DNA of 64,000 nucleotides from Saccharopolyspora rhizosphaerae (GTDB lineage Bacteria > Actinomycetota > Actinomycetes > Mycobacteriales > Pseudonocardiaceae), in contig NZ_RSAA01000007.1 of the NCBI RefSeq assembly GCF_003931915.1, positions 372,001-436,000 of the forward strand, read 5' to 3'. The notes under the pieces were generated by a model, which worked only from the letters and a program-made list of their open reading frames with translations, did no database searches and was not told the origin of the DNA. This document shows, in pieces, positions 1-64,000 of the stretch; position 1 is the first letter of the stretch, and every line of letters begins with the position of its first letter. A program made the translations under genes and the position numbers.

Positions 1-169
1 ACACCTTCTGCCCGGCGTCGCCGGTCCTGAAGTACACCCGCTGCGCCGGGGCGAGGCTCGCGGCGACCGCCCGGGTCGTTGACCACGGCGGTCGCCGTGG
101 GCTCCGGGGCCGGGGTGAGGTCGGTGATCAGTGTGGCGATCTCGCCACCACCTCGCACGGTGAGGGTCC
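1..169 (-). other. Window edge; possible partial ORF on the minus strand
   Basis: Downstream of the methyltransferase, a GTG at 158 has a GAGGA about 8 nt upstream and an open frame to the window edge (about 52 codons). Its first half reads like ordinary protein, but from about position 85 another frame (reading SLAPAQRVYFRTGDAGQKV) looks more natural. So this may be a partial co-directional gene with a frameshift, or no gene. I do not recognise the product. Confidence 0.2.
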
Positions 170-979
170 TCAGACCTTGCGTCCGACGCACCCGTAGACG
201 ATGGACTCCTCGGGGCGCTCGCCGACGTCCTCGGGCGAATCGGGGTGCCACTCGGGGACGTAGACCACGCCGGGCTCGACGAGCTCGAAGTCGGAGACGA
301 GTTCGGCGACCTGGGCGCGGGTGCGCAAGGTGACCGGGTTGGTGCTGTTCTCGTAGAGCTTGACCAGTCCCTCCACGCCTTCCGGGAAGTCCTCACCGGT
401 GACGTGCGAGAAGCCCAGGTAGCTGCCCGGGGCGAGCTTGTCGTAGTACTGGCGGACAACCTCGCTCGGCTGCGCGCTGTCCGGCACGAAGTGCACCAGC
501 GCCACCATCATCACCGCGACCGGCTGCGAGAAGTCCAGCATGCGCTGGGTTTCCGGCGCCTCCAGCACGTCGGGGACGTCGAGCAGGTCGGCTTGCACGA
601 TCGTGGCGTTCTCGACGCCCTCCAGGATCGAGCGGCTGTGCGCGACGGCGACCGGCTCGTTGTCGACGTAGACCACGCGGGCGTCCGGGTCGACGGCGTG
701 CGCGATCTCGTGCACGTTGCCCGCGGTCGGGATCCCCGAACCGATGTCGAGGAACTGCCGCACGCCCTGGTCCAGGCAGTAGCGCACCGCGCGCCGCAGG
801 AACGCGCGGTTGTTGAGCGCGACCTCCTTGACGTTGGGCACCACTTCGAGGACCTTCTTGCCGAGTTCGCGGTCCGCCGCGAAGTTGTGCGCGCCGCCTA
901 AGTAGAAGTCGTAGCAACGCGCGGCGCTGGGCTTGTCCAGGTCGACGCCCTCCGCCAGCCAATCGGGTCGCTGCTCCAT
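170..979 (-). CDS. SAM-dependent methyltransferase, DUF574 (Methyltransf_19) family
   Basis: A 269-aa protein of the actinobacteria-specific DUF574 methyltransferase family. The N-terminal signature RPDWLAEGVDLDKPSAARCYDFYLGG-HNF, the SAM-binding FLDIGSGIPT and the acidic loop VYVDNEP are all visible; C-terminal VYGCVGRKV is typical. An AGGAGG sits about 9 nt before the ATG at 979, so I prefer this start to the in-frame GTG at 997. The substrate of this family is not known in general; members are numerous in Streptomyces and Saccharopolyspora-type genomes and often sit next to helix-turn-helix regulators. It is monocistronic here unless the edge ORF is real. Confidence 0.9.
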   Translation of the reverse strand: MEQRPDWLAEGVDLDKPSAARCYDFYLGGAHNFAADRELGKKVLEVVPNVKEVALNNRAFLRRAVRYCLDQGVRQFLDIGSGIPTAGNVHEIAHAVDPDARVVYVDNEPVAVAHSRSILEGVENATIVQADLLDVPDVLEAPETQRMLDFSQPVAVMMVALVHFVPDSAQPSEVVRQYYDKLAPGSYLGFSHVTGEDFPEGVEGLVKLYENSTNPVTLRTRAQVAELVSDFELVEPGVVYVPEWHPDSPEDVGERPEESIVYGCVGRKV

Positions 980-1155
980 GAATTCAGCCTCCTGCACGTC
1001 GTCGTGACACCCGAAGCGGTGATCAACTGGGTCATCGTACTGTTACGGCCCGCGTCCGGTCATGCACCCTGCGTGGAGGTACGTGGCGACCTCCCACCTG
1101 CCCGTTCTCCAGGTTTTTCGCCGCTGTGGTCGGTTTTTTCGAACCACTTCGGCTC

Positions 1156-3204
1156 CTAGCGACGACCGCCGACGAGCTCCGCGACCTCCATCGCCGAGAC
1201 CCGTTCGCCCACGTGCGGTCCCTGAACCAGGCGCACACCGATCTCCCCCAACCGGTCGGCCTGCTCGGCGGTCGTCACACCGGTGGCCAGCACCGGCAGG
1301 TCCATCAGCCGCGCGGCACCGACGGCGCTGCGCACCAGGTACTCGCTGAGCGGTTCCGGCCCGTCGGGGTCGGCCAGGCCGTCGATGTGCGGCCCGTCGA
1401 TGAGCACGCCCGCCAGCGGCATCTCCTGGAGCCGGTCGACGCGCGTGTGGTCGGAGCCGAACTCGCGCACGAACAACCGGATCCCCATCTCGGCGAAGAT
1501 CTCAACGGTGTCCACCGGATCACCCTGGTGGTCGAACAGCGCGGGCTCGGGCAGGCACAGCACCAGTGATTCGGCGGGCAAACCGGTCTTCTCCAGCGCG
1601 GTGCGCACGCCGCGGACGAGCTCGGGATCGCGGCAGTGGCGGGCGGAGAGCGACACCGCCAGCAGCGGCGCGTGCTCGGCGAGGTCGCGCACCCAGCGCG
1701 CGGCGTGGTGGCCGGCCTGCTCCAGCGTCCAGCCGCCGACCCGGGTGATCAGCCCGGTCTCCTCGGCGAGCCCGAGGAAGCGGTTCGCGCCGAGCTCGCC
1801 GAACTCGTCGTGGTCCCAGCGCACGTCAGCCATCACCGCGATGACCTCGCCGGTCTCCACGTCGGCGACCGGCTCGTACTCGACGAACAGCTCGTGCTTC
1901 TCCAGCGCGGCGGGAAGCGCGGCCGAGAGCCGGAAGTTCTCGTGCGCCACCGCGTTGCGCTCGGCGTCGAAGAGCACCCACAGCGCACGGCCGTCGCGCT
2001 TGGCGCGGAACAGCGTGATGTCGGCGTCGCGCAGCAGCGAACCGGTGTCGGTGCCGACCACTTCGCGCTCGACGATGCCGACGCTGGCCGAAGCGGTCAG
2101 CTCGTGCGGGCCGATCCACATCGGTTTCGTCAGCTCGCGCAGCATCTGCTCGACCAGGTCGATCACGTGCGCCGCGTCGTAGGAGTCGGGGATGACCACG
2201 GCGAACTCGTCACCGCCGGTGCGCGCCACCACGGCGCTCTCGGCCGCGGCCAGCGCCTGCATCCGCCGGGCGACCTCGCGCAGCATCCGGTCGCCGATGC
2301 CGTGCCCGAGGCTGTCGTTGACGGCTTTGAACCCGTCCAGGTCGAACAGGCACAGCCCCACCCTGCGCCCGGGGTAGACGGAGGTGAGGGCGGCGTCGAG
2401 GCAGGACTCCAGCTGCGCTCGGTTGGCCAGCCCGGTCAGCGGGTCCTGCACGGATTGCCGGCGGAACTGCTCCTGGAGCATGTGCCGGTCGGTGATGTCC
2501 TCGTAGAACAGCAGCAGGTGGTCGGGGCGCCCCAGGTCGTCGCGGACCAGCGAGCCCGTCAGCCGGGTCCACACCTGGGTGCCGTCGGCGGCGGTGCAGC
2601 GGGAGTCGAGGCTGAGCCCCTCGTCGTCGCCCTCGGCGAGACCGGCGAGGGCGCCGGCGAGCTCCGGGCGCCACCGGTCGTCGGCCAGCTCCAGCACCGA
2701 GGACCCGACGAGGGCGCCCTCGGAGAGGCGGAACATCCGGTGCAGCGCGGGGTTGCCCTCCTCGACCACGCCGGTGGTGCCGACCACGGCGATGCCCAGG
2801 GTCGGCGCGTGGAACAGTGCTTCCGACCGGGCTCGCTGAACGCGGGAGGACCGCTCGAGGGCGCCGCGGTGCAGCTCGTCGGCGAAGCCCGCGGCGAGGT
2901 GGCCGAGGGCGGTCACGATCCGGTCCGGAGGGACCTCCGGCAGCAACTCCGGCAGCTCGGCGGCCAGCAGCTTCAGCGTTCCGGCCAGCACGCCGGGGTT
3001 CTCGCGGTGCAGCCGCAGCAGGTCGACGCCCGCGTTCTTGGCCTCGCCCGCCCGGTCGGGGCAGGCGAGTTCGCCGAGCACGTGCTCCAGGCAGCCGTTG
3101 AGCAGGTCTTCGACGTCGCCCGGTCGCAGCGGTGTGGCGCTGCCGGGCGCGATCTCGCGCTTCCACCGCTGGATGAACTCGTGGCGACCTGTCGTGGTGA
3201 TCAC
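1156..3204 (-). CDS. PAS-GGDEF-EAL protein; diguanylate cyclase with degenerate EAL domain
   Basis: A 682-aa cyclic-di-GMP signalling protein: an N-terminal all-alpha region (about 1-160), a PAS domain (about 165-290, ending in the FYEDITDRH linker), a GGDEF domain (about 300-460) and an EAL-like domain (about 470-682). The GGDEF catalytic motif is intact (RTGGDEFAVV), so it can be a diguanylate cyclase; the RxxD inhibitory site is absent. The EAL domain is clearly degenerate: the EAL motif reads MAD, the DDFG metal loop reads REFG, and the NxS asparagine is S. It therefore probably binds rather than cleaves c-di-GMP. The GTG at 3204 with GGAG 8 nt upstream is preferred to the longer frame that starts at 3297 with an arginine-rich, non-conserved stretch. 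Confidence 0.9.
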   Translation of the reverse strand: MITTTGRHEFIQRWKREIAPGSATPLRPGDVEDLLNGCLEHVLGELACPDRAGEAKNAGVDLLRLHRENPGVLAGTLKLLAAELPELLPEVPPDRIVTALGHLAAGFADELHRGALERSSRVQRARSEALFHAPTLGIAVVGTTGVVEEGNPALHRMFRLSEGALVGSSVLELADDRWRPELAGALAGLAEGDDEGLSLDSRCTAADGTQVWTRLTGSLVRDDLGRPDHLLLFYEDITDRHMLQEQFRRQSVQDPLTGLANRAQLESCLDAALTSVYPGRRVGLCLFDLDGFKAVNDSLGHGIGDRMLREVARRMQALAAAESAVVARTGGDEFAVVIPDSYDAAHVIDLVEQMLRELTKPMWIGPHELTASASVGIVEREVVGTDTGSLLRDADITLFRAKRDGRALWVLFDAERNAVAHENFRLSAALPAALEKHELFVEYEPVADVETGEVIAVMADVRWDHDEFGELGANRFLGLAEETGLITRVGGWTLEQAGHHAARWVRDLAEHAPLLAVSLSARHCRDPELVRGVRTALEKTGLPAESLVLCLPEPALFDHQGDPVDTVEIFAEMGIRLFVREFGSDHTRVDRLQEMPLAGVLIDGPHIDGLADPDGPEPLSEYLVRSAVGAARLMDLPVLATGVTTAEQADRLGEIGVRLVQGPHVGERVSAMEVAELVGGRR

Positions 3205-3623
3205 GGTTCGGCTCCGTCGGCGCTCCGGTGTGGCGTTCGACGCACTCGCCCACCCTGTCTTCGACAACTTCGACACCGCGCGTGACCGGTGTTGCACGGG
3301 GAGTACCGGCGCGGTTGATCAATGCCTGATCCTACTGTCACGCACCGCGTTCGGTCACGCACTCAGCGCTGAAGAAATCGACCACGATCGTCCTCGCCGG
3401 CCGATCAGGACGTGAAGATGATCTTGATCAACCGGGTTCTCCGAGGTGGTGGCGGAGATCAGTTATGAGCATTGTCACCAGCCCGCATCGCGGGATCGCG
3501 GGTAAGGCCTCCCTAAGCTGGTGGGGATTCCGCGCACGGTCCAGGCCCGGTCCACACCGGGCCCGCTGCCGCGCGGCTTCGCAGTCGAGCGCGCCGAGCC
3601 CGGCGCACCCAGGAGGAGAGTGC
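3205..3623. other. Divergent promoter region
   Basis: About 420 bp between two divergent genes (GGDEF protein and fprA). No gene is supported. It must carry the promoters of both; I see no well formed palindrome or terminator. Open frames crossing it are shadows or 5' extensions. Confidence 0.6.
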
Positions 3624-4973
3624 ATGACCCGCCCGTTGCGAGTCGCGATCGTCGGGGCCGGCCCGGCCGGCGTTTACGCCGCCGACATCCTGACCAAGTC
3701 CGAGACCCCGGTCGAGATCGACCTGCTGGACCGGATGCCGGCACCCTACGGGCTGATCCGCTACGGCGTGGCGCCCGACCACCCGCGCATCAAGGGCATC
3801 ATCAACGCGCTGCAGCGCGTGATGGAGAAGCCCGAGATCCGCTTCCTCGGCCACGTCGAGTACGGCGTGGACGTCAAGCTCGAAGACCTGCAGCGCTACT
3901 ACGACGCCGTGATCTTCTCGACGGGCGCCGACCAGGACCGCCCGCTGGACATCCCGGGCATCGACCTGCCGCACAGCTACGGCGCGGCCGAGTTCGTCTA
4001 CTGGTACGACGGCTACCCCGACGCGCCGCGCGACTGGACGCTGGACGGTGAGCAGGTCGCCGTCATCGGCGCGGGCAACGTCGCGCTGGACGTGGCGCGC
4101 GTGCTGGCCAAGCAGGCCGACGACCTGCTCAGCACCGAGATCCCGGACAACGTCCACCGGGGTCTGAAGGACTCCGAGGTCACCGACGTGCACCTGTTCG
4201 CGCGTCGTGGTCCGGCGCAGGCCAAGTTCACGCCGCTGGAGCTGCGCGAGCTCGATCACCAGGACGAGGTCGAGATCATCGTGCACCCGGAGGGCTTCGA
4301 GATGGACGAGGCCAGCGAGCAGGAAGCCACCACCAACAACCAGGTCAAGACCGTCGTCAAGACCTTGCAGGACTGGGCGCTGCGCGACCCGAAGCACAAC
4401 ACCAAGCGCCGGCTGCACCTGCACTTCCTGCGCGGACCCGCCGAGGTCATCGGCACCGACCGCGTGGAGGGCTTCAAGGTCGAGGTCATGGAGCTCACCG
4501 GTGACGGCAACGTCCGCGGCACCGGCGAGTACGAGACCTACCCGGTCCAGCAGGTCTACCGGGCGGTCGGCTACCTCAGCTCGCCGGTCGCCGACCTGCC
4601 CTTCGACACCAAGAAGGGCACCGTTCCCCACGACGGCGGCCGTGTCCTGGACCTCGACGGCAACCCGATCCCCGGCGTGTACACGACCGGCTGGATCAAG
4701 CGCGGGCCCGTCGGCCTGATCGGCCACACCAAGGGTGACGCCTTGGAGACCATCAACAACCTCCTCGAGGACCTGGACACGTTGCCCCAGGCCGAGGAGC
4801 CTGGTTCCGACAGCATCATCGAGGTGCTCGAGGAGCGCGGCATCGAGTACACGACCTGGGAAGGCTGGGCCCGCCTGGACCAGCACGAGAAGTCCCTCGG
4901 CGAGGCCCACGGCCGGGAGCGCGTCAAGGTCGTCCCCCGCGAGGAGATGGTCAAGATCTCCCGCGCGGAGTGA
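3624..4973 (+). CDS. fprA: Ferredoxin/adrenodoxin--NADP+ reductase, FprA type
   Basis: A 449-aa FAD flavoprotein that moves electrons between NADPH and ferredoxin, usually to serve P450s and other mono-oxygenases in actinobacteria. The FAD Rossmann motif is at residues 8-16 (IVGAGPAGV), followed by the family signature APYGLIRYGVAPDHP; the NADP motif VIGAGNVALDVAR lies near 150 and the C-terminal FAD segment GWIKRGPVGLIGHTK near 350. Length and order match mycobacterial FprA. The ATG at 3624 has a perfect AGGAGGAG 5-12 nt upstream, which rules out the longer frame from 3465. It is followed at once by a strong hairpin terminator, so it is transcribed alone. Confidence 0.96.
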   Translation: MTRPLRVAIVGAGPAGVYAADILTKSETPVEIDLLDRMPAPYGLIRYGVAPDHPRIKGIINALQRVMEKPEIRFLGHVEYGVDVKLEDLQRYYDAVIFSTGADQDRPLDIPGIDLPHSYGAAEFVYWYDGYPDAPRDWTLDGEQVAVIGAGNVALDVARVLAKQADDLLSTEIPDNVHRGLKDSEVTDVHLFARRGPAQAKFTPLELRELDHQDEVEIIVHPEGFEMDEASEQEATTNNQVKTVVKTLQDWALRDPKHNTKRRLHLHFLRGPAEVIGTDRVEGFKVEVMELTGDGNVRGTGEYETYPVQQVYRAVGYLSSPVADLPFDTKKGTVPHDGGRVLDLDGNPIPGVYTTGWIKRGPVGLIGHTKGDALETINNLLEDLDTLPQAEEPGSDSIIEVLEERGIEYTTWEGWARLDQHEKSLGEAHGRERVKVVPREEMVKISRAE

Positions 4974-4996
4974 CCACGACATCGCGATGAACGACG

Positions 4997-5030
4997 AACG
5001 CCCCTGCGCCCACCACAGCGCAGGGGCGTT
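4997..5030 (+). terminator. Intrinsic terminator after fprA
   Basis: A perfect 13-bp inverted repeat (arms 4997-5009 and 5018-5030) with an 8-nt loop, ending in GCGTTCTC, 23 nt past the fprA stop. Confidence 0.9.
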
Positions 5031-5094
5031 CTCGTCGGCGGTCCCCACCGGGCGACCCGCGGCCCCTCCGACCCGCAACACCCGAGGTGACGTG

Positions 5095-5601
5095 ATGGGC
5101 CTGTTCGACTTCTTCACCGGCACGAAGCGGCCCGCGGACGGTGTCGCGCCGCACCCCGCCGAAGCCGTTCGCGCCGCGCTGCTCAGCACGAACAGCCCGG
5201 ATCGGCCCTTCGTGGTCCGGGACGGTCACGCCGAGGGCGTCGACCTCGTCGCCGAGTGGAAGATCGCCGACGCGCACTGGTCCGGGTACTTCGGCACGAC
5301 CACGCGGACGAACCGGACGCTGATGCGCCTCGACGCGGCCGCGAACCAGGTGCGCGCCCTCGACGAGGAGTTCCAGGTCGTGCGCAGCGGTCGCACCTCT
5401 CGACCAGCTCTGGGGAAGCGCTACGGGCGCGGGCAGATCAACAAGAAGTCCTCCAGCGCGACGTTCTCCCGGGACGAGAACGGCAAGCTGGTCAAGCAGG
5501 AGGAGCGGACGTTCTCCTCGGCGGAGCTGAAAGGGCCGCTGCAGGACGTGGTCACCGGGCTCGGTTGGACCTGGCGGGGCGTGTTGTTCGGCTCGCTCTG
5601 A
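5095..5601 (+). CDS. Conserved-looking protein of unknown function (168 aa)
   Basis: I do not recognise a family. The protein begins MGLFDFFTG, is soluble with mixed charge, has no signal peptide or membrane segment, and ends in a tryptophan-containing GLGWTWRGVLFGSL. A lysine/serine-rich stretch (about 110-140) precedes a short E-rich segment. The ATG at 5095 has GAGG 9 nt upstream; codon use is typical of real genes here (GC-rich third positions). It lies between two terminators, so it is its own transcription unit. Confidence 0.75.
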   Translation: MGLFDFFTGTKRPADGVAPHPAEAVRAALLSTNSPDRPFVVRDGHAEGVDLVAEWKIADAHWSGYFGTTTRTNRTLMRLDAAANQVRALDEEFQVVRSGRTSRPALGKRYGRGQINKKSSSATFSRDENGKLVKQEERTFSSAELKGPLQDVVTGLGWTWRGVLFGSL

Positions 5602-5617
5602 GCTCCCGCTCCCGCGC

Positions 5618-5658
5618 GGGGTGCCCCGGTGGTCGACAGCCGACCACCGGGGCACCCC
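5618..5658. terminator. Bidirectional terminator between convergent genes
   Basis: A perfect 18-bp inverted repeat (5618-5635 and 5641-5658) with a 5-nt loop, located between the plus-strand unknown gene ending at 5601 and the minus-strand permease ending at 5777. It can serve both strands. Confidence 0.9.
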
Positions 5659-5776
5659 GTCCCTCCCGGCCCGGCGGGCGTCCTCGAGAGGGTGCTCGGG
5701 GAGCCTCGCGCCGGGCCGGGACCCGATCACCGCCGTCGAGGGGGTAGCAACAGGCGGTGACCGGTGGCCGGGTCGG

Positions 5777-7084
5777 TCAGGTCAGCACCTCCGCGGTGGG
5801 GGTTCGGGCGGCTCGGTGGCCGAAGAGGCCGCCTGCCGCGGTGATGAGCGCGAGGACGAGCAGCAGGGCCGCCGTCGACCAGGACTCCTGGCCGCTGGCG
5901 ATGAGCAGCGCGCTGGCGATCAGCGGGACGAAACCGCTGATCATGCCGCTGAGGTTGGACGAGATGGCCACGCCGCTGTAGCGCAGGTGCACCGGGAACA
6001 GGCTCGCCAGCAGGGAACCCGAGACCGCGTACGGGATCGACAGGCAGTTGATGCCGAGGGTCACCGCGATGATCACCAGCACCGGGTTGCGCGTGTCGAT
6101 CATCCAGAACACCGGGAACGCCATCGCCGCCGAGAGGACACCACCCCACAGGCAGACCTTGCCGGGGCTGAACCGGTCGGCGAGCCGGCCGCCGAAGATC
6201 AACGTGAGCACTTCGACCGCCGCCGCGACCAGTGTCGCGGCCAGCATCAACGACTTCGGCAGACCCAGCTGCCCGGAGCCGTAGCTGATCACGAAGGTGG
6301 TCAGCAGGTAGAACCCGCCGATGCCGATCAGCGACGCCGCGACGCCGATCAGCACCTGCCGCCACGCGGTGCGGAACAGCTCCACCGCGGGGACCGAAGC
6401 GCGGTCGTGCTCGGCCAGCACCTGCTCGAACACCGGGGACTCACCGACCCTGCGCCGCAGCCACAGCGCCACGCCCAGCAGCGGGAACGCCGCCAGGAAC
6501 GGCAGCCGCCAGCCCCACGAGTCGAACGACTCGTCGGGCAGCATCGCCACCAGGTAGAACCCGCCTGACGACAGCAGGGTGCCGACCGGGGAACCGATCT
6601 GCGGCAGCGCCGCGAAACGCCCGCGTTGCTCCGGAGGCGCGTGCTCCACGGCGAGGGTGACCGCCCCGCCCCACTCACCGCCGACCGCGACGCCCTGCAG
6701 CACGCGCAGCGCGGTCAGCAGCAGCGGTGCGGCCAGGCCGATCGTCACGAAGTCCGGCAGCAGACCGATGACGCCCGTGACGACGCTGATCAGGGTGACC
6801 GTGATGAGCAGGCAGCGCCTGCGCCCGATGCGGTCGCCGAGGTGGCCGAAGACCACCCCGCCGAGCGGCCTGGCCACGAAACCGACCGCGAACGAGGCGA
6901 AAGCGGCCAGCGTGGCCACCGCCGGGTCCTCGGTCGCGAAGTACAGCCGGTCGAACACGATCGACGCGGCGGTGCCGTAGAGGAAGTAGTCGTACCACTC
7001 CAGCGCGGTACCGACGAACGCGGCGAACGCGACCTTGCGCGCCTCTGCGGGTTCGATGCGAGCGGTGCTCGCTGTCTCGGTCAC
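5777..7084 (-). CDS. MFS permease of the metabolite:H+ symporter (MHS) family
   Basis: A 435-aa, 12-segment inner-membrane transporter. Near the N-terminus GTALEWYDYFLYG is the hallmark of the MHS family (shikimate, alpha-ketoglutarate, citrate, proline/betaine type carriers), followed by RPLGGVVFGHLGDRIGRR in loop 2-3. The substrate cannot be told from sequence. The start is the GTG at 7084 with GGGAGG about 6 nt upstream; the longer frame from 7186 overlaps the previous gene. It is the last gene of the urease-like operon, 22 bp after the amidohydrolase, so it probably imports the compound the operon degrades. Confidence 0.9.
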   Translation of the reverse strand: MTETASTARIEPAEARKVAFAAFVGTALEWYDYFLYGTAASIVFDRLYFATEDPAVATLAAFASFAVGFVARPLGGVVFGHLGDRIGRRRCLLITVTLISVVTGVIGLLPDFVTIGLAAPLLLTALRVLQGVAVGGEWGGAVTLAVEHAPPEQRGRFAALPQIGSPVGTLLSSGGFYLVAMLPDESFDSWGWRLPFLAAFPLLGVALWLRRRVGESPVFEQVLAEHDRASVPAVELFRTAWRQVLIGVAASLIGIGGFYLLTTFVISYGSGQLGLPKSLMLAATLVAAAVEVLTLIFGGRLADRFSPGKVCLWGGVLSAAMAFPVFWMIDTRNPVLVIIAVTLGINCLSIPYAVSGSLLASLFPVHLRYSGVAISSNLSGMISGFVPLIASALLIASGQESWSTAALLLVLALITAAGGLFGHRAARTPTAEVLT

Positions 7085-7106
7085 GGAGCCTCCCTGGTGT
7101 GCCGGA

Positions 7107-8735
7107 TCAGGTGGGAACCCCGGCGAACTCCTCCGCGCCGTGCACGGCGCGGCCGGCGACGAACGTGGCGCGCACGTCGATGTCACCGATCGCCGAGGTG
7201 GGGACGGTGGTCGGGTCGGCGTCGAGCAGCACGAGGTCGGCGACCATGCCTGCGGCGATGCGGCCGCGGTGGTCCTCCTGGCCCGCTGCCCACGCCGCGT
7301 GGGTGGTGTAGGCGCGCAAGGCTTCGGTGGCGTCGACCCGCTCGTCGGGGCTGAGCACCCGACCGGCCTTGGTGGTGCGGTCCACCATCGCGCGCATCCC
7401 CAGCAGCGGCGCGCCGTTGGACACGCACGGCCGGTCGGAACTGCCGGGCACCACCAGTCCGGCGTCGAGGAACGACTTGTGCCGGTACAGCCAGGGTTCC
7501 CGTTCCTCGCCGACCGCCTCGATCATGGTGTCGCCGATCTCGTGCAGGAACCGCGACTGCGGCACCGGGATGACGCCCAACGCGGCCATCCTGTCGAGCT
7601 GGTCGGGCCGCACCATGGCCGAGTGCTCGATGCGGTGGCGCGCGTGCGGTCGTGGCAGCTCCCGCTGCGCGGCCTCGAAGGCCTCCAGCGTCAGGTCGAT
7701 GGCGCGGTCGCCGATGGCGTGCGCGGCGATCCGCCACCCACCGCGGTGCGCGGTGAGGATCCGCTCGCGCAGCACGTCGGGGTCGTCGCCGAGCACGCCG
7801 CGCCCGCCGTGGCCGTGGAAGGGCTCAGTGACCGCGGCGGTGCGGCTGGACAGCGCGCCGTCGGTGAAGATCTTCATCGGCCCGATGCGCAGGAACTCGT
7901 CCCCGAAACCGCTGCGCAGTCCCAGGTCGAGGCCGAAGGAGTCCGGCCCGACCTGGTGCAGCACCTCGGTGGCGGGCATCAGCTCGACGCGCAGCGGCAG
8001 GTCGCCGCGCTGCCGGGCGAGCTGGTAGGCGGCGACCTCGGCCGGGCTGTGCCCGATCCAGCCCCCGCCGACGCCCGCTTCGGTGACGTGCGTGAGGCCT
8101 TCGGCCGCGTAGCGCTTCGCCGCGCGGGAGATGGCGGCGGCCAACTCCTCCACGGGGTAGGGCTTGACCAGCGCGTCGACCAGCTGCTGCGCCTGCTCGG
8201 CGAGCAGACCGGTCGGGGCACCGGCGTCGTCTCGCTCGACGACGCCGCCTTCGGGGACGCGGGCGGACCCGTCGAGAACGCCTGCCTTGTCGAGGATCGC
8301 GCTGCTGGCCACGCACATGTGCGCCGAGCGGTGCTTGAGCCACACCGGCCTGCCTCCGCCCGCCCGCTCGAGCTCCGCGAGTTCCGGGTGGCCGCCGATG
8401 ACGAAGTCGTCGTAACCGGAGCCGATCACCCAGCCGTCCGAGGGCAGTTTCGCCGCTTCTGCCGCGACCAGGTCGTAGAGCTCCTGGGAGCTCTGGCAGC
8501 GGGACAGGTCGAGCTCGGCCAGCGACAGCCCGTACCAGACCATGTGGTTGTGGGAGTCGGCGAAACCGGGCGTCACGACCGCGCCGCCACCGTCGACCAC
8601 CCGGCGCGCGGGCAGGTCGGCGATCTCCTCGTCCACCCCGACGACGCAGCCGCCGAGCACGCCGATCGCGTGCGCGGTGGGGTGGTCGGGGTTCATGGTC
8701 AGCGCGCGGACGTCGCGCAGCAGCAGGTCCAGCAC
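7107..8735 (-). CDS. Metal-dependent amidohydrolase, YtcJ-like family
   Basis: A 542-aa member of the amidohydrolase superfamily, YtcJ/exoenzyme-regulator-like branch. Metal-ligand motifs are in place: ADSHNHM (HxH, about residue 60), the IFTDGALSSRTA segment, HAIGDRAID, HRIEHSAMV, and SSDRP with the conserved Asp. It should hydrolyse an amide or related bond in a small molecule; the substrate is unknown. Starts at GTG 8735 behind a GGAAGG; it is 13 bp downstream of the urease-like alpha subunit and 22 bp upstream of the permease, so translation is likely coordinated. Its pairing with a urease-like enzyme suggests a two-step release of nitrogen from an imported compound. Confidence 0.88.
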   Translation of the reverse strand: MLDLLLRDVRALTMNPDHPTAHAIGVLGGCVVGVDEEIADLPARRVVDGGGAVVTPGFADSHNHMVWYGLSLAELDLSRCQSSQELYDLVAAEAAKLPSDGWVIGSGYDDFVIGGHPELAELERAGGGRPVWLKHRSAHMCVASSAILDKAGVLDGSARVPEGGVVERDDAGAPTGLLAEQAQQLVDALVKPYPVEELAAAISRAAKRYAAEGLTHVTEAGVGGGWIGHSPAEVAAYQLARQRGDLPLRVELMPATEVLHQVGPDSFGLDLGLRSGFGDEFLRIGPMKIFTDGALSSRTAAVTEPFHGHGGRGVLGDDPDVLRERILTAHRGGWRIAAHAIGDRAIDLTLEAFEAAQRELPRPHARHRIEHSAMVRPDQLDRMAALGVIPVPQSRFLHEIGDTMIEAVGEEREPWLYRHKSFLDAGLVVPGSSDRPCVSNGAPLLGMRAMVDRTTKAGRVLSPDERVDATEALRAYTTHAAWAAGQEDHRGRIAAGMVADLVLLDADPTTVPTSAIGDIDVRATFVAGRAVHGAEEFAGVPT

Positions 8736-8748
8736 TTCGTTCCCTTCC

Positions 8749-10422
8749 TCAGGCCAGGTGGTGCATCCGGGTGAGCGGCAGCGTGGCAGCTCGGTGCACG
8801 TCGACCTCCACCCCGTCGACCGACACCGGCCCCGGTTCGCGCGGCACCTCCACGCGCGGGGTCGCGGTGTTGCGGACCATGTCGGCCCTGGTCAGACGCC
8901 TGCTTTCGCGGACGGAGGCGTAGTGCGGGCCGCTGGGCAGGCGCGCTCGGTCGGCGGCATCGGCGACGAACACAGTGGACAGCCTGCGGGGAGCGGCCCC
9001 GAGTCCGCCGAAGAAAGGACGCATGACCCTCGGTTGGGTGAGCCGGGTGGAGCCGGACCCGGACCCGCTGGCGCCCCAGGCGACGAACCCGGACTTGATC
9101 ACGAGGTCGGGCTGGGCGCCGAACCAAGCGGGTTGCCACAGCGCGATGTCGGCGAGCCGGCCCGGCAGCAGCGAACCGACCTCGTGGGCCATGCCGTGCG
9201 CGATCGCGGGGTTGAGGGTGATCTTGGCGAGGTAGCGCAGCACCCGCTCGTTGTCGGCGTGCTCCGGACCGGTCTGCCCGGCGAGCGCGGCCTGGACGTG
9301 CGCGAGCTGCCAGGTGCGGCGGGCGGTTTCGGCGATGCGGCCCATGCCCATCGAGTCGGAGTTGACGATGCTGATCGCACCGGAGTCGTGCAGCGCGTTC
9401 TCCGCGGCGATGCCGTGTTCCCGCACCCGGCTGCCCGCGATGCCGCGGTCGCTGTCCACCATGGAATGTCCTCTGTGGACGGTCATGGTCATCGGGAACA
9501 GCTCCGGCACCGTGGCCGGCGTCAGCGGCAGCGTCGGGGTCGTCGAGGAGGTCAGCACGTGCGGGTGGCCCACGACCTCGAGCAGGTCGGGATGCCCGCC
9601 GCCGCCTTCGACGTGGTAGGCGTGCACCGTGCGGCCCCGGGTGGCGTCCACCGTGTCGGCGAGGAAACCGGATTCGTTGAGCGTGTCGGTGTGCAGGGCG
9701 ACCGGCAGGTCGGCCTGGTCCGCCACGCCCAGGCAGGTGTCCACGATGTGCGGGGTCGCGCCCCAGTCCTCGTGGATCTTGAAGCCGCCCGCGCCGGAGA
9801 GCACCGCGCGCTCGAGCAGGTCGTTCGACGAGGACGACCCGCGCGCCAGGAAGGCGACGTTGATCGGCACGTCCCGCCAGGCCGCGATCATCGAGTGCAG
9901 GTTGTAGGCCGGGTTCGCACCGACGTCCCACACCCCGCCCATGCCCATGCCGACCAGCGAGGTCACCCCGGCCGCGAGAGCTGCGGGCACGACCTCGGGG
10001 CTGGACAGGTGCACGTGCGAGTCGACCACGCCGGGCGTGGCGATGAGACCCTCCCCGGTGATCATCGCCGTGTGCGAGTCGACGACGAGCTCCACGTCGT
10101 CCATGGCCTGCGGGTTGCCCGCGCGCCCGACCCCGGCGATGCGACCGTCCTTGATCCCGATGTTGGTCTTGCGCACGCCCAGCACCGGGTCCAGCAGCAG
10201 GACACCGAGGATCACCATGTCCAGCGCGCTGTCCCGACCCGCCTTCGGCGCGACCAGCAACCCGTCGCGGGTGGTCTTGGCGCACCCGCCGAGCAGTTCC
10301 TCGCCCGGCTCGGAGTCGTCGTCCTCGACGCGCACCCACAGGTCGGTGTCGGCCAGCCGCACCAGGTCGCCCGTGGTCGGTCCGTACAGCGCCGCGTAGC
10401 GCTCGCGCGACAAGCTGGTCAT
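8749..10422 (-). CDS. Urease-like alpha subunit (divergent UreC)
   Basis: A 557-aa homologue of urease alpha (family usually about 570 aa). Residues aligning with the Ni ligands and the carbamylated lysine are all present: H135 and H137 (DSHVH), K214 and H216 (FKIHEDWG), H243, H269 and D355 (NSDSMGMGR); H315 corresponds to the flap histidine. However the flap cysteine (MVCHH in canonical ureases, Cys319 in Klebsiella) is valine V314 in MTVHRGH, and the usual GGGTGPATG loop is replaced by GMGMGGVWDVG. The ATG at 10422 overlaps the end of the upstream subunit gene (ATGA). None of ureD/E/F/G is present in the window. Either it is a slow urease matured by factors encoded elsewhere, or it acts on another urea-like substrate. 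I leave the symbol blank because of this divergence. Confidence 0.85.
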   Translation of the reverse strand: MTSLSRERYAALYGPTTGDLVRLADTDLWVRVEDDDSEPGEELLGGCAKTTRDGLLVAPKAGRDSALDMVILGVLLLDPVLGVRKTNIGIKDGRIAGVGRAGNPQAMDDVELVVDSHTAMITGEGLIATPGVVDSHVHLSSPEVVPAALAAGVTSLVGMGMGGVWDVGANPAYNLHSMIAAWRDVPINVAFLARGSSSSNDLLERAVLSGAGGFKIHEDWGATPHIVDTCLGVADQADLPVALHTDTLNESGFLADTVDATRGRTVHAYHVEGGGGHPDLLEVVGHPHVLTSSTTPTLPLTPATVPELFPMTMTVHRGHSMVDSDRGIAGSRVREHGIAAENALHDSGAISIVNSDSMGMGRIAETARRTWQLAHVQAALAGQTGPEHADNERVLRYLAKITLNPAIAHGMAHEVGSLLPGRLADIALWQPAWFGAQPDLVIKSGFVAWGASGSGSGSTRLTQPRVMRPFFGGLGAAPRRLSTVFVADAADRARLPSGPHYASVRESRRLTRADMVRNTATPRVEVPREPGPVSVDGVEVDVHRAATLPLTRMHHLA

Positions 10423-10994
10423 CGGCTGCCTCCCATCGCCACGACCTCGACTTCCCGGCACTCCCCGGCTTCCAAGCGCACCGCCATGCCCGCGGGGATC
10501 GCCAGCCGGAACCCGGTGAGCTCGACGTCGCTGCGCACCGCGGGGTTGAGCTGGTCCAGCGGGAAGTGCGAGGAGATCCACACCGGACGCGCGCCGGTGT
10601 TCTCCAGCTGAGCGGTCCGGTGCTCGCGGCCGACGGCCAGCTCGACCTCGCCGTCGGCGGCGCGCACCGCCCCGGGCGCGTCCGGCCCGGGCGGGCCGAA
10701 CGGGTGCGACACGTGGACCAGCGAACTGCCGTGCGGGAACAGGGCTTCGACCTGGATGGCGGGGACCGCGTCGGGCACCCCCGGCTGCACCTGGTCGGGG
10801 CGCAGCAGCTCGCCCGCGCGGCGCACGACCTCGTCGATGTCGACGCCGTCCCACGCCAGCTCGCAGATCTCGTCGCACACGTAGGCCACCGCGTCGGGCA
10901 CGCCCAGCAGCGCGCCGCGCGCGAGCCGGCGACGGGCCAGCTCCGCGGCGCTGAACAGGGTCAGCCGCTCCTGCTCACGAGGCGTCAAGTGCAT
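10419..10994 (-). CDS. Fused urease-like gamma-beta subunit (UreA-UreB)
   Basis: A 191-aa fusion. Residues 1-100 form a complete UreA gamma subunit (MHLTPREQERL at the start, GVPDAVPAIQVEALFPHG near 75-92); residues about 107-191 form UreB (ENTGARPVWISSHF, NPAVRSD, GFRLAIPAGMAVRLEAGE). Such fusions are known in some bacteria, including Helicobacter. It starts the operon 74 bp from the divergent PucR gene and overlaps the alpha subunit by 4 bp, so the two subunits are translationally coupled. Confidence 0.88.
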   Translation of the reverse strand: MHLTPREQERLTLFSAAELARRRLARGALLGVPDAVAYVCDEICELAWDGVDIDEVVRRAGELLRPDQVQPGVPDAVPAIQVEALFPHGSSLVHVSHPFGPPGPDAPGAVRAADGEVELAVGREHRTAQLENTGARPVWISSHFPLDQLNPAVRSDVELTGFRLAIPAGMAVRLEAGECREVEVVAMGGSR

Positions 10995-11068
10995 GAGAGC
11001 ACGGTCCTCTGGTCACCGGCCCAGCACAATGATGGATCCACGCCATCTGATCGTCCTAGATTGGGCAG

Positions 11069-12238
11069 ATGCACACTTCGCTTCACACGCCGGTCACAGC
11101 CGACGGCCCGTTGCGCAGGCTGGTGCGCTCCTGCCTGGACGACCTCGACGAGCTGGTCGCGGTGTTCCTCGCGGAGCTGCGCTCGATGGAGCCCTACGCC
11201 AGCGACGCGGTGCCGTGGCCAGAGCTGCGCGACCACGCCGAAGGCAGCATGGAGCTGCTGCTGCGGTTGGTCGGCGGCCTGACGGTGCCCGACCGGCTGG
11301 CCGACCTGTGCGAGCGGATCGGGCGCAGCCGGGCGCAGGCCGGCGTGCCGCTGGAGGTGCTGCTGCACGCGGTGCGCTTCGACTTCCGGGTGCTCTGGGA
11401 CGCCTTCACCCGCCGGGTGTCCGAGGAGGAGATGGCGTCGCTGGTGCGCAGCGCCTCGAGGGTGTGGGCCGCGGTCGACCACCACACCACCCGCATCCAC
11501 CTGGCCTACCTGGCCGAAGCGGCGGTGGTGGCCCGCGAGCAGGAGCACGAGCGGGCCCAGCTGGTGGCGCGGTTGCTGGCCACCGACGCGCGCGACCCGC
11601 AGGTGGTCGCCCAGGTCGCCACCGCGCTCGACGTCTCCGCCGAGGCCGACTTCGCGGTGGCCGCCGCGCCGCTGTCGGCGACCCGGCCGCTGCGCGACGC
11701 CGTCGACGAGCTCTCCGCCCGGGGCATCGCGGTGCACCTGCAGGACGTCGACCGGCGTCCGGTGCTCATCGCGCAGCTGCCCACCGGCGTCACCGCCGTG
11801 CCCGCGCGCTGGCTGCAGCACGTGCCGTGCGGGCTCGCGCCGGTCGCGCGCACCCTCGGGGGCGTACCGCGGGCGGTGCGGATCGCTGCCGAGCTCGCCG
11901 CGACCGGGGTGGCCGAGTACGGTCCGCGGGGGTTGACCGACGCCTGGTCCTCGGTGGTGGCGGGGCGGCTGGGCGAGCCGGGCGGCGCGCTGGCCGCGGA
12001 GGTGTTCGGCGCGATGCGCGGCATCGGCGCGGGCGAGCGCGCGCGGTTGCTGGAGACGGCGAGGGCCTACCTGCGCACCGGCTCGGCCGGCGCGGTGGCG
12101 GGTGAGCTGTACTGCCACCGCAACACCGTGCTCAACCGGCTGCGCCGGATCGCCGAGCTCACCGGCTGCGACCTCACCAGACCCGAGCAGGCGGCGCTGT
12201 TCGCCGTGGCCCGGGCGTGCGACCGCACCGGTCCGTGA
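11069..12238 (+). CDS. PucR/CdaR-type transcriptional regulator (urease-like operon)
   Basis: A 389-aa regulator: an N-terminal alpha-helical sensor region (RsbRD-like, about 15-170), a central degenerate GGDEF-like region and a C-terminal PucR helix-turn-helix (about 335-385; CHRNTVLNRLRRIAELTGCDL). PucR regulators control purine, amino acid and other nitrogen-compound catabolism. It is transcribed away from the UreAB fusion with only 74 bp between starts, which makes it the likely activator of that operon. No convincing Shine-Dalgarno precedes the ATG. Confidence 0.88.
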   Translation: MHTSLHTPVTADGPLRRLVRSCLDDLDELVAVFLAELRSMEPYASDAVPWPELRDHAEGSMELLLRLVGGLTVPDRLADLCERIGRSRAQAGVPLEVLLHAVRFDFRVLWDAFTRRVSEEEMASLVRSASRVWAAVDHHTTRIHLAYLAEAAVVAREQEHERAQLVARLLATDARDPQVVAQVATALDVSAEADFAVAAAPLSATRPLRDAVDELSARGIAVHLQDVDRRPVLIAQLPTGVTAVPARWLQHVPCGLAPVARTLGGVPRAVRIAAELAATGVAEYGPRGLTDAWSSVVAGRLGEPGGALAAEVFGAMRGIGAGERARLLETARAYLRTGSAGAVAGELYCHRNTVLNRLRRIAELTGCDLTRPEQAALFAVARACDRTGP

Positions 12239-12339
12239 TCTCGAACCACATGCGTCATGTCGAACACGGTGCGGCGCGTCGACCGTTCGACGTACTACGG
12301 TGGTCCCGGACTTCTTTCGACCGCGCAAAGGATGGGACG

Positions 12340-13815
12340 TTGACCGCGACGCAGATCCCGGACACCACCCGAGCAGAACTCGACGCCGCGCTGCAGCGGG
12401 CCGCCGAGGCCGCCGAACCCTTCGGCGAGCAGGCCCCGGCCGAGCGCGCCCGCCAGCTGCGGGCGGTCGCCGACGCGCTGGACGCGGCTGCCGGTGACCT
12501 GATCCCGCTGGCGATCAGCGAATCGCACCTCTCCGAGGGCCGCCTGACCGGCGAGCTCAAGCGGACCACCTTCCAGCTGCGCCTGTTCGCCGACACCATC
12601 GAGTCCGGCGAGCACCTGCACGTCACCTTCGACCAGGCGGACCCGGACTTCGCGCTGGGCCCGAAGCCGGACCTGCGGCGGATGCTGCTGCCGGTCGGCC
12701 CGGTGCTGGTGTTCGCCGCCAGCAACTTCCCCTTCGCCTTCTCCGTCGCCGGCGGTGACACGGCCGCCGCGCTGGCCGCCGGATGCCCGGTGGTGCTCAA
12801 GGGCCACCCCGGCCACCCCGAGCTGTCGGTCCGCACCGGTGAGGTCGTCGCCGAGGCGCTGCGCTCGGCGGGCGCTCCGGAGGGGACCTTCGAGGTCGTG
12901 CTCGGCTTCGAGATCGGCACCGAGGCGCTGCGCGACGAGCGGATCAAGGCCGCCGCGTTCACCGGATCGGTCCCGGCCGGGCGGGCGCTGTTCGACATCG
13001 CCAACTCGCGGCCGAAGCCGATCCCGTTCTTCGGCGAGCTGGGCAGCCTCAACCCCGTGTTCGTCACGCCCGGCGCGGTCGCCGCGCGCGGTGCCGACAT
13101 CGCCCAGGGCTACGTGACCTCCTACTCGGGCAACGCCGGTCAGCTGTGCACCAAGCCGGGGCTGCTGTTCCTGCCCGCCGACCACGGACTCGAGCAGACG
13201 CTGGCCGAGGAGTCGGCGGCGGTGTCGGCGCACCAGCTGCTCAACGACCGGCTGCACCAGGGCTACTGCGGCCGTCGCGCGGCGGTCACCGAGGTGCCGG
13301 GCGTGCGGGTGCTCGCCGACGGTGCGGCCGACGACTCCGCCAGCACCGACGGCGCGACGCCCACGCTGCTGACCACCGACGTGGACACGCTTCTCGCGCA
13401 CCAGGACTCGCTGCTGGAGGAGGTCTTCGGCCCGCTGTCCATCGTGGTCACCTACTCCTCGGAGGACGAGGCCCGCCGCGCCGCGGAGGCGTTCGAGGGC
13501 AACCTCACCGCGACCGTCCACTCCGAGGACTCCGACACCGACTTCGTCGCCACCCTGCTGCCCCGCCTGCGGGAACGCGCCGGTCGTGTGCTGTTCAACG
13601 GCTGGCCCACCGGCGTCGCCGTCTCCCCCGCCATGCAGCACGGCGGGCCGTACCCGGCCACCACGGACGCCCGCTTCACCTCGGTGGGCACGGCGGCCCT
13701 CGACCGCTTCCTCCGCCCGGTGACCTACCAGAACGTCCCGGCCGCCCTGCTGCCGCCGGCCCTCCGGGACGAGAACCCCTGGAACATCCCGCAGAAGACC
13801 CACACCCCGAACTGA
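12340..13815 (+). CDS. NADP+-dependent aldehyde dehydrogenase (ketoglutarate-semialdehyde type)
   Basis: A 491-aa aldehyde dehydrogenase of the NADP-linked subgroup often named alpha-ketoglutaric semialdehyde / 2,5-dioxovalerate dehydrogenase. Visible: VLVFAASNFPFAFSVAGGD, the cofactor-site FTGSVPAGRALF, general-base Glu in FFGELGSLNP, and nucleophile Cys in GNAGQLCTKPG (about residue 270). TTG at 12340 with AAAGGA about 9 nt upstream is the best start, because the longer frame from 12217 overlaps the pucR end without similarity. It lies about 100 bp behind the PucR gene and may be co-transcribed with it. A strong terminator follows. Confidence 0.88.
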   Translation: MTATQIPDTTRAELDAALQRAAEAAEPFGEQAPAERARQLRAVADALDAAAGDLIPLAISESHLSEGRLTGELKRTTFQLRLFADTIESGEHLHVTFDQADPDFALGPKPDLRRMLLPVGPVLVFAASNFPFAFSVAGGDTAAALAAGCPVVLKGHPGHPELSVRTGEVVAEALRSAGAPEGTFEVVLGFEIGTEALRDERIKAAAFTGSVPAGRALFDIANSRPKPIPFFGELGSLNPVFVTPGAVAARGADIAQGYVTSYSGNAGQLCTKPGLLFLPADHGLEQTLAEESAAVSAHQLLNDRLHQGYCGRRAAVTEVPGVRVLADGAADDSASTDGATPTLLTTDVDTLLAHQDSLLEEVFGPLSIVVTYSSEDEARRAAEAFEGNLTATVHSEDSDTDFVATLLPRLRERAGRVLFNGWPTGVAVSPAMQHGGPYPATTDARFTSVGTAALDRFLRPVTYQNVPAALLPPALRDENPWNIPQKTHTPN

Positions 13816-13829
13816 GCACCCGGTGACGC

Positions 13830-13860
13830 TCCCGCGCGAGGACCGGCACCTCGCGCGGGA
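13830..13860 (+). terminator. Terminator after aldehyde dehydrogenase
   Basis: A perfect 12-bp stem (13830-13841 / 13849-13860), 7-nt loop, 15 bp beyond the stop and before the convergent rlmA-like gene at 13892; it may act on both strands. Confidence 0.85.
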
Positions 13861-13891
13861 CGTCCGCCCACGCCGCTCGACGCGGTGGCGT

Positions 13892-14704
13892 TCAGCGGGG
13901 GCGGTAGCGCAGCAGGGTGGTCGAAGCCCGAGCCTCGACGGGGGCCGGGAGTGCGCGGACCTTGGCCGAGAGGGCTTCCGGGCTGGTGTGCCAGGCGCTG
14001 GGCCCCATCGCCACCGCCGCCTCGGCCTCCGCAGGCGTGAGCGTGAGGGGGAACTCGACCGCTCGCCGGGTCTCCTCGGTGAAGTGGTCCGCGAGCTGCT
14101 CGGCGAGGCGTTCCGGTTTGGAGTCGTCGACGTGGAGCAGCCCGAGGTGGTCGACCAGGCCGGCCAGGTGGTCGGCGTTGGGGATCACCACGACGAGTTC
14201 CCCTCCGGGACTCAGGACCCTGCGCATCTCCGGAGCGTTGCGGGGCGCGAAGACGTTGAGGACCGAGGCCGCCGCGCCGGTGCGGATCGGCAACGCCTGC
14301 CACGCGTCGGCCACGGCGGCCCCCACCCGCGGGTGGGCCTTGGCCGCACGGCGGCAGGCGTACTTGGAGACGTCCAGGGCCACGCCGATCCGGTCGCCCA
14401 GAGCCCGGGTGAGGTAGTAGCCGGTCCCAGCACCGATGTCGACCACCGGTCCGTCGGTGGTCACGGCTGCGGCGACGGCCTCGGCGATCGGGTCGTAGTG
14501 CCCTGCCTCCAAGAACGCCGCGCGGGCGGCGACCATCTCCGCGGTGTCCCCGAGGGCCTTGCTGCGCCCGGGTAGCAGGCTGACGTACCCCTGTCGCGCG
14601 AAGTCGAACACGTGGTTCGCCGAGCAGCGCAGCGAGTTCCCGCTGCGCCCCAGCTCACCACCGCAGTGCGGGCAGGCCAGCAGCTCCACCACCTCGTCCA
14701 GCAC
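13892..14704 (-). CDS. 23S rRNA (guanine-N1) methyltransferase, RlmA/TlrB family
   Basis: A 270-aa RlmA-family protein. An N-terminal zinc site is seen (C11, C14, C27, H31; CPHCGGEL then RCSANH), followed by DFARQGYVSLL, the SAM motif VVDIGAGTGYYL (about 88-99) and NVFAPRNAPEMRRVL, all typical. Enzymes of this family methylate G745 (RlmA-I) or G748 (RlmA-II/TlrB) in the tunnel; the latter gives resistance to tylosin-type macrolides. Which base is modified cannot be read from sequence. GTG at 14704 with GGGAGG about 8 nt upstream is chosen. The cupin gene lies 120 bp upstream on the same strand. Confidence 0.9.
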   Translation of the reverse strand: MLDEVVELLACPHCGGELGRSGNSLRCSANHVFDFARQGYVSLLPGRSKALGDTAEMVAARAAFLEAGHYDPIAEAVAAAVTTDGPVVDIGAGTGYYLTRALGDRIGVALDVSKYACRRAAKAHPRVGAAVADAWQALPIRTGAAASVLNVFAPRNAPEMRRVLSPGGELVVVIPNADHLAGLVDHLGLLHVDDSKPERLAEQLADHFTEETRRAVEFPLTLTPAEAEAAVAMGPSAWHTSPEALSAKVRALPAPVEARASTTLLRYRPR

Positions 14705-14824
14705 AGCCCCGCCTCCCACACGATCGCAGCAGGTGGATTCTAGTTGTCCGAGGTGGGAGCGCCGCCGACCACACCTGGAACCCTGCTCAGGGCGTGCCGC
14801 CCGCACCGCTCATCCCGAAGGGCT

Positions 14825-15214
14825 TCAGGCGGGGAGCCCGGTGGTCGAGGTGATGTGGTCCGGGATCTCGCCCTCGTGGTCACCCGTGCTGAGCGTGCCG
14901 GTGGGTTCGAACAGCATCACCGTGGCGCCCTGCGGTGACTCCGGGCAGTGCTCGGTCCCGCGGGGGACGACGAAGACGTCGTGGCGCCGGAGGTGCACCG
15001 CGGTCTCGGTCCCGGACTCGCGCAGGTGGATGTCGAGGGTGCCGTCGAGCACGATGAACAACTCGTCGGTGTCGGGGTGGGAGTGCCACACGAACGTGCC
15101 CTCCAGCTTGGCCAGGCGGACGTCCCAGTCGTTGACCTGGGTGAGGATCCGCGGGCTCCAACGCTCCTGGAAGGAACCCAGGACGGTGTCGATGTTCGCG
15201 CTCGGCTTCGTCAT
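14825..15214 (-). CDS. Cupin-domain protein
   Basis: A 129-aa single-domain cupin. Motif 1 WHSHPDTDELFIVLDGTLDI and motif 2 VPRGTEHCPES carry the metal-binding His/Glu set. The short ATG start at 15214 begins MTKPSANID; the long frame upstream is the antisense of the GlxA-like gene. It is divergent from that AraC-type regulator with 51 bp between them, so it is its likely target. The enzymatic role is unknown. Confidence 0.88.
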   Translation of the reverse strand: MTKPSANIDTVLGSFQERWSPRILTQVNDWDVRLAKLEGTFVWHSHPDTDELFIVLDGTLDIHLRESGTETAVHLRRHDVFVVPRGTEHCPESPQGATVMLFEPTGTLSTGDHEGEIPDHITSTTGLPA

Positions 15215-15265
15215 GACCCGATCCAACGCCTTGATCCTGCCGTCCGACAGTGCGAGGAATGAGGC

Positions 15266-16309
15266 ATGTCGAAAGGATCCTCGCAGTGGCACGTCGTCCG
15301 GGCCCTGGTCGACGAGGGCTCCAACCCGTTCGAACTGGCGTGCCTGACCGAGGTGCTCGCCATCGACCGCCCTGAGGTGGGTGGGCTCCTCTACGACTTC
15401 CAGGTGTGCGCGCAGCGGTCGAGGGTTCCGATGCGGCAGGGCTTCTTCAGCATGACCGGCATCGCGCCCCTGTCCGCTCTGGAGCACGCCGGCACGGTGA
15501 TCGTTCCCAACCGGCCCGACACGGCCGCACCCCACCACCCCGAGGTGCTCGACGCGATCGCACGGGCCCACGACCGCGGCGCGCGCCTGATCGGCACGTG
15601 CAGCGGAGCGTTCACCCTCGCCGAAGCAGGCGTGCTGGACGGGCGTCGCGTCACGGTGCACTGGCAGTGGGCTGACGAGTTCCGCGCCCGGTACCCGCGC
15701 GTGCGCGTCGACGACGCCGTCCTCTTCGTCGACGACGGCGACATCCTCACGTCGGCCGGCAGCGCGGCCGCCCTCGACCTCGCGCTGCACGTCGTGCGCC
15801 GCGACCACGGCGCCGAGATCGGTGCGGCCGTCGCACGTCGTCTTGTGTTCCCCGGGCACCGCCCCGGTGGCCAGCAGCAGTTCATCGAACGCCCCCTCCC
15901 CGGGGAAGCGGGGAGTTCGCTCGCCGAGGCGCTCGTGTGGGCCGAAGAGCACGCGACCGAACCGATCTCGGTCTCGGACATCGCCTCCCGGGCGGCGATG
16001 GGGACGGCGACCCTGCACCGGCGCTTCCGCAGCGAGCTGGGCTGCACACCCCTCCAGTGGTTGACGACCGTGCGCGTCGAGCACGCTCGCCGGCTCCTCG
16101 AGCGGACCAACCTCACCGTCGAGCAGGTCGCGCACCGGAGCGGGCTCGGGACGGCCACCAACCTGCGCAACCACCTCGCCGCGCTGACAGGCCTCACCCC
16201 CACCGCCTACCGGCGGACGTTCCGGCCTGCTTCGCCACAATGGGGTGCGCGCGGCACCGCGCTCGTCCCCCGGACCCGCACGGGGGCAGGAGCACCCTCA
16301 ACGCCCTGA
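15266..16309 (+). CDS. GlxA-family transcriptional regulator (DJ-1/PfpI + AraC HTH)
   Basis: A 347-aa regulator with an N-terminal amidotransferase-like DJ-1/PfpI domain (about 8-195; nucleophile-elbow Cys in IGTCSGAFTLAEAG) and a C-terminal double HTH of AraC type (about 220-320; PISVSDIASRAAMGTATLHRRF and VEQVAHRSGLGTATNLRNHL). This architecture is shared with GlxA/FtrA regulators that sense small metabolites. It faces the cupin gene across a 51-bp gap and likely controls it. Confidence 0.9.
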   Translation: MSKGSSQWHVVRALVDEGSNPFELACLTEVLAIDRPEVGGLLYDFQVCAQRSRVPMRQGFFSMTGIAPLSALEHAGTVIVPNRPDTAAPHHPEVLDAIARAHDRGARLIGTCSGAFTLAEAGVLDGRRVTVHWQWADEFRARYPRVRVDDAVLFVDDGDILTSAGSAAALDLALHVVRRDHGAEIGAAVARRLVFPGHRPGGQQQFIERPLPGEAGSSLAEALVWAEEHATEPISVSDIASRAAMGTATLHRRFRSELGCTPLQWLTTVRVEHARRLLERTNLTVEQVAHRSGLGTATNLRNHLAALTGLTPTAYRRTFRPASPQWGARGTALVPRTRTGAGAPSTP

Positions 16310-16368
16310 CCAGCCCTCGTTCCCGTCGGCGGCAGGCTCGGGGAAGCGGCGCGGAAGGAGGTCCGGCG

Positions 16369-17766
16369 ATGTGGCACTGGCTGAGCGCACCTGAGTACCA
16401 GGGGGCGCGCTTCGCGGTCACCCACCTGGTCGCCCTCGTCTACCTGATCGGCTTCGTGAGCTTCCTGCGCCAGTTCCCCGGTCTGCTCGGCTCGGACGGC
16501 TTGACCCCGGTCGCCCGCTTCGTCGAGCGGGTGCCGTTCCGGCGCGCACCGAGCCTGTTCCACTTCCGCAGCTCGGACCGCTGGCTGGCGGGTGTGGGCT
16601 GGGCCGGCGTCGTGGTGAGCCTGCTGGCTCAGGTCGCCGACCTGGCGCCGGTGTGGGCGTGGCTGCTGCTGTGGGCGCTGTTGTGGGTGCTGTACTCGTC
16701 GATCGTCAACGTCGGCCAGGTCTGGTACGGGTTCGGCTGGGAATCGTTGCTGCTCGAGACGGGTTTCCTGGTGATCTTCCTGGGCCCGGCGCACGTCGCC
16801 CCGCCCGTAGTGGTCGTGTGGCTGCTGTGCTGGCTGTTGTTCCGGGTGGAGTTCGGCGCGGGTCTGATCAAGCTGCGCGGTGACAGCTGCTGGCGGGACC
16901 TCACCGCGCTGCACTACCACCACGAGACCCAGCCGGTGCCCGGACCGCTGAGCCGCTTCTTCCACTGGCTGCCGCGTCCGCTGCACAAGGTGGAGGTGGT
17001 GGCCAACCACGGCACCCAGCTCGTCGTGCCGTTCCTGCTGTTCTTCCCGCAGCCGGTGGCGACGGTCGCCGCGTTGATCATCATCGCCACCCAGCTGTGG
17101 CTGATGCTCAGCGGCAACTTCGCGTGGCTGAACCTGCTGACCACCACCTTGGCGTTCGCCGCGATCAGCACCTCGCCGGTGACGCTGCCCGACCCGCCGG
17201 GCTGGTTCGCGGTGCTGGTGCTGGCGGTGACGGCGCTCTTCGTGGTGCTGGCCTACTGGCCGGTGCGCAACATGCTGGGCAAGAGCCAGGTGATGAACCG
17301 CAGCTTCAACCGGCTGCACCTGGGCAACACCTACGGCGCGTTCGGCAGCATCACGCGCGTCCGCTACGAGGTCGTGGTGCAGGGCGCGAACGACCCGGAC
17401 GGACCGTGGCGGGAGTACGAGTTCAAGGTCAAGCCCGGCGATCCCGCGCGCCGCCCGCCCCAGGTCGCGCCGTACCACCTGCGGCTGGACTGGCTGATGT
17501 GGTTCGTCGCCATCAACCCCTCCTACGGCAGCACTTGGCTGCCGAGGTTCCTGCGCGCCCTGCTCCGCAACGAGCCTCAGGTGCTGGCGCTGCTGCGGCA
17601 CAACCCCTTCCCCGACGCACCGCCGAAGCTGGTCAAGGCCGACCTCTACCGCTACCGCTTCACGACCCGCCGCGAACTCCGCGAGACCGGGAACTACTGG
17701 GTCCGGTCCTGGGCCTCGGACCTCGTCCCGCCGCTGACGCTCGACGACCTGGCGGGGCGTGGGTGA
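16369..17766 (+). CDS. Lipase maturation factor family membrane protein
   Basis: A 465-aa multi-pass membrane protein of the LMF1 family: FGWESLLLETGFLVIF, RVEFGAGLIKLRGDSCWRDL and TALHYHHETQPVPGPLS are its core signatures, and NRLHLGNTYGAFGSITRVRYEVVV begins the C-terminal soluble domain. In animals LMF1 helps lipase folding in the ER; the role of bacterial members is not established. The ATG at 16369 has AAGGAGG 8 nt upstream. It is convergent with the VOC gene, the intergenic 31 bp containing half of a GGTGAGG...CCTCACC repeat. Confidence 0.9.
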   Translation: MWHWLSAPEYQGARFAVTHLVALVYLIGFVSFLRQFPGLLGSDGLTPVARFVERVPFRRAPSLFHFRSSDRWLAGVGWAGVVVSLLAQVADLAPVWAWLLLWALLWVLYSSIVNVGQVWYGFGWESLLLETGFLVIFLGPAHVAPPVVVVWLLCWLLFRVEFGAGLIKLRGDSCWRDLTALHYHHETQPVPGPLSRFFHWLPRPLHKVEVVANHGTQLVVPFLLFFPQPVATVAALIIIATQLWLMLSGNFAWLNLLTTTLAFAAISTSPVTLPDPPGWFAVLVLAVTALFVVLAYWPVRNMLGKSQVMNRSFNRLHLGNTYGAFGSITRVRYEVVVQGANDPDGPWREYEFKVKPGDPARRPPQVAPYHLRLDWLMWFVAINPSYGSTWLPRFLRALLRNEPQVLALLRHNPFPDAPPKLVKADLYRYRFTTRRELRETGNYWVRSWASDLVPPLTLDDLAGRG

Positions 17767-17797
17767 GGCCCCAGGCGCGGACCGCGCGGAGGCGTCC

Positions 17798-18280
17798 TCA
17801 CCCCCGCGCGGCGGCTTCGAGCTCGGCGATGTCGAGCTTGCCCATGCCCATCATCGCCTTCATGACGCGGTCGGACGCCGCGGGTTCGGACTCGGTGAGC
17901 AGCTCCAGCAGCCGGCGCGGGGTCACCTGCCAGGACAGGCCGTAGCGGTCCTTGAGCCACCCGCACGGGCCGTGCTCGCCGCCCTCGCCGAGCTGCGCCC
18001 AGAGCCGGTCGACCTCCTCCTGCGACTCGCAGGTGATCTCGAGCGACACCGCCTCGGTGAAGGTGAACTGCGGTCCTCCGTTGAGGCCGACGAACTGCTG
18101 CCCGCACAGCTCGAACTGGACCACGAGCACCGTGCCGGGCTCGCCCGGGCCGGCCTCGCCGTGGTGATGGACGTGCACGATGCGGGAATCCGGGAAGATC
18201 GAGCAGTAGTACTTCGCGGCTTCCTCGGCCTGGTTGTCGAACCACAGGTTCGGGGTGATCTTCTGGCTGAACTCGTACAC
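17798..18280 (-). CDS. VOC-family protein (PhnB / 3-demethylubiquinone methyltransferase-like fold)
   Basis: A 160-aa vicinal-oxygen-chelate protein: KITPNLWFDNQAEEAAKYY at the N-terminus and the WLKDRYGLSWQVTP segment near 110-120 are typical of the PhnB-type subgroup. The reaction is unknown. It begins with GTG (GGAGTGGACCC upstream) and lies 69 bp after bfaB on the same strand. Confidence 0.85.
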   Translation of the reverse strand: MYEFSQKITPNLWFDNQAEEAAKYYCSIFPDSRIVHVHHHGEAGPGEPGTVLVVQFELCGQQFVGLNGGPQFTFTEAVSLEITCESQEEVDRLWAQLGEGGEHGPCGWLKDRYGLSWQVTPRRLLELLTESEPAASDRVMKAMMGMGKLDIAELEAAARG

Positions 18281-18349
18281 GGGTCCACTCCCTCCGTCCG
18301 GACGACCGGGTCGGAGGGGTAGACCAGCTCAGGCGGCGGAACTCATCGG

Positions 18350-19579
18350 TCAGAACGCCGGGCGCAGCGGCATCCGGGCGTCGGTGCCGTCGAGCTTGAC
18401 GCCCAGCACCTGGTGCAGCTGCACGGTGTTGCGCTCGAAGCCCAGCCGGCAGGCCGCCATGTAGAGCCGCCACACGCGGGCCCGCTCCAGGCCGGCCTCG
18501 GCGACCGCCTTCGACCAGTCGCGGTCGAGGTTCTCGCACCAGTGGGCGAGCGTCATCGCGTAGTGCTCGCGCAGGTTCTCCTCGTGGCGCACCTCGAAAC
18601 CGTTGTCGTTCATCGCCGACACCAAGGTGCCGACCGGTTCGAGCTCGCCGTCGGGGAAGACGTAGCGGCCGATGAACTTGCCCGGGCGCACCTTCTGGTG
18701 ACCGTGCGGGCGGGTGATGCAGTGGTTGAGCAGTCGACCGCCGGGAACCAGCTTGTCCTGAAGGAACGAGAAGTAGCGCGGCAGGTTGTTGATCCCGATG
18801 TGCTCGGTGAGCCCGATGGAGCTCACCGCGTCGAACCCGGTCTCGCGCACGTCGCGGTAGTCCACGTGGCGGACCTCGGCGAGGTCGGCCAGGCCGCGCT
18901 CGGCGATGGCCTTCTGCGCCCACTGCGCCTGCTGTCGCGACAGCGTCACGCCCAGGGCGCGCACGCCGTAGTGCTCGGCGGCGTGCATGACCATGCCGCC
19001 CCAGCCGCACCCGACGTCGAGCAGCCGCTGGCCCTCCTCCAGGCCGAGCTTGCGGGCGACCAGGTCGTGCTTGGTGAACTGCGCCTGCTCCAGGGTGGCG
19101 TCCTGGTCGGGGTAGACCGCGCAGGTGTAGGTCATCGACGGGCCGAGGACGTGCTCGTAGAAGCGGTTCGAGACGTCGTAGTGGTAGGAGATCGACTGGC
19201 TGTCGCGGCGCTTGGAGTGCCGCCAGCCGCGCGAGCGGTGTTCGACCTCCGGCACCCGCACCGGCCACCAGAAGCGGTAGCCGGCGAGCTTGAAGGCCAG
19301 TTCGCGGCGCAGTTCCGGTGGGATGTCGTTGAGCGCCACGGCCGGGAACGCCGCGAGCGCGGTGTACATGTCACCGTGCACCTCCAGCGCTCCGCTGACG
19401 TAGGCGCGGGCGAGCCCCAGCTCACCGGGCGCGGTGGCCAGGTGCGACAACGCCAGCGGCGAGCGGACTTCCACGCACACGTCGGCTCCGGCGGCGCCGG
19501 CCCGGCTGCCGTCGAAAGCGCGGATCTCCACCGACAGATCGCCGCCGAGAATCCGCTCGAACACCCCTGCCCATCCCAT
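18350..19579 (-). CDS. bfaB: SAM-dependent fatty-acyl phospholipid methyltransferase (BfaB/CFA synthase-like)
   Basis: A 409-aa member of the cyclopropane-fatty-acid synthase family. Seen: ISYHYDVSNRFYEHVLGPSMTYTCAVY (131-157), SAM motif LLDVGCGWGG (187-196), VTLSRQQ, and SSIGLTEHIG. Its partner 42 bp upstream is an FAD oxidoreductase of the BfaA type. Such pairs make 10-methyl branched (tuberculostearic-type) acids: the methyltransferase adds a methylene to an oleoyl chain and the oxidoreductase reduces it (shown for mycobacterial bfaA/bfaB). This pairing decides my call over ordinary CFA synthase. Confidence 0.88.
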   Translation of the reverse strand: MGWAGVFERILGGDLSVEIRAFDGSRAGAAGADVCVEVRSPLALSHLATAPGELGLARAYVSGALEVHGDMYTALAAFPAVALNDIPPELRRELAFKLAGYRFWWPVRVPEVEHRSRGWRHSKRRDSQSISYHYDVSNRFYEHVLGPSMTYTCAVYPDQDATLEQAQFTKHDLVARKLGLEEGQRLLDVGCGWGGMVMHAAEHYGVRALGVTLSRQQAQWAQKAIAERGLADLAEVRHVDYRDVRETGFDAVSSIGLTEHIGINNLPRYFSFLQDKLVPGGRLLNHCITRPHGHQKVRPGKFIGRYVFPDGELEPVGTLVSAMNDNGFEVRHEENLREHYAMTLAHWCENLDRDWSKAVAEAGLERARVWRLYMAACRLGFERNTVQLHQVLGVKLDGTDARMPLRPAF

Positions 19580-19621
19580 CAGAGGGTCTCCTCTCCAGTT
19601 GGTGTGTCGTTCCCCCGCGAG

Positions 19622-21001
19622 TCAGCGCTCGCGCACGCACTTCTCGTACAGCCCCGGCAACCGGCCCTTCGGGTCGTAGCTGTCCTTCAGCCGCTGGTAG
19701 GCGGGTCGGTTGTACAACCGCCAGAACTCGTCCTCCTCGAAGTAGGAGTCGGAGTACAGCGACTTGTGCCCGTCGAGTTCGGTGACCACGCGCTCGATCG
19801 CGCGGTTGTGCCTGCCCGGCGCCTCGCCCGGGTGCAACGGCACGGTCGCCCAGAAACCGACGTTGACGTAGAGCGTCTTCGGGTCCATCGGGTACAGCGA
19901 CCAGCCCGTCTCGTCGCGCAACCGGACCGGGCAGAGCCAGATCGGCGTAATGCCGATCTCGCGGTGGAAGAACTCCAGGAACTCCGGCAACCGGTCGACC
20001 GGGATCTCCACGTCCTGGATCACCGGTTCGTTGAGGCCCTTGCCCCGCAGCACCGAAAGCCGGTCGGTCACCGAGTGCCGCCGGTCCCAGGCCACGATCC
20101 GACGGTAGACGTCGGAGCGCTTGTGGCGCGCGGGCCAGAACCGGCGGACCAGCGGGTGCTGCACGCCGATGGCGCGCGAGCACCAGAACCAGTCGGTGTC
20201 CCAGCGCCACAGGTAGTCCCGGGTGGTCAGGTAATCGACGCGGCGCCGCTGCAGCGAGCGGTAGTAGACCTGCCGGCCGGTGTAGTCGCTCGTGAACGGC
20301 GCGGTGTCCACGTAGGACCCGAGGGTGAGGTGGTGCTCGGTCGGGCTGAACACCGTGCCGTCGATGAAATCGACCCGCTGGCCTTCGAACTCACCGTCCG
20401 CGCAGATCCGGGTGATGGCGTCGGCGCACTCTTCAGCGGTGGCGAACAGGACGTGGCGGAGCTTCACGAAGGGCGTGACCCGCTCCAGCTCGATCTCCAA
20501 GCGCAGCGCGTACCCCAGCGTGCCGTAGGAGTTCGGGAAGCCCCGGTACAGCTCGGCGTGCTCGTTGTCGGGCCGGGCCACCACCACCGAGCCGTCTCCG
20601 GTGAGGACCTCCATCTCGCGCACCGACTCGTGCGGCAACCCGTTGCGGTAGGACGTCGACTCGATGCCCAACCCGGCCACCGCACCGCCGAGCGTGATGG
20701 TCTTCAGCTGCGGCACCACCTTCGGGACGTGCCCGGTGGGCAGCAGCGCGTCCACGATCTGCTCGTAGGTTGCCATGCCTTGGACCTGCGCGGTCCCGGC
20801 GTCGGCGTCGATGTCGAAGACCTTGGTGAACCGCCCGACGTCCAGTCCGGGCGATTCGGACGGCTCGCGGAACCGGAACAGGTTCGAGGTGGGTTTGGCG
20901 AGCCGGACAGGTGCTCCGGCCGGCAGTTGTGCGTACTGCGCGACCAGTTCGGCCACGTCGTCGGAATGCTCGCCGAACATCGGCGTTACCCGATCCGCCA
21001 T
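19622..21001 (-). CDS. bfaA: FAD-binding oxidoreductase for 10-methyl fatty acid synthesis (BfaA-like)
   Basis: A 459-aa flavoprotein with an FAD_binding_4-type N-terminal domain (PTSNLFRFRE, then VQGMATYEQIVDALLPTGHVPKVVPQLKTITLGGAVAGLGIES, split here only for recognition) and a C-terminal cap resembling DHCR24. It should reduce the 10-methylene intermediate made by BfaB with NADPH. First gene of a two-gene unit with bfaB; no third gene of the tms type follows. GAGG is very close to the ATG at 21001. A 13-bp palindrome lies 166-194 bp upstream. Confidence 0.86.
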   Translation of the reverse strand: MADRVTPMFGEHSDDVAELVAQYAQLPAGAPVRLAKPTSNLFRFREPSESPGLDVGRFTKVFDIDADAGTAQVQGMATYEQIVDALLPTGHVPKVVPQLKTITLGGAVAGLGIESTSYRNGLPHESVREMEVLTGDGSVVVARPDNEHAELYRGFPNSYGTLGYALRLEIELERVTPFVKLRHVLFATAEECADAITRICADGEFEGQRVDFIDGTVFSPTEHHLTLGSYVDTAPFTSDYTGRQVYYRSLQRRRVDYLTTRDYLWRWDTDWFWCSRAIGVQHPLVRRFWPARHKRSDVYRRIVAWDRRHSVTDRLSVLRGKGLNEPVIQDVEIPVDRLPEFLEFFHREIGITPIWLCPVRLRDETGWSLYPMDPKTLYVNVGFWATVPLHPGEAPGRHNRAIERVVTELDGHKSLYSDSYFEEDEFWRLYNRPAYQRLKDSYDPKGRLPGLYEKCVRER

Positions 21002-21166
21002 ACCTCGACCGTAATCCCGGAACCGGGACCAAGCACCCCCTTCACCCAGAGCCGGGACGGGGCCCGCAAGCCGACGAACAGCCCAAAAGCCAGCGGGAAG
21101 AGCAGGTCCGATGATCTTCAGTGATCACAAAACCGCAGGTGGAAGCCACTGGAGTCGTGCGTTCGC

Positions 21167-21195
21167 CTGAACTTGCATGACGCATGCAAGTTCAG
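21167..21195. promoter_or_regulatory. 29-bp perfect palindrome upstream of bfaA
   Basis: Arms of 13 bp (CTGAACTTGCATG / CATGCAAGTTCAG) around ACG. It lies 166 bp before bfaA and 82 bp after the stop of the upstream cyclase. The arms are AT-richer than the terminators of this window and no T-run follows on either strand, so an operator is more likely than a terminator. Confidence 0.55.
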
Positions 21196-21276
21196 CGATA
21201 CGTCGATCACATTTGACGTGAACGGAGTAGTCCCGGAACCCGAACGCGCTTCACGTCGGGCGGATCACCGCGGTGG

Positions 21277-22242
21277 TCAGCGCCGCTTCAACGCCCACGC
21301 CCGCAAGCCGCGGAAGCTCTGCACCTTCGTCGGCCCCACCGAGATGAGCTTGTAGTCCTCGTGCCCGCGCAGCGCTCCCGCCAGGTCGCGGTCGATGAGC
21401 ACCGAGGCCGGCCGGGCCACCGAGGTCAGGCGGCTGGCGATGTTCACCGTGGAGCCGTAGACGTCACCGAAGCGCGCCAGCACCGGTCCCCGCGCCAGCC
21501 CGATCCGCAGCGGTGGCAGCAGGTCGTTCTTGGCGATCTCCTCGTTGAGGGTCAGCGCGATCTCCGCGCCCTCCTCAGGGCTGTCCGCCACGAACAGCAC
21601 CTCGTCGCCCACGGTCTTGATGACTCGGCCGCGGTTCTGCGCCACCACACCACCGGCCAGCGACTCGAAGCCGTCGATCAGCCGGGTCAGCTCCAGCTCG
21701 GTGAAGTCGCGGATCAGCCGCGTGTAACCGACCAGGTCGGCGAAGCCCACGACCTGCACCCGCTCGTCGATGCCGGGATCGCGCTCGTCGAGCTCGCGGG
21801 AGACGGTGGCGGCCAGGTGCCGGCGCCACACGTAGTCCTGCATCTTCTCCATGACCGGCACGATCGCCGCCGCCACCTCCGAGGTGGTGTCGACGTCGTC
21901 GGCGAACTTCTCCCCCAGCAACGACTTGAACAGGCCGGTCTGCCACTCGGCGAGCCGCGACATCGTCTGGGCCAGCGACCGGGCCACCGCCGACTCCAGC
22001 TCATCGGGGATGACGTCGGCCGACACCAACGACACCAGGGCGCGCAGGGCCGCGACGTCGGCGTCGGTGAAGAGCACCTCGTCGGACTCGACGTGGGCGA
22101 AGCCCATCGCCTGCCACAGCTGCTCGGCCCGCTCCAACGGCACACCGGCGGCGTCGGCTACCTCGTCCTTGGTGTAGTGGGGCGGCGAACCGAGGAGGAT
22201 CTCCTCGATCCGCCGGATCCGTTCATCGCGATGTTCGGACAA
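21277..22242 (-). CDS. Class III adenylate/guanylate cyclase, Rv1264-like
   Basis: About 321 aa. The N-terminal 150 residues include a MerR-like helix-turn-helix segment (YTKDEVADAAGVPLERAEQLW) and an all-alpha domain like the autoinhibitory, pH-responsive domain of mycobacterial Rv1264. The C-terminal catalytic domain has metal Asp residues (GFADLVGYT, TVGDEVLF), the purine-selecting Lys (VIKTVGDE) and NIASR, so it should be active. The start is uncertain: TTG at 22242 overlaps the uspA end by 20 bp, arguing for coupling; the longer frame to 22425 is antisense-like shadow of uspA. Confidence 0.82.
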   Translation of the reverse strand: MSEHRDERIRRIEEILLGSPPHYTKDEVADAAGVPLERAEQLWQAMGFAHVESDEVLFTDADVAALRALVSLVSADVIPDELESAVARSLAQTMSRLAEWQTGLFKSLLGEKFADDVDTTSEVAAAIVPVMEKMQDYVWRRHLAATVSRELDERDPGIDERVQVVGFADLVGYTRLIRDFTELELTRLIDGFESLAGGVVAQNRGRVIKTVGDEVLFVADSPEEGAEIALTLNEEIAKNDLLPPLRIGLARGPVLARFGDVYGSTVNIASRLTSVARPASVLIDRDLAGALRGHEDYKLISVGPTKVQSFRGLRAWALKRR

Positions 22243-22675
22243 CGAGCACGTCGCAATCAGCTCGGCGGGACACTTCGGAGGGCACCGAGCCGAGGATGCG
22301 CCCCTTGAGGGTGTTGAGCCCGCGGCTGCCGACCACCAGCAGGTCGGCGCTGTGCTTCTCGGCCGCTTCCAGCAGCACCGAGATCGGCTCACCCACCGAG
22401 ACGGCGGTCTCGACCTCCGCAGCACCGGCCTGGCGAGCGGTGTCCGAGGCGGTCTGCACCGTGTCGTTGGCCGGAGCCGACCCCATGACCTGGAAGGCCT
22501 CGTCGCCGAGCTCGTCGGCCGCGCGCTCCAGCTCCTTCGGGTCGGTCGGGAAGTAGGCGCAGACGATCACCAGCCGTGCCGACGAGGCGCTGGCGACCTC
22601 GGCGGCCCGGCCGACCGCGCGCAGCGAAGGCGCGGAGCCGTCCGTACCCACGACGACGGTGCGATAACTGGACAT
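22223..22675 (-). CDS. Universal stress protein (UspA family)
   Basis: A 150-aa Usp domain: VVVGTDGSAPSLRAVGRAAEVA at the N-terminus and the ATP-binding G-2x-G-9x-G(S) set in VVGSRGLNTLKGRILGSVPSEV near the C-terminus, so an ATP-binding Usp. ATG at 22675 follows GGGAGAGCG. It overlaps the cyclase gene, forming a small stress-signalling operon. Confidence 0.92.
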   Translation of the reverse strand: MSSYRTVVVGTDGSAPSLRAVGRAAEVASASSARLVIVCAYFPTDPKELERAADELGDEAFQVMGSAPANDTVQTASDTARQAGAAEVETAVSVGEPISVLLEAAEKHSADLLVVGSRGLNTLKGRILGSVPSEVSRRADCDVLVVRTSR

Positions 22676-23542
22676 CGCTCTCCCACTTTCCTCTGGGACC
22701 GACACTTCGACGCTCCGGGTGAGAACACTAACGATCGGACGCCCTCCCAGTCACGGCCCGCACCGGCACCGAGATCGCGATCAGCGGTGATCGACCGGAG
22801 GGCCCCACCCGTGCGCAGCGCCCACCGGCGAGAGCGTTCCCGCTCCTGCGTCGGACGAACCAGGAACAGGACCCTCAGTCACCGGGGAGCACAGCGACCG
22901 AGCAGCGTCCGACGCGACGGGATGGCGACGGCGCGTCGCGCGCCCGCCGCGGAGAGCGTGGAGGGCTGGTCCAGCGGACCTGGGAGGAAGCTGGAGGCGA
23001 GCGCAGGAAGCAACGTGCAGCACGACCCAGCCGACCACGCGCACCCTGCGCTCACGGCGCGCCCGAGCAACGCCGCGGCCGGGACCGGGAAACCCGCGAA
23101 GCACGTCGCGGACTCCCCCACCTGGCCTCGCGCAGGAGCGCACTCCTCCTGCTCGGCTCCCGATCTTGCTGCAGCTCTCCGACGCGCCCACGACGGTTCG
23201 TGCTTCGAGCCAGAACGAGCACGAGGAAGGAGGCGATCCCCGCGAGCCAGCTCAGGAACTCGATGGGGTGCAGCCCCGGGTCAACCACCCGGCGGAGCGC
23301 AGCGAAGTCGATCGTGCGCCGCCTCCCGATCGGGCTTCCCAGTCGCTCCTCCACGAGGATGGGAGCGACTTCCGGTGGTGAGTCCGCGCACCCGCTCGGG
23401 GGCCGCACCACCAGAACAAGAGCCTCCCTGTTTGTGCTGTCGCACAAGACAAGACCGCAACTGTCGTCGAGGAGCACAGCGCGACACTCGACCAGTCGGC
23501 GTACGTTTCGCCGCAACCTGTGATTCGAACAATGGAGTCGAC
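22676..23542. other. Long gene-free stretch before the APC permease
   Basis: About 870 bp. Open frames exist on both strands but all are arginine/serine/alanine-rich shadows without recognisable domains or good starts. No tRNA, palindrome or terminator stands out. It must contain promoters for uspA (minus) and the permease (plus); a decayed gene or untranslated RNA cannot be excluded. Confidence 0.5.
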
Positions 23543-24970
23543 GTGTCATCACCTGGCCTGAAACCCGGGCGGGGAATCTTTCGCCGCAAGCCCATCGAGA
23601 CCATCAGCGCGGACTGCGAAGAGACCGGCCTGAGCAGATCGCTGGGCCTGTGGCAGCTCACCGCCATCGGCGTCGGCGGCATCATCGGCGCGGGGATCTT
23701 CTCGCTCGCCGGCGCGGTCGCCAACGAGAAAGCCGGGCCCGCCGTGCTGCTCTCGTTCCTCATCGCCGGCATCGCCAGCGCGGCCGCCGCCTTCTCCTAC
23801 GCCGAGTTCGCCGGGATGATCCCCAAGGCGGGTTCGGCCTACACCTACGGCTACGCCGTGCTCGGCGAGGTCGTCGGCTGGCTGATCGGCTGGGACCTGC
23901 TGCTGGAGTACACCGCGATCGTGGCGGTGGTCGCGATCAGCATCTCGGGCTACTTCAACGAGCTCCTCAGCTACGCCGGCATCGACCTGCCGTTGTGGAT
24001 GCTCGGGGCCCCGGGCACCGAGGACGCGGGCCTCCCGCCAGGCAGCTACAAGGTCAACCTGTTCGCCATGGCGCTGTGCCTGTTCATCGCGTTCATGCTC
24101 AACCTGGGCATGAAGAGCGCCGCGCGGTTCGAGACCTTCCTGGTCTACCTCAAGGTCGCCGTGGTGCTGCTGGTCATCGGCGTCGGCGCGTTCTACGTCA
24201 ACACCGGCAACTACTCGCCCTTCTTCCCCTTCGGCGCGAGCGGCGCGATCACCGGCGCCGCGACGGTGTTCTTCGCCGTGTTCGGCTACGACGCGATGAG
24301 CACCGCCGCCGAGGAGTCCAAGGAAGCGCAGAAGCACATGCCCAAGGCCATCCTGTACTCCCTGGCGATCGCCATGGTGCTGTACGTGCTGGCCTGCCTG
24401 GTGCTGACCGGCATGATCCCGTTCGACCAGATCAAGTCCGAGAGCGCGTTCGCCTCGGCCTTCGCCGATGTCGGGCTGCCGATGCTGGGCGCGATCATCT
24501 CGGTCGGCGCGATCCTGGGCGTCCTCACGGTGATGTTCACCTTCATGCTCGGCGTGACACGCGTCGGCTTCTCGATGAGCCGCGACGGGCTGCTGCCCGC
24601 GTGGTTCGGCAAGACCCACCCGGTGCGCAAGGTGCCGACCCGCTTCACCTGGCTGATCGGCATCGCCTCGGCCCTCATCGCCGGTCTGTTCCCGATCGGC
24701 GAGGCCGCCGAGCTGACCAACATCGGCATCTTGCTGGCCTTCGTCGTCGTGTGCGCCGCGGTGATCGTGCTCCGCTACAAGCGGCCCGACCTGCCTCGCG
24801 AGTTCAAGACGCCGGGCATGCCGGTGGTGCCGCTGATCGGGATCGGTTTCTCGCTCTGGCTGGTGACCTTCCTCGAGCCGTTGACCTGGATGCGGTTCGC
24901 GGTGTGGTTCGTCGTCGGCCTGGCGTTCTACCTCGCCTACGGCTACCGCAAGTCGAAGTTGAACAACTGA
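23543..24970 (+). CDS. APC-family amino acid permease (CAT/YfnA-like)
   Basis: A 475-aa, 12-segment transporter. The signature after the first cytoplasmic helix (LTAIGVGGIIGAGIFSLAG) and the YAEFAGMIPKAGSAYTYGY segment are diagnostic of the cationic amino acid transporter-like branch. It starts at GTG 23543 with GGAG 6 nt upstream; the long 5' extension of the frame (to 22352) is not coding-like. Substrate unknown. A strong hairpin terminator follows. Confidence 0.93.
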   Translation: MSSPGLKPGRGIFRRKPIETISADCEETGLSRSLGLWQLTAIGVGGIIGAGIFSLAGAVANEKAGPAVLLSFLIAGIASAAAAFSYAEFAGMIPKAGSAYTYGYAVLGEVVGWLIGWDLLLEYTAIVAVVAISISGYFNELLSYAGIDLPLWMLGAPGTEDAGLPPGSYKVNLFAMALCLFIAFMLNLGMKSAARFETFLVYLKVAVVLLVIGVGAFYVNTGNYSPFFPFGASGAITGAATVFFAVFGYDAMSTAAEESKEAQKHMPKAILYSLAIAMVLYVLACLVLTGMIPFDQIKSESAFASAFADVGLPMLGAIISVGAILGVLTVMFTFMLGVTRVGFSMSRDGLLPAWFGKTHPVRKVPTRFTWLIGIASALIAGLFPIGEAAELTNIGILLAFVVVCAAVIVLRYKRPDLPREFKTPGMPVVPLIGIGFSLWLVTFLEPLTWMRFAVWFVVGLAFYLAYGYRKSKLNN

Positions 24971-24977
24971 CCGCCTG

Positions 24978-25010
24978 CACCGGACCGGCGCGCGTTGCGC
25001 CGGTCCGGTG
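24978..25010 (+). terminator. Terminator after APC permease
   Basis: A 14-bp perfect stem (24978-24991 / 24997-25010), loop GCGTT, followed by TTGATCGGTT. Confidence 0.88.
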
Positions 25011-25157
25011 TTGATCGGTTGAGTCGTGTCTCCTGCGTCATAGCGTGGACTGGATCACAGCGTCGAGCCGTGTCGGACGCTTACTGTTCTCCCCGGCGTC
25101 ACCGGGCCTTTCCGGTGCCGCCGGAGTACGACCGGGCCTCGAAGCTGAGGGGTGCTT

Positions 25158-26090
25158 GTGACGCGCGTTCGCGAACTGAGCCCGTACGTGGAGTTGAACC
25201 GCGCGCAATGGCGCGAACTGCGCGATTCGCTCCCCCTCCCGCTGACCGAAGACGAGCTGGTCGCACTGCGCGGGCTCGGTGAGCCGGTCGACCTCGACGA
25301 GGTCGCCGACGTCTACCTGCCGCTGTCGCGGCTGATCAGCCTGCAGGTCGCGGCCAGGCAGCAGCTGCACGAGAGCACCACCACGTTCCTCGGGGAGAAC
25401 ACCCACGGGACCAAGGTTCCCTTCGTCATCGGGCTCGCCGGCAGCGTCGCGGTCGGCAAGTCCACCACCGCGCGCATCCTGCGCACCCTGCTGGCCCGCT
25501 GGCCCAACCACCCGCGCGTGGACCTGGTGACCACCGACGGGTTCCTCCACCCGAAGGCGGAGCTGGTGCGGCGCGGCCTGATGCACCGCAAAGGCTTCCC
25601 GGAGAGCTACGACCGGCGCGCGCTGCTGCGCTTCGTCACCGAGGTCAAGTCCGGCGCTCCCGAGGTCTCGGCGCCGGTGTACTCGCACGTCGCCTACGAC
25701 ATCGTGCCGGGTGAGCGGCACGTGGTGCGCCAGCCCGACATCCTCATCGTCGAGGGCCTCAACGTGCTGCAGCCCGGTCCGAGCCTCACGGTCTCGGACC
25801 TGTTCGACTTCTCCGTCTACGTCGACGCCCGCACCGAGCACATCGCCCGCTGGTACACCGACCGGTTCCTGGCGCTGCGCAGCACGGCCTTCGCCGACCC
25901 GGAATCGCACTTCCACCACTTCGCCGAGCTCTCCGACGCGGAGGCGCGTGCCGAGGCCGACCACCTCTGGCACACCATCAACGAGCCCAACCTCGTCGAC
26001 AACATCCTGCCCACGCGGCCCCGCGCGACCCTGGTGCTGCGCAAGGACATCGACCACTCCATCAACCGGGTCCGCCTCCGCAAGCTCTGA
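25158..26090 (+). CDS. coaA: Pantothenate kinase, type I
   Basis: A 310-aa CoaA, first enzyme of coenzyme A synthesis. The P-loop GSVAVGKST (about residues 94-102), [38 protein letters not shown] and the C-terminal [16 protein letters not shown] all match. The GTG at 25158 is chosen because its [12 protein letters not shown] start aligns with mycobacterial CoaA and a GAGG lies 8 nt upstream. Convergent with the PucR gene that ends 5 bp away; no terminator between. Confidence 0.96.
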
Positions 26091-26094
26091 GGGT

Positions 26095-27744
26095 TCAGCG
26101 GTGCCGGGCCCTCCTGGTGAGCAGCAGCTGCAGGTGGGTGTTGAGGCGTTCGGTCGGGTCGCCGAGGTCGATGCCGGTGAGGTCGGTGGCACGGCGAACC
26201 CGGTAGCGCAGCGTGTTGGGGTGCACGTGCAGCGCTGAGCTGGCGGTCTTCACGTCGCCGAAGTGGTCCAGGTAGGCCAGCAGGCTCCGCGCCAGGTCCG
26301 CCGAGTGCTCGACGTCGTGGTCGTGCAGCGCGGTCAGGCGCGCGTCGCGGTAGCGCTCGTTGTCCTGCAGCAAGGTGAGGATCTCGCTGATCACCACCTG
26401 GGCCCGGACGTCGGAGATCGTCGCGACCTCGGCGTCGATGTCGTGCCCCAGCGCGTCCAGCACCCGGTCGGCCTCCGCCCGGGATTCGGCCACCTCGTCG
26501 AGGGTCGGCACGGCCGAGCCCACGCCTGCCTGGACGCGCGAGGTCAGGTGCTGCTTGGCGGCGGCGACGATCTCGCGCGTCAGCGACAGCGCCGCCTGGG
26601 CGGCGGAGCGTTCCGGCAGCTCCGGCAGCAGCACGTACACCCGGGACGCGAGGGTGGTGACCAGCGCGCTGCGCCGGTAGGCGGAGGCGTGCACCGAGAT
26701 CAGCCCGGTCATCTCTGCGCGCTGCAGCTCCAGCTCCGAGCGGTCCACGCTGCCCGCCGGCCGCAGCGAGAACACCGCGACCACGGCAGGCCGGTCCGCG
26801 TCCGCTCCGATGTTGTCGGCCACCGACCGCGCGTCGACGCGGCCCTCCAGCAGCCCGGAGAGCAGGTTCTCCCGCAATCGCGGCCCAGCGGTGGCCTCCG
26901 AGCGCTGGCGGATCAGCTGCAGCGCGGCCAGCCGGGCGGCACCCAGCAGGGCGCGCTCGGAGCGCTCCGACAGCGGCCTGCGCCCCTCCTGCACCCAGAT
27001 CGACCCCAGCGGTTGACTACCTGCGTGGATGCCCACCGCCATCCGCCGCCGGATGCCCAGCTCCGGCCGCTCGTCGATGCGCACCACGTCCTCACCGGCG
27101 CGGAGCCGCTGGTAGACCCCCCACTCCCGCAGCATCGCCAGGTACTGCTCGGGGCCTTGGCGCCCCAGGATGGACAGTCGCCGGAGCTCGTCGACCTCGT
27201 CGTCGGAGCGCGAGTAGGCCAGCACGCGGCTCGCCGTGTCCTCGACGCTGACGATGCCGTCGGTCATCGCCGCGACCGTCTGGGCCAGCGAGAACAGGTC
27301 GCCCAGCGCCTCGCCGGCATCGGCGTCGCTGGTCAGCCGGGCGTTGTCGATCGCGTTGTGCGCGTAGGCCTCCAGCCGTTCCCAGCGGACCTCCGGACGC
27401 ACGCCCAGCAGCGCGATGCCGCCCGCCATCGCGGTCTCGCGCAACGCCCGCGCTTCCACCTCGGAGCCGACCTTGACCGCCACCGCGGGTGCGCCGTCGC
27501 GCGCCGCGGCGCGCACCAGCGGCGCCGCTGCTCGGCCCCGTGCGCCGATGACCAGCACGAAGTCGCCGTCGCGACCGCTGCCGGACTCCTCCTCCGGGTC
27601 GACAATGACCACGTCGCGCACGTCGACGTCCAGGCCTCGCGGCGCGGCGAGCACGTCCACCAGGGGATCGCCGACCGCGGTCAGCAGCTGCCGCAGCGGC
27701 ACCCCCACACCGGTCACGCCGACCGACTCGACATCACGCGCCAT
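26095..27744 (-). CDS. PucR-type activator of proline catabolism
   Basis: A 549-aa regulator: an N-terminal PucR-like ligand domain (about 20-160), a GAF-like region, and a C-terminal PucR HTH (about 490-540; SSALHVHPNTLRYRVRRATDLTGIDL). It is divergent from pruA-putA, the arrangement of the actinobacterial PutR/PruR activator that responds to proline. Start ATG 27744 (MARDVESVG); upstream residues of the open frame are not conserved-looking. The 119-bp gap to pruA must hold both promoters. Confidence 0.88.
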   Translation of the reverse strand: MARDVESVGVTGVGVPLRQLLTAVGDPLVDVLAAPRGLDVDVRDVVIVDPEEESGSGRDGDFVLVIGARGRAAAPLVRAAARDGAPAVAVKVGSEVEARALRETAMAGGIALLGVRPEVRWERLEAYAHNAIDNARLTSDADAGEALGDLFSLAQTVAAMTDGIVSVEDTASRVLAYSRSDDEVDELRRLSILGRQGPEQYLAMLREWGVYQRLRAGEDVVRIDERPELGIRRRMAVGIHAGSQPLGSIWVQEGRRPLSERSERALLGAARLAALQLIRQRSEATAGPRLRENLLSGLLEGRVDARSVADNIGADADRPAVVAVFSLRPAGSVDRSELELQRAEMTGLISVHASAYRRSALVTTLASRVYVLLPELPERSAAQAALSLTREIVAAAKQHLTSRVQAGVGSAVPTLDEVAESRAEADRVLDALGHDIDAEVATISDVRAQVVISEILTLLQDNERYRDARLTALHDHDVEHSADLARSLLAYLDHFGDVKTASSALHVHPNTLRYRVRRATDLTGIDLGDPTERLNTHLQLLLTRRARHR

Positions 27745-27863
27745 ATGTCCGACCCAACAAACCGAGACCTCCAACGATAGCCAACTGCACAAGCTCCAGG
27801 CAGGAGCCACACCTTAATCTCCCCATCAACACACTCTTCGGCGTCTCAAGGAGGCGAACAGGC

Positions 27864-29492
27864 ATGGACGCGATCACCTCGGTACCGGTGCCCTACAACG
27901 AACCGGTCAAGGGCTACGCGCCCGGATCGCCGGAACGTGAGTCGCTGCAGAAGCGCGTTGCCGAGCTGGAGTCCGACCGCGTGGAGCTCACCCAGACCAT
28001 CGGCGGGACGCAGCGCATGGCCGGCGGCGACCGCTTCGACGTGGTGCAGCCGCACGACCACCAGCACGTGCTCGGCACCGCAGCGCAGGCCACCCACGCC
28101 GACGTCGCCGACGCGGTGTCCGCCGCCAAGGGCGCCGCCGCCGACTGGGCCGCGACCTCGTTCGACGAGCGGGCCGCGGTCATCCTCCGCGCAGCCGACC
28201 TGCTGGCCGGGCCGTGGCGGGACACCATCAACGCCGCCACCATCCTCGGCCAGTCCAAGTCGGTGCAGCAGTCCGAGATCGACGCTGCCTGCGAGTTCAT
28301 CGACTTCCTTCGGTTCAACGTGCACTTCGCGCGGCACATCATGGCCGAGCAGCCCCGCTCGGTCCCCGGCGAGTGGAACCGGATGGACTACCGGCCGCTG
28401 GACGGGTTCGTCACCGCGATCACCCCGTTCAACTTCACCGCCATCGCCGGCAACCTGCCCACCGCGCCCGCGCTGATGGGCAACACCGTCGTGTGGAAGC
28501 CGACCCCGTCGCAGCAGTTCGCCGCGCACTTCACGATGCGGCTGCTCGAAGCCGCCGGGCTGCCCCCGGGCGTGATCAACCTGGTCACCGGCGACGGCCA
28601 GGCCGTCAGCGAGGCCGCGCTGACCGACCCGGGCTTCGCCGGCCTGCACTTCACCGGGTCCACGGCCACGTTCAAGAAGCTGTGGCGCACGATCGCCGAC
28701 AACCTCGACTCCTACCGCAGCTACCCGCGCATCGTGGGTGAGACCGGCGGCAAGGACTTCATCGTCGTGCACCCCTCGGCCGACCCCGCCCCGCTGGCCA
28801 CCGCCTTCGCTCGCGGCGCCTTCGAGTACCAGGGCCAGAAGTGCTCGGCGGCGTCCCGCGCCTACGTGCCGCGCTCCCTCTGGGAAGGCGGTCTCCGCGA
28901 CGAGCTCGCCGACCTGGCCCGCACCATCCGCTTCGGCGACGTCACCGACTTCTCGCACTTCGGGGGCGCGGTCATCGACGCCCGGGCGTTCGCCAAGCAC
29001 AAGGCCGCGCTCGACCGCGCCGAGGCCACCGACTCGATCGAGGTCCTGGCCGGCGGCGGCTACGACGACTCGGTGGGTTACTTCGTCGAACCGACCGTGC
29101 TGGTCGGCACCGACCCGTCCGACGAGGTGTTCACCACCGAGTACTTCGGGCCGATCATCGCCGTCCACGTCTACGAGGACGCGCAGTACTCCTCGATGCT
29201 CGACGTCGTGGACTCCTCCAGCCCGTACGCGCTGACCGGCGCGGTGTTCGCCACCGACCGCTCCGCGATCGACGAGGCCCACCGCAAGCTGCGCGGCGCG
29301 GCCGGCAACTTCTACGTCAACGACAAGCCGACCGGATCCATCGTCTCCCGCCAGCCCTTCGGCGGCAGCCGCGGCTCGGGCACCAACGACAAGGCCGGTT
29401 CGCTGTTCAACATCCAGCGGTGGACCAGCCCTCGGGCCATCAAGGAGACCTGGAACGCACCGACCGACCACACCTACCCCCACATGGGTTGA
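27864..29492 (+). CDS. pruA: L-glutamate gamma-semialdehyde (P5C) dehydrogenase
   Basis: A 542-aa PruA, second step of proline breakdown: P5C/glutamate semialdehyde to glutamate with NAD+. Visible: ITPFNFTAIAGNLPTAPALMGN, GLHFTGSTATFK, general base in VGETGGKDF and nucleophile Cys in YQGQKCSAASRAYV (about residue 330). Family-typical length. GGAGG precedes the ATG. Followed after 73 bp by putA. Confidence 0.96.
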   Translation: MDAITSVPVPYNEPVKGYAPGSPERESLQKRVAELESDRVELTQTIGGTQRMAGGDRFDVVQPHDHQHVLGTAAQATHADVADAVSAAKGAAADWAATSFDERAAVILRAADLLAGPWRDTINAATILGQSKSVQQSEIDAACEFIDFLRFNVHFARHIMAEQPRSVPGEWNRMDYRPLDGFVTAITPFNFTAIAGNLPTAPALMGNTVVWKPTPSQQFAAHFTMRLLEAAGLPPGVINLVTGDGQAVSEAALTDPGFAGLHFTGSTATFKKLWRTIADNLDSYRSYPRIVGETGGKDFIVVHPSADPAPLATAFARGAFEYQGQKCSAASRAYVPRSLWEGGLRDELADLARTIRFGDVTDFSHFGGAVIDARAFAKHKAALDRAEATDSIEVLAGGGYDDSVGYFVEPTVLVGTDPSDEVFTTEYFGPIIAVHVYEDAQYSSMLDVVDSSSPYALTGAVFATDRSAIDEAHRKLRGAAGNFYVNDKPTGSIVSRQPFGGSRGSGTNDKAGSLFNIQRWTSPRAIKETWNAPTDHTYPHMG

Positions 29493-29501
29493 GCGTGACC
29501 A

Positions 29502-29528
29502 GGGGCGCCCGGGAGGACCGGGCGCCCC
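29502..29528 (+). terminator. Hairpin between pruA and putA
   Basis: An 11-bp perfect stem (29502-29512 / 29518-29528) with loop GAGGA, 10 bp after the pruA stop and 37 bp before putA. No T-run follows, so it may be a partial terminator or an mRNA-end stabiliser rather than a full stop. Confidence 0.6.
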
Positions 29529-29565
29529 GACTTCGGTGGATCATTCTGAGCGTGGGGAGATTCCG

Positions 29566-30495
29566 GTGTTGCGGAGTGCATTGCTGACCGCTGGCCGCTC
29601 GCCGTCGGTGCGGCGGCTCGTGGAGGCCAACCCGTTGACCAAGCCCGTGGTGCGACGCTTCGTGCCGGGCACGACAGCCGAGGACGCCGTGCGCGCGACC
29701 CGGGAGCTGAGCGAGCACGGCCTGCACGTGACGCTCGACCGGCTCGGTGAGGACACCCTCGACCTGAGCCAGGCCGACACCACCGTGCGGGACTACCGGC
29801 GGGTGCTCGGCGTGCTGGCCGACCAGGGCCTGGCCGAGCGGGCCGAGGTGTCGGTGAAGCTCTCCGCGGTGGGGCAGTTCCTGCCCGACGACGGCGAGAA
29901 GGTCGCGCTGGACAACGCCCGGCTGATCTGCGAGGCCGCGAGCGCGGCGGGCACCACGGTCACGCTGGACATGGAGGACCACACCACCACCGACTCGACC
30001 CTGGGCATCCTGCGCGACCTGCGGGTCGACTTCCCCTGGGTGGGCGCGGTGCTGCAGGCATACCTGCGACGCACCGAGCAGGACTGCCGGGACCTGGCCA
30101 CAACCGGCTCGCGCATCCGGCTGTGCAAGGGCGCCTACGCGGAGCCGGAATCGGTGGCCTACCAGCAGAAGTCCGAAGTGGACCGGTCCTACGTGCGGTG
30201 TCTGAAGGTGCTGATGGCGGGCGCAGGCTACCCGATGGTCGCCACGCACGACCCGCGCATGGTCACCATCGCCGGGGAGCTGGCGTCTCGCAACGGCCGC
30301 ACGGCAGAGGACTTCGAGTACCAGATGCTCTACGGCATCCGCCCGGACGAGCAGCGCCGTCTCGCCGCCGAAGGCGGCACGGTCCGCGTCTACACCGCTT
30401 ACGGCGACGAGTGGTACGGCTACTTCATGCGCCGCCTGGCAGAACGTCCCGCCAACCTCGCGTTCTTCCTCCGCTCCCTCGCCACCCGCGGCTGA
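29566..30495 (+). CDS. putA: Proline dehydrogenase
   Basis: A 309-aa stand-alone PRODH, FAD-dependent, oxidising proline to P5C. Motifs: SVKLSAVGQFL, TVTLDMEDHTTTDSTL, RLCKGAYAEPESVAYQ, YQMLYGIRPDEQRRLA and GYFMRRLAERPAN at the end. The GTG at 29566 with GGGGAGA 6-8 nt upstream is preferred to the longer frame from 29536. It works with PruA; the two are separate polypeptides here, as usual in Gram-positives. Confidence 0.95.
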   Translation: MLRSALLTAGRSPSVRRLVEANPLTKPVVRRFVPGTTAEDAVRATRELSEHGLHVTLDRLGEDTLDLSQADTTVRDYRRVLGVLADQGLAERAEVSVKLSAVGQFLPDDGEKVALDNARLICEAASAAGTTVTLDMEDHTTTDSTLGILRDLRVDFPWVGAVLQAYLRRTEQDCRDLATTGSRIRLCKGAYAEPESVAYQQKSEVDRSYVRCLKVLMAGAGYPMVATHDPRMVTIAGELASRNGRTAEDFEYQMLYGIRPDEQRRLAAEGGTVRVYTAYGDEWYGYFMRRLAERPANLAFFLRSLATRG

Positions 30496-30878
30496 CCCGG
30501 ATCCCGGGCTCAGCAGGCCGGAACAGGAAGCAGGGAAGCCGCGCGGGAGCTCCGGAGCCTCCCAGCGCGGCGTCCCGGACGACGAAGCCGGGAGAACCCC
30601 ACGGCCGGCTTCGGCCGGATCCCCGAGGAACAGCCGCTCCTTCCGGACAGGACTTCTTCAGCCCGGAACCGGGGCCCACGAAGGGCTCGGAAGAGCCCTC
30701 TCCAGCGGAGGAACTCCGCGGGGTCTCCCGTCCGAGGGCCGTCGGCCAGGTGTTGTGCGGGTCCTGCTCACCCGCAGGGGGAACGAACTCCCCGGTGATC
30801 GGTCACCGATCACCGGGCTGCTTCGTCCAGAACCGCTCGGTCGTTCGGTCGGACACCTGAGGAAACGACACCTCTCCG
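30496..30878. other. Intergenic stretch between convergent putA and nucleotidase
   Basis: About 380 bp with no supported gene. It contains one strong hairpin at 30791-30817 and a weaker CCGGC-TTC-GCCGG-like fold near 30604. Confidence 0.55.
30791..30817. terminator. Terminator hairpin
   Basis: A 12-bp perfect inverted repeat (CCCGGTGATCGG / CCGATCACCGGG) with a 3-nt loop, between convergent genes and usable in both directions. Confidence 0.75.
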
Positions 30879-32570
30879 TCAGGGTTGTGCGGTGATCCGG
30901 TCCGGCGGGGGCGGGAGGATGCCGGGGTGGGCGTCGAGGTAGGCGAGGAAGGCGTCGAGGTCCACCGGGCCGCCCACCACGTCGGTTCCCTTGGTGAACT
31001 CGGTGAAGCCGTCGCCGCCACCGGCGAGGAAGTTGTTCACCGAGACCCGGTAGGACGCGTCGAGGTCGATCGGCTGGCCGTCGATGCTGATCCCGGTGAC
31101 CTTCGAGCCGATCGGCGCGCTCTCCGAGTAGCTGTAGTGCAGCCCGGCCGACACCTGCAGGATGTTCGTCTCCTCCGGCGTCCACTGCTGTTCCAGCACG
31201 GCCTTGAGCTGGCCGCCGGTGAGCGTCATGGTCTGCATGATGTTGCCGAAGGGCTGGACCGCGAACGCCTCGCCGTAGGTGACCATCCCGTCTCCCTCAC
31301 CAGCGGGCGAGCCGGGGAAGAGCAGGTCGGCGCGGAGACCGCCGGGGTTGGTGATGGCGACCTGCGGCGAGTTCGCCGCGGTGGCCTCGAACTGCGCGTC
31401 CGCGATGACGTCGCCCAGCGGCGACTCCCCGGACGGCGCGCCGGCGCGCGGCAGGTCGGCGGCGATGCTGCCGACCGGGCGGTCGGCGATCGGCGCGGCC
31501 TTCGCAGCGGCCTCGTCGATCAACGCCTGGGCCGCCGGGTCGGCGGGCACGTCGCGGGTGACGACCTCGTTGCGCGCCGCGGTCTGCTCCCGCACGACGT
31601 CCTGGGTGCGACGGTCCACGGTCAGGTCCGCGACCGACAGCAGCCGACCGTAGGACGCGCCCTGCAGGTACCGGCGCGGCTTGCCCGCCGGGTCCTCGAC
31701 CGCGCAGTTGTACTGCGCGTGGCTGTGCGCGCTGAAGACCAGGTCGACGGCAGGCGACGCGGCCTTGGCGATCTCGGCGCCCGGCCCGGGGGTGAGCCGG
31801 CAGTCGTCGGGGCCGCCGCCCTCGGTGCCGTCACCCTGGTGCAGCAGCACGACCTGGGCCTTCACACCCATCGCCTCGAGCACCCGGGAGCTGCGGTTGA
31901 TGGCCTCGACCTCGTCGCCGAACTCCAGGCCGTCGATGGCGCCGGGCGCGACGACCGAGGGCAGGTCCTCGAGGGTCGCTCCGATGACGCCGATGCGCGT
32001 GCCGCCGACGGTCTGCACGTCGAAGGGCTTGAGCGCGGGACGTCCGTCCTCGTGGGTGACGTTGGCGCCCAGCTGCTCGAAGTCCGCGCCGGGGAACGAC
32101 TCCCGGAACTGGCAGCCGTCGACCGGGTGGCACCCGCCGTCGGACATCCGCCGCAGTTCCTCGACACCCTCGTCGAACTCGTGGTTGCCGACCACCGACG
32201 CGGACACGCCCAGCTGGTTGAGGAATTCGACGGTGGGCTCGTCGTGGAACAGAGAGCTGTTGACCGGGGAGGCGCCGACGTTGTCGCCGGCCGAGAACAC
32301 CAGCGAGTTCGGCACCTCGCCGCGCAGCCGCGCCACGTGGGTCGCCAGGAACTGCGCGCCACCCGCGTCCACGGCGCTGCCGTCGGGCAGGGTGACGCGA
32401 CCGGACGAGCCCGCCGGCGGTTCGAGGTTGCCGTGCAAGTCGTTGAACGTGATCAGGCGGACCTGCGTGGTCGGCGGGGCGGCGGACGCGGCCGGAACCG
32501 CCCCTACCGCGGCCGCGGCCAACACGGCGGTCCCGAGCGCCGTCAGACGGCCGAACCGAGCTGTGCTCAC
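30879..32570 (-). CDS. Secreted 5'-nucleotidase / bifunctional metallophosphatase
   Basis: A 563-aa exported enzyme. A Sec signal peptide occupies residues 1-30 (cleavage after ASA). The metallophosphatase domain has FNDLHGNLE, SAGDNVG, VVGNHEFDEG and VFSAHSHAQY; the C-terminal 5'-nucleotidase domain has NPGGLRADL and VSVNNFLAGGGDGF. It should release phosphate and nucleosides from extracellular nucleotides. Single gene. Confidence 0.93.
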   Translation of the reverse strand: MSTARFGRLTALGTAVLAAAAVGAVPAASAAPPTTQVRLITFNDLHGNLEPPAGSSGRVTLPDGSAVDAGGAQFLATHVARLRGEVPNSLVFSAGDNVGASPVNSSLFHDEPTVEFLNQLGVSASVVGNHEFDEGVEELRRMSDGGCHPVDGCQFRESFPGADFEQLGANVTHEDGRPALKPFDVQTVGGTRIGVIGATLEDLPSVVAPGAIDGLEFGDEVEAINRSSRVLEAMGVKAQVVLLHQGDGTEGGGPDDCRLTPGPGAEIAKAASPAVDLVFSAHSHAQYNCAVEDPAGKPRRYLQGASYGRLLSVADLTVDRRTQDVVREQTAARNEVVTRDVPADPAAQALIDEAAAKAAPIADRPVGSIAADLPRAGAPSGESPLGDVIADAQFEATAANSPQVAITNPGGLRADLLFPGSPAGEGDGMVTYGEAFAVQPFGNIMQTMTLTGGQLKAVLEQQWTPEETNILQVSAGLHYSYSESAPIGSKVTGISIDGQPIDLDASYRVSVNNFLAGGGDGFTEFTKGTDVVGGPVDLDAFLAYLDAHPGILPPPPDRITAQP

Positions 32571-32941
32571 ACCGTTTCCCTTCCGCTGCTTGCCTCCGGC
32601 GCACTGCCCCGACCGGCCGGAGGGACGTCAGCGTGATCTTCCCCCGTCCGCACCACCAAGACCAGGGCGGATCAGGCGGATGTCGGGAAACCGTCACGAC
32701 AGCGCACGACACCGCGGTCGCGTCCCCGCGTGCTCCTGACCAGCGCCGGGAGTCCGCAGGAGCGTGGGGTTCGCGGGCCGGTTCCGATGTGGACCCCGTC
32801 AGGCGTTCACCTGGTGGAAGTCGGCACGAGTCGGCACCGCGGAACACCCCGCGCGGTGTGCCGTTGGTCGTGCAGCGCTCCCCCGACGACCTGCACGACC
32901 TCGTCAGCGAAGCAGCGCACCGCCCGCGTTCGACCTGGTGC
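32571..32941. other. Gene-free stretch
   Basis: About 370 bp between the nucleotidase start and the end of the AraC gene, both on the minus strand. It holds the nucleotidase promoter region (not resolvable by eye). Open frames here are shadows. Confidence 0.5.
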
Positions 32942-33811
32942 TCACCCGCACCGGCCGGGTGTCCGCGTGCCGCGGGCCTGTGCGCGGAAGGCGAGCGGGC
33001 TCCGTCCGTCGTGCTTGCGGAAGAACTTGCTGAAGTCTCCTGACGAGGTGAAACCGAGGTGCCGGGCGATGTCGGCCGAGGGCTGGTCGGTGTGCACCAG
33101 CAGGCGCCTGGCCTCCAGCACGATCCGCGCGTCCAGGTAGGACTTGGCGGAGCGACCGGTGGCCGACGAGGTCGCGCGGGTCAAGGTCCGGGTGCTGTAG
33201 CCGAGTTCCGCGGCGTAGTCGGCGACGCGGCGGGTGCGGGTGAAGTCGCGTTCCACGGCGGCGCGGAACCGCTCGAACGGGCCGTCCGCCGGGTTGCGCA
33301 CCGGCGGTACCTCCCCGGCGTGGGCCAGGCGCAGCAGCAGCACGTCCAACAGCCTGCGCAGCGCCCTGTTGTGCGCCTCCAAGGTCATCGACCCCAGGTC
33401 GGCGTAGTCGGACAGGAGGTGCCGCAGCGCCAGGTCGACCGCCTCGCGCGCAGCGGCCCCGGGCAGCACCGGCGTGTCGGGCGGCGCCGGGTCGACGGTG
33501 ACGAACCCGGGACGCCAGATGACGATCGTGCCGCGCGAGCGGGTCAGCTCGCCGTACTGGTGCACCTGACCGGGCCGCACCCACAGCCACCCGCCGGACG
33601 GGACGACGTGCTCGGTGAAGTCGACGACGTGGGACAACGCCTCGGCGTCGGCGTGGACGTGGATCAGGTGGTGGAAGTCCGGGCGCTGCGGCCCGGCCAG
33701 GTCGATGCCTCGGCGCTGTGCGCGTGCGCGCAGCTCGGCGAAGTCGATGACGTCCATGCCGATCGGCGCGTTCAGGCCCGGCCGGTAAGCGACGTCGGTG
33801 ATCTCCGTCAT
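32942..33811 (-). CDS. AraC-family transcriptional regulator (divergent from vdcBCD)
   Basis: A 289-aa regulator: an N-terminal cupin-like ligand domain (about 30-130; FHHLIHVHADAEALSHVVDF, VPSGGWLWVRPGQVHQY) and a C-terminal AraC HTH pair (about 195-285; VADYAAELGYSTRTLTRATS, SADIARHLGFTSSGDFSKFFRKHDGRSP in parts). ATG at 33811; 110 bp separate it from the divergent flavin prenyltransferase gene, so it likely controls the decarboxylase operon in response to the aromatic acid. Confidence 0.88.
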   Translation of the reverse strand: MTEITDVAYRPGLNAPIGMDVIDFAELRARAQRRGIDLAGPQRPDFHHLIHVHADAEALSHVVDFTEHVVPSGGWLWVRPGQVHQYGELTRSRGTIVIWRPGFVTVDPAPPDTPVLPGAAAREAVDLALRHLLSDYADLGSMTLEAHNRALRRLLDVLLLRLAHAGEVPPVRNPADGPFERFRAAVERDFTRTRRVADYAAELGYSTRTLTRATSSATGRSAKSYLDARIVLEARRLLVHTDQPSADIARHLGFTSSGDFSKFFRKHDGRSPLAFRAQARGTRTPGRCG

Positions 33812-33921
33812 GGCGGTGCTGTCCGATCCTGCCCGTGGTCTGTCGCCAGCGTACCCGCTCACCTGCGAGATCTGCGCTTAGCGTGGAGCCATCAGCACAA
33901 CATGACCGAAAAAGGAGGAGC

Positions 33922-34506
33922 GTGCGACTCGTCGTGGGGATGACCGGAGCGACCGGGGCGCCGCTCGGCGTGCGACTGCTGGAGCAGCTGCTGGAGCTGC
34001 CCGAGGTGGAGACCCACCTGGTGCTGAGCCGCTGGGCGCGGGCCACCGCGGAGCTGGAGACCGGGATGAGCGTCAAGGAGATCGGCAAGCTCGCCGAGGT
34101 CGTCCACAACCCCGATGACCAGGGAGCGAACATCTCGTCGGGTTCCTACCGCACCGACGGCATGGTGATCGTGCCCTGCTCGATGAAGACGCTCGCGGGC
34201 ATTCGCGCCGGGTACGCCGACGGTCTGGTGGCACGCGCCGCCGACGTGACGCTCAAGGAACGCCGTCCGCTCGTGCTCGTGCCGCGCGAGACGCCGCTGA
34301 GCGAGATCCACCTGGAGAACATGCTCGCGCTCTCGCGGATGGGTGCGCGGATCGTGCCGCCGATGCCCGCCTTCTACAACAACCCGACCTCGATCGACGA
34401 CTTCGTCGACCACATCACCGCCCGCGTTCTGGACCAGCTCGACCTGCCCGCACCGGCGGCGCAGCGCTGGGAAGGGCTGCGCGCGGCCAAGTTCGGACCT
34501 CGCTGA
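33922..34506 (+). CDS. vdcB: Flavin prenyltransferase, UbiX/VdcB family
   Basis: A 194-aa UbiX-like protein that prenylates FMN to make the prFMN cofactor of UbiD decarboxylases. Seen: GMTGATGAPLGVRLLE at the N-terminus, SGSYRTDGMVIVPCSMKTLAGI, VPRETPLSEIHLENML and PPMPAFYNNP. GTG at 33922 is preceded by AAAGGAGGAG, which fixes the start. First gene of the vdcBCD-like operon. Confidence 0.93.
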   Translation: MRLVVGMTGATGAPLGVRLLEQLLELPEVETHLVLSRWARATAELETGMSVKEIGKLAEVVHNPDDQGANISSGSYRTDGMVIVPCSMKTLAGIRAGYADGLVARAADVTLKERRPLVLVPRETPLSEIHLENMLALSRMGARIVPPMPAFYNNPTSIDDFVDHITARVLDQLDLPAPAAQRWEGLRAAKFGPR

Positions 34507-34583
34507 GCGCGGTCGTGAGCCGCCCGCAGGCGGGAGCCGCGGGGTGGCACGACCACGGACACCCCCGGAGAGGAGAGAACACC

Positions 34584-36008
34584 ATGGCCTACGACGACCT
34601 GCGGTCGTTCCTGAACGCCCTGGAGGACGAGGGACAGCTGCTGCGGATCAGCGATCAGGTCGCGCCTGAACCGGACCTGGCGGCGGCGGCCAACGCGGCC
34701 GGTCGCATCGGAGAAGGCGCCCCGGCGTTGTGGTTCGACAACGTCACCGGGTTCACCGACGCCCGGATCGCGATGAACGTGCACGGTTCCTGGCGCAACC
34801 ACGCGATGGCCCTGGGTCTTCCGAAGGAGACCTCCACCCGCGAGCAGGTCGAGGAGTTCGCCCGCAGGTGGGACGACTTCCCGGTCACCCCGGTCCGCCG
34901 GGAGGACGCGCCGTGGCGGGAGAACAGCGTCTCCGGCGAAGACGTCGACCTGTTCGACGTGCTCCCGCTGTTCCGGCTGAACGAGGGTGACGGTGGCTTC
35001 TACCTGGACAAAGCCGCCGTGGTGTCGCGTGATCCGGACGCGCCGGAGGACTTCGACAAGCAGAACCTGGGCATCTACCGCATCGAGGTCATCGGCACGG
35101 ACCGCCTCGCGCTGCAACCGGTCCCGATGCACGACATCGCCCAGCACCTGCGCAAGGCCGAGGAGCTCGACGAAGACCTGCCGGTGGCGATCACCCTGGG
35201 CAACGACCCGGTGGTGCCGATCGTGGCGGGCATGCCGATGGCCTACGACCAGTCCGAGTACGAGATGGCCGGCGCACTGCGGGGCGAACCGATGCCGATC
35301 GCGACCGCTCCGCTGACCGGCTTCGACGTGCCGTGGGGCTCGGAGGTCATCATCGAGGGCCACATCGAGTCGCGGGTGCGGCAGATCGAGGGCCCGTTCG
35401 GCGAGTTCACCGGGCACTACTCGGGCGGCAGGCGGATGCCGGTCGTGCGCATCGACCGGATCTCCTACCGCACGAACCCGGTCTTCGAGTCGCTGTACCT
35501 GGGCATGCCCTGGACGGAGTGCGACTACCTCGTCGGACCGAACACCTGCGTGCCGCTGCTCAAGCAGCTGCGCGCGGAGTTCCCCGAGGTCAAGGCCGTC
35601 AACGCGATGTACACGCACGGCCTGCTGGTGATCATCTCGACTGCCAAGCGCTACGGCGGGTTCGCCAAGGCGGTGGGCATGCGCGCGATGACCACGCCGC
35701 ACGGGCTGGGCTACGTCAGCCAGGTGGTCCTGGTCGACGAGGACGTCGACCCGTTCGACCTGCCGCAGGTCATGTGGGCGCAGTCGGCGAAGGTCAACCC
35801 GGCCGACGACGTGGTGGTCATCCCGAACCTGTCGGTGGTCGAGCTGGCTCCTGCCTCCCAACCGGCGGGCGTCACCAGCAAGATGATCATCGACGCGACC
35901 ACCCCGGTGAAGCCCGACGTGCGCGGCAACTTCGGCACTCCGACCAAGGACCTGCCCGAAGCCGCGGAGTGGGCCGACCGCCTGCGCTCCACGCTCGCCC
36001 AGCGCTGA
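34584..36008 (+). CDS. vdcC: UbiD-family non-oxidative hydroxyarylic acid decarboxylase (VdcC)
   Basis: A 474-aa prFMN-dependent decarboxylase. Features: MAYDDLRSFLNALEDEGQLLRI, NEGDGGFYLDKAAVV, HDIAQHLRKAEE, IEGHIESRVRQIEGPFGEFTGHYSGG (in parts) with the catalytic E-R-E region and metal-binding residues. Length matches Streptomyces VdcC (vanillate/4-hydroxybenzoate decarboxylase). The upstream VdcB-like and downstream VdcD-like genes make this assignment firm; exact substrate (vanillate, 4-hydroxybenzoate or similar) is not determinable. Confidence 0.92.
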   Translation: MAYDDLRSFLNALEDEGQLLRISDQVAPEPDLAAAANAAGRIGEGAPALWFDNVTGFTDARIAMNVHGSWRNHAMALGLPKETSTREQVEEFARRWDDFPVTPVRREDAPWRENSVSGEDVDLFDVLPLFRLNEGDGGFYLDKAAVVSRDPDAPEDFDKQNLGIYRIEVIGTDRLALQPVPMHDIAQHLRKAEELDEDLPVAITLGNDPVVPIVAGMPMAYDQSEYEMAGALRGEPMPIATAPLTGFDVPWGSEVIIEGHIESRVRQIEGPFGEFTGHYSGGRRMPVVRIDRISYRTNPVFESLYLGMPWTECDYLVGPNTCVPLLKQLRAEFPEVKAVNAMYTHGLLVIISTAKRYGGFAKAVGMRAMTTPHGLGYVSQVVLVDEDVDPFDLPQVMWAQSAKVNPADDVVVIPNLSVVELAPASQPAGVTSKMIIDATTPVKPDVRGNFGTPTKDLPEAAEWADRLRSTLAQR

Positions 36009-36034
36009 CACCCCCGACCCGGAGAGGAAACCCG

Positions 36035-36265
36035 ATGCAGACGAGCTGCCCCCGCTGCGACGAACAGGACATCCGCAGCGTGACCACCTCGCCGGTGCCC
36101 GACGCCTGGGAGGTGCTGCAGTGCCCGCGCTGCCTGTACATGTGGCGCACCACCGAGCCGGCCCGGCGCACCACCCGGGAGCACTACCCCGAGCAGTTCC
36201 GCCTGACGCCGGAGGCCATCGCCAACGCCTCCGAGGTTCCCGCGATCCCACCGCTGCGGGGCTAG
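36035..36265 (+). CDS. vdcD: VdcD-like small zinc-ribbon protein
   Basis: A 76-aa protein with two CxxC pairs (SCPRCDE near 4-10 and CPRCLYMW near 30) forming a zinc ribbon. Proteins of this size and pattern are the third member of vdcBCD / hydroxyarylic acid decarboxylase operons; their role in the complex is poorly defined. It starts 26 bp after vdcC behind GGAGAGGAAA. The stop overlaps, on the other strand, the end of the isomerase pseudogene reading. Confidence 0.88.
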   Translation: MQTSCPRCDEQDIRSVTTSPVPDAWEVLQCPRCLYMWRTTEPARRTTREHYPEQFRLTPEAIANASEVPAIPPLRG

Positions 36266-36921
36266 CTGTTCCGAGCCTGAGGACTGCTCCGTGCACAGGC
36301 GGAGCAGTTCCTCAGCCGGCCCCTGGCAGCGAGTGCCGGCACGCCGTCGCCGATCGGTTCGGCGACGGCGTCGGAGCGGCCTGCGAGGGCCATCAGGAGC
36401 GCTTCGGCGGGGCCTCGCACCGAGGGCCCTCGCCGTGGCTCCAGTCCAGGTCGCTGGCCTCCACCCGGAGTCCGGCCGCGCGCTTCCCCGCCCCGACCGG
36501 CGGAGCTTTCAGCGCCAGGTCGAGGACCACGCGGAGACGCTCCGGTGGGACCTCGCGCGGATGACCGAGCGGTCGGCGGATGTCCTGGTGGTGGATCAGC
36601 GCGTCGACCAGCGGGATCACCCCGCCGAAGATCGTGATCGGACCGCTGGGCTCGAGGTGGCTGCGCAGCCGGTCGAGCAGCTCCGCGGTGCTGCGGTCAC
36701 GCGCCTCCCCCACGCCGAGGGCGTTGATGGCTCCCGGCCTGAACCCCGCTCGCACCGCGCTTGAGCACGCCGGCCCACGTCATGCCGTCGTAGCTGGTCA
36801 TGTGCGCGACCACGTCGCGGACCCGCGAACCCGCGCACAGGCTCGGCGCCCCCCACTGCTCGGGGGTGAGCGTGGCGAGGTGCTCGGCGAGGTCGGCGCG
36901 CTCGGCGACGGCCATGCCCAT
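36262..36921 (-). pseudogene. Mycothiol-dependent maleylpyruvate isomerase family, two frameshifts
   Basis: Three consecutive frames together read as one DinB-like/MDMPI protein. Part 1 from ATG 36921: MAVAERADLAEHLATLTPEQW ... VVAHMTSYDGMTWAGVLKRG. Part 2 (about 36750-36430): RAGFRPGAINALGVGEARDRS ... GGVIPLVDALIHHQDIRRPLG ... DLDWSHGEGP. Part 3 (about 36420-36300): GPAEALLMALAGRSDAVAE. The frame changes near 36755 and again near 36425. Either it is a decayed gene or the assembly has two errors; the clean frames of neighbours favour decay. Intact members use mycothiol in aromatic (gentisate) catabolism or are of unknown function. Confidence 0.75.
36278..36314 (+). terminator. Terminator after vdcBCD
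   Basis: Stem TGAGGA+CTGCTCCG / CGGAGCAG+TCCTCA with one bulged T and an 8-nt loop, 12 bp after the vdcD stop. Confidence 0.75.
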
Positions 36922-37454
36922 GACGGGCGCAGCGCCGGATACGGCATCCCTCCACTGGGCGGTCACGGCCTGGGCAGGCAACCTCGTCGTCTCGACCCAT
37001 CGCGTCCTCCCGCCCCTGCGCCGAGCCTCCGCGTCAGCCCTGCTCCGGCGCGGAGGAGGAGGGGCCCGGGCGACTCCACGGTGGACCGGACCCCTGACAG
37101 CCTCGAACTCCCCTGCGCTCAGGACCTTTTCCGCAGCTGCGTCACCTCGCATGAGGCGCCGTGCCGCCTCGGCATCGGCGCTCTCGACCTGCTCCCACCG
37201 TCGTGCGTGCTCCCGGAGACCGGGCGAGCGCGCCCGACTCGCGCGGCGCAGGCGCTTTCCACACCACGGTGGAGTGACGAAAGACCCGATCTGCGAATCC
37301 TTCTCGCTGGGTAGTGATTGCACCACCTCATCCAGCGACGGCCATCCGCTAGCACTGTCGAACTGCTCCGTGCACACTGGGAACACCAGTTCGACGAGCG
37401 GAAGGCGTTCGGCGACTTGCTGTTCGACAACTGCACAGTGACAAGCTCAGGCGT
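36922..37454. other. Gene-free stretch upstream of the pseudogene
   Basis: About 530 bp between the pseudogene start and the mph end, both minus strand. Open frames (for example the 5' extension of the pseudogene frame to 37386) lack recognisable content. Base composition is less codon-periodic than in flanking genes, consistent with decay. Confidence 0.45.
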
Positions 37455-38327
37455 TCACGCGAGGAGGCGCCGCTGCGCGACCTCCCAGAACTCACCTCGT
37501 CCCGACTCGACCGCGTACATGCCCAGGGACACCGAGAACCGGAACTCCGAGAGGAGCCGAACATGCGATTCGAAACCAGCTCGCACACCTCCACCGGCCT
37601 GCGCGTACCCCGCCAGCAGCCGCGTCAGGCCGCCCTCGCCGAACGCGTTGTGCACGGCCACGAAGTCCAGCGCCGGGTCGTCGACCGCCGCATCCGTCCA
37701 GTCCAGGATCCCCGTGAGCTGGCCGGATTCGTCCACCAGCGTGTGCCCGGGGTGCAGGTCCGCGTGGACCAGGCGCAGATCCGCGGGCCCTGACCACGAG
37801 TGGTCGTCGTCGATCCACGATCGCCAGCGGGCCACCTTCTCCGCGGGCACGACGAACATGCCGCGTGCCAGCCTCAGGTGGTCGTCGACCTCCTCCCGGA
37901 GGTCCCGATGACCTGAGACGGGGATGCCCAGGCGTTCGACCTCGCTGAGCTGGGTGCGGTGCCGTGCGGCGACCACCGCGCCCAGCTCGGTGAAGAACCC
38001 CTCGGTCGGCTCCCGCCACCACTGGTGCTCCAGCGTCGTCGGGTGTTCCGGCCCCAGGGGCCGTCCTTCGAGCCTGCGGTAGGCGATGAGCTCCGGGGTG
38101 CAGATCTCCCAGTCGGGCAGGGCCACGGGCAGCCGTGGCCGCAGGTGCGCCAGCAGCCGGCGCTCGCCCTCGATCAGCTCGCTGACCGCACGACGCCGTG
38201 GCACCCGCAGCACCCAGTGCGTCCCGTCCTCGTCCACGGCGTGACCGACGAGGAAGTCCCAGCCGCTCTCATCGAGCTCCAGCAGGCGGACCCGGAGACC
38301 GTGGCGGCGCGCGAGCGTGACCAGCAC
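37455..38327 (-). CDS. Macrolide 2'-phosphotransferase (Mph family)
   Basis: A 290-aa aminoglycoside-phosphotransferase-fold kinase. The Mph pattern is clear: WVLRVPRRRAVSELIEGERRLLAHLRPRLPVALPDW (39-73, in parts), catalytic loop LVHADLHPGHTLVD with D190, then GILDWTDAAVDDPALD (metal Asp) and EGGLTRLLAGYAQAGG. Mph enzymes use GTP to phosphorylate the desosamine 2'-OH of 14- to 16-membered macrolides. The start is the GTG at 38327; an in-frame TAG lies four codons upstream, so the N-terminus is about a dozen residues shorter than typical Mph. Resistance versus another substrate is unproven. Confidence 0.85.
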   Translation of the reverse strand: MLVTLARRHGLRVRLLELDESGWDFLVGHAVDEDGTHWVLRVPRRRAVSELIEGERRLLAHLRPRLPVALPDWEICTPELIAYRRLEGRPLGPEHPTTLEHQWWREPTEGFFTELGAVVAARHRTQLSEVERLGIPVSGHRDLREEVDDHLRLARGMFVVPAEKVARWRSWIDDDHSWSGPADLRLVHADLHPGHTLVDESGQLTGILDWTDAAVDDPALDFVAVHNAFGEGGLTRLLAGYAQAGGGVRAGFESHVRLLSEFRFSVSLGMYAVESGRGEFWEVAQRRLLA

Positions 38328-39060
38328 GTCCCGACGCTAGCCGACGTGTCCAGCAGTTTCCGTGCCGATCAGCCGCTCGGTTCGGTGATCCACCGAGGCG
38401 CCCGCAGTGCCCGCACCCCGTAGCTCCCCGCTCTCGCGTCCGCCCCCGGCAGCACACCGGGAGCGCGGTGGTGAGCAGCTCATCACCGCTGAGCCGAACG
38501 CCTCGAACTCGACGTCGAGGTGGCCAGAACCGGAACGGGTTGCCGCTCCTCTCGGTCAGGCTGCTCGTTGCCGGAATCCCGTTCCGAAGCCAAGGCGGCC
38601 GACCCGTTGTCGGAGGCCCTCGCCACTTCGGTGAGCCGTTCGGTGATCGACATCCGTGTAGGGAAGAGGGAGAGCTGGGGAAGGATGTGATCGCGTTGCG
38701 CATGACGCCGTTCCGGACACCGGTGAGAGGGGAGTCCGTCACGACACCTGGCTGGAGCTCGTCCCCATCGGGAGCGTTCGTCGTGATCGAGCTGGTCAAC
38801 GGCAGTGTGGGCAGCTCGGTCGTGCACCCGCCGAGGACACCCGAACCCGTCGCCCTCACGCCCGCGTCCTCGGAACGGGGTGGTTCGGGCGGCGTTCGTG
38901 GCATCGGGTTGATCGCGCTGCACGCCCTCCCCGCGCTCACCACGAGTTCGGCTCAGACGGCCCGCACCACCGGCGAGCGCGCACACCGCGACCGCTCGCG
39001 CTGCTCAGCGCACGACCAGGCGCACCGGGTCTCGGTGGATCAACGCGCTGCGGCGTCGTC
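38328..39060. other. Gene-free stretch between divergent mph and LuxR genes
   Basis: About 730 bp. A possible ORF on the plus strand from GTG 38687 (GGGGAAGGAT upstream) to 39136 encodes about 149 residues that turn arginine/serine-rich and overlap the LuxR start; I do not accept it as a gene. The string TTCGGTGATC occurs twice (38381-38390 and 38639-38648), the first inside a CTCGGT...ACCGAG repeat. Confidence 0.4.
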
Positions 39061-41943
39061 GTGGCAGGCCGCCCGGACAGGCCTGTGGTCGGCGGCGAGG
39101 GGCAGTTGTCCGGGGAATCGGGCGGGAACGCGTTGAGGGGCTCGGAACTCGTCGGGCGGGATGCGGAGCTGGCGCAGCTGCTCGGTCTGGTCGGCAGGGT
39201 CGCAGGCGGTCGCGGCACGGTGCTCCGGATCGAAGGAGAGCCCGGCATCGGCAAGACCACGCTGGTGTGCGCTCTGCTCACCGAAGCGGACCGGCTCGGC
39301 TGCGCGGTGCACCACGCCACGGCCGACCCGCTCTCGCAGCAAGTCCCCCTCCGCGTGCTGCTGGACTGCATCGCGGTCCACCCGGCCCCGGGCGGTGCGG
39401 GGGTCCACGAGCGGGTGCGCGCTGCCCGGGACGACGACCAGGTGCCCGCCGCAGCCGAGCAGCTCCTCGCGCTCATCGAGGACCTCTGCGCCACACGTCC
39501 TGTCGTGCTGACCGTGGACGACGTGCAGTGGGCCGACGAGACCAGCCTGCTGGTGTGGAACCGGTTGAGCCGCATGACCGAGCGGTTACCGCTGCTGCTG
39601 GTGGCGGCGGGCCCGTCGGACGGCCGCACCGAGCTGGGTGTGGTGCACGATGAAGACCGCAAGGTGCGGATCGTGGTGCCCCCGCTGGACGAGTCCGCGA
39701 CCGCCGACCTGGCCGCACACCTCATCGGCACAGCCGAGATCGGCCCTTCGCTGCTGGCGGTGCTCACCCGTGCCGCCGGCAACCCGCGCTACGTGCGGGA
39801 GGTGGTGCTGGCGCTGAGCCGTGAGCACCACCTCGAGGGCGCTGCCGCCCGAGCCGAGCTCGCTGGCTCGGACCTGACCTGTGGGACGCTGCCGCGCCCG
39901 GTGGCCGAGGCCCTCACCTCCCGGCTGGACTTCGTCGGCAGCGACACCCTCGGCTTGCTGCGGACGGCTTCCCTGTTCGGTGCGACGTTCTCGGTGACCG
40001 ATCTGCGGACCGTGTCCGAACGCCCGGTGCCGGTGCTCGTCGGGTGCGTGGAGGAGGCCTTGGCGTCCGGTCTGCTCGTGGAGTCGGGATCGCGCTTGGC
40101 CTTCCAGCACGAGCTGATCCGCCAGGCCCTGCACGTGACCACGCCCCCTGCGCTTCGCTTGGCGCTGCACCAGCAGGCCGCTCGCGCGCTGGCGTCGTCC
40201 GGCGCTCCCGTGGAGCGCGTCGGCGAACAGCTGCTCGCTTCGGTCCCGGGGGAAGGCGCCGAGATCGATGAGTGGGGCGTGGACTGGCTGGTGGAGAACG
40301 GCCGGGCACTGGCCCACCGCGACCCGGTTCTCGCCGAGGCGTTGCTCGGCGCCGTCCCGGTGCTGTCCGCGCACGACCCGCGCCGCGATTCCCTGCGCAC
40401 CGCACGGGTTCTGGCGTTGGTCCAACTCGGACTGCACGACGAGGCTCGAGCTTCGGGTGAGCGGGCGCTGGAAGACACCCAGAACCCCTCCTGCGCGGCC
40501 GAGCTGAGCTGGTACCTGACGTGGTCGCTGGCCTCGCTGGGGCGTGACGAGCTGGCCGCGGAGGTGGCCGAGAAGTCCCTGCGGTCAGGGATCTTCGACC
40601 ACGGGTGGTCTGCTCGGACGCGTGCCGCGCTCGGCCGGGTGTTGCTCTCGCACGGTCACGTCGAGGCAGCCGAGGCGGCCGTCGAAGGCGTGGTGGCCGA
40701 AGCTCGTGGCGCCGACGACGGTGTCGCGCTCGGCCTCGCCTTGCACGTCCGCGGGACTGCGCTGGCCCGTCGGTGCGACCCGGCCGGTGCAGTGGTCTGC
40801 CACGAGCAAGCCGGGTCGGCACTGGGCGAGGCACCGGAGAACGCCGACCTGCGGCTGGCCGTGCTCGATGACCGGAGGGCGTTGCTGTTCGAACTGGGCC
40901 GTCCGGAGGAGGCCGAGGACGTGCTGCACGAGATGCTGGCGATCCTCGAGCGCTGCACCACCCCACCCCGGTTGGCCGCGGTGCGCCTTTCGGCGGCCCA
41001 CCACCACTACACGACCGGCCGCTGGCACGACGCGACCGCGGAGCTGGAGGCGGCCACCGAGCTCGCCGACCGGCTCGACGAGGCAGGGCGGCGCAGGCTG
41101 CACGGTCTTTCAGCAGTGCTGGCCGGACACCGCGGCGACCGGGCGGTGCTGTGCCGCACCCTGCGCGAAGCAGGCTGCGACGAGGCACCCACAGCTCGCT
41201 CCGCCGAGACACTGCTGGTGGCGGAAGCGATGCTCGCCGAGGACGACGAGGAACCCGAGCGCGCGGTCCGGCTGCTGTCGGAGACGTTGACCTCGGGTGA
41301 ACGGATCGGCACCCGCCACCTGTGGCTTCCGCACCTGGTGCGCCTGGCCGTCGCGACGGGTGCGACCGAGGTCGCCGGCCGGGCCGCGGACGCGTGCTCC
41401 GAGGACGCCGCGGTGGCGGCGAGCCCCGGCGTCGTCGCCGCGTCGCAGCACTGCCGAGGGCTGCTGGAGCGAGAGAGCACGACCTTGCGGGCAGCGGTGG
41501 ACTTCTACCGCACGACCGACCAAGGACCACGTTGCGCACGGGCGTGGGAGGACCTGGCGGTCGTGCTGGCCGAGCGAGGCGAGCGCGCGCAGGCGCGCGA
41601 CACCTACGCCCAGGCCACGACGATCTACCGGTCGCTCGGTGCCGCCGGAGACCTGCGGCGGGCAGACCCCCGGGTGCGCCCGCAAGGCGCACGGCCGGCC
41701 CGCAGCCGGCGACGCCGGGCCGGTAGCGGCTGGACGTCGCTCACGCCGACGGAACGGCAGATCGCCCGGCTGGTGGCCGACGGCCTCGCGAACCCGGACA
41801 TCGCGGAGGCGTTGGTCTCCTCCCGCCGCACGGTCGAGGTCCACGTCTCGCACATCTTGGCCAAGCTCGGAGCCCGGTCCCGGGTGGAGATCGCGGTCGA
41901 GGCGACCCGGCACGACCTGCGGGACGGCTCCCGGTCCGCGTGA
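39061..41943 (+). CDS. LuxR-family large ATP-binding (LAL) transcriptional regulator
   Basis: Up to 960 aa. An N-terminal AAA/NACHT-like ATPase has Walker A (EGEPGIGKTTL, about 58-68) and Walker B (PVVLTVDDVQWADE, about 148-161); a long helical, TPR-like middle follows; the C-terminal LuxR HTH occupies the last 65 residues (LTPTERQIARLVADGLANPDIAEAL, SRRTVEVHVSHILAKLGARSR). LAL proteins are often pathway activators for secondary metabolism or sugar use. The exact start is unclear: TTG 39106 (GAGGGGCAG just upstream) or TTG 39133 would begin nearer the conserved ELVGRDAEL. Confidence 0.88.
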   Translation: MAGRPDRPVVGGEGQLSGESGGNALRGSELVGRDAELAQLLGLVGRVAGGRGTVLRIEGEPGIGKTTLVCALLTEADRLGCAVHHATADPLSQQVPLRVLLDCIAVHPAPGGAGVHERVRAARDDDQVPAAAEQLLALIEDLCATRPVVLTVDDVQWADETSLLVWNRLSRMTERLPLLLVAAGPSDGRTELGVVHDEDRKVRIVVPPLDESATADLAAHLIGTAEIGPSLLAVLTRAAGNPRYVREVVLALSREHHLEGAAARAELAGSDLTCGTLPRPVAEALTSRLDFVGSDTLGLLRTASLFGATFSVTDLRTVSERPVPVLVGCVEEALASGLLVESGSRLAFQHELIRQALHVTTPPALRLALHQQAARALASSGAPVERVGEQLLASVPGEGAEIDEWGVDWLVENGRALAHRDPVLAEALLGAVPVLSAHDPRRDSLRTARVLALVQLGLHDEARASGERALEDTQNPSCAAELSWYLTWSLASLGRDELAAEVAEKSLRSGIFDHGWSARTRAALGRVLLSHGHVEAAEAAVEGVVAEARGADDGVALGLALHVRGTALARRCDPAGAVVCHEQAGSALGEAPENADLRLAVLDDRRALLFELGRPEEAEDVLHEMLAILERCTTPPRLAAVRLSAAHHHYTTGRWHDATAELEAATELADRLDEAGRRRLHGLSAVLAGHRGDRAVLCRTLREAGCDEAPTARSAETLLVAEAMLAEDDEEPERAVRLLSETLTSGERIGTRHLWLPHLVRLAVATGATEVAGRAADACSEDAAVAASPGVVAASQHCRGLLERESTTLRAAVDFYRTTDQGPRCARAWEDLAVVLAERGERAQARDTYAQATTIYRSLGAAGDLRRADPRVRPQGARPARSRRRRAGSGWTSLTPTERQIARLVADGLANPDIAEALVSSRRTVEVHVSHILAKLGARSRVEIAVEATRHDLRDGSRSA

Positions 41944-41992
41944 CCACGGCAGCACCTCATTGTCTTGACCGTTGCGCGGTCCCTTGATCGCC

Positions 41993-42988
41993 TCAGGGGC
42001 AGCCGCACGAATTCCGGTGGACGAGGGTCGAATCCAACCGGTGCGTGCGCGGCGGCGAACCGGGGTCGGCGATCCGCCGCAGGAGCAACCGGGCCGCGGT
42101 GGTGCCGATCTGGGCGCTGGGCTGAGCTATGACGGTCAGCCGCGGCGAGAACCAGTCCGCCCACGGGAAGTCGTCGAAACCGACCAGCGCCACGTCGTCG
42201 GGAACCCGCAACCCGGCTTCGCTGATCGCTTGCATGGCACCGATGGTCATGCTGTTGTTGGCGGTGATGACCGCGGTCGGCGCCGGTCGGCGGGCCAGCA
42301 GCCCCGCCGTGGCCCGAGCCGCTCGGTCGCTGGCCGAGGCACCCTCGACCGCCAGCTCCTCGTCGAAGTCGAGCCCGTTGCGCGCCAAGCCGTCCTGGTA
42401 GCCGCGCAGCCGCTCCTCCGTGGTGGTCAGCCCGCCGAGGCCGGAGACCATCGCGATGCGGTCGTGGCCCAGCTCGGCGAGGTGGTCGACCAACCGCGCG
42501 GTGGGTTCGGAGTTCTCCGGTCCGACCTGGTCGTAGCGGTCGTCACCGAGCCGGTCGGCGAGGACCACCGGGACCTGCTGGGAATCCAAGTACTTCAACG
42601 CCCGGTCCGGTTCCGCTGACGGCGCGAGGATCACCCCGTCGACCTGGCGCTCCCGCATGCTGCGCACCACGGTGAGCTCGTGCTCGGGGTCGTCGTGCGG
42701 GTCGGCCAGCAGCAGCGTGTAGCCCTGGCGAACCGCCTCGGACTCGATGCCCTGCAGCACCTGGCCGAAGTAGGGGTTGGAGATCGCCGACATGACCACG
42801 GCGATCGAGCGGGTGCCGCCGGTGGCCAGCGAGCGCGCGAGGGTGTTCGGGCTGTACCCGGTCTCGGCGATGGCGGCCTCGACGGCCTGCCGGGTCTCCT
42901 CGCGCACCGTGCGGGTGCCGTTGATGACGTGCGACACCGTCGCGGTGGACACTCCCGCGACGCGCGCGACGTCGGCCATGGTCGCCAT
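41993..42988 (-). CDS. LacI-family transcriptional repressor
   Basis: A 331-aa repressor: N-terminal HTH (MADVARVAGVSTATVSHVINGTRTV, residues 4-28, in parts) with hinge helix, and a periplasmic-binding-like sugar domain (SIAVVMSAISNPYFGQVLQGIE, VGFDDFPWADWFSP, RLLLRRI). ATG at 42988 is 10 nt after GGAGGAG; the TTG at 42994 is too close. Divergent from the sugar porter, with a perfect palindrome between, so it most likely represses the porter-kinase operon and itself until a sugar binds. Confidence 0.93.
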   Translation of the reverse strand: MATMADVARVAGVSTATVSHVINGTRTVREETRQAVEAAIAETGYSPNTLARSLATGGTRSIAVVMSAISNPYFGQVLQGIESEAVRQGYTLLLADPHDDPEHELTVVRSMRERQVDGVILAPSAEPDRALKYLDSQQVPVVLADRLGDDRYDQVGPENSEPTARLVDHLAELGHDRIAMVSGLGGLTTTEERLRGYQDGLARNGLDFDEELAVEGASASDRAARATAGLLARRPAPTAVITANNSMTIGAMQAISEAGLRVPDDVALVGFDDFPWADWFSPRLTVIAQPSAQIGTTAARLLLRRIADPGSPPRTHRLDSTLVHRNSCGCP

Positions 42989-43039
42989 CGACAAGCACTC
43001 CTCCGGGCTCGTTCGGTGATGCGAAGCATACCCGTCAAA

Positions 43040-43053
43040 CGCTTGCGCAAGCG
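43040..43053. promoter_or_regulatory. LacI-type operator
   Basis: A 14-bp perfect palindrome CGCTTGCGCAAGCG set in AAACGCTTGCGCAAGCGCTT, with the central CG and half sites typical of LacI/GalR operators. It lies 52 bp before the LacI start and 103 bp before the porter start. Confidence 0.8.
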
Positions 43054-43155
43054 CTTAACTCGGCTCTACAGTTCCGATCACTTCAACGAGGAGGTCGCGC
43101 CGCGGCGCGCACGTCGACCCGCATCGGAGCGGGTCTGGGGAGGGCAACGACAGCC

Positions 43156-44535
43156 ATGACCACGAATGCAGTTCCGAAGGCGCCCGCGCCGCCGCGTGCT
43201 CGGCGCGGTGCCGTGCTCGGAGCATCGACCATCGCCGCGCTCGGCGGCCTGCTCTTCGGCTACGACACGGGCGTGATCTCGGCGGCGCTGCTCTACATCG
43301 CGCCGGAGTTCGCCCTGTCCGACGGGATGCAGCAGTTCGTGGTCGCGTCCCTGCTGCTGGGCGCGATCGCCGGCTCGATCGGTGCCGGCCCGGTCGTCGA
43401 CCGCATCGGCCGCAAGGTCACGCTGATCGCGCTCTCCGCCGTGTTCACCGCGGGGGCGCTGCTGTCCGCGCTGGCGCCGGACACCACGACCCTGGTCGTG
43501 GCGCGCGTCCTGCTCGGCCTGGCCATCGGCGGCTCCTCGCTGGTGGTGCCGACCTACATCGCCGAGATCGCGCCGCCGACGCTGCGCGGCCGACTGGTGT
43601 CGATGAACCAGTTGATGATCACGATCGGCATCTTCGCCTCCTACCTCGTCGGCTACGCCTTCGCCGAGAGCGGCGGCTGGCGCTGGATGGTCGGGCTCGC
43701 CGTGGTGCCGTCGGTGATCATGCTCGTCGGCCTGTTCGCGCTGTCCGAGAGCCCGCGCTGGCTGCTGGCGCGCGGTCGCACCGAAGAGGCCCGGCAGGCG
43801 CTGCTGCGCTCGCACTCGCCCGAGGACGCGGAGGCCTCGCTCGCCGAGATGTCGGAGGCGATGCGCGAGGAGAACAAGTTCAGCTACCGCGACCTGCTCA
43901 GCCCCAAGCTGCGCCCCGCGGTGCTGCTCGGCTTCGCCGTGGCCGCGACGAACCAGCTCGTCGGCGTCAACGCCGTCATCTACTACGCGCCCACGATCCT
44001 CAAGCAGGCCGGGCTCGGTGATTCCGCGGCGATCCTGTCCTCGGTCGGCATCGGGGCCGCCAACATGATCTTCACGATGATCGCGCTGCTGTTCATCGAC
44101 AAGGTCGGTCGCCGCCCGCTGCTGCTCGGCGGCACCAGCGTGGTCATCCTCGTGCTGTTCGGCCTGGGCGCGCTCTACCTGCTGCCCAGCGTGCAGGGGC
44201 TGGGCCTGCTGCTGACCGCCGGTCTGATGCTCTACGAGGCGGCGTTCGCAGCCAGCCTGGGCCTGGCGATCTGGCTGATCAACAGCGAGGTGTTCCCGAC
44301 CGCCGTGCGCGGCAAGGCCGCCGGCGTCGGCACGGTGACGCACTGGGCGTTGGACTTCGTCATCTCCATCTCGGTGCTGACGCTCATCAACGCCCTGACC
44401 CCGACCGGCCTGTTCTGGATCTACGGCCTGCTCGGCGTCCTGGGACTGGTCTACCTGTGGCGGAACCTGCCGGAGACCAAGAACCGCACGCTGGAGGACA
44501 TCGAGCGCTCGCTGCGCAAGGGGAACCAGGCGTGA
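43156..44535 (+). CDS. MFS sugar porter (SP family, AraE/XylE/IolT-like)
   Basis: A 459-aa, 12-segment sugar:H+ symporter. Signatures: GGLLFGYDTGVISAALLYI, DRIGRKVTL, RVLLGLAIGGSSLVVPTYIAEIAP, LRGRLVSMNQLMI, ESPRWLLARGR, QLVGVNAVIYYAP, NSEVFPTAVRGKAAG and a C-terminal ETKNRTLEDIE. The sugar or polyol cannot be specified. Its stop overlaps the start of the kinase gene (GTGA), so they form one operon under the LacI protein. Confidence 0.94.
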   Translation: MTTNAVPKAPAPPRARRGAVLGASTIAALGGLLFGYDTGVISAALLYIAPEFALSDGMQQFVVASLLLGAIAGSIGAGPVVDRIGRKVTLIALSAVFTAGALLSALAPDTTTLVVARVLLGLAIGGSSLVVPTYIAEIAPPTLRGRLVSMNQLMITIGIFASYLVGYAFAESGGWRWMVGLAVVPSVIMLVGLFALSESPRWLLARGRTEEARQALLRSHSPEDAEASLAEMSEAMREENKFSYRDLLSPKLRPAVLLGFAVAATNQLVGVNAVIYYAPTILKQAGLGDSAAILSSVGIGAANMIFTMIALLFIDKVGRRPLLLGGTSVVILVLFGLGALYLLPSVQGLGLLLTAGLMLYEAAFAASLGLAIWLINSEVFPTAVRGKAAGVGTVTHWALDFVISISVLTLINALTPTGLFWIYGLLGVLGLVYLWRNLPETKNRTLEDIERSLRKGNQA

Positions 44536-45161
44536 CCGCCCGGCACCACGGCGGGCTGCCCGACCTCATCGACCGCGCCCGGGCGCTGGCGTCCACCGGC
44601 GAGCGCCGGATCCTCGGCATCGCCGGTGGCCCGGGCTCCGGGAAGGGCACGCTCGCCGAGAAGCTGCTCGGCGAGCTGGGTTCGGCGGCCGTCGTGGTGC
44701 CGATGGACGGGTTCCACCTCGCCGAGGAGGAGTTGCGCCGCCTCGGCCGGCGGGACCGCAAGGGCGCCCCGGACACCTTCGACGCGGCCGGCTACGTCGT
44801 GTTGCTGCGCCGCATCCGCGCGGGTGGCGAGACCGTCTACGCGCCGCGGTTCCACCGCGAGGTCGAGGAGTCCTTCGCGGGCGCGATCCCCGTCGACCCG
44901 GACGTCCCGCTGATCATCACCGAGGGCAACTACCTGCTCCTCGACGAAGGCCCGTGGGCGCAGGTCCAGCCGCTGCTCGACGAGACCTGGTTCCTCGACC
45001 ACCCCGACGAGGAGCTCGTCTCCCGGCTGGTCGAGCGCCACGTCCAGCACGGCAAGACCGCTGCGGAGGCCGAGGAGTGGGTCCGCCGCAGCGACATGCG
45101 CAACGCCGCGCGCATCACCCCCACCCGGAGCAGGGCGGACCTGGTCATCGCGGAGTCGTAG
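44532..45161 (+). CDS. P-loop kinase of the uridine kinase/PRK type (probable sugar kinase)
   Basis: A 209-aa nucleoside/nucleotide kinase-family protein. P-loop GGPGSGKGT at 32-40, VVVPMDGFHLAEEELRRLGRRDRKGAPDTFD (substrate region, in parts) and IITEGNYLLLD near 135 are typical of the FrcK / uridine-kinase-like group. GTG at 44532 overlaps the porter stop by 4 bp. Position behind a sugar porter and LacI suggests that it phosphorylates the imported sugar; a nucleoside substrate is the alternative. Confidence 0.88.
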   Translation: MTARHHGGLPDLIDRARALASTGERRILGIAGGPGSGKGTLAEKLLGELGSAAVVVPMDGFHLAEEELRRLGRRDRKGAPDTFDAAGYVVLLRRIRAGGETVYAPRFHREVEESFAGAIPVDPDVPLIITEGNYLLLDEGPWAQVQPLLDETWFLDHPDEELVSRLVERHVQHGKTAAEAEEWVRRSDMRNAARITPTRSRADLVIAES

Positions 45162-45308
45162 GTCCTGCCGCTCCCGACCGGCACCGCCGCAGACCCTGCC
45201 ACCCGCGCGGACGGCCCGGGCCGCCCGGGATCACAGATTGGCACGGCGTGCTGAGGGGTACCTGGGGTGCGGAAGCGCAACCGCACACGAGTCTGGGAGC
45301 GAACCCCC

Positions 45309-45998
45309 ATGGCGAAGATCCTGTTCGTGCTCACCGGCGCGGACCACTGGACGCTCAACGACGGCACCAAGCACCCCACCGGGTTCTGGGCCGAGGAGTT
45401 CGTCGCGCCCTACGAGACGTTCACGAAGGCCGGGCACGAGATCGTCGTCGCCTCCCCCGGCGCGGTGGTGCCCACCGTGGACCGCGGCAGCCTGAGCGCC
45501 GACGCCAACGGCGGGCAGGACGCCGCCGACCACATCGCCGCGGTGCTGGAGGAGGCCACCGAGCTGCAGAAGCCGATCGACCTGGCCACCGTCGACCCCG
45601 ACGACTACGACGCGGTGTTCTACCCGGGCGGGCACGGGCCGATGGAGGACTTGGCGGTCAGCGACGACTCGGCACGTGTCCTCACCGGGGCGCTGAACTC
45701 CGACAAGCCCCTGGCGGTCGTCTGCCACGCCCCCGCGGCGATGCTGGCCACCGGCCGCAGCGGCGAGTCCCCGTTCCGCGGCTACCGGGTCACGGCCTTC
45801 ACCAACGCCGAGGAGAGCCAGGCCGGCCTGGCCGACAAGGCCCCGTGGTTGCTGCAGGACCGCCTCACCGAACTCGGTGTCTCCTTCGCGGAAGGCGAGC
45901 CGTGGGCGCCGAACGTCGTCGTGGACCGCAACCTCCACACGGGCCAGAACCCGGCCTCCTCCGCGCCGCTCGCCCAGCGGCTGCTCGAGTCGCTCTGA
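45309..45998 (+). CDS. DJ-1/PfpI family protein (Hsp31-like type 1 glutamine amidotransferase domain)
   Basis: A 229-aa protein: KHPTGFWAEEF with the conserved Glu (E29/E30), YPGGHGPMEDL, and the nucleophile elbow VVCHAPAAML with C139-H140. Such proteins act as glyoxalase III, chaperone or deglycase-like enzymes; the activity is not specified by sequence. ATG 45309 follows GGGAGCG. Two hairpins follow. Confidence 0.9.
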   Translation: MAKILFVLTGADHWTLNDGTKHPTGFWAEEFVAPYETFTKAGHEIVVASPGAVVPTVDRGSLSADANGGQDAADHIAAVLEEATELQKPIDLATVDPDDYDAVFYPGGHGPMEDLAVSDDSARVLTGALNSDKPLAVVCHAPAAMLATGRSGESPFRGYRVTAFTNAEESQAGLADKAPWLLQDRLTELGVSFAEGEPWAPNVVVDRNLHTGQNPASSAPLAQRLLESL

Positions 45999-46010
45999 CC
46001 CACGCGCAGC

Positions 46011-46042
46011 GCGATGCCCTCCGCCGGGCTGGAGGGCATCGC
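46011..46042 (+). terminator. Terminator after DJ-1/PfpI gene
   Basis: A perfect 12-bp stem (GCGATGCCCTCC / GGAGGGCATCGC) with an 8-nt loop, 13 bp past the stop. Confidence 0.85.
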
Positions 46043-46086
46043 CCGCGAGGCGCGCTCGCTCGGCATGCCGGGAGGGGGTGTGTGCC

Positions 46087-46119
46087 GAGGCGAGGAGGTT
46101 TCCCCCTCCTCCTCGCCTC
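46087..46119 (+). terminator. Second hairpin terminator
   Basis: A perfect 12-bp stem (GAGGCGAGGAGG / CCTCCTCGCCTC) with a 9-nt loop TTTCCCCCT; no T-run downstream. Confidence 0.65.
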
Positions 46120-46339
46120 AGCGTGGTGTTGCTGCTCGCGAACACCGACCCCCAGGGACGTGGCGCGGCGCCAACCGTCGCGGTGCGGTGGGACGCCGGG
46201 CGACTCCCGTGCGCGTGAGACGCGCACCCGTCCGTCCGCTTTCGCAGCGACGGGACCAGGCTAGAGCCGTCGATCATGGACGTTCCAGTTCCGCTTCGCA
46301 CAGTCAGCGCCCTGTCACGGGTGCGGGCTGCTGCACCAG

Positions 46340-46389
46340 AACCCCCGCCACGTAAGATCCTCACTCGTTCGTGTGACGTAGCGGGGGTT
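46340..46389 (+). promoter_or_regulatory. Hairpin masking the RBS of the PucR/CdaR gene
   Basis: Outer stem AACCCCCGC / GCGGGGGTT (9 bp), a C-A mismatch, then inner ACGT / ACGT, enclosing a 22-nt loop. The 3' arm contains GGGGG 8-12 nt before the GTG at 46395 and is followed by TTCTC. It could hide the ribosome site or act as an attenuator. Confidence 0.5.
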
Positions 46390-46394
46390 TTCTC

Positions 46395-47849
46395 GTGGTG
46401 CATCCCGTCGAAGAGCAGCACTGCCTGGAGCGGCTTCGCCAGATGCAGCGCGACGCCGCGGAGCCCGCCGGCCTGCGGCGCCTGCTCGGGCGCATCGCTC
46501 GGGAGGTCGGCGGCCACGCCGCGCTGTTCGACCGCGCGGGAAACCCCCTCACCCCCGGCCACCCGCCCGAGGACCTCGCCGGGATCGTGAGCCGCCTCCG
46601 GCGTGACGGGGCGCGTTCCACCGTGGAGCGTTGCGGTGACGACCAGCTGACCGCGTTCGCGATCTCCTCCGAGCCCGACGCGCCGACGCTCGCGCTCTCC
46701 GGTTCGACGATCGACCGCTTCACCACCGAGCCGAACCGCACCGACGCACTGCGCGTGCTGAGCCTGACGTGGCGAGCGCAGCTCGCGCAGGAGCGGTGGC
46801 GGCGGGTCGACGCGGCCGACGACCAGGTCCGCGAGGCGGTGTTGCACCTGCTGATGGACGGCGGTCTCGCCACCGCGCACCGCACGGCCGGCGCGCTCAA
46901 CGACGCGCTGCCGGACCCGATGCGGGTGTGGGTCGTGGAGGTCGGCGCCATCGACCAGGGCGAGCGCGACGCCGTCGCCGAAGTGCTGAACGACATCACC
47001 GGCGGGCGAGCGTGGATGATCAAGTGCCCGGTCTACAGCGGACACCTCATCCCCGCGGTCGCTCCCACGGACCACGAGGACGAGCTGGCGTGCCTGCGGG
47101 AGCTGGTGGCCACGGCGAACGTCTCCACCGGCCGCATCAGCGTCGGCATCAGCGCCGTCCTGCCGCTGCAGGACTTCCCCACCGGCTACACGCAGGCCTT
47201 CCACGCACTGGCGCACGCGCGGGGCAACACCGAGCGGTTCGCGACGTTCCGGCGCAGCCACGACCTCGCCGCCGAGATCGGTGGTCGCGGACATGCCTGG
47301 GCGCGACGGGTGTTGGCCGGGCTGGAGGAGTTCGAGGCGGAACGCCCGCAGGACCCGGCCCGCGACGACCTGCAGGCCACCCTGATGTCCTGGCTGACGT
47401 TCCACCACCAGGCCACCCGCCACCTGAAGATCCACCGCAACACCCTCAGCGCACGGTTGCAGAAGATCGGTTCGCTGCTGGGCCGCGACCTGCACCGGTT
47501 GCAGGACCAGGCCTGCTTGGAGCTCGCGCTCCGGTTGCGCGCCTCGCCCGCGACGCCGGGCTCCACGGAGGAGCTCGAGGAACTGCTGCGCTGCGAGGAG
47601 GTGCGCCGCTGGGCGGCTCGGCTCTTGGCTCCGCTGCGGGACTCGCCGCAGCTGCTGGAGACCGTTCGTTGCTGGCTGCTCGCCGATACCCGGTCGAACC
47701 CTGCGGCCGAAGCCCTGGGAATCTCCGGCACCGCGCTCCGCAAGCGGCTGGTGCGCGTTGAGCAACTGCTGGAGCGCTCCCTGCTGCACTCACCGTCGCT
47801 GAGCTACGACCTGCACTTCGCGCTCCGCGCGCTCGGCGAGATCGGCTGA
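46395..47849 (+). CDS. PucR/CdaR-type transcriptional regulator with two C-terminal HTH segments
   Basis: A 484-aa regulator beginning with GTG. A GGDEF-like central region (about 220-290; STGRISVGISAVLPLQDFP) precedes a first PucR-type HTH (about 330-368; TRHLKIHRNTLSARLQKIGSLL) and a second, similar HTH (about 432-465; PAAEALGISGTALRKRLVRVEQLL). CdaR/PucR proteins control sugar-acid, purine or amino acid catabolism. It stands alone; targets cannot be inferred. The mRNA leader folds onto its ribosome-binding site. Confidence 0.83.
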   Translation: MVHPVEEQHCLERLRQMQRDAAEPAGLRRLLGRIAREVGGHAALFDRAGNPLTPGHPPEDLAGIVSRLRRDGARSTVERCGDDQLTAFAISSEPDAPTLALSGSTIDRFTTEPNRTDALRVLSLTWRAQLAQERWRRVDAADDQVREAVLHLLMDGGLATAHRTAGALNDALPDPMRVWVVEVGAIDQGERDAVAEVLNDITGGRAWMIKCPVYSGHLIPAVAPTDHEDELACLRELVATANVSTGRISVGISAVLPLQDFPTGYTQAFHALAHARGNTERFATFRRSHDLAAEIGGRGHAWARRVLAGLEEFEAERPQDPARDDLQATLMSWLTFHHQATRHLKIHRNTLSARLQKIGSLLGRDLHRLQDQACLELALRLRASPATPGSTEELEELLRCEEVRRWAARLLAPLRDSPQLLETVRCWLLADTRSNPAAEALGISGTALRKRLVRVEQLLERSLLHSPSLSYDLHFALRALGEIG

Positions 47850-48345
47850 ACACCCCGGAGCTCGCACGCTGCACCGTCTTCTCGCAGGGCCGGGACGGCC
47901 TCTCGGGCACGTCCCCACCACTCCGCGTGGCCTCGCGATCGAGGGTTGCGGGAGATCTGCGGCGGAACCGCGGGCGCCGAGCGATGTCGTGGCGAGCACG
48001 CCGGAACGCCCTCCGAAGCGGCGCGTGGAGCCGCGACAATCCTCCTCCACCGCCGAGCGAAGCGAACGCTCGGGGCCGCGAATTCACCACTTCTTCCCGC
48101 TCTGCGGACGTGCACGGGAAAAGGGGAAGAAGATGTCCGGTCCGGGAACGGGACACAGCGCCGGGCTCTGTCCACCGCAGACGTCTCAGCTGGGAAACGG
48201 GAACTCGTTGCGGCACTGGCCGTTTCACGACGAGCACCGCTGCTCGCACTTCCGGCGGCGCTCTGGATCGGTCTAGGGTGCCGGAGCCGAGAGCGCTCGC
48301 ACGCGGTGCGTTCGTCGCATTCCTTCTTCGGAGGTGCTTGAGAAC
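47850..48345. other. Gene-free stretch before the secreted beta-helix gene
   Basis: About 500 bp. No supported gene; no strong hairpin. It should carry the promoter of the secreted protein gene (RBS TCGGAGGTGC just upstream of 48334). Confidence 0.45.
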
Positions 48346-50223
48346 ATGACTCCCGTCTCACAACGGCGTGAGCGACGCCGCTTCCCGTTCCTCGCGGGAA
48401 TGGCCGCTGTCGCCGCCGTGACCGCCGTCGCGCCGAGCGCAGCGGCGATGCCCGGCGCGAACCCCGCACAGCCCGCGCAGCCCGCGCAGCCCGCACAGCC
48501 CGCACAGCCCGCGAAGCCCGCAGCTCCGGCCCCCGGCCCCCAGGCGTGCGCGGGGACCGACACACCGGACTTCGGGCCGAACGTGCGGATCTTCGACCCC
48601 TCGATGTCGCCGGAAACCATCCAGCAGCAGCTCGACGAGGACTTCAACAACCTCAAGGACACGCTGACCGACCAGATGTCCGAGGACCGGGTCGCGCACC
48701 TGTTCAAGCCGGGTGAGTACGCCGTCAACGACAACGTCGGCTACTACACCTCGGTGGCCGGTCTCGGGAAGAACCCGGGCGATGTCACCATCAACGGGAA
48801 CATCACCGTCGACGCGTTCAACGACTCCGACGAGGGCAACGCCACGCAGAACTTCTGGCGCTCCGCGGAGAACATGACCGTCAAGCCCAACGGCGCCAAC
48901 CGCTGGGGTGTGTCGCAGGCCGCGCCGATGCGCCGCATGGACATCCAGGGCGACCTGGACCTGTACCCGGCCAGCTACGGCTGGGCCAGCGGCGGCTACC
49001 TCGCCGACACCAAGGTGTCGGGCACCACCGAGTCCTCGTCCCAGCAGCAGTGGTACACCCGCGACTCGCAGCTGGGCGCGTGGGACGGCGGGGTGTGGAA
49101 CATGACGTTCTCGGGCGTCGCCGGCGCGCCGCCCACCGCGTTCCCGGAGCCGCCGCACACCACGCTGGAGTCGACGCCGGTGTCGGCCGACGTGCCGTAC
49201 CTCCACGTCGACGAGGCCGGCAAGTTCCAGGTGTTCCGCCCGGACGTGCGCACCAACGCCAGCGGCCCGAGCTGGGCCGGCGGTGAGACTCCCGGCACGT
49301 CGGTGCCGATGAGCGAGTTCTACGTGGCCAAGCCGACCGACACGGCCGCCGACATCAACGCCGCGGTGGCGTCGGGCTGCCACCTGTTCTTCACCCCGGG
49401 CGTGTACCACCTCGACGACACGATCCGGATCACCAACCCGGACACGATCGTGCTCGGGGTGGGCTACCCGACCCTGATGCCCGACACCGGCAAGACGGCG
49501 GTGGAGGTCGCCGACGTCGACGGCGTGCGCATCAAGGGAGTGCTCTTCGACGCGGGCACCCAGAACTCGCCGAGCCTGTTGACCGTGGGCGAGGAGGGCG
49601 CTTCTGCGGACCACTCGCAGAACCCGACGATCCTGCAGGACGTGTTCTTCCGGCTGGGCGGCACGGTGGCCGGCAAGGCGACCAACAGCCTTGTGGTCAA
49701 CAGCAAGAACACCGTCATGGACCACATCTGGGCTTGGCGCGCCGACCACGGCAACGAGGGGACGTTCGGGTGGGACGTCAACCCGGGCGAGACCGGCGTG
49801 CTGGTCAACGGGGACGACGTGACGGCCACCGGCTTGTTCGTCGAGCACTACAACAAGTACCAGGTGGTCTGGAACGGCAACAACGGCAAGACGGTCTTCT
49901 TCCAGAACGAGATGCCCTACGACGTCCCGGACCAGGCCTCCTACATGAACGACAACGGCCTGGAGGGCTGGGCCGCCTACAAGGTGGGCGACCAGGTCAC
50001 CGACCACGAGGCGTGGGGTGTGGGGAGCTACTGCTTCTTCAACACCAACCCCGAGGTGAAGAACCACCACGCCTTCGAGGTTCCGGCCGTGCCGGGCGTG
50101 AAGTTCCACAGCCTGGCCACGGTGTCGCTCAACGAGAAGGGCTCGATCACCCACATCATCAACGACACGGGCGATGTGACCCCGCCGGAGACGACCCCGT
50201 CGAACCTGGCGAACTTCCCGTGA
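48346..50223 (+). CDS. Secreted right-handed beta-helix protein (pectate-lyase/GH55-like fold)
   Basis: A 625-aa exported protein. A signal peptide with twin Arg pairs ahead of the hydrophobic core (RRERRRFPFLAGMAAVAAV) ends near AAAMPG; a PAQ/QPA proline-alanine linker of about 24 residues follows. The mature part has two beta-helix repeats regions (HLFKPGEYAVNDNVGYYTSVAGLG and HLFFTPGVYHLDDTIRITNP, each in parts), typical of pectate-lyase-like or GH55-like polysaccharide-acting proteins. Close relatives in actinomycetes are annotated variously (coagulation factor 5/8, adenylyl cyclase); I do not assign an activity. The ATG at 48346 is favoured over TTG 48334. Confidence 0.85.
   Translation: MTPVSQRRERRRFPFLAGMAAVAAVTAVAPSAAAMPGANPAQPAQPAQPAQPAQPAKPAAPAPGPQACAGTDTPDFGPNVRIFDPSMSPETIQQQLDEDFNNLKDTLTDQMSEDRVAHLFKPGEYAVNDNVGYYTSVAGLGKNPGDVTINGNITVDAFNDSDEGNATQNFWRSAENMTVKPNGANRWGVSQAAPMRRMDIQGDLDLYPASYGWASGGYLADTKVSGTTESSSQQQWYTRDSQLGAWDGGVWNMTFSGVAGAPPTAFPEPPHTTLESTPVSADVPYLHVDEAGKFQVFRPDVRTNASGPSWAGGETPGTSVPMSEFYVAKPTDTAADINAAVASGCHLFFTPGVYHLDDTIRITNPDTIVLGVGYPTLMPDTGKTAVEVADVDGVRIKGVLFDAGTQNSPSLLTVGEEGASADHSQNPTILQDVFFRLGGTVAGKATNSLVVNSKNTVMDHIWAWRADHGNEGTFGWDVNPGETGVLVNGDDVTATGLFVEHYNKYQVVWNGNNGKTVFFQNEMPYDVPDQASYMNDNGLEGWAAYKVGDQVTDHEAWGVGSYCFFNTNPEVKNHHAFEVPAVPGVKFHSLATVSLNEKGSITHIINDTGDVTPPETTPSNLANFP
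48466..48540 (+). repeat. In-frame CCCGC(A/G)CAG-type tandem repeat (Pro-Ala-Gln linker)
   Basis: A 9-bp unit (CCC GCR CAG) is repeated about five times, encoding PAQPAQPAQ then PAKPAAPAP. Such repeats vary in copy number by slippage and form an extended linker after the signal peptide. Confidence 0.85.
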
Positions 50224-50240
50224 CCTGACGGACGCCCGAG

Positions 50241-50277
50241 CACACCGGGCGAGGCCACCACGGCCTCGCCCGGTGTG
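50241..50277 (+). terminator. Terminator after beta-helix gene
   Basis: A 16-bp perfect stem (50241-50256 / 50262-50277), loop ACCAC, 18 bp after the stop. Confidence 0.9.
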
Positions 50278-50773
50278 CCCTTCGAAGCGCGAGCCGCGAC
50301 GCTCGCCGGCGTGGAGCCCGCCCGAAACCCGCCGCTCCCCAGCACTTCCGCACGGTGGAAGCCGAACCAGCGGAGACCGGACGAAGCGCACGAACCGCCG
50401 CATCGGGGCTGGCGAGAAGCGGCCAGCCCACAAGCGGACTGTTGACTTCCCCTCCGGCCCGGGAAAGCCTGGACACGAGGCGCTCTTGATTCACCCCTCC
50501 CAGTTCGGAGAGTGAAGCATGACCCGAACCGCCATGCCACGGCGCCGATGTCGCGGTTCTCCGCACCTGCCGACCGCGACCGCACCGGCCTCGACCACCT
50601 GCGGCGCCTCGTTCCCAGCCCACGCCTCGCACCCCGCCGGACCGCCCTCCGCCACCGACCGCACGGCGGAGGGCTTCTCCGGACCAGACCTCCGACGCAC
50701 CCGACGAAGCCCCCAGCGGCCGGTGAGCGCCCTGGGCCGGTGAGGAGTTCCAGCGGAACTCCCACCCCAGACT

Positions 50774-50811
50774 CGGGGCGCGCCCGCACCCTCCCGCGTG
50801 GGCGCGCCCCG
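50774..50811 (-). terminator. Terminator after the DHA2 pump gene
   Basis: A 12-bp perfect GC-rich stem (50774-50785 / 50800-50811) with a 14-nt loop, 29 bp past the minus-strand stop at 50840. Confidence 0.75.
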
Positions 50812-50839
50812 GACCTGCGGTCGGCGAGACGGCGTGACG

Positions 50840-53076
<2,237 letters not shown>

Positions 53077-53077
53077 G

Positions 53078-53095
53078 GAGTGCATTGTTGCACTC
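53078..53095. promoter_or_regulatory. Probable TetR operator
   Basis: Inverted repeat GAGTGCA-TTGT-TGCACTC, perfect 7-bp arms, directly before the TetR start. Its position suggests autorepression. Confidence 0.7.
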
Positions 53096-53449
53096 TGGCG
53101 GCGAGCGTGCAGAACTGCCCGGTTCCACAAAGGGCTGTCGGCTGATCGGCAGGGACGGCTCGGTTGGTCGGGCGCGCTTCGAGCCGCGCCCGTGCTCCGG
53201 AGTCGCTGCTCACCATCGGGCGACCCCTCCCCCCAGGCGTAACGACTGGGGGCGGGTACCGCACGCGGCGAGACCTGGTGCGACCGCCTGCACCTCAAGG
53301 CCACCGCGCGACCGTCGCCCAGCGGGTGTTCCCCAGCTACGAGCAGCTGCTGGTGGACCTGCCGTCTCCGAGATCGACCTGCTCACCCTGGTGGCGGAAG
53401 CCCGAAAGGCCGTTGACGTGGACCTCGCTCGAGGTGTGAGGCTGGAGGC
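53096..53449. other. Divergent intergenic region tetR / NAT
   Basis: About 350 bp. Promoters of both genes must lie here. No gene or further palindrome is supported. Confidence 0.5.
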
Positions 53450-54253
53450 ATGACCGATCCCCAGGACGTCGAAGCGCTCGACCTCGACGCGTACCTCGCC
53501 CGCACCGGGCAATCCGCGGCGCCGCCCTCCGCCGCGTCTCTGGCCGCGCTGCACGAGGCGCACGTGCGCACGATCCCGTTCGAGAACGTCGACCCGGCGA
53601 GCGGCCGCACACCGCAACTCGACCTGGGGTCGATCACGGACAAGCTGGTGCGCAAGCAGCGCGGCGGCTACTGCTTCGAGCACGGGCTGCTGTTCGCGGC
53701 CGTGCTGGAGCGCCTCGGCTACGAGGTCTCCCGGCGGGCCGCGCGAGTCCAACCGCACCGCGGTGGACCGCGCACGCACATGAACCTCGTGGTCACCGTC
53801 GACGGCGTGGAGCACCTGGCCGACGTCGGCTTCGGCGCGGGCGTGCTGCGCCCGATGCCGCTGGAGGACGGCGCGGTGGTCGACCAGGCCGGGTGGAAGC
53901 ACCGGCTGGTCCGGGACGGTCGAGCGTGGACCTTGCAGAAGGAGACCGCGGAGGGGTGGGAGCCGCTGCACGCCTTCGACGACCAGCCGCAGCGCCTCAT
54001 CGACTACGAGGTGTTCAACCACTACACGGCCACGCACCCGAACTCGCCGTTCACCGGCAAGCTGGTCGTGATGCGGCTCGACCACGGCATCAGCCGCAAG
54101 CTCATCGGCGACACCCTCATCGTCGAACGACCGGACGGCTCGCAGGAGATCGCACCCGTCGCCGACCGGGGCGACGCGCTCCGGTACCTCGACGTCGTTC
54201 TCACCGACGAGGAGCTGGCCGCACTCGAAGAACGGCTGCTGCAGCAGGCGTGA
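53450..54253 (+). CDS. nat: Arylamine N-acetyltransferase
   Basis: A 267-aa NAT that transfers acetyl from acetyl-CoA to arylamines or hydrazines. The catalytic triad is visible: C75 (RGGYCFEHG), H110 (RTHMNLVV) and D125 (LADVGFGA), plus IPFENVD near 42-48. GGAGGC precedes the ATG by 6 nt. In actinomycetes NATs are used in drug acetylation or amide formation in ansamycin-type biosynthesis; no such cluster surrounds it. Confidence 0.95.
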   Translation: MTDPQDVEALDLDAYLARTGQSAAPPSAASLAALHEAHVRTIPFENVDPASGRTPQLDLGSITDKLVRKQRGGYCFEHGLLFAAVLERLGYEVSRRAARVQPHRGGPRTHMNLVVTVDGVEHLADVGFGAGVLRPMPLEDGAVVDQAGWKHRLVRDGRAWTLQKETAEGWEPLHAFDDQPQRLIDYEVFNHYTATHPNSPFTGKLVVMRLDHGISRKLIGDTLIVERPDGSQEIAPVADRGDALRYLDVVLTDEELAALEERLLQQA

Positions 54254-54269
54254 CCGCGCTCGGCCCCGC

Positions 54270-55451
54270 TCAGACCAGCTGCTCGAGGTCCGGCACGATC
54301 TGCGAGAGCGGCGGCAGGGCCCTCGTCCGGCGCTGCATCCCGCGCGCGGCGCTGCGGAACGACGACTCCTCCAGCACCCGCAGCACGGACTCGTGCAACG
54401 CCGGAGCGGAGGCGTCCTCGACGGCGAGCGTCAGCCCCGCGCCGAGATCGGCGATGCGCCCGGCGTTGGCGGGCTGCTCGGCGAACATCGGCACACCCAC
54501 CATCGGCACACCCGCGTAGAGCGCTTCCCGCGTGCTGTTGAAGCCGCAGTGCGTGATGAACGCGTCGCAGGCGGGCAACAGCGTCTGCTGCTGGACGAAC
54601 GAGGTCAGGTGCACGTTCTCCGCGCGCACCCCGGTCCACTCCTGCGGTTCGCGGTGGGCGCCGAGCGCGACCACACCGGTGACCGGCAGCTTGCCCAGCA
54701 CCTCGATGATCGTCTCGATCAGCTGGGGACGTTCGTCGAGCATCATCGGCGCGTTCGATCCGAGGCTCGCCAGCACCAGCGGCCGGTCGGGCAGCTCAGC
54801 GACGGCCGGGTCGAGCTGCTGCGGATCACCGTCGGGCATCCGGTAGTGGCGCGCGGAGTCGAGCCGGGCCGCGTCCGGGTAGAAGGCCTCGGGCACCACC
54901 CCGGCGCGGAACGTGCGCATCGGCTGCCACGGGTCGGTGACCGGGTCGAGCCCGAAGTGCGCGCGGCCTGCGTTGAGGTGGTCGAGGACGTCGCCGAACG
55001 GCGCCATCGGGCCGATGTCGATGACCGCGTTGGGCACGCCCCACTTCTCCGCCGCGTAGTAGCCGCCGAACTCGGTGGCCTCGCGGACGACCAGGTCGGG
55101 TCGGTCGGCGTGTTCCCACAGCCGTTCGCCGAAGTGGCGCCCGAGCAGCTCGACGAAGTTGCCGCCGAAGACGTCCGAGGTGACGCCGACGGTCTCGACG
55201 CCGCGCCGCCGGGCGTGGTCCTCGTCGAACCCCGTGGCCCCGTAGCGCTCGGGGTCGGCGGCCAGGTCGCGCATGGTCAGCAGGTCGGGCAGCACGAGCG
55301 GTTCGAGCCCGGCGCCTTCGACCGTCCCGGCCATGGACTCGCTGGTGGCGACGACGACGGTGTGCCCGGCCTCGCGGAGCTGGCGGCCGACCGGCAGCAG
55401 CAGCGGGACGAGGTGCGAGTAGACGGGCATGGCGGTCAGGACGATGCGCAA
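54270..55451 (-). CDS. MGT-type (GT1) glycosyltransferase
   Basis: A 393-aa macrolide-glycosyltransferase-family protein. N-terminal IVLTAMPVYSHLVPLLLPVGRQL and the donor-binding HCGFNSTREALYAGVPMVGVPMFAEQPANA are typical of GT1 enzymes, including Mgt/OleD macrolide-inactivating types. TTG at 55451 begins at the conserved N-terminus; no strong RBS. It lies 71 bp after the cyclase on the same strand and may be co-transcribed with it. Acceptor unknown. Confidence 0.88.
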   Translation of the reverse strand: MRIVLTAMPVYSHLVPLLLPVGRQLREAGHTVVVATSESMAGTVEGAGLEPLVLPDLLTMRDLAADPERYGATGFDEDHARRRGVETVGVTSDVFGGNFVELLGRHFGERLWEHADRPDLVVREATEFGGYYAAEKWGVPNAVIDIGPMAPFGDVLDHLNAGRAHFGLDPVTDPWQPMRTFRAGVVPEAFYPDAARLDSARHYRMPDGDPQQLDPAVAELPDRPLVLASLGSNAPMMLDERPQLIETIIEVLGKLPVTGVVALGAHREPQEWTGVRAENVHLTSFVQQQTLLPACDAFITHCGFNSTREALYAGVPMVGVPMFAEQPANAGRIADLGAGLTLAVEDASAPALHESVLRVLEESSFRSAARGMQRRTRALPPLSQIVPDLEQLV

Positions 55452-55522
55452 GTCGATCCCATTCGGCCGGTTTCGCAGAACTGGACAGCGCGCTGTCCGG
55501 TTGCGACGGTACACCCGGCCGG

Positions 55523-56299
55523 TCACCGGCCGTGGTGCGGAACCACGGCGAACACGGCCGTGCCCTTCGGCACGCCCTTCGCCCGGAACCGGCGGCTGCG
55601 CACCACGTAGCGGTCCCGTTCCGCGGCGTCCAGCACCTGCCCGGTGACCAGCACTTCCCCGCCGCCGGCGGCGTCGGCGACGCGCGCGGCGATGTTGACG
55701 TCCACACCGACGTAGTCCCGACCCACCTTGCGCGGCCGACCGCGGTGCAGCCCGACCCGCAGCGACGGACGGTAGCCGTCGTGGTGGAGCGCGTTGACCG
55801 CCGAGCCCAGCGCGGCGGCGGCTTCGACCGCCTTGTCGACGTCGGAGAAGGCCACCATCGCGCCATCGCCGAGCGACTTGACGACCACGCCGCCGAACCC
55901 GCCGACGACGTCGTCGGTGACCTCGAAGAACTGGCGCAGCAACCGCAGGACCTGGTCGTCCCCGACCCGCAGGGCCCAGCTGGAGAAGCCCACGAGATCG
56001 GTGAACATGATCGTGACCGCCCCGTCCACGGCCCCCTTGCTCGTCAACGCCCGCCACGCCTGCACGGTCGCCAAGCCCAGCTCCCGCACGGCGCTCGGCC
56101 GGTCCCCGGCAGCCTGCAGCACCAGCCGGGCCACCCGGTCCGCAGGCTTGCCGGAGCCGGCGAAGGCGACCTCGCCCGACCCGGGCAGCATCCTCCGAGC
56201 TCCCCGCAAGGCACCCACCACGCGCCGGCTCTGGTTGACCTGCCGGACGCGAGCTCCGGCACGTCCCCAGAGCCCGGCAGGCCGCGACTCGTCGATCAT
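55523..56299 (-). CDS. Class III adenylate/guanylate cyclase
   Basis: A 258-aa soluble cyclase. About 90 N-terminal residues without a known domain precede the catalytic domain (about 92-255): IMFTDLVGFSSWAL with the first metal Asp, VVKSLGDGAMVAFSD with Lys and second Asp, YVGVDVNIAARVADAAG. The catalytic set is complete. ATG at 56299 sits about 10 nt after GAGGGGG. A long palindrome lies 47-80 bp upstream. Confidence 0.9.
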   Translation of the reverse strand: MIDESRPAGLWGRAGARVRQVNQSRRVVGALRGARRMLPGSGEVAFAGSGKPADRVARLVLQAAGDRPSAVRELGLATVQAWRALTSKGAVDGAVTIMFTDLVGFSSWALRVGDDQVLRLLRQFFEVTDDVVGGFGGVVVKSLGDGAMVAFSDVDKAVEAAAALGSAVNALHHDGYRPSLRVGLHRGRPRKVGRDYVGVDVNIAARVADAAGGGEVLVTGQVLDAAERDRYVVRSRRFRAKGVPKGTAVFAVVPHHGR

Positions 56300-56345
56300 C
56301 GAGAAGAACCCCCTCACCACCCGACCACACCGCCGCCACCAGCGT

Positions 56346-56379
56346 ACAGCGCTACCTACTCCCGAGTAGGTAGCGCTGT
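56346..56379. promoter_or_regulatory. 34-bp near-perfect palindrome between cyclase and arsR
   Basis: Arms of 16 bp (ACAGCGCTACCTACTC / GAGTAGGTAGCGCTGT) around CC. Too close to a start codon and with no T-run to be a terminator for either gene; the core TACCTACTCCCGAGTAGGTA resembles an operator of a dimeric regulator. It is upstream of the cyclase promoter region. Confidence 0.65.
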
Positions 56380-56559
56380 CGGGTTGCCCTGGGAGGGAGT
56401 CGTCTTGACGAGGCCTTCGGCCGGAACCTCCACGGCCTGGGGGCGTTTCCCGGCGGGTACGCGCTCAGAGCCCGACCGGTCCAGCTCATGAGCGGCCGCG
56501 GGGCCGCGGTGGCGCACCCTCGACCTGCCAGGTCGACCTGGCCGTGGGCACCGGTGCCG

Positions 56560-56589
56560 TTGACATGCAAGTCGCTGCTTGCCTATCGT
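56560..56589 (+). promoter_or_regulatory. Promoter of a leaderless arsR mRNA
   Basis: TTGACA (56560-56565), 18-bp spacer, TATCGT (56584-56589). The GTG at 56597 lies 7 nt past the -10, at the expected transcription start. Between the boxes is GCAAG...CTTGC (56567-56582), a likely operator. Confidence 0.6.
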
Positions 56590-56596
56590 GGCCGGT

Positions 56597-56881
56597 GTGG
56601 ATGACGCCGTGTTCAAGGCTCTGGCCGATCGCACGCGGCGCACGATCCTCGACGAGCTGACCGAGCACGACGGGCAGACGTTGTTCGAGATCTGCGCGCG
56701 GCTGGCGACCAAGCACGGACTCGCTTCGTCGCGGCAAGCGATCTCGCAGCACCTCGACGCGCTGGAAACCGCAGGCCTGATCCGCACCAGCCGGGAAGGC
56801 CGGTTCAAGCACCACCACATCGACACCGCACCGCTCGAACCGATCGTCGAGCGCTGGCTCAGGGAAAGGCCGGGACCATGA
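56597..56881 (+). CDS. ArsR-family HTH regulator
   Basis: A 94-aa winged-helix repressor: VFKALADRTRRTILDELTEHDGQTLFEI (in parts), the recognition helix SSRQAISQHLDALETAGLIRTSREGRFKHHH. No metal-binding cysteines, so it belongs to the non-metal group often paired with VOC or SRPBCC proteins. GTG 56597 is probably the first base of the mRNA. Its stop overlaps the VOC start by 4 bp (ATGA). Confidence 0.9.
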   Translation: MDDAVFKALADRTRRTILDELTEHDGQTLFEICARLATKHGLASSRQAISQHLDALETAGLIRTSREGRFKHHHIDTAPLEPIVERWLRERPGP

Positions 56882-57267
56882 AGATCAACCTGCACAGCAT
56901 GATGGTCGATGACCAGGACAAGGCGCTGCGCTTCTACACCGAGGTGCTCGGATTCGAGGTGAAGCACGACATCCCGATGGGCGAGTTCCGCTGGATCACG
57001 CTCGTCTCGCCCGAGGACCGCGACGGTCCCGAGCTGGTCCTCGAACCCGACCAGCACCCCGCGGCCACACCCTTCAAGCAGGCCCTGGTCGCCGACGGCA
57101 TCCCCTACACCTCGTTCGCGGTCGACGACGTCCAAGCCGAGTTCGACCGCCTCACCGCCCAGGGCGTCCACTTCACCCAGCCACCCACCGACATGGGCCC
57201 GGTCACCACAGCAGTCCTCGACGACACCTGCGGCAACCTCGTCCAGATCGCCCAGCACAAGGCCTGA
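56878..57267 (+). CDS. VOC-family (glyoxalase/bleomycin-resistance fold) protein
   Basis: A 129-aa VOC protein: HSMMVDDQDKALRFYTEVLGFEV, ELVLEPD, YTSFAVDDVQAEFDRLTAQGV and DDTCGNLVQIAQ. Coupled with ArsR. The partner suggests a detoxification role; substrate unknown. Followed by a 10-bp hairpin. Confidence 0.9.
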   Translation: MKINLHSMMVDDQDKALRFYTEVLGFEVKHDIPMGEFRWITLVSPEDRDGPELVLEPDQHPAATPFKQALVADGIPYTSFAVDDVQAEFDRLTAQGVHFTQPPTDMGPVTTAVLDDTCGNLVQIAQHKA

Positions 57268-57759
57268 GCCGCGACAGCCCGTGAGCCACGACGGAGCCGT
57301 CGCGGTGTCCGCGACGGCCGAGTACCACGGCAGCAGATCGGTCGGATCGACGCGAGGGCGCGCTGCGGCCCACGCTTCGGAACCCGTTCGAACGCCCCGT
57401 CGGAACGTCGGCACGCTCCCCCCGTTCCACGGGATCGACGAAGGCCCGCGGGGCGCGTACCGCCTCCGTCGAACTTCGCGCGAACTTCAAGGCTGACGTT
57501 CGGACTCGAAGTGCGCGCGAAGTGGGACGGGCACACCCTGTCCTGGGACCTCTGAGGCGCCGTGCCCTGCCGGGGTTTCGCAGAGCGCTTGAACGCCGCA
57601 ACCCCGCGACGCGAACGGCGGGATGGCGCGGAAACCCGCGTCACACGCTTGAGGCCGGGTGTTGCGCGCGGGTCTACGATCGGTGCATCGGCCTGGAGGT
57701 CGTGGTGTGCCGGGAAGTCTGGTCGGCGGTGGTGTTCGCCGTTCGGACTGGAGATGGTG
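57268..57759. other. Gene-free stretch upstream of the PEP-synthase-like gene
   Basis: About 490 bp. It holds a hairpin at 57296-57318 and the promoter of the next gene. A CGCTTGA(A/G)GCCG-like string occurs at about 57584 and 57647. Open frames are shadows or the 5' extension of the downstream frame. Confidence 0.45.
57296..57318 (+). terminator. Terminator after VOC gene
   Basis: A 10-bp perfect stem GCCGTCGCGG / CCGCGACGGC with loop TGT, 28 bp after the stop. Confidence 0.75.
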
Positions 57760-60192
57760 ATGGTGACCGGCAACGACGCACTGGTGGTCGAACTCGCGCA
57801 GGTGGACGCGAACGCGCTCGAGCTGGTGGGCGGCAAGGCCGCTGGGCTCGGTGAACTGCTCAAGGCCGGGTTCCGGGTGCCCGACGGTTTCTGCCTGACG
57901 ACCCGGGCGCACGCGGCCGGGGAGGTCCCCGAGCGCGAGGTGCTCGAAGCTCACGCACGGCTCGGTGGTGGCCCGGTGGCGGTGCGGTCCAGCGCGACCG
58001 CTGAGGACCGGCCGGACGCCAGCTTCGCCGGTCAGCAGGACACCTTCCTCGACGTCAGCGGCGAGCAGGAGTTGCTGTCGGCAGTCCACCGTTGCTGGGA
58101 CTCGTTGCACTCCGAGCGGGCCGTCGCCTACCGGGAGGCCACCGGGTTCGCGGGGGACCTCCACATGGCGGTGGTCGTGCAGCGAATGGTCGACGCGCAG
58201 GTCGCCGGCGTGCTGTTCACCGCCAACCCCCTCACGGGGAGGCGGTCGGAGGTGGTCGTCGACGCCGCGCCCGGGCTCGGTGACGCGGTCGTCGACGGAT
58301 CGGTCACCGCCGACCACTACGTGCTCGACGGCACCCCGCCACGCAGCGACGGGTGCTTGGACCGCGACCAGCTCGAGGCGCTGCGCAAGACCGGGGTGCG
58401 CGTGCAGGAGAGGTTCGGAGCGCCCCAGGACGTCGAGTGGGCCATCGACCGTGACGGCCGGCTGTGGCTGCTGCAGTCGCGTGCCGTCACCACGCTCTTC
58501 CCGCTCCCACCGCAGAGCCATGACCTGCGGGTGTACTTCGAGATGGGGCACATGCAGGGGATGACGCGTCCCTTCACCCCGGCCGGCATGTCGGCGATGA
58601 CGCACGGCGCGACGTTGTGGATGGGATCCGCCGGCTTGGCGGGAGGCGCCTTGGGCGACGCGATGGGCATCGTGCCGATCGGCGGCCGGCTGTACATGGA
58701 CTTCTCAGACCTGGTGCGCAGCAAGCGGATCCGTTCGCGGTTGCCGCAGATGATGGAGGTCTACGGTCCGCGCAACGTCAGGATCGTGCAGACGTTGCTC
58801 ACCGATCCGCGGTTCGCGCCGACGACGGGTGGGCTGCCGTTCCCACTCGTCCCGCTGCTGGAGAAGAGCCTCGTCGTCATCCCGAAGGCGACGTTCGAAC
58901 TCGTCCGCACACTGGTCTTCCCCGACACCGCCCGCGAACGGGCCTTCCGCGCCACCGAGCGGCTCAAGCACATGGCGAAGGCTCCGGCGTTCGCCAACTC
59001 GGCGCAGCGGTTGCGGTTCGCCGAAGAGGTGCAGCGCGACTTCATGACCGCCTCCGAGGTGATCTGGCCGCTGTTCATCGGCATCCTCGTCGGACAGTTG
59101 CCGAAATCGCTGCTCAAGGGCATCGCCACCGACGCCGAGCTGGACGCGGTGCTGGGCGGCTTGCCGCACAACGTCACCACCGAGATGGACCTCGCTCTGT
59201 GGCGGTTGACGACCCGGCTCGACGAGCACGAGCGCGAGATGCTGAGCACCACGCCACCGACCGAGCTCGCCGCCCGCTACCAGGCGGGCGAGCTGCCCGA
59301 CATCGGCATGGAGGACTTCCTCGCGCGCTACGGGCACCGCGCTCCGGCGGAGGTCGACGTCGGTGTGCCGCGCTGGTCGGAGGACCCGACGCAGATCTTC
59401 GCGACGATCGCCGGGTACCTGCGCATCTCCGACCCGGCGCACAACCCGGATCGCCGTTTCGAGGACGCCGCGGCTCGGGCGGAGAGGACGATCGACGAGC
59501 TCTTCGAACGCGCCCGGCGCACGCACCCGGTCCGGGCGCGCCTCGCCCGCTTCTGCATGCGACGGGCCCGCAAGCTCACCGGTCTGCGCGAGTTGGGCAA
59601 GTTCGCGTGGTTGTACTCGCTGCAGTCGGTGCGCGAGCAGCTCTTGCGCATCGGCGATGACCTCGCCCACCGGGGCCTGCTCGAGCAGCCCGGCGACGTG
59701 ATGTTCTTGGAGCTCGGTGAGATCCGCGCCGCCGTCGGCGGCACCGCCCAGCGCGAGCTGGGCCAGCAGCGCAGGGCCGTCCACGAACGCGAAGTCCGCC
59801 GCCGGACGGTTCCGATCGCGCTGCTCTCCGACGGCACCGACCTGGAGGCCACGACGCCGCCCGAGGCCGCCGCCGACGGAGCGATGATCGGGCTCGGTGC
59901 GTCGCCGGGGACGGTCACCGGGCCTGCGCGGGTGGTGCACGACCCGGCCGACGCGCGGATCGAACCGGGCGAGGTCCTGGTGGCCACCACCACCGACCCC
60001 GGCTGGACCCCGCTGTTCATGACCGCGGCCGGCTTGGTCACCGAGACCGGTTCACCGATGGCGCACGGCCCTACGGTCGCTCGCGAGTACGGGATCCCGG
60101 CGGTGATCTGCGTCCGCGGCGCGACCTCGGAGATCACCACCGGTCAGGTCATCACGGTGGACGCGGCTGCGGGCACCGTCACCCCCGGGTGA
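57760..60192 (+). CDS. PEP synthase / rifampin phosphotransferase (Rph)-like protein
   Basis: An 810-aa three-part protein: N-terminal ATP-grasp domain (about 15-320; VGGKAAGLGELLKAGFRVPDGF, AVRSSATAEDRPDASFAGQQDTFL, in parts; GVLFTANPLTGRR), a long middle domain (about 330-690) that in Rph binds rifampin, and a C-terminal swivelling His domain (about 705-810) with H769 in SPMAHGPTVAREYGIPAVI. There is no PEP-binding TIM barrel, so it is not a true PEP synthase or PPDK. Rifampin phosphotransferase is the best-known family of this shape; another acceptor is possible. ATG 57760, GGAG 8 nt upstream. Confidence 0.8.
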   Translation: MVTGNDALVVELAQVDANALELVGGKAAGLGELLKAGFRVPDGFCLTTRAHAAGEVPEREVLEAHARLGGGPVAVRSSATAEDRPDASFAGQQDTFLDVSGEQELLSAVHRCWDSLHSERAVAYREATGFAGDLHMAVVVQRMVDAQVAGVLFTANPLTGRRSEVVVDAAPGLGDAVVDGSVTADHYVLDGTPPRSDGCLDRDQLEALRKTGVRVQERFGAPQDVEWAIDRDGRLWLLQSRAVTTLFPLPPQSHDLRVYFEMGHMQGMTRPFTPAGMSAMTHGATLWMGSAGLAGGALGDAMGIVPIGGRLYMDFSDLVRSKRIRSRLPQMMEVYGPRNVRIVQTLLTDPRFAPTTGGLPFPLVPLLEKSLVVIPKATFELVRTLVFPDTARERAFRATERLKHMAKAPAFANSAQRLRFAEEVQRDFMTASEVIWPLFIGILVGQLPKSLLKGIATDAELDAVLGGLPHNVTTEMDLALWRLTTRLDEHEREMLSTTPPTELAARYQAGELPDIGMEDFLARYGHRAPAEVDVGVPRWSEDPTQIFATIAGYLRISDPAHNPDRRFEDAAARAERTIDELFERARRTHPVRARLARFCMRRARKLTGLRELGKFAWLYSLQSVREQLLRIGDDLAHRGLLEQPGDVMFLELGEIRAAVGGTAQRELGQQRRAVHEREVRRRTVPIALLSDGTDLEATTPPEAAADGAMIGLGASPGTVTGPARVVHDPADARIEPGEVLVATTTDPGWTPLFMTAAGLVTETGSPMAHGPTVAREYGIPAVICVRGATSEITTGQVITVDAAAGTVTPG

Positions 60193-60242
60193 ACTTGCCC
60201 GCCTCCACTCGACGGCCCAGTCTGGTGAGGTGACGACAACGG

Positions 60243-60719
60243 GTGGTCCGGGAACTCCGGGACGGCGATCACGACGCGGTCCGCCGGATCTACGGCGAGG
60301 GCATCGCGACGGGGAACGCGACGTTCGAAACCGAGGTCCCGTCGCGGGAATCCCTTGACGCCAAGTGGCTTCGCGGGCACCGGTGGGTCGCCGAGGTCGA
60401 CGACGAAGTCGCCGGGTGGGCTGCGACGTCACCGGTTTCGACCCGCGAGTGCTACGCCGGTGTTGCGGAGACCTCCGTCTACATCGGGTCCCGGTTCCGC
60501 GGCCTCGGGATCGGGAAGGCCTTGCTGCACCGGCAGATCAGCGCTGCCGACGACGGTGGCCTGTGGACGCTGCAGACCTCGATCTTCCCGGAGGACGAGG
60601 CCAGCACCGCCCTGCACCGCAACGCCGGGTTCCGCGTGGTCGGAACCCGGGAACGCATCGCGCGGCACCACGGGGTGTGGCGCGACACCGTCCTGCTGGA
60701 ACGCCGCCGCGCCGGGTGA
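60243..60719 (+). CDS. GNAT acetyltransferase, phosphinothricin acetyltransferase (PAT) type
   Basis: A 158-aa GNAT: RDGDHDAVRRIYGEGIATGNATFET, VSTRECYAGVAETSVYIGSRFRGLGIGKALL (in parts; acetyl-CoA loop RGLGIG) and the C-terminal HHGVWRDTVLLERRR. This matches the PAT/bar and YwnH group, which acetylate phosphinothricin, methionine sulfoximine or related amines. It lies 50 bp after the Rph-like gene and may share its transcript. Confidence 0.9.
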   Translation: MVRELRDGDHDAVRRIYGEGIATGNATFETEVPSRESLDAKWLRGHRWVAEVDDEVAGWAATSPVSTRECYAGVAETSVYIGSRFRGLGIGKALLHRQISAADDGGLWTLQTSIFPEDEASTALHRNAGFRVVGTRERIARHHGVWRDTVLLERRRAG

Positions 60720-61488
60720 CCAACCCGGTCAAGCCGCGCCTTCGGCTTCCCACGACAGCTCCGCCTCGCGCGGGGTGAGCTGGACGTGGACGGTCCCGCC
60801 TTCGGCGAGCACCCGGTGGGGCGCAGTGCCCGCTCGGAGGGCGGGCACGTCGGCCGCACGTCACGCAGGTCGAAGAACGCCGCGGGCGGCGGACGCGAAG
60901 CTCCCTGCGAAGAAGCCGTCCGACAACGACGCGTCTCGATGGGTGCACCGCGTAGAAGACGCCGGCGGCGTTGAGGACGGCGATCGGCACGTCGGCGAGG
61001 AACTGAGGGCCCGGTGCTGCACGCGACGTTCAACCGGCCCGCGCAGGGTGCGAGTTCTTCACTTCGAGCGCACCTGGGCGCAGGTTCTCGGTGAGCACCT
61101 CAGCAGGGGCCAGCATCCTGGTCGACCGTGAGCACCCACGCCGAGCCCCAGGCCGCGCCACAGGTCGGTCTTGGTGCGCGAGAAGGGGCGCTGCTGCGGC
61201 GGCGACTTCGGCGGGCGACATGCCCGGGTGGCCGGCTGGCGGTCGCGTGGCTGCTGCTCACGGCACCGCCGATCGTGGTGCTCGACGAGGCCACCGCGCA
61301 CCTGGACTCCGCAGGTGGGCCGGGTCGGCGGGCTGCGTCACGACGTCGCCAGCGACGAATCCCTCGTGAGGCACGGGAAAACCCTTCCTCCGGACCGCCT
61401 GCCGACTACCTCCTGGTAACTCGGCAGGGGCCCTTGACAGTGCGCGAGCGCGCCCGCATCGTGTTGTCGATCGAGCAACACGGTTCTC
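60720..61488. other. Decayed intergenic stretch
   Basis: About 770 bp with no intact gene. On the minus strand, 60736-60830 reads RVLAEGGTVHVQLTPREAELSWEAEGAA then stop, which looks like the C-terminus of a lost gene; 60935-61000 reads DVPIAVLNAAGVFYAVHP. An ABC-transporter remnant lies on the plus strand at 61128-61320. TTGACA (61434) and CATCGT (61457) with a 17-bp spacer may be the promoter of the Rieske unit. Confidence 0.5.
61128..61320 (+). pseudogene. ABC transporter ATP-binding domain remnant
   Basis: In one frame, 61236-61313 encodes LAVAWLLLTAPPIVVLDEATAHLDS, an unmistakable Walker B / D-loop of an ABC exporter ATPase. The C-motif (LSGGQ) and P-loop are absent and the reading runs on into unrelated sequence, then into the Rieske gene frame. 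It is a fragment of a deleted or recombined gene. Confidence 0.7.
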
Positions 61489-61542
61489 ATGACGCAACAA
61501 CTGGACCCCTGGTGGAACGAGCCGGAAGGCCCCCCGAGATGA
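61489..61542 (+). CDS. 17-codon leader ORF overlapping the Rieske gene start
   Basis: ATG 61489 encodes MTQQLDPWWNEPEGPPR and its TGA (61540-61542) overlaps the next start (ATGA at 61539-61542). It has two tandem tryptophans. It may be a translated leader that couples translation of the oxygenase, or chance. No strong RBS precedes it. Confidence 0.35.
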   Translation: MTQQLDPWWNEPEGPPR

Positions 61543-62660
61543 CCGCTGCGGAGTTGCCGCGAAGCCTGCAGGCCACTCTCCCCGGCCACCACTACACCGA
61601 CCCGTCGAACTTCGCACTCGAGCAGGAACGGATCTTCGAGGCCGGGTGGTTCTGCGCGGTGCGCAGTGCCGACCTGGACAAGCCCGGGGACTTCCAGACC
61701 GTCCAGGTGGGACGGGAGAGCGTGCTCGTCGCGCGCGACCGCCAGGGCGGGCTCAACGCGTTCCTCAACGTGTGCCGGCACCGGGGCGCCCGGTTGTGCA
61801 CCGAGGAGTCCGGCGCCGTCCGGCGGTCGCTGCAATGCCCGTACCACGCCTGGACCTACGGGCTCGACGGCCAGCTCATCGCCGCGCCCAACTTCGCCGC
61901 GATGCCCGACGTCGATCGCCGCGAGCTCGGGCTCCACCGGGTCCAGCTGCGGGAGTGGCTCGGTTACGCGTGGGTGTGCCTGGCCGACGACCCGCCTTCC
62001 TTCGAGGGCACCGTGATCTCCGACGTCGAGCAGCGCCTCGGCGACGCCGGTGAGCTCGACGCCTACGACATCGCCGCGCTCGAGCTCGGCCACCGCATCC
62101 GCTACGACGTGAAGGCGAACTGGAAGCAGGTCATCGAGAACTTCATGGAGTGCTACCACTGCGCGACGATCCACCCGGAGCTCACCGAGGTGCTGCCGGA
62201 GTTCGCCGACGGGTTCGCCGCCCAGTACTACGTCGGTCACGGAGCGGAGTTCGGTGAGGACGTGCGGGGTTTCACCGTCGACGGCAGCGAAGGAGCGCAG
62301 CGGCTCCCAGGCGTGGGTGAGCACCAGGACCGGCGGTACTACGCGATCACCGTGCGCCCCCAGGTGTTCCTCAACCTGGTGCCCGACCACGTGGTCGTCC
62401 ACCGGATGTTCCCGCTGACCGCCGAGCGCACGCTCGTCGACTGCGACTGGCTGTACCTGCCGGAGGTCGTCGCCTCCGGCCAGGACCTGTCACGCTCGGT
62501 GGAGCTGTTCCACCGCGTCAACCAGCAGGACTTCGAGGCCTGCGAGCGCTGCCAGCTGTCCATGGACTCCCGCTCCTACGCCTCGGGCGGCGTCCTCGTG
62601 CCGAGCGAGCACCACATCGCCGAGTTCCACGAGTGGGTCCGCTCCCGGCTCAGCGGCTGA
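61539..62660 (+). CDS. Rieske non-haem iron oxygenase, alpha subunit (GbcA-like)
   Basis: A 373-aa ring-hydroxylating-type oxygenase. The Rieske [2Fe-2S] ligands are C79/H81 and C100/H103 (CRHRGARLC, CPYHAW); the mononuclear iron site is in ENFMECYHCATIHPE with H207 and H212, the bridging acidic residue at E200/E204. The ECYHC pattern resembles glycine-betaine/quaternary-amine Rieske demethylases more than aromatic dioxygenases. No reductase or ferredoxin lies adjacent, so FprA or another partner would be needed. ATG 61539; the upstream part of its open frame is the ABC remnant. Confidence 0.88.
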   Translation: MTAAELPRSLQATLPGHHYTDPSNFALEQERIFEAGWFCAVRSADLDKPGDFQTVQVGRESVLVARDRQGGLNAFLNVCRHRGARLCTEESGAVRRSLQCPYHAWTYGLDGQLIAAPNFAAMPDVDRRELGLHRVQLREWLGYAWVCLADDPPSFEGTVISDVEQRLGDAGELDAYDIAALELGHRIRYDVKANWKQVIENFMECYHCATIHPELTEVLPEFADGFAAQYYVGHGAEFGEDVRGFTVDGSEGAQRLPGVGEHQDRRYYAITVRPQVFLNLVPDHVVVHRMFPLTAERTLVDCDWLYLPEVVASGQDLSRSVELFHRVNQQDFEACERCQLSMDSRSYASGGVLVPSEHHIAEFHEWVRSRLSG

Positions 62661-62854
62661 CACCGACCGCGGCGGGTTGGCGCGAAAGGTGGGCCCTCGG
62701 CTGACGGCGCAGCGCACAGCTGTGGCCGGGACTCCCACCTTCCGGAAGCGGCTCAGGGTTCGACTACCGTGAGAGCCGGGCAGCGTCGCCCCCGCCCTCC
62801 TCCGTTCCGTTCCGCCGCGCGTGGTGGCGACGCGCCGTGCTGCGGCGCCCGAGC

Positions 62855-64000
62855 ATGTCTGGTTGTCGCGTGCCGAAGTTCACCCTGACCCGTCCCGCCT
62901 GGTTGTCCCCGCGGGTGGCCCGCACCGAGGTCCTCGGTGGTCTGGTCGTCGCGCTGGCGTTGATCCCGGAGGCGATCTCGTTCTCGATCATCGCCGGCGT
63001 CGACCCGAGCGTGGGGCTGTTCGCTTCCTTCACGATGGCGGTGGTGATCTCGATCGTCGGTGGCAGGCCCGCGATGATCTCGGCCGCCACGGGTGCGATC
63101 GCGCTGGTCGTGGCGCCGCTGGCGCGCGAGCACGGGATGGGTGTGCTGGTCGCCACCGTCATCCTCGGCGGGGTGTTCCAGATCGCGCTGGGCGCGCTGG
63201 GCGTGGCGAAGCTGATGCGGTTCGTGCCGCGCAGCGTCATGGTCGGCTTCGTCAACTCGCTGGCGATCATGATCTTCATGGCGCAGGTGCCGGAGCTCAT
63301 CGGCGTGCCGTGGGCGGTCTACCCACTGTTCGCCGCGGGTTTGGTGATCATGGTGCTGTTCCCCAAGCTCACCAAGGTCGTTCCCGCGCCGCTGGTGTCG
63401 ATCGTGGCGCTGACCGCCGTGACCGTCGCCGCCGGCATCGCCGTGCCCACCGTCGGCGACAAGGGCGCGCTGCCGTCCTCGCTGCCGGGCCCCGGCATCC
63501 CGGACGTACCGCTGACGCTGGAGACGCTGCAGCTCATCGCCCCCTACGCGCTGGCGTTCGCGCTCGTCGGGCTGATGGAGTCGCTGATGACCGCGAAGCT
63601 GGTCGACGACATCACCGACACGCGCTCGAACAAGACCCGCGAGTCCATCGGCCAGGGGATCGCCAACATCGTCACCGGCGTCTTCGGCGGCATGGGCGGC
63701 TGCGCGATGATCGGCCAGACGATGATCAACGTCCGGACGGCGGGTTCCCGGACCCGGCTGTCGACGTTCCTGGCCGGCGCGTTCCTGATGGTGCTGTGCA
63801 TCGCCTTCGGTCCGCTGGTCTCGCAGATGCCCATGGCGGCGCTGGTCGCGGTGATGGTGCTGGTCTCCGTCGGCACCTTCGACTGGCACAGCATCGCGCC
63901 CGCGACCCTCAAGCGGATGCCCGCGGGCGAGATCATCGTGATGGTCGCGACGGTGGTCGTGGTGGTGGACACCGACAACCTCGCGATCGGCGTGGTCGTC
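62855..64000 (+). CDS. SulP/SLC26-family anion transporter (5' part, runs off window)
   Basis: The first 382 codons of an open frame without stop. The protein is strongly hydrophobic with about ten helices: [27 protein letters not shown] at the start, [66 protein letters not shown] (in parts) and [27 protein letters not shown]. These match the SulP core, including the SxxATGA-type anion-site helix. Whether it ends in a STAS domain is outside the window. ATG 62855 or GTG 62870; no clear RBS. Substrate (sulfate, bicarbonate or dicarboxylate) is open. Confidence 0.9.

Follow-up and report, generated by a model that had tools for sequence, protein, structure and literature searches.

A urease-like operon with a rebuilt substrate pocket in Saccharopolyspora rhizosphaerae and its possible role in the hydrolysis of N-substituted ureas

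The window analysed here, a stretch of 64,000 nucleotides from Saccharopolyspora rhizosphaerae, contains a run of four genes that encode a UreA-UreB fusion (UreAB), a urease-alpha-like subunit (UreC2), a YtcJ-like amidohydrolase (AH3) and a permease, with a PucR-type regulator gene diverging from them (Table 1). The UreAB and UreC2 genes overlap by 4 bases, and gaps of 13 and 22 bases separate UreC2 from AH3 and AH3 from the permease gene. The initial annotation had proposed just such a tight operon with a divergent regulator; the overlap and gap lengths that it gave were exact, and the Pfam domains agreed. Since the permease scored below the 443-bit cut-off of the MHS-type model TIGR00883, "MHS" is its best name at a sub-threshold score. 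An aldehyde dehydrogenase gene lies beside the PucR gene (12271-13815); because its close homologues (86-89%) were restricted, among all loci compared, to five Saccharopolyspora loci (L004-L008), we left it out of the operon.

Table 1. Genes of the urease-like operon and its divergent regulator, with their positions in the window.
Feature	Coordinates	Strand	Evidence
PucR-type (HTH_30) transcriptional regulator	11069..12238	+	HTH_30 64 bits; divergent from operon
UreAB, UreA-UreB fusion, 191 aa	10419..10994	-	Urease_gamma 104.7, Urease_beta 69.6 bits
UreC2, urease-alpha-like subunit	8749..10422	-	Urease_alpha 130 bits; also Amidohydro_1
AH3, YtcJ-like metal-dependent amidohydrolase (Amidohydro_3)	7107..8735	-	PF07969 338 bits
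MHS/metabolite:H+ symporter-type MFS permease	5777..7084	-	MFS_1 (Pfam); TIGR00883 371 bits

The operon brings together UreA, UreB, and UreC domains, and UreC2 has every residue of the His4-Lys-Asp dinuclear site of urease (H136, H138, K215, H217, H244, H270, and D356, counted from the ATG start at 10422) as well as the catalytic His and Arg. That the ligands and the carbamylatable lysine are kept had been recognized in the initial annotation, with residue numbers (H135, H137, K214, H216, H243, H269, and D355) that are each one too low; likewise, the substitution of canonical Cys319 by valine is real, and the residue concerned is V315, not V314. The GGGTGPATG loop had been described as replaced, and the urea-pocket loop GGGTGPA is indeed missing from UreC2, where the pocket loop is GMGMGGVWDVGANP; the consensus in the UreC2 clade is GMGxGG[VM]W[DE][VI]GxNP. 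The flap cysteine is not essential for urease activity, which some Klebsiella C319 variants keep. UreC2 fell below the cut-offs of the urease alpha equivalogs TIGR01792 (564 versus 680) and NF009685 (562 versus 907) and passed the broader subfamily model NF009686 (679 versus 354). Its predicted model (mean pLDDT 80.7) matched Klebsiella urease with a TM of 0.93 and 41% identity. The window system shares with canonical nickel urease (that of Klebsiella aerogenes and the genome's own copy) the subunit domains, the fold, the seven metal-site residues, and the catalytic His and Arg. It differs in the Cys to Val change, the replaced pocket loop, a short UreB, the lack of UreDFG nearby, and its other neighbours, and UreC2 is 44% identical to the genome's own canonical UreC and 41% identical to that of Klebsiella (model alignment).

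The C-terminal tail that lengthens other fusions is missing from UreAB, whose last residues are GGSR; by sequence, its best solved relative was the 225-aa UreA-UreB fusion 3qga, in which the match extended to residue 193. AH3 scored over the PF07969 cut-off and carries the HxH, K, H, H, D metal site of YtcJ-like Amidohydro_3 proteins, the residues H62, H64, K288, H339, H371, and D434 being invariant in an alignment of 21 sequences. The closest matches in profile and structure searches with AH3 were uncharacterized proteins only, among them the nearest solved folds of its predicted model (3igh and 3icj; mean pLDDT 87.9), while further fold neighbours included triazine hydrolases, imidazolonepropionase, and isocytosine deaminase.

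Relatives of the locus were sought with six short UreC2 peptides, three of which covered the pocket loop, the flap, and the K215 motif, respectively, and the best 80 of 450 relatives were kept; the 47 actinobacterial loci of the window's type among them (type 1; UreC2 identity 54-95%) form a sample leaning towards the motifs of the query. In a quick tree (LG+G4, 60 rows), the V-type UreC proteins formed one clade. Within 6 kb of UreC2, AH3 was found in 37, the MHS permease in 41, and PucR in 41 of these 47 loci, and ureF, ureG, or ureD in none; gene calls in the neighbouring loci came from a GC-position heuristic, by which some genes were missed or merged. Besides L015, whose contig stops at UreC2, AH3 was absent within this distance in nine loci, and the AH3-less loci include three with a deiminase and three with a ThDP enzyme. 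Neither a V-type UreC beside ureDFG nor a loss of the general linkage to AH3 and the permease was seen in these loci from the best 80 of 450 relatives. The operon and the residue changes are not chance, as the same pattern recurs over the 47 loci. The initial annotation had inferred a specialized system that imports a urea- or amide-containing compound, cleaves it, and hydrolyses a urea-like product; that this is not an ordinary urease operon is upheld by the clade, the AH3/MHS linkage, and the missing ureF/G/D. As a whole, that reading found partial support: the order of AH3 first and UreC2 second is putative, and gene context in relatives adds guanidino compounds as the candidate source upstream.

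Across all 47 type-1 UreC2 sequences (from the best 80 of 450 relatives), the metal ligands, K215, D219, H316, and R332 were invariant, and UreC2 is therefore probably catalytically active. The pocket was rebuilt identically (V315, W165, G359, and N170) in all 47, which were partly found via these same pocket motifs, and the flap position was Val in 47 of 47 versus Cys in 35 of the 36 sequences of a canonical comparison set. The UreAB fusion was no longer than 220 aa in 44 of the 47 type-1 loci and measured 225-279 aa in 11 members of a neighbouring clade (type 2, described below). Residue 317, which follows the catalytic His, was R or K in 42 of the type-1 sequences, G in three, and H in two, whereas all 11 type-2 sequences carried D or G there; this contrast would be expected if the type-1 substrate were an acid and the type-2 substrate a cationic amine, an argument that the five type-1 exceptions make weak.

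Urease is the textbook nickel enzyme, and UreDFG are needed for its assembly. The initial annotation had noted that maturation genes are missing nearby, and for ureD, ureF, and ureG this held: tblastn with the UreF, UreG, and UreD proteins of the genome's canonical urease, a ureA-B-C-F-G-D cluster found on contig C5, gave no match anywhere in the window. Among 48 genomes, UreF, UreD, and UreG (over cut-off) co-occurred in the same 34, which also have a 160-180-bit Urease_alpha copy, and UreF, UreD, and true UreG (over cut-off) were all missing in the other 14. Six of the UreDFG-free genomes are labelled MAG (L030, L037, L047, L048, L050, and L054) and eight are not, including the complete chromosome behind L016. 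The single Urease_alpha match in 12 of the 14 was the type-1 locus itself; in the other two, the extra matches were a type-2 copy (L084) and a 24.5-bit match. These 14 genomes rule out maturation in trans as a general explanation, since it cannot operate there. It is possible in the 34 genomes with UreDFG and in the window's own genome, and thus for the UreC2 described here.

Type-2 ure(AB)C forms a neighbouring clade on a separate branch (support 100, quick tree) and probably includes S. coelicolor SCO5525-5526. The two types have in common the UreAB fusion, loci free of accessory genes (no UreF/G/D in the fetched type-2 loci), and W165 and N170; Val stands at the Cys position in nine of 11 type-2 sequences, compared with 47 of 47 in type 1 (best 80 of 450 relatives). 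Type 2 differs in its identity to UreC2 (46-49%), its own loop (GQEFGPVWGVGVNS), and the UreB tail, which is kept, and its neighbour is an AguA-like deiminase in place of the AH3/MHS of type 1. Ten type-2 loci were retrieved as second copies: in nine, this deiminase gene begins no more than 65 bases after UreC, and in one it is 5.7 kb distant. The eleventh member, L054, has no such gene in its locus. The AguA family PF04371 occurred in 20 genomes, in 14 of them within 2.5 kb of a Urease_alpha match, the second UreC copies of G012, G023, G029, G035, and G046 being tied to type 2 by match positions only. On the complete chromosome behind L016, the AguA gene neighbouring type 2 reads in two frames, so this copy may be broken or misread. 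The window's UreC2 falls outside type 2, as it sits on the other branch and lacks an AguA-like neighbour: no AguA-like match was found in the window or in L004-L050. The Streptomyces ure(AB)C type has been annotated for years as a second urease.

Deiminases produce ureido compounds, not urea. Three Nonomuraea type-1 loci have an ADI/DDAH-like deiminase and no AH3 (two of the three genes were scanned against NCBIfam, and the third is a tblastn relative); the replacement lies within one lineage and counts as one event. Also within type 1, an amidinotransferase-like gene, AH3, and an AguA-like gene stand in a single run in two Acidimicrobiia genomes; the run shares its contig with UreC2 in one of them and lies on a seemingly adjoining contig in the other. 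This cluster also holds an AguB-like nitrilase (232 bits, cut-off 410), a candidate for the carbamoyl step. The coexistence of AH3 and deiminase in this run weakens the idea that AH3 is purely a substitute for the deiminase, as does the AH3-like gene adjoining UreC in L048, L050, and L054, which has an identity of about 30% and is not the top AH3 in its genome. No deiminase was found within 6 kb in 44 of the 47 type-1 loci (best 80 of 450 relatives) or in the window; in L036, a DDAH-like gene (31%) lies about 8 kb away. The window's own genome has no PF04371 gene, and its one arginine-deiminase-family gene is far off on a different contig; the guanidine link there is consequently indirect and rests on AH3, whose function is putative. 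Fifteen type-1 loci (from the best 80 of 450 relatives) continue with a ThDP enzyme, and five of these also have an aminobutyraldehyde dehydrogenase; the NCBIfam scan covered two of the 15 and one of the five, the rest being tblastn relatives. These neighbours would fit breakdown of a 2-oxo-guanidino acid. By score, the ThDP enzyme is not a 2-oxoarginine decarboxylase: that of L034 reached 226 bits against the cut-off of 500 of the 5-guanidino-2-oxopentanoate decarboxylase model, which was outside the best 25 for that of L047. AguB over the strict cut-off was found in none of the 11 genomes searched, but relatives of 252-263 bits occur in eight of them, so its absence is not decisive.

We tentatively favour the reading that UreAB-UreC2 is a hydrolase with the urease fold that acts, instead of on urea, on N-substituted ureas (ureido or N-carbamoyl compounds) derived from guanidino compounds. 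The permease would import a guanidino acid or a ureido acid, either AH3 or, among relatives, a Cys-type deiminase would turn the substrate into, or expose, a ureido group, and UreABC2 would hydrolyse this group to an amine, NH3, and CO2, with PucR sensing the substrate. No UreDFG would be needed to form the dinuclear site, which keeps the urease ligands; it might assemble spontaneously or take up another metal, as other carbamylated-Lys amidohydrolases do. With slightly less assurance, we suggest that at least two actinobacterial urease-fold clades, the window type and the Streptomyces ure(AB)C type, could be maturation-free hydrolases of guanidino-derived N-substituted ureas and not ureases. 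To our knowledge, hydrolysis of N-substituted ureas has so far been assigned only to nitrilase-fold and other unrelated enzymes.

A serious, though on balance unlikely, competitor is a slow or special-purpose urease, acting on urea that AH3 would free from a guanidino compound or another urea-yielding one and using nickel supplied through the canonical UreDFG in trans where present and otherwise iron or another metal, like Helicobacter UreA2B2. Such an enzyme would account for the complete catalytic residues, the urease fold of the predicted model, and the presence of ureFGD in the window's genome, and 3qga, the closest solved protein to UreAB, is the H. mustelae iron-urease fusion. Klebsiella C319A/S/D/Y variants have been solved structurally, as the structure titles state, and the Cys position of a Metallosphaera UreC (L078) is occupied by Val, its loop being otherwise canonical and a UreG match following downstream. 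Yet the urea-pocket loop is rebuilt in 47 of 47 loci (best 80 of 450 relatives), UreD, UreF, and true UreG are missing from 14 of 48 genomes while the other 34 already own a Urease_alpha copy with UreDFG, and the deiminases adjoining two type-1 lineages release no urea. In other bacteria, the use of purines and ureides is under PucR control, and a cyclic ureide or amide pathway would accommodate a purine-type regulator, with AH3 opening a ring or cleaving an amide and UreABC2 acting on a hydantoin-, allantoin-, or allophanate-like product. The fold neighbours of AH3 fit this pathway, as do the amidase and isochorismatase-family hydrolase beside UreC2 in L048 (L050 has homologues of both), but it looks improbable: no allantoinase, hydantoinase, or uricase was recognized among the minority of neighbours covered by the family-library scan, and the deiminase neighbours are left unexplained.

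We consider it more improbable still that UreABC2 is a urease-fold guanidinohydrolase, converting for example 4-guanidinobutyrate to urea, which would pass to the canonical urease, and GABA. The L034 operon, which has the ThDP enzyme and aminobutyraldehyde dehydrogenase and no AH3, would suit a route from 2-oxoarginine to guanidinobutyrate, and a positive R317 could hold the carboxylate. However, an AH3 (47%) is encoded elsewhere in the L034 genome, there would be no need for deiminase neighbours, and in the 14 UreDFG-free genomes, whose Urease_alpha matches are accessory-free types apart from the one 24.5-bit match, the released urea would be wasted for lack of a canonical urease. A non-catalytic or decaying urease paralogue would explain the loss of the flap Cys and the UreB tail and is scarcely credible given the invariant active-site residues and the synteny conserved over 47 loci (best 80 of 450 relatives).

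A clade with a full metal site in genomes free of UreD/F/G makes it possible to study, in a natural setting, the purpose of the chaperones and the identity of the metal. If UreABC2 acts on N-substituted ureas, as we propose, urease-fold enzymes would have a testable link to guanidine catabolism, and many actinomycete genes annotated as "urease", some of them in strains that have been scored for ureolysis, may encode enzymes that do not hydrolyse urea.

Among known systems, UreA2B2 of Helicobacter mustelae (3qga/3qgk) is described as a second urease, a urea hydrolase with an iron cofactor. It resembles the window system in its fused small subunits, is the nearest solved relative of UreAB, and differs in sequence (40% identity to UreC2, model alignment). 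We know of no tie between UreA2B2 and catabolic neighbours. In the AguA-AguB route of agmatine breakdown, a deiminase is described as acting before N-carbamoylputrescine amidase, so that a guanidino group becomes a ureido group and then an amine. The two-step logic is the one proposed for the UreABC2 operon, but AguB is a member of the carbon-nitrogen hydrolase (nitrilase) family, as checked on a relative, and not an amidohydrolase.

The tight operon with a divergent PucR regulator described in the initial annotation was recovered exactly: the UreA-UreB fusion (UreAB), the UreC-like subunit (UreC2), the YtcJ-like Amidohydro_3 amidohydrolase (AH3) and the MHS permease are separated by a 4-base overlap and then by 13-base and 22-base gaps. 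The urease match covers nearly the whole length of UreC2, and its predicted model resembles Klebsiella urease (TM 0.93, 41% identity; mean pLDDT 80.7). Several semialdehyde dehydrogenase models weakly match the aldehyde dehydrogenase beyond PucR, whose close homologues, among the fetched loci, occur only in Saccharopolyspora loci L004-L008 (n = 5).

Features of the UreC2 region in the window
Feature	Position	Strand	Remark
PucR regulator	11069-12238	+	divergent from UreAB operon
UreAB	10419-10994	minus	domains as named
UreC2	8749-10422	minus	domains as named
AH3	7107-8735	minus	domains as named
MHS-type permease	5777-7084	minus	domains as named
Aldehyde dehydrogenase	12271-13815		directly downstream of PucR

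Related loci were searched for with six short query peptides, one across the pocket loop and one across the flap, so the residue uniformity of the UreC2 clade (type 1: L004-L050, n = 47, 54-95% identity, among the best 80 of 450 relatives) is partly selected. With UreC2 numbered from the ATG at 10422, one higher than in the initial annotation, the seven metal-site residues reported there as kept (H136, H138, K215, H217, H244, H270 and D356) are indeed conserved: together with D219, H316 and R332, they are invariant in the 47 type-1 loci, and also in the 36 canonical ureases and 11 sequences of a neighboring ure(AB)C clade (type 2) that were compared. The replaced flap Cys and pocket loop likewise proved clade-wide, with V315 in 47/47 type-1 loci (among the best 80 of 450 relatives) and GMGxGG[VM]W[DE][VI]GxNP in place of the canonical GGGTGPA. 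At the flap position, type 2 has Val in nine sequences, Ala in one and Ser in one, and the canonical set has Cys in 35/36. The single exception, an archaeal (Metallosphaera) UreC at L078:9998-11662 with a UreG match nearby, combines Val with the canonical urea-pocket loop, so loss of the Cys alone does not mark a non-urease type. The residue after the catalytic His is Arg or Lys in 42/47 type-1 sequences versus Asp or Gly in 11/11 of type 2. UreAB is at most 220 residues long in 44/47 type-1 loci and 225-279 in all 11 of type 2; type-1 fusions, such as that of the window, mostly end near the GGxR motif and are shorter than other fusions, whereas type-2 and Helicobacter fusions continue past it.

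The type-1 rows (n = 34) of a quick 60-row tree grouped together behind one branch (support 100), so that the proposed clade of Val-type UreC proteins was recovered, and type 2 (n = 11) was separated with equal support. Within 6 kb of UreC2, all 47 type-1 loci had UreAB, 41 had MHS and 41 PucR, and 37 had AH3 (at least 45% identity); the proposed linkage to permease and amidohydrolase held in most of these loci, and AH3 was missing at this distance in 10. One of the 10 (L015) lies on a contig that stops at UreC2, and for two (L034 and L037) the genome encodes an AH3 with 47-49% identity elsewhere. The best AH3 elsewhere reached 39-41% in the genomes of L048 and L050, 38% for L033, 37% for L030 and 36-37% in the Nonomuraea genomes (L043, L045 and L046). 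Maturation genes beside a Val-type UreC, which would have spoken for an ordinary urease, were looked for in the same 6-kb radius, and UreF, UreG and UreD were each found in 0 of 47 loci.

A whole-genome search located a canonical ureA-B-C-F-G-D on contig C5 of the window's genome. Among 48 genomes surveyed (L004-L050 and L054), UreF, UreD and UreG (counted over cut-off) were each present in the same 34, and none of the three was found in the other 14. Six of these are MAG-labeled (L030, L037, L047, L048, L050 and L054) and eight are not (L010, L016, L017, L019, L020, L033, L036 and L041), L016 being a complete chromosome. GTPase matches in 6 of the 14 scored 23-35 bits, far below the UreG cut-off of 204. 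Twelve of the 14 had a single Urease_alpha match, the locus itself; the second match was a type-2 copy (L084) in the L016 genome and a 24.5-bit match in that of L030. The Urease_alpha score does not separate the types cleanly, as some UreF-adjacent copies score 116-147 bits. Therefore, several lineages carry UreABC2 without urease chaperones.

Guanidine-related genes lie near some members of both types. In three Nonomuraea type-1 loci (L043, L045 and L046), an ADI/DDAH-like enzyme sits between MHS and UreAB, and L036 has a 31%-identity relative of it about 8 kb away. The Acidimicrobiia genomes of L048 and L050 contain one run of a putative amidinotransferase (named by its first residues; its one Pfam match, to ADI, is below threshold), a further gene, AH3 and an AguA-like agmatine-deiminase homologue (PF04371), in L050 on the same contig as UreC2. 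In L098, the further gene is a class III aminotransferase, and an AguB-like nitrilase (AguB, N-carbamoylputrescine amidase) comes next after the run. This Acidimicrobiaceae bin holds a long guanidine/agmatine-type cluster (L098:1383-14707) that also includes an ABC transporter and a second AH3-like gene. The strict AguB model gave nothing over cut-off in 11 genomes, with 252-263-bit relatives in eight. In 15 type-1 loci, the next genes include a ThDP enzyme (both of two scanned exceed the NF006052 cut-off), and five of these loci also have an aminobutyraldehyde dehydrogenase (one scanned, above the NF010000 cut-off).

The second copies fetched from surveyed genomes (L084-L091, L093 and L094) are type 2, and in 9/10 an AguA-like gene begins at most 65 bases after UreC (5.7 kb off in L089). 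The locus of L054, also type 2, instead contains an AH3-like gene together with an ABC transporter of the spermidine/putrescine type. The four AguA-like genes scanned, from L087, L089, L090 and L092, score 214-347 bits with TIGR03380, under its cut-off of 382. The match in L084 (11561-12561) is split over two reading frames, reflecting either a broken gene or a sequencing error. L092 (Pseudonocardia acaciae, 8933-11212) is a more divergent copy, a third UreAB/UreC-like pair that has lost most of the pocket loop. Its neighbors include an AguA-like gene, an M20-type amidohydrolase and an amino-acid permease. Across 20 genomes with PF04371, the gene lies within 2.5 kb of a Urease_alpha match in 14 and within 4 kb in G018. 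In the window's genome, no PF04371 gene was found, and one ADI-family gene lies on another contig.

Deiminases convert a guanidino group to a ureido group and release no urea, so the simplest substrate for an adjoining urease-like enzyme is their ureido product. We tentatively favor UreABC2 as a hydrolase of an N-substituted urea, at somewhat below even odds. Such a substrate agrees with the residue that follows the catalytic His: Arg or Lys in type 1 would suit an acid imported by the MHS symporter, and Asp or Gly in type 2 would suit an amine, for example N-carbamoylputrescine. By analogy only, we assign AH3 a putative step in the window's own operon. We rank lower the possibilities that UreABC2 is a specialized urease, that it belongs to a cyclic-ureide pathway, or that it is a guanidinohydrolase acting directly on the guanidino compound.

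In a search of listed papers and passages, drawn mostly from outside subscription journals, we recognized no non-urea substrate for these genes and no link to AH3 or a deiminase. For Streptomyces, ure(AB)C has been counted among the functional types of urease cluster (PMC5489568), an iron urease UreA2B2 is described (PMC11541087), and a Brucella urease paper also treats S. coelicolor (PMC2492869). PMC3293853 gives SCO5525-5526 as ureABC and places SCO5527 among arginine-decarboxylase-pathway homologues; published gene numbers conflict, since SCO5526-SCO5524 is used for nrdABS in PMC4991794. Judged by gene numbers, SCO5525-5526, the S. coelicolor "second urease," is probably a type-2 locus with an AguA-like neighbor.
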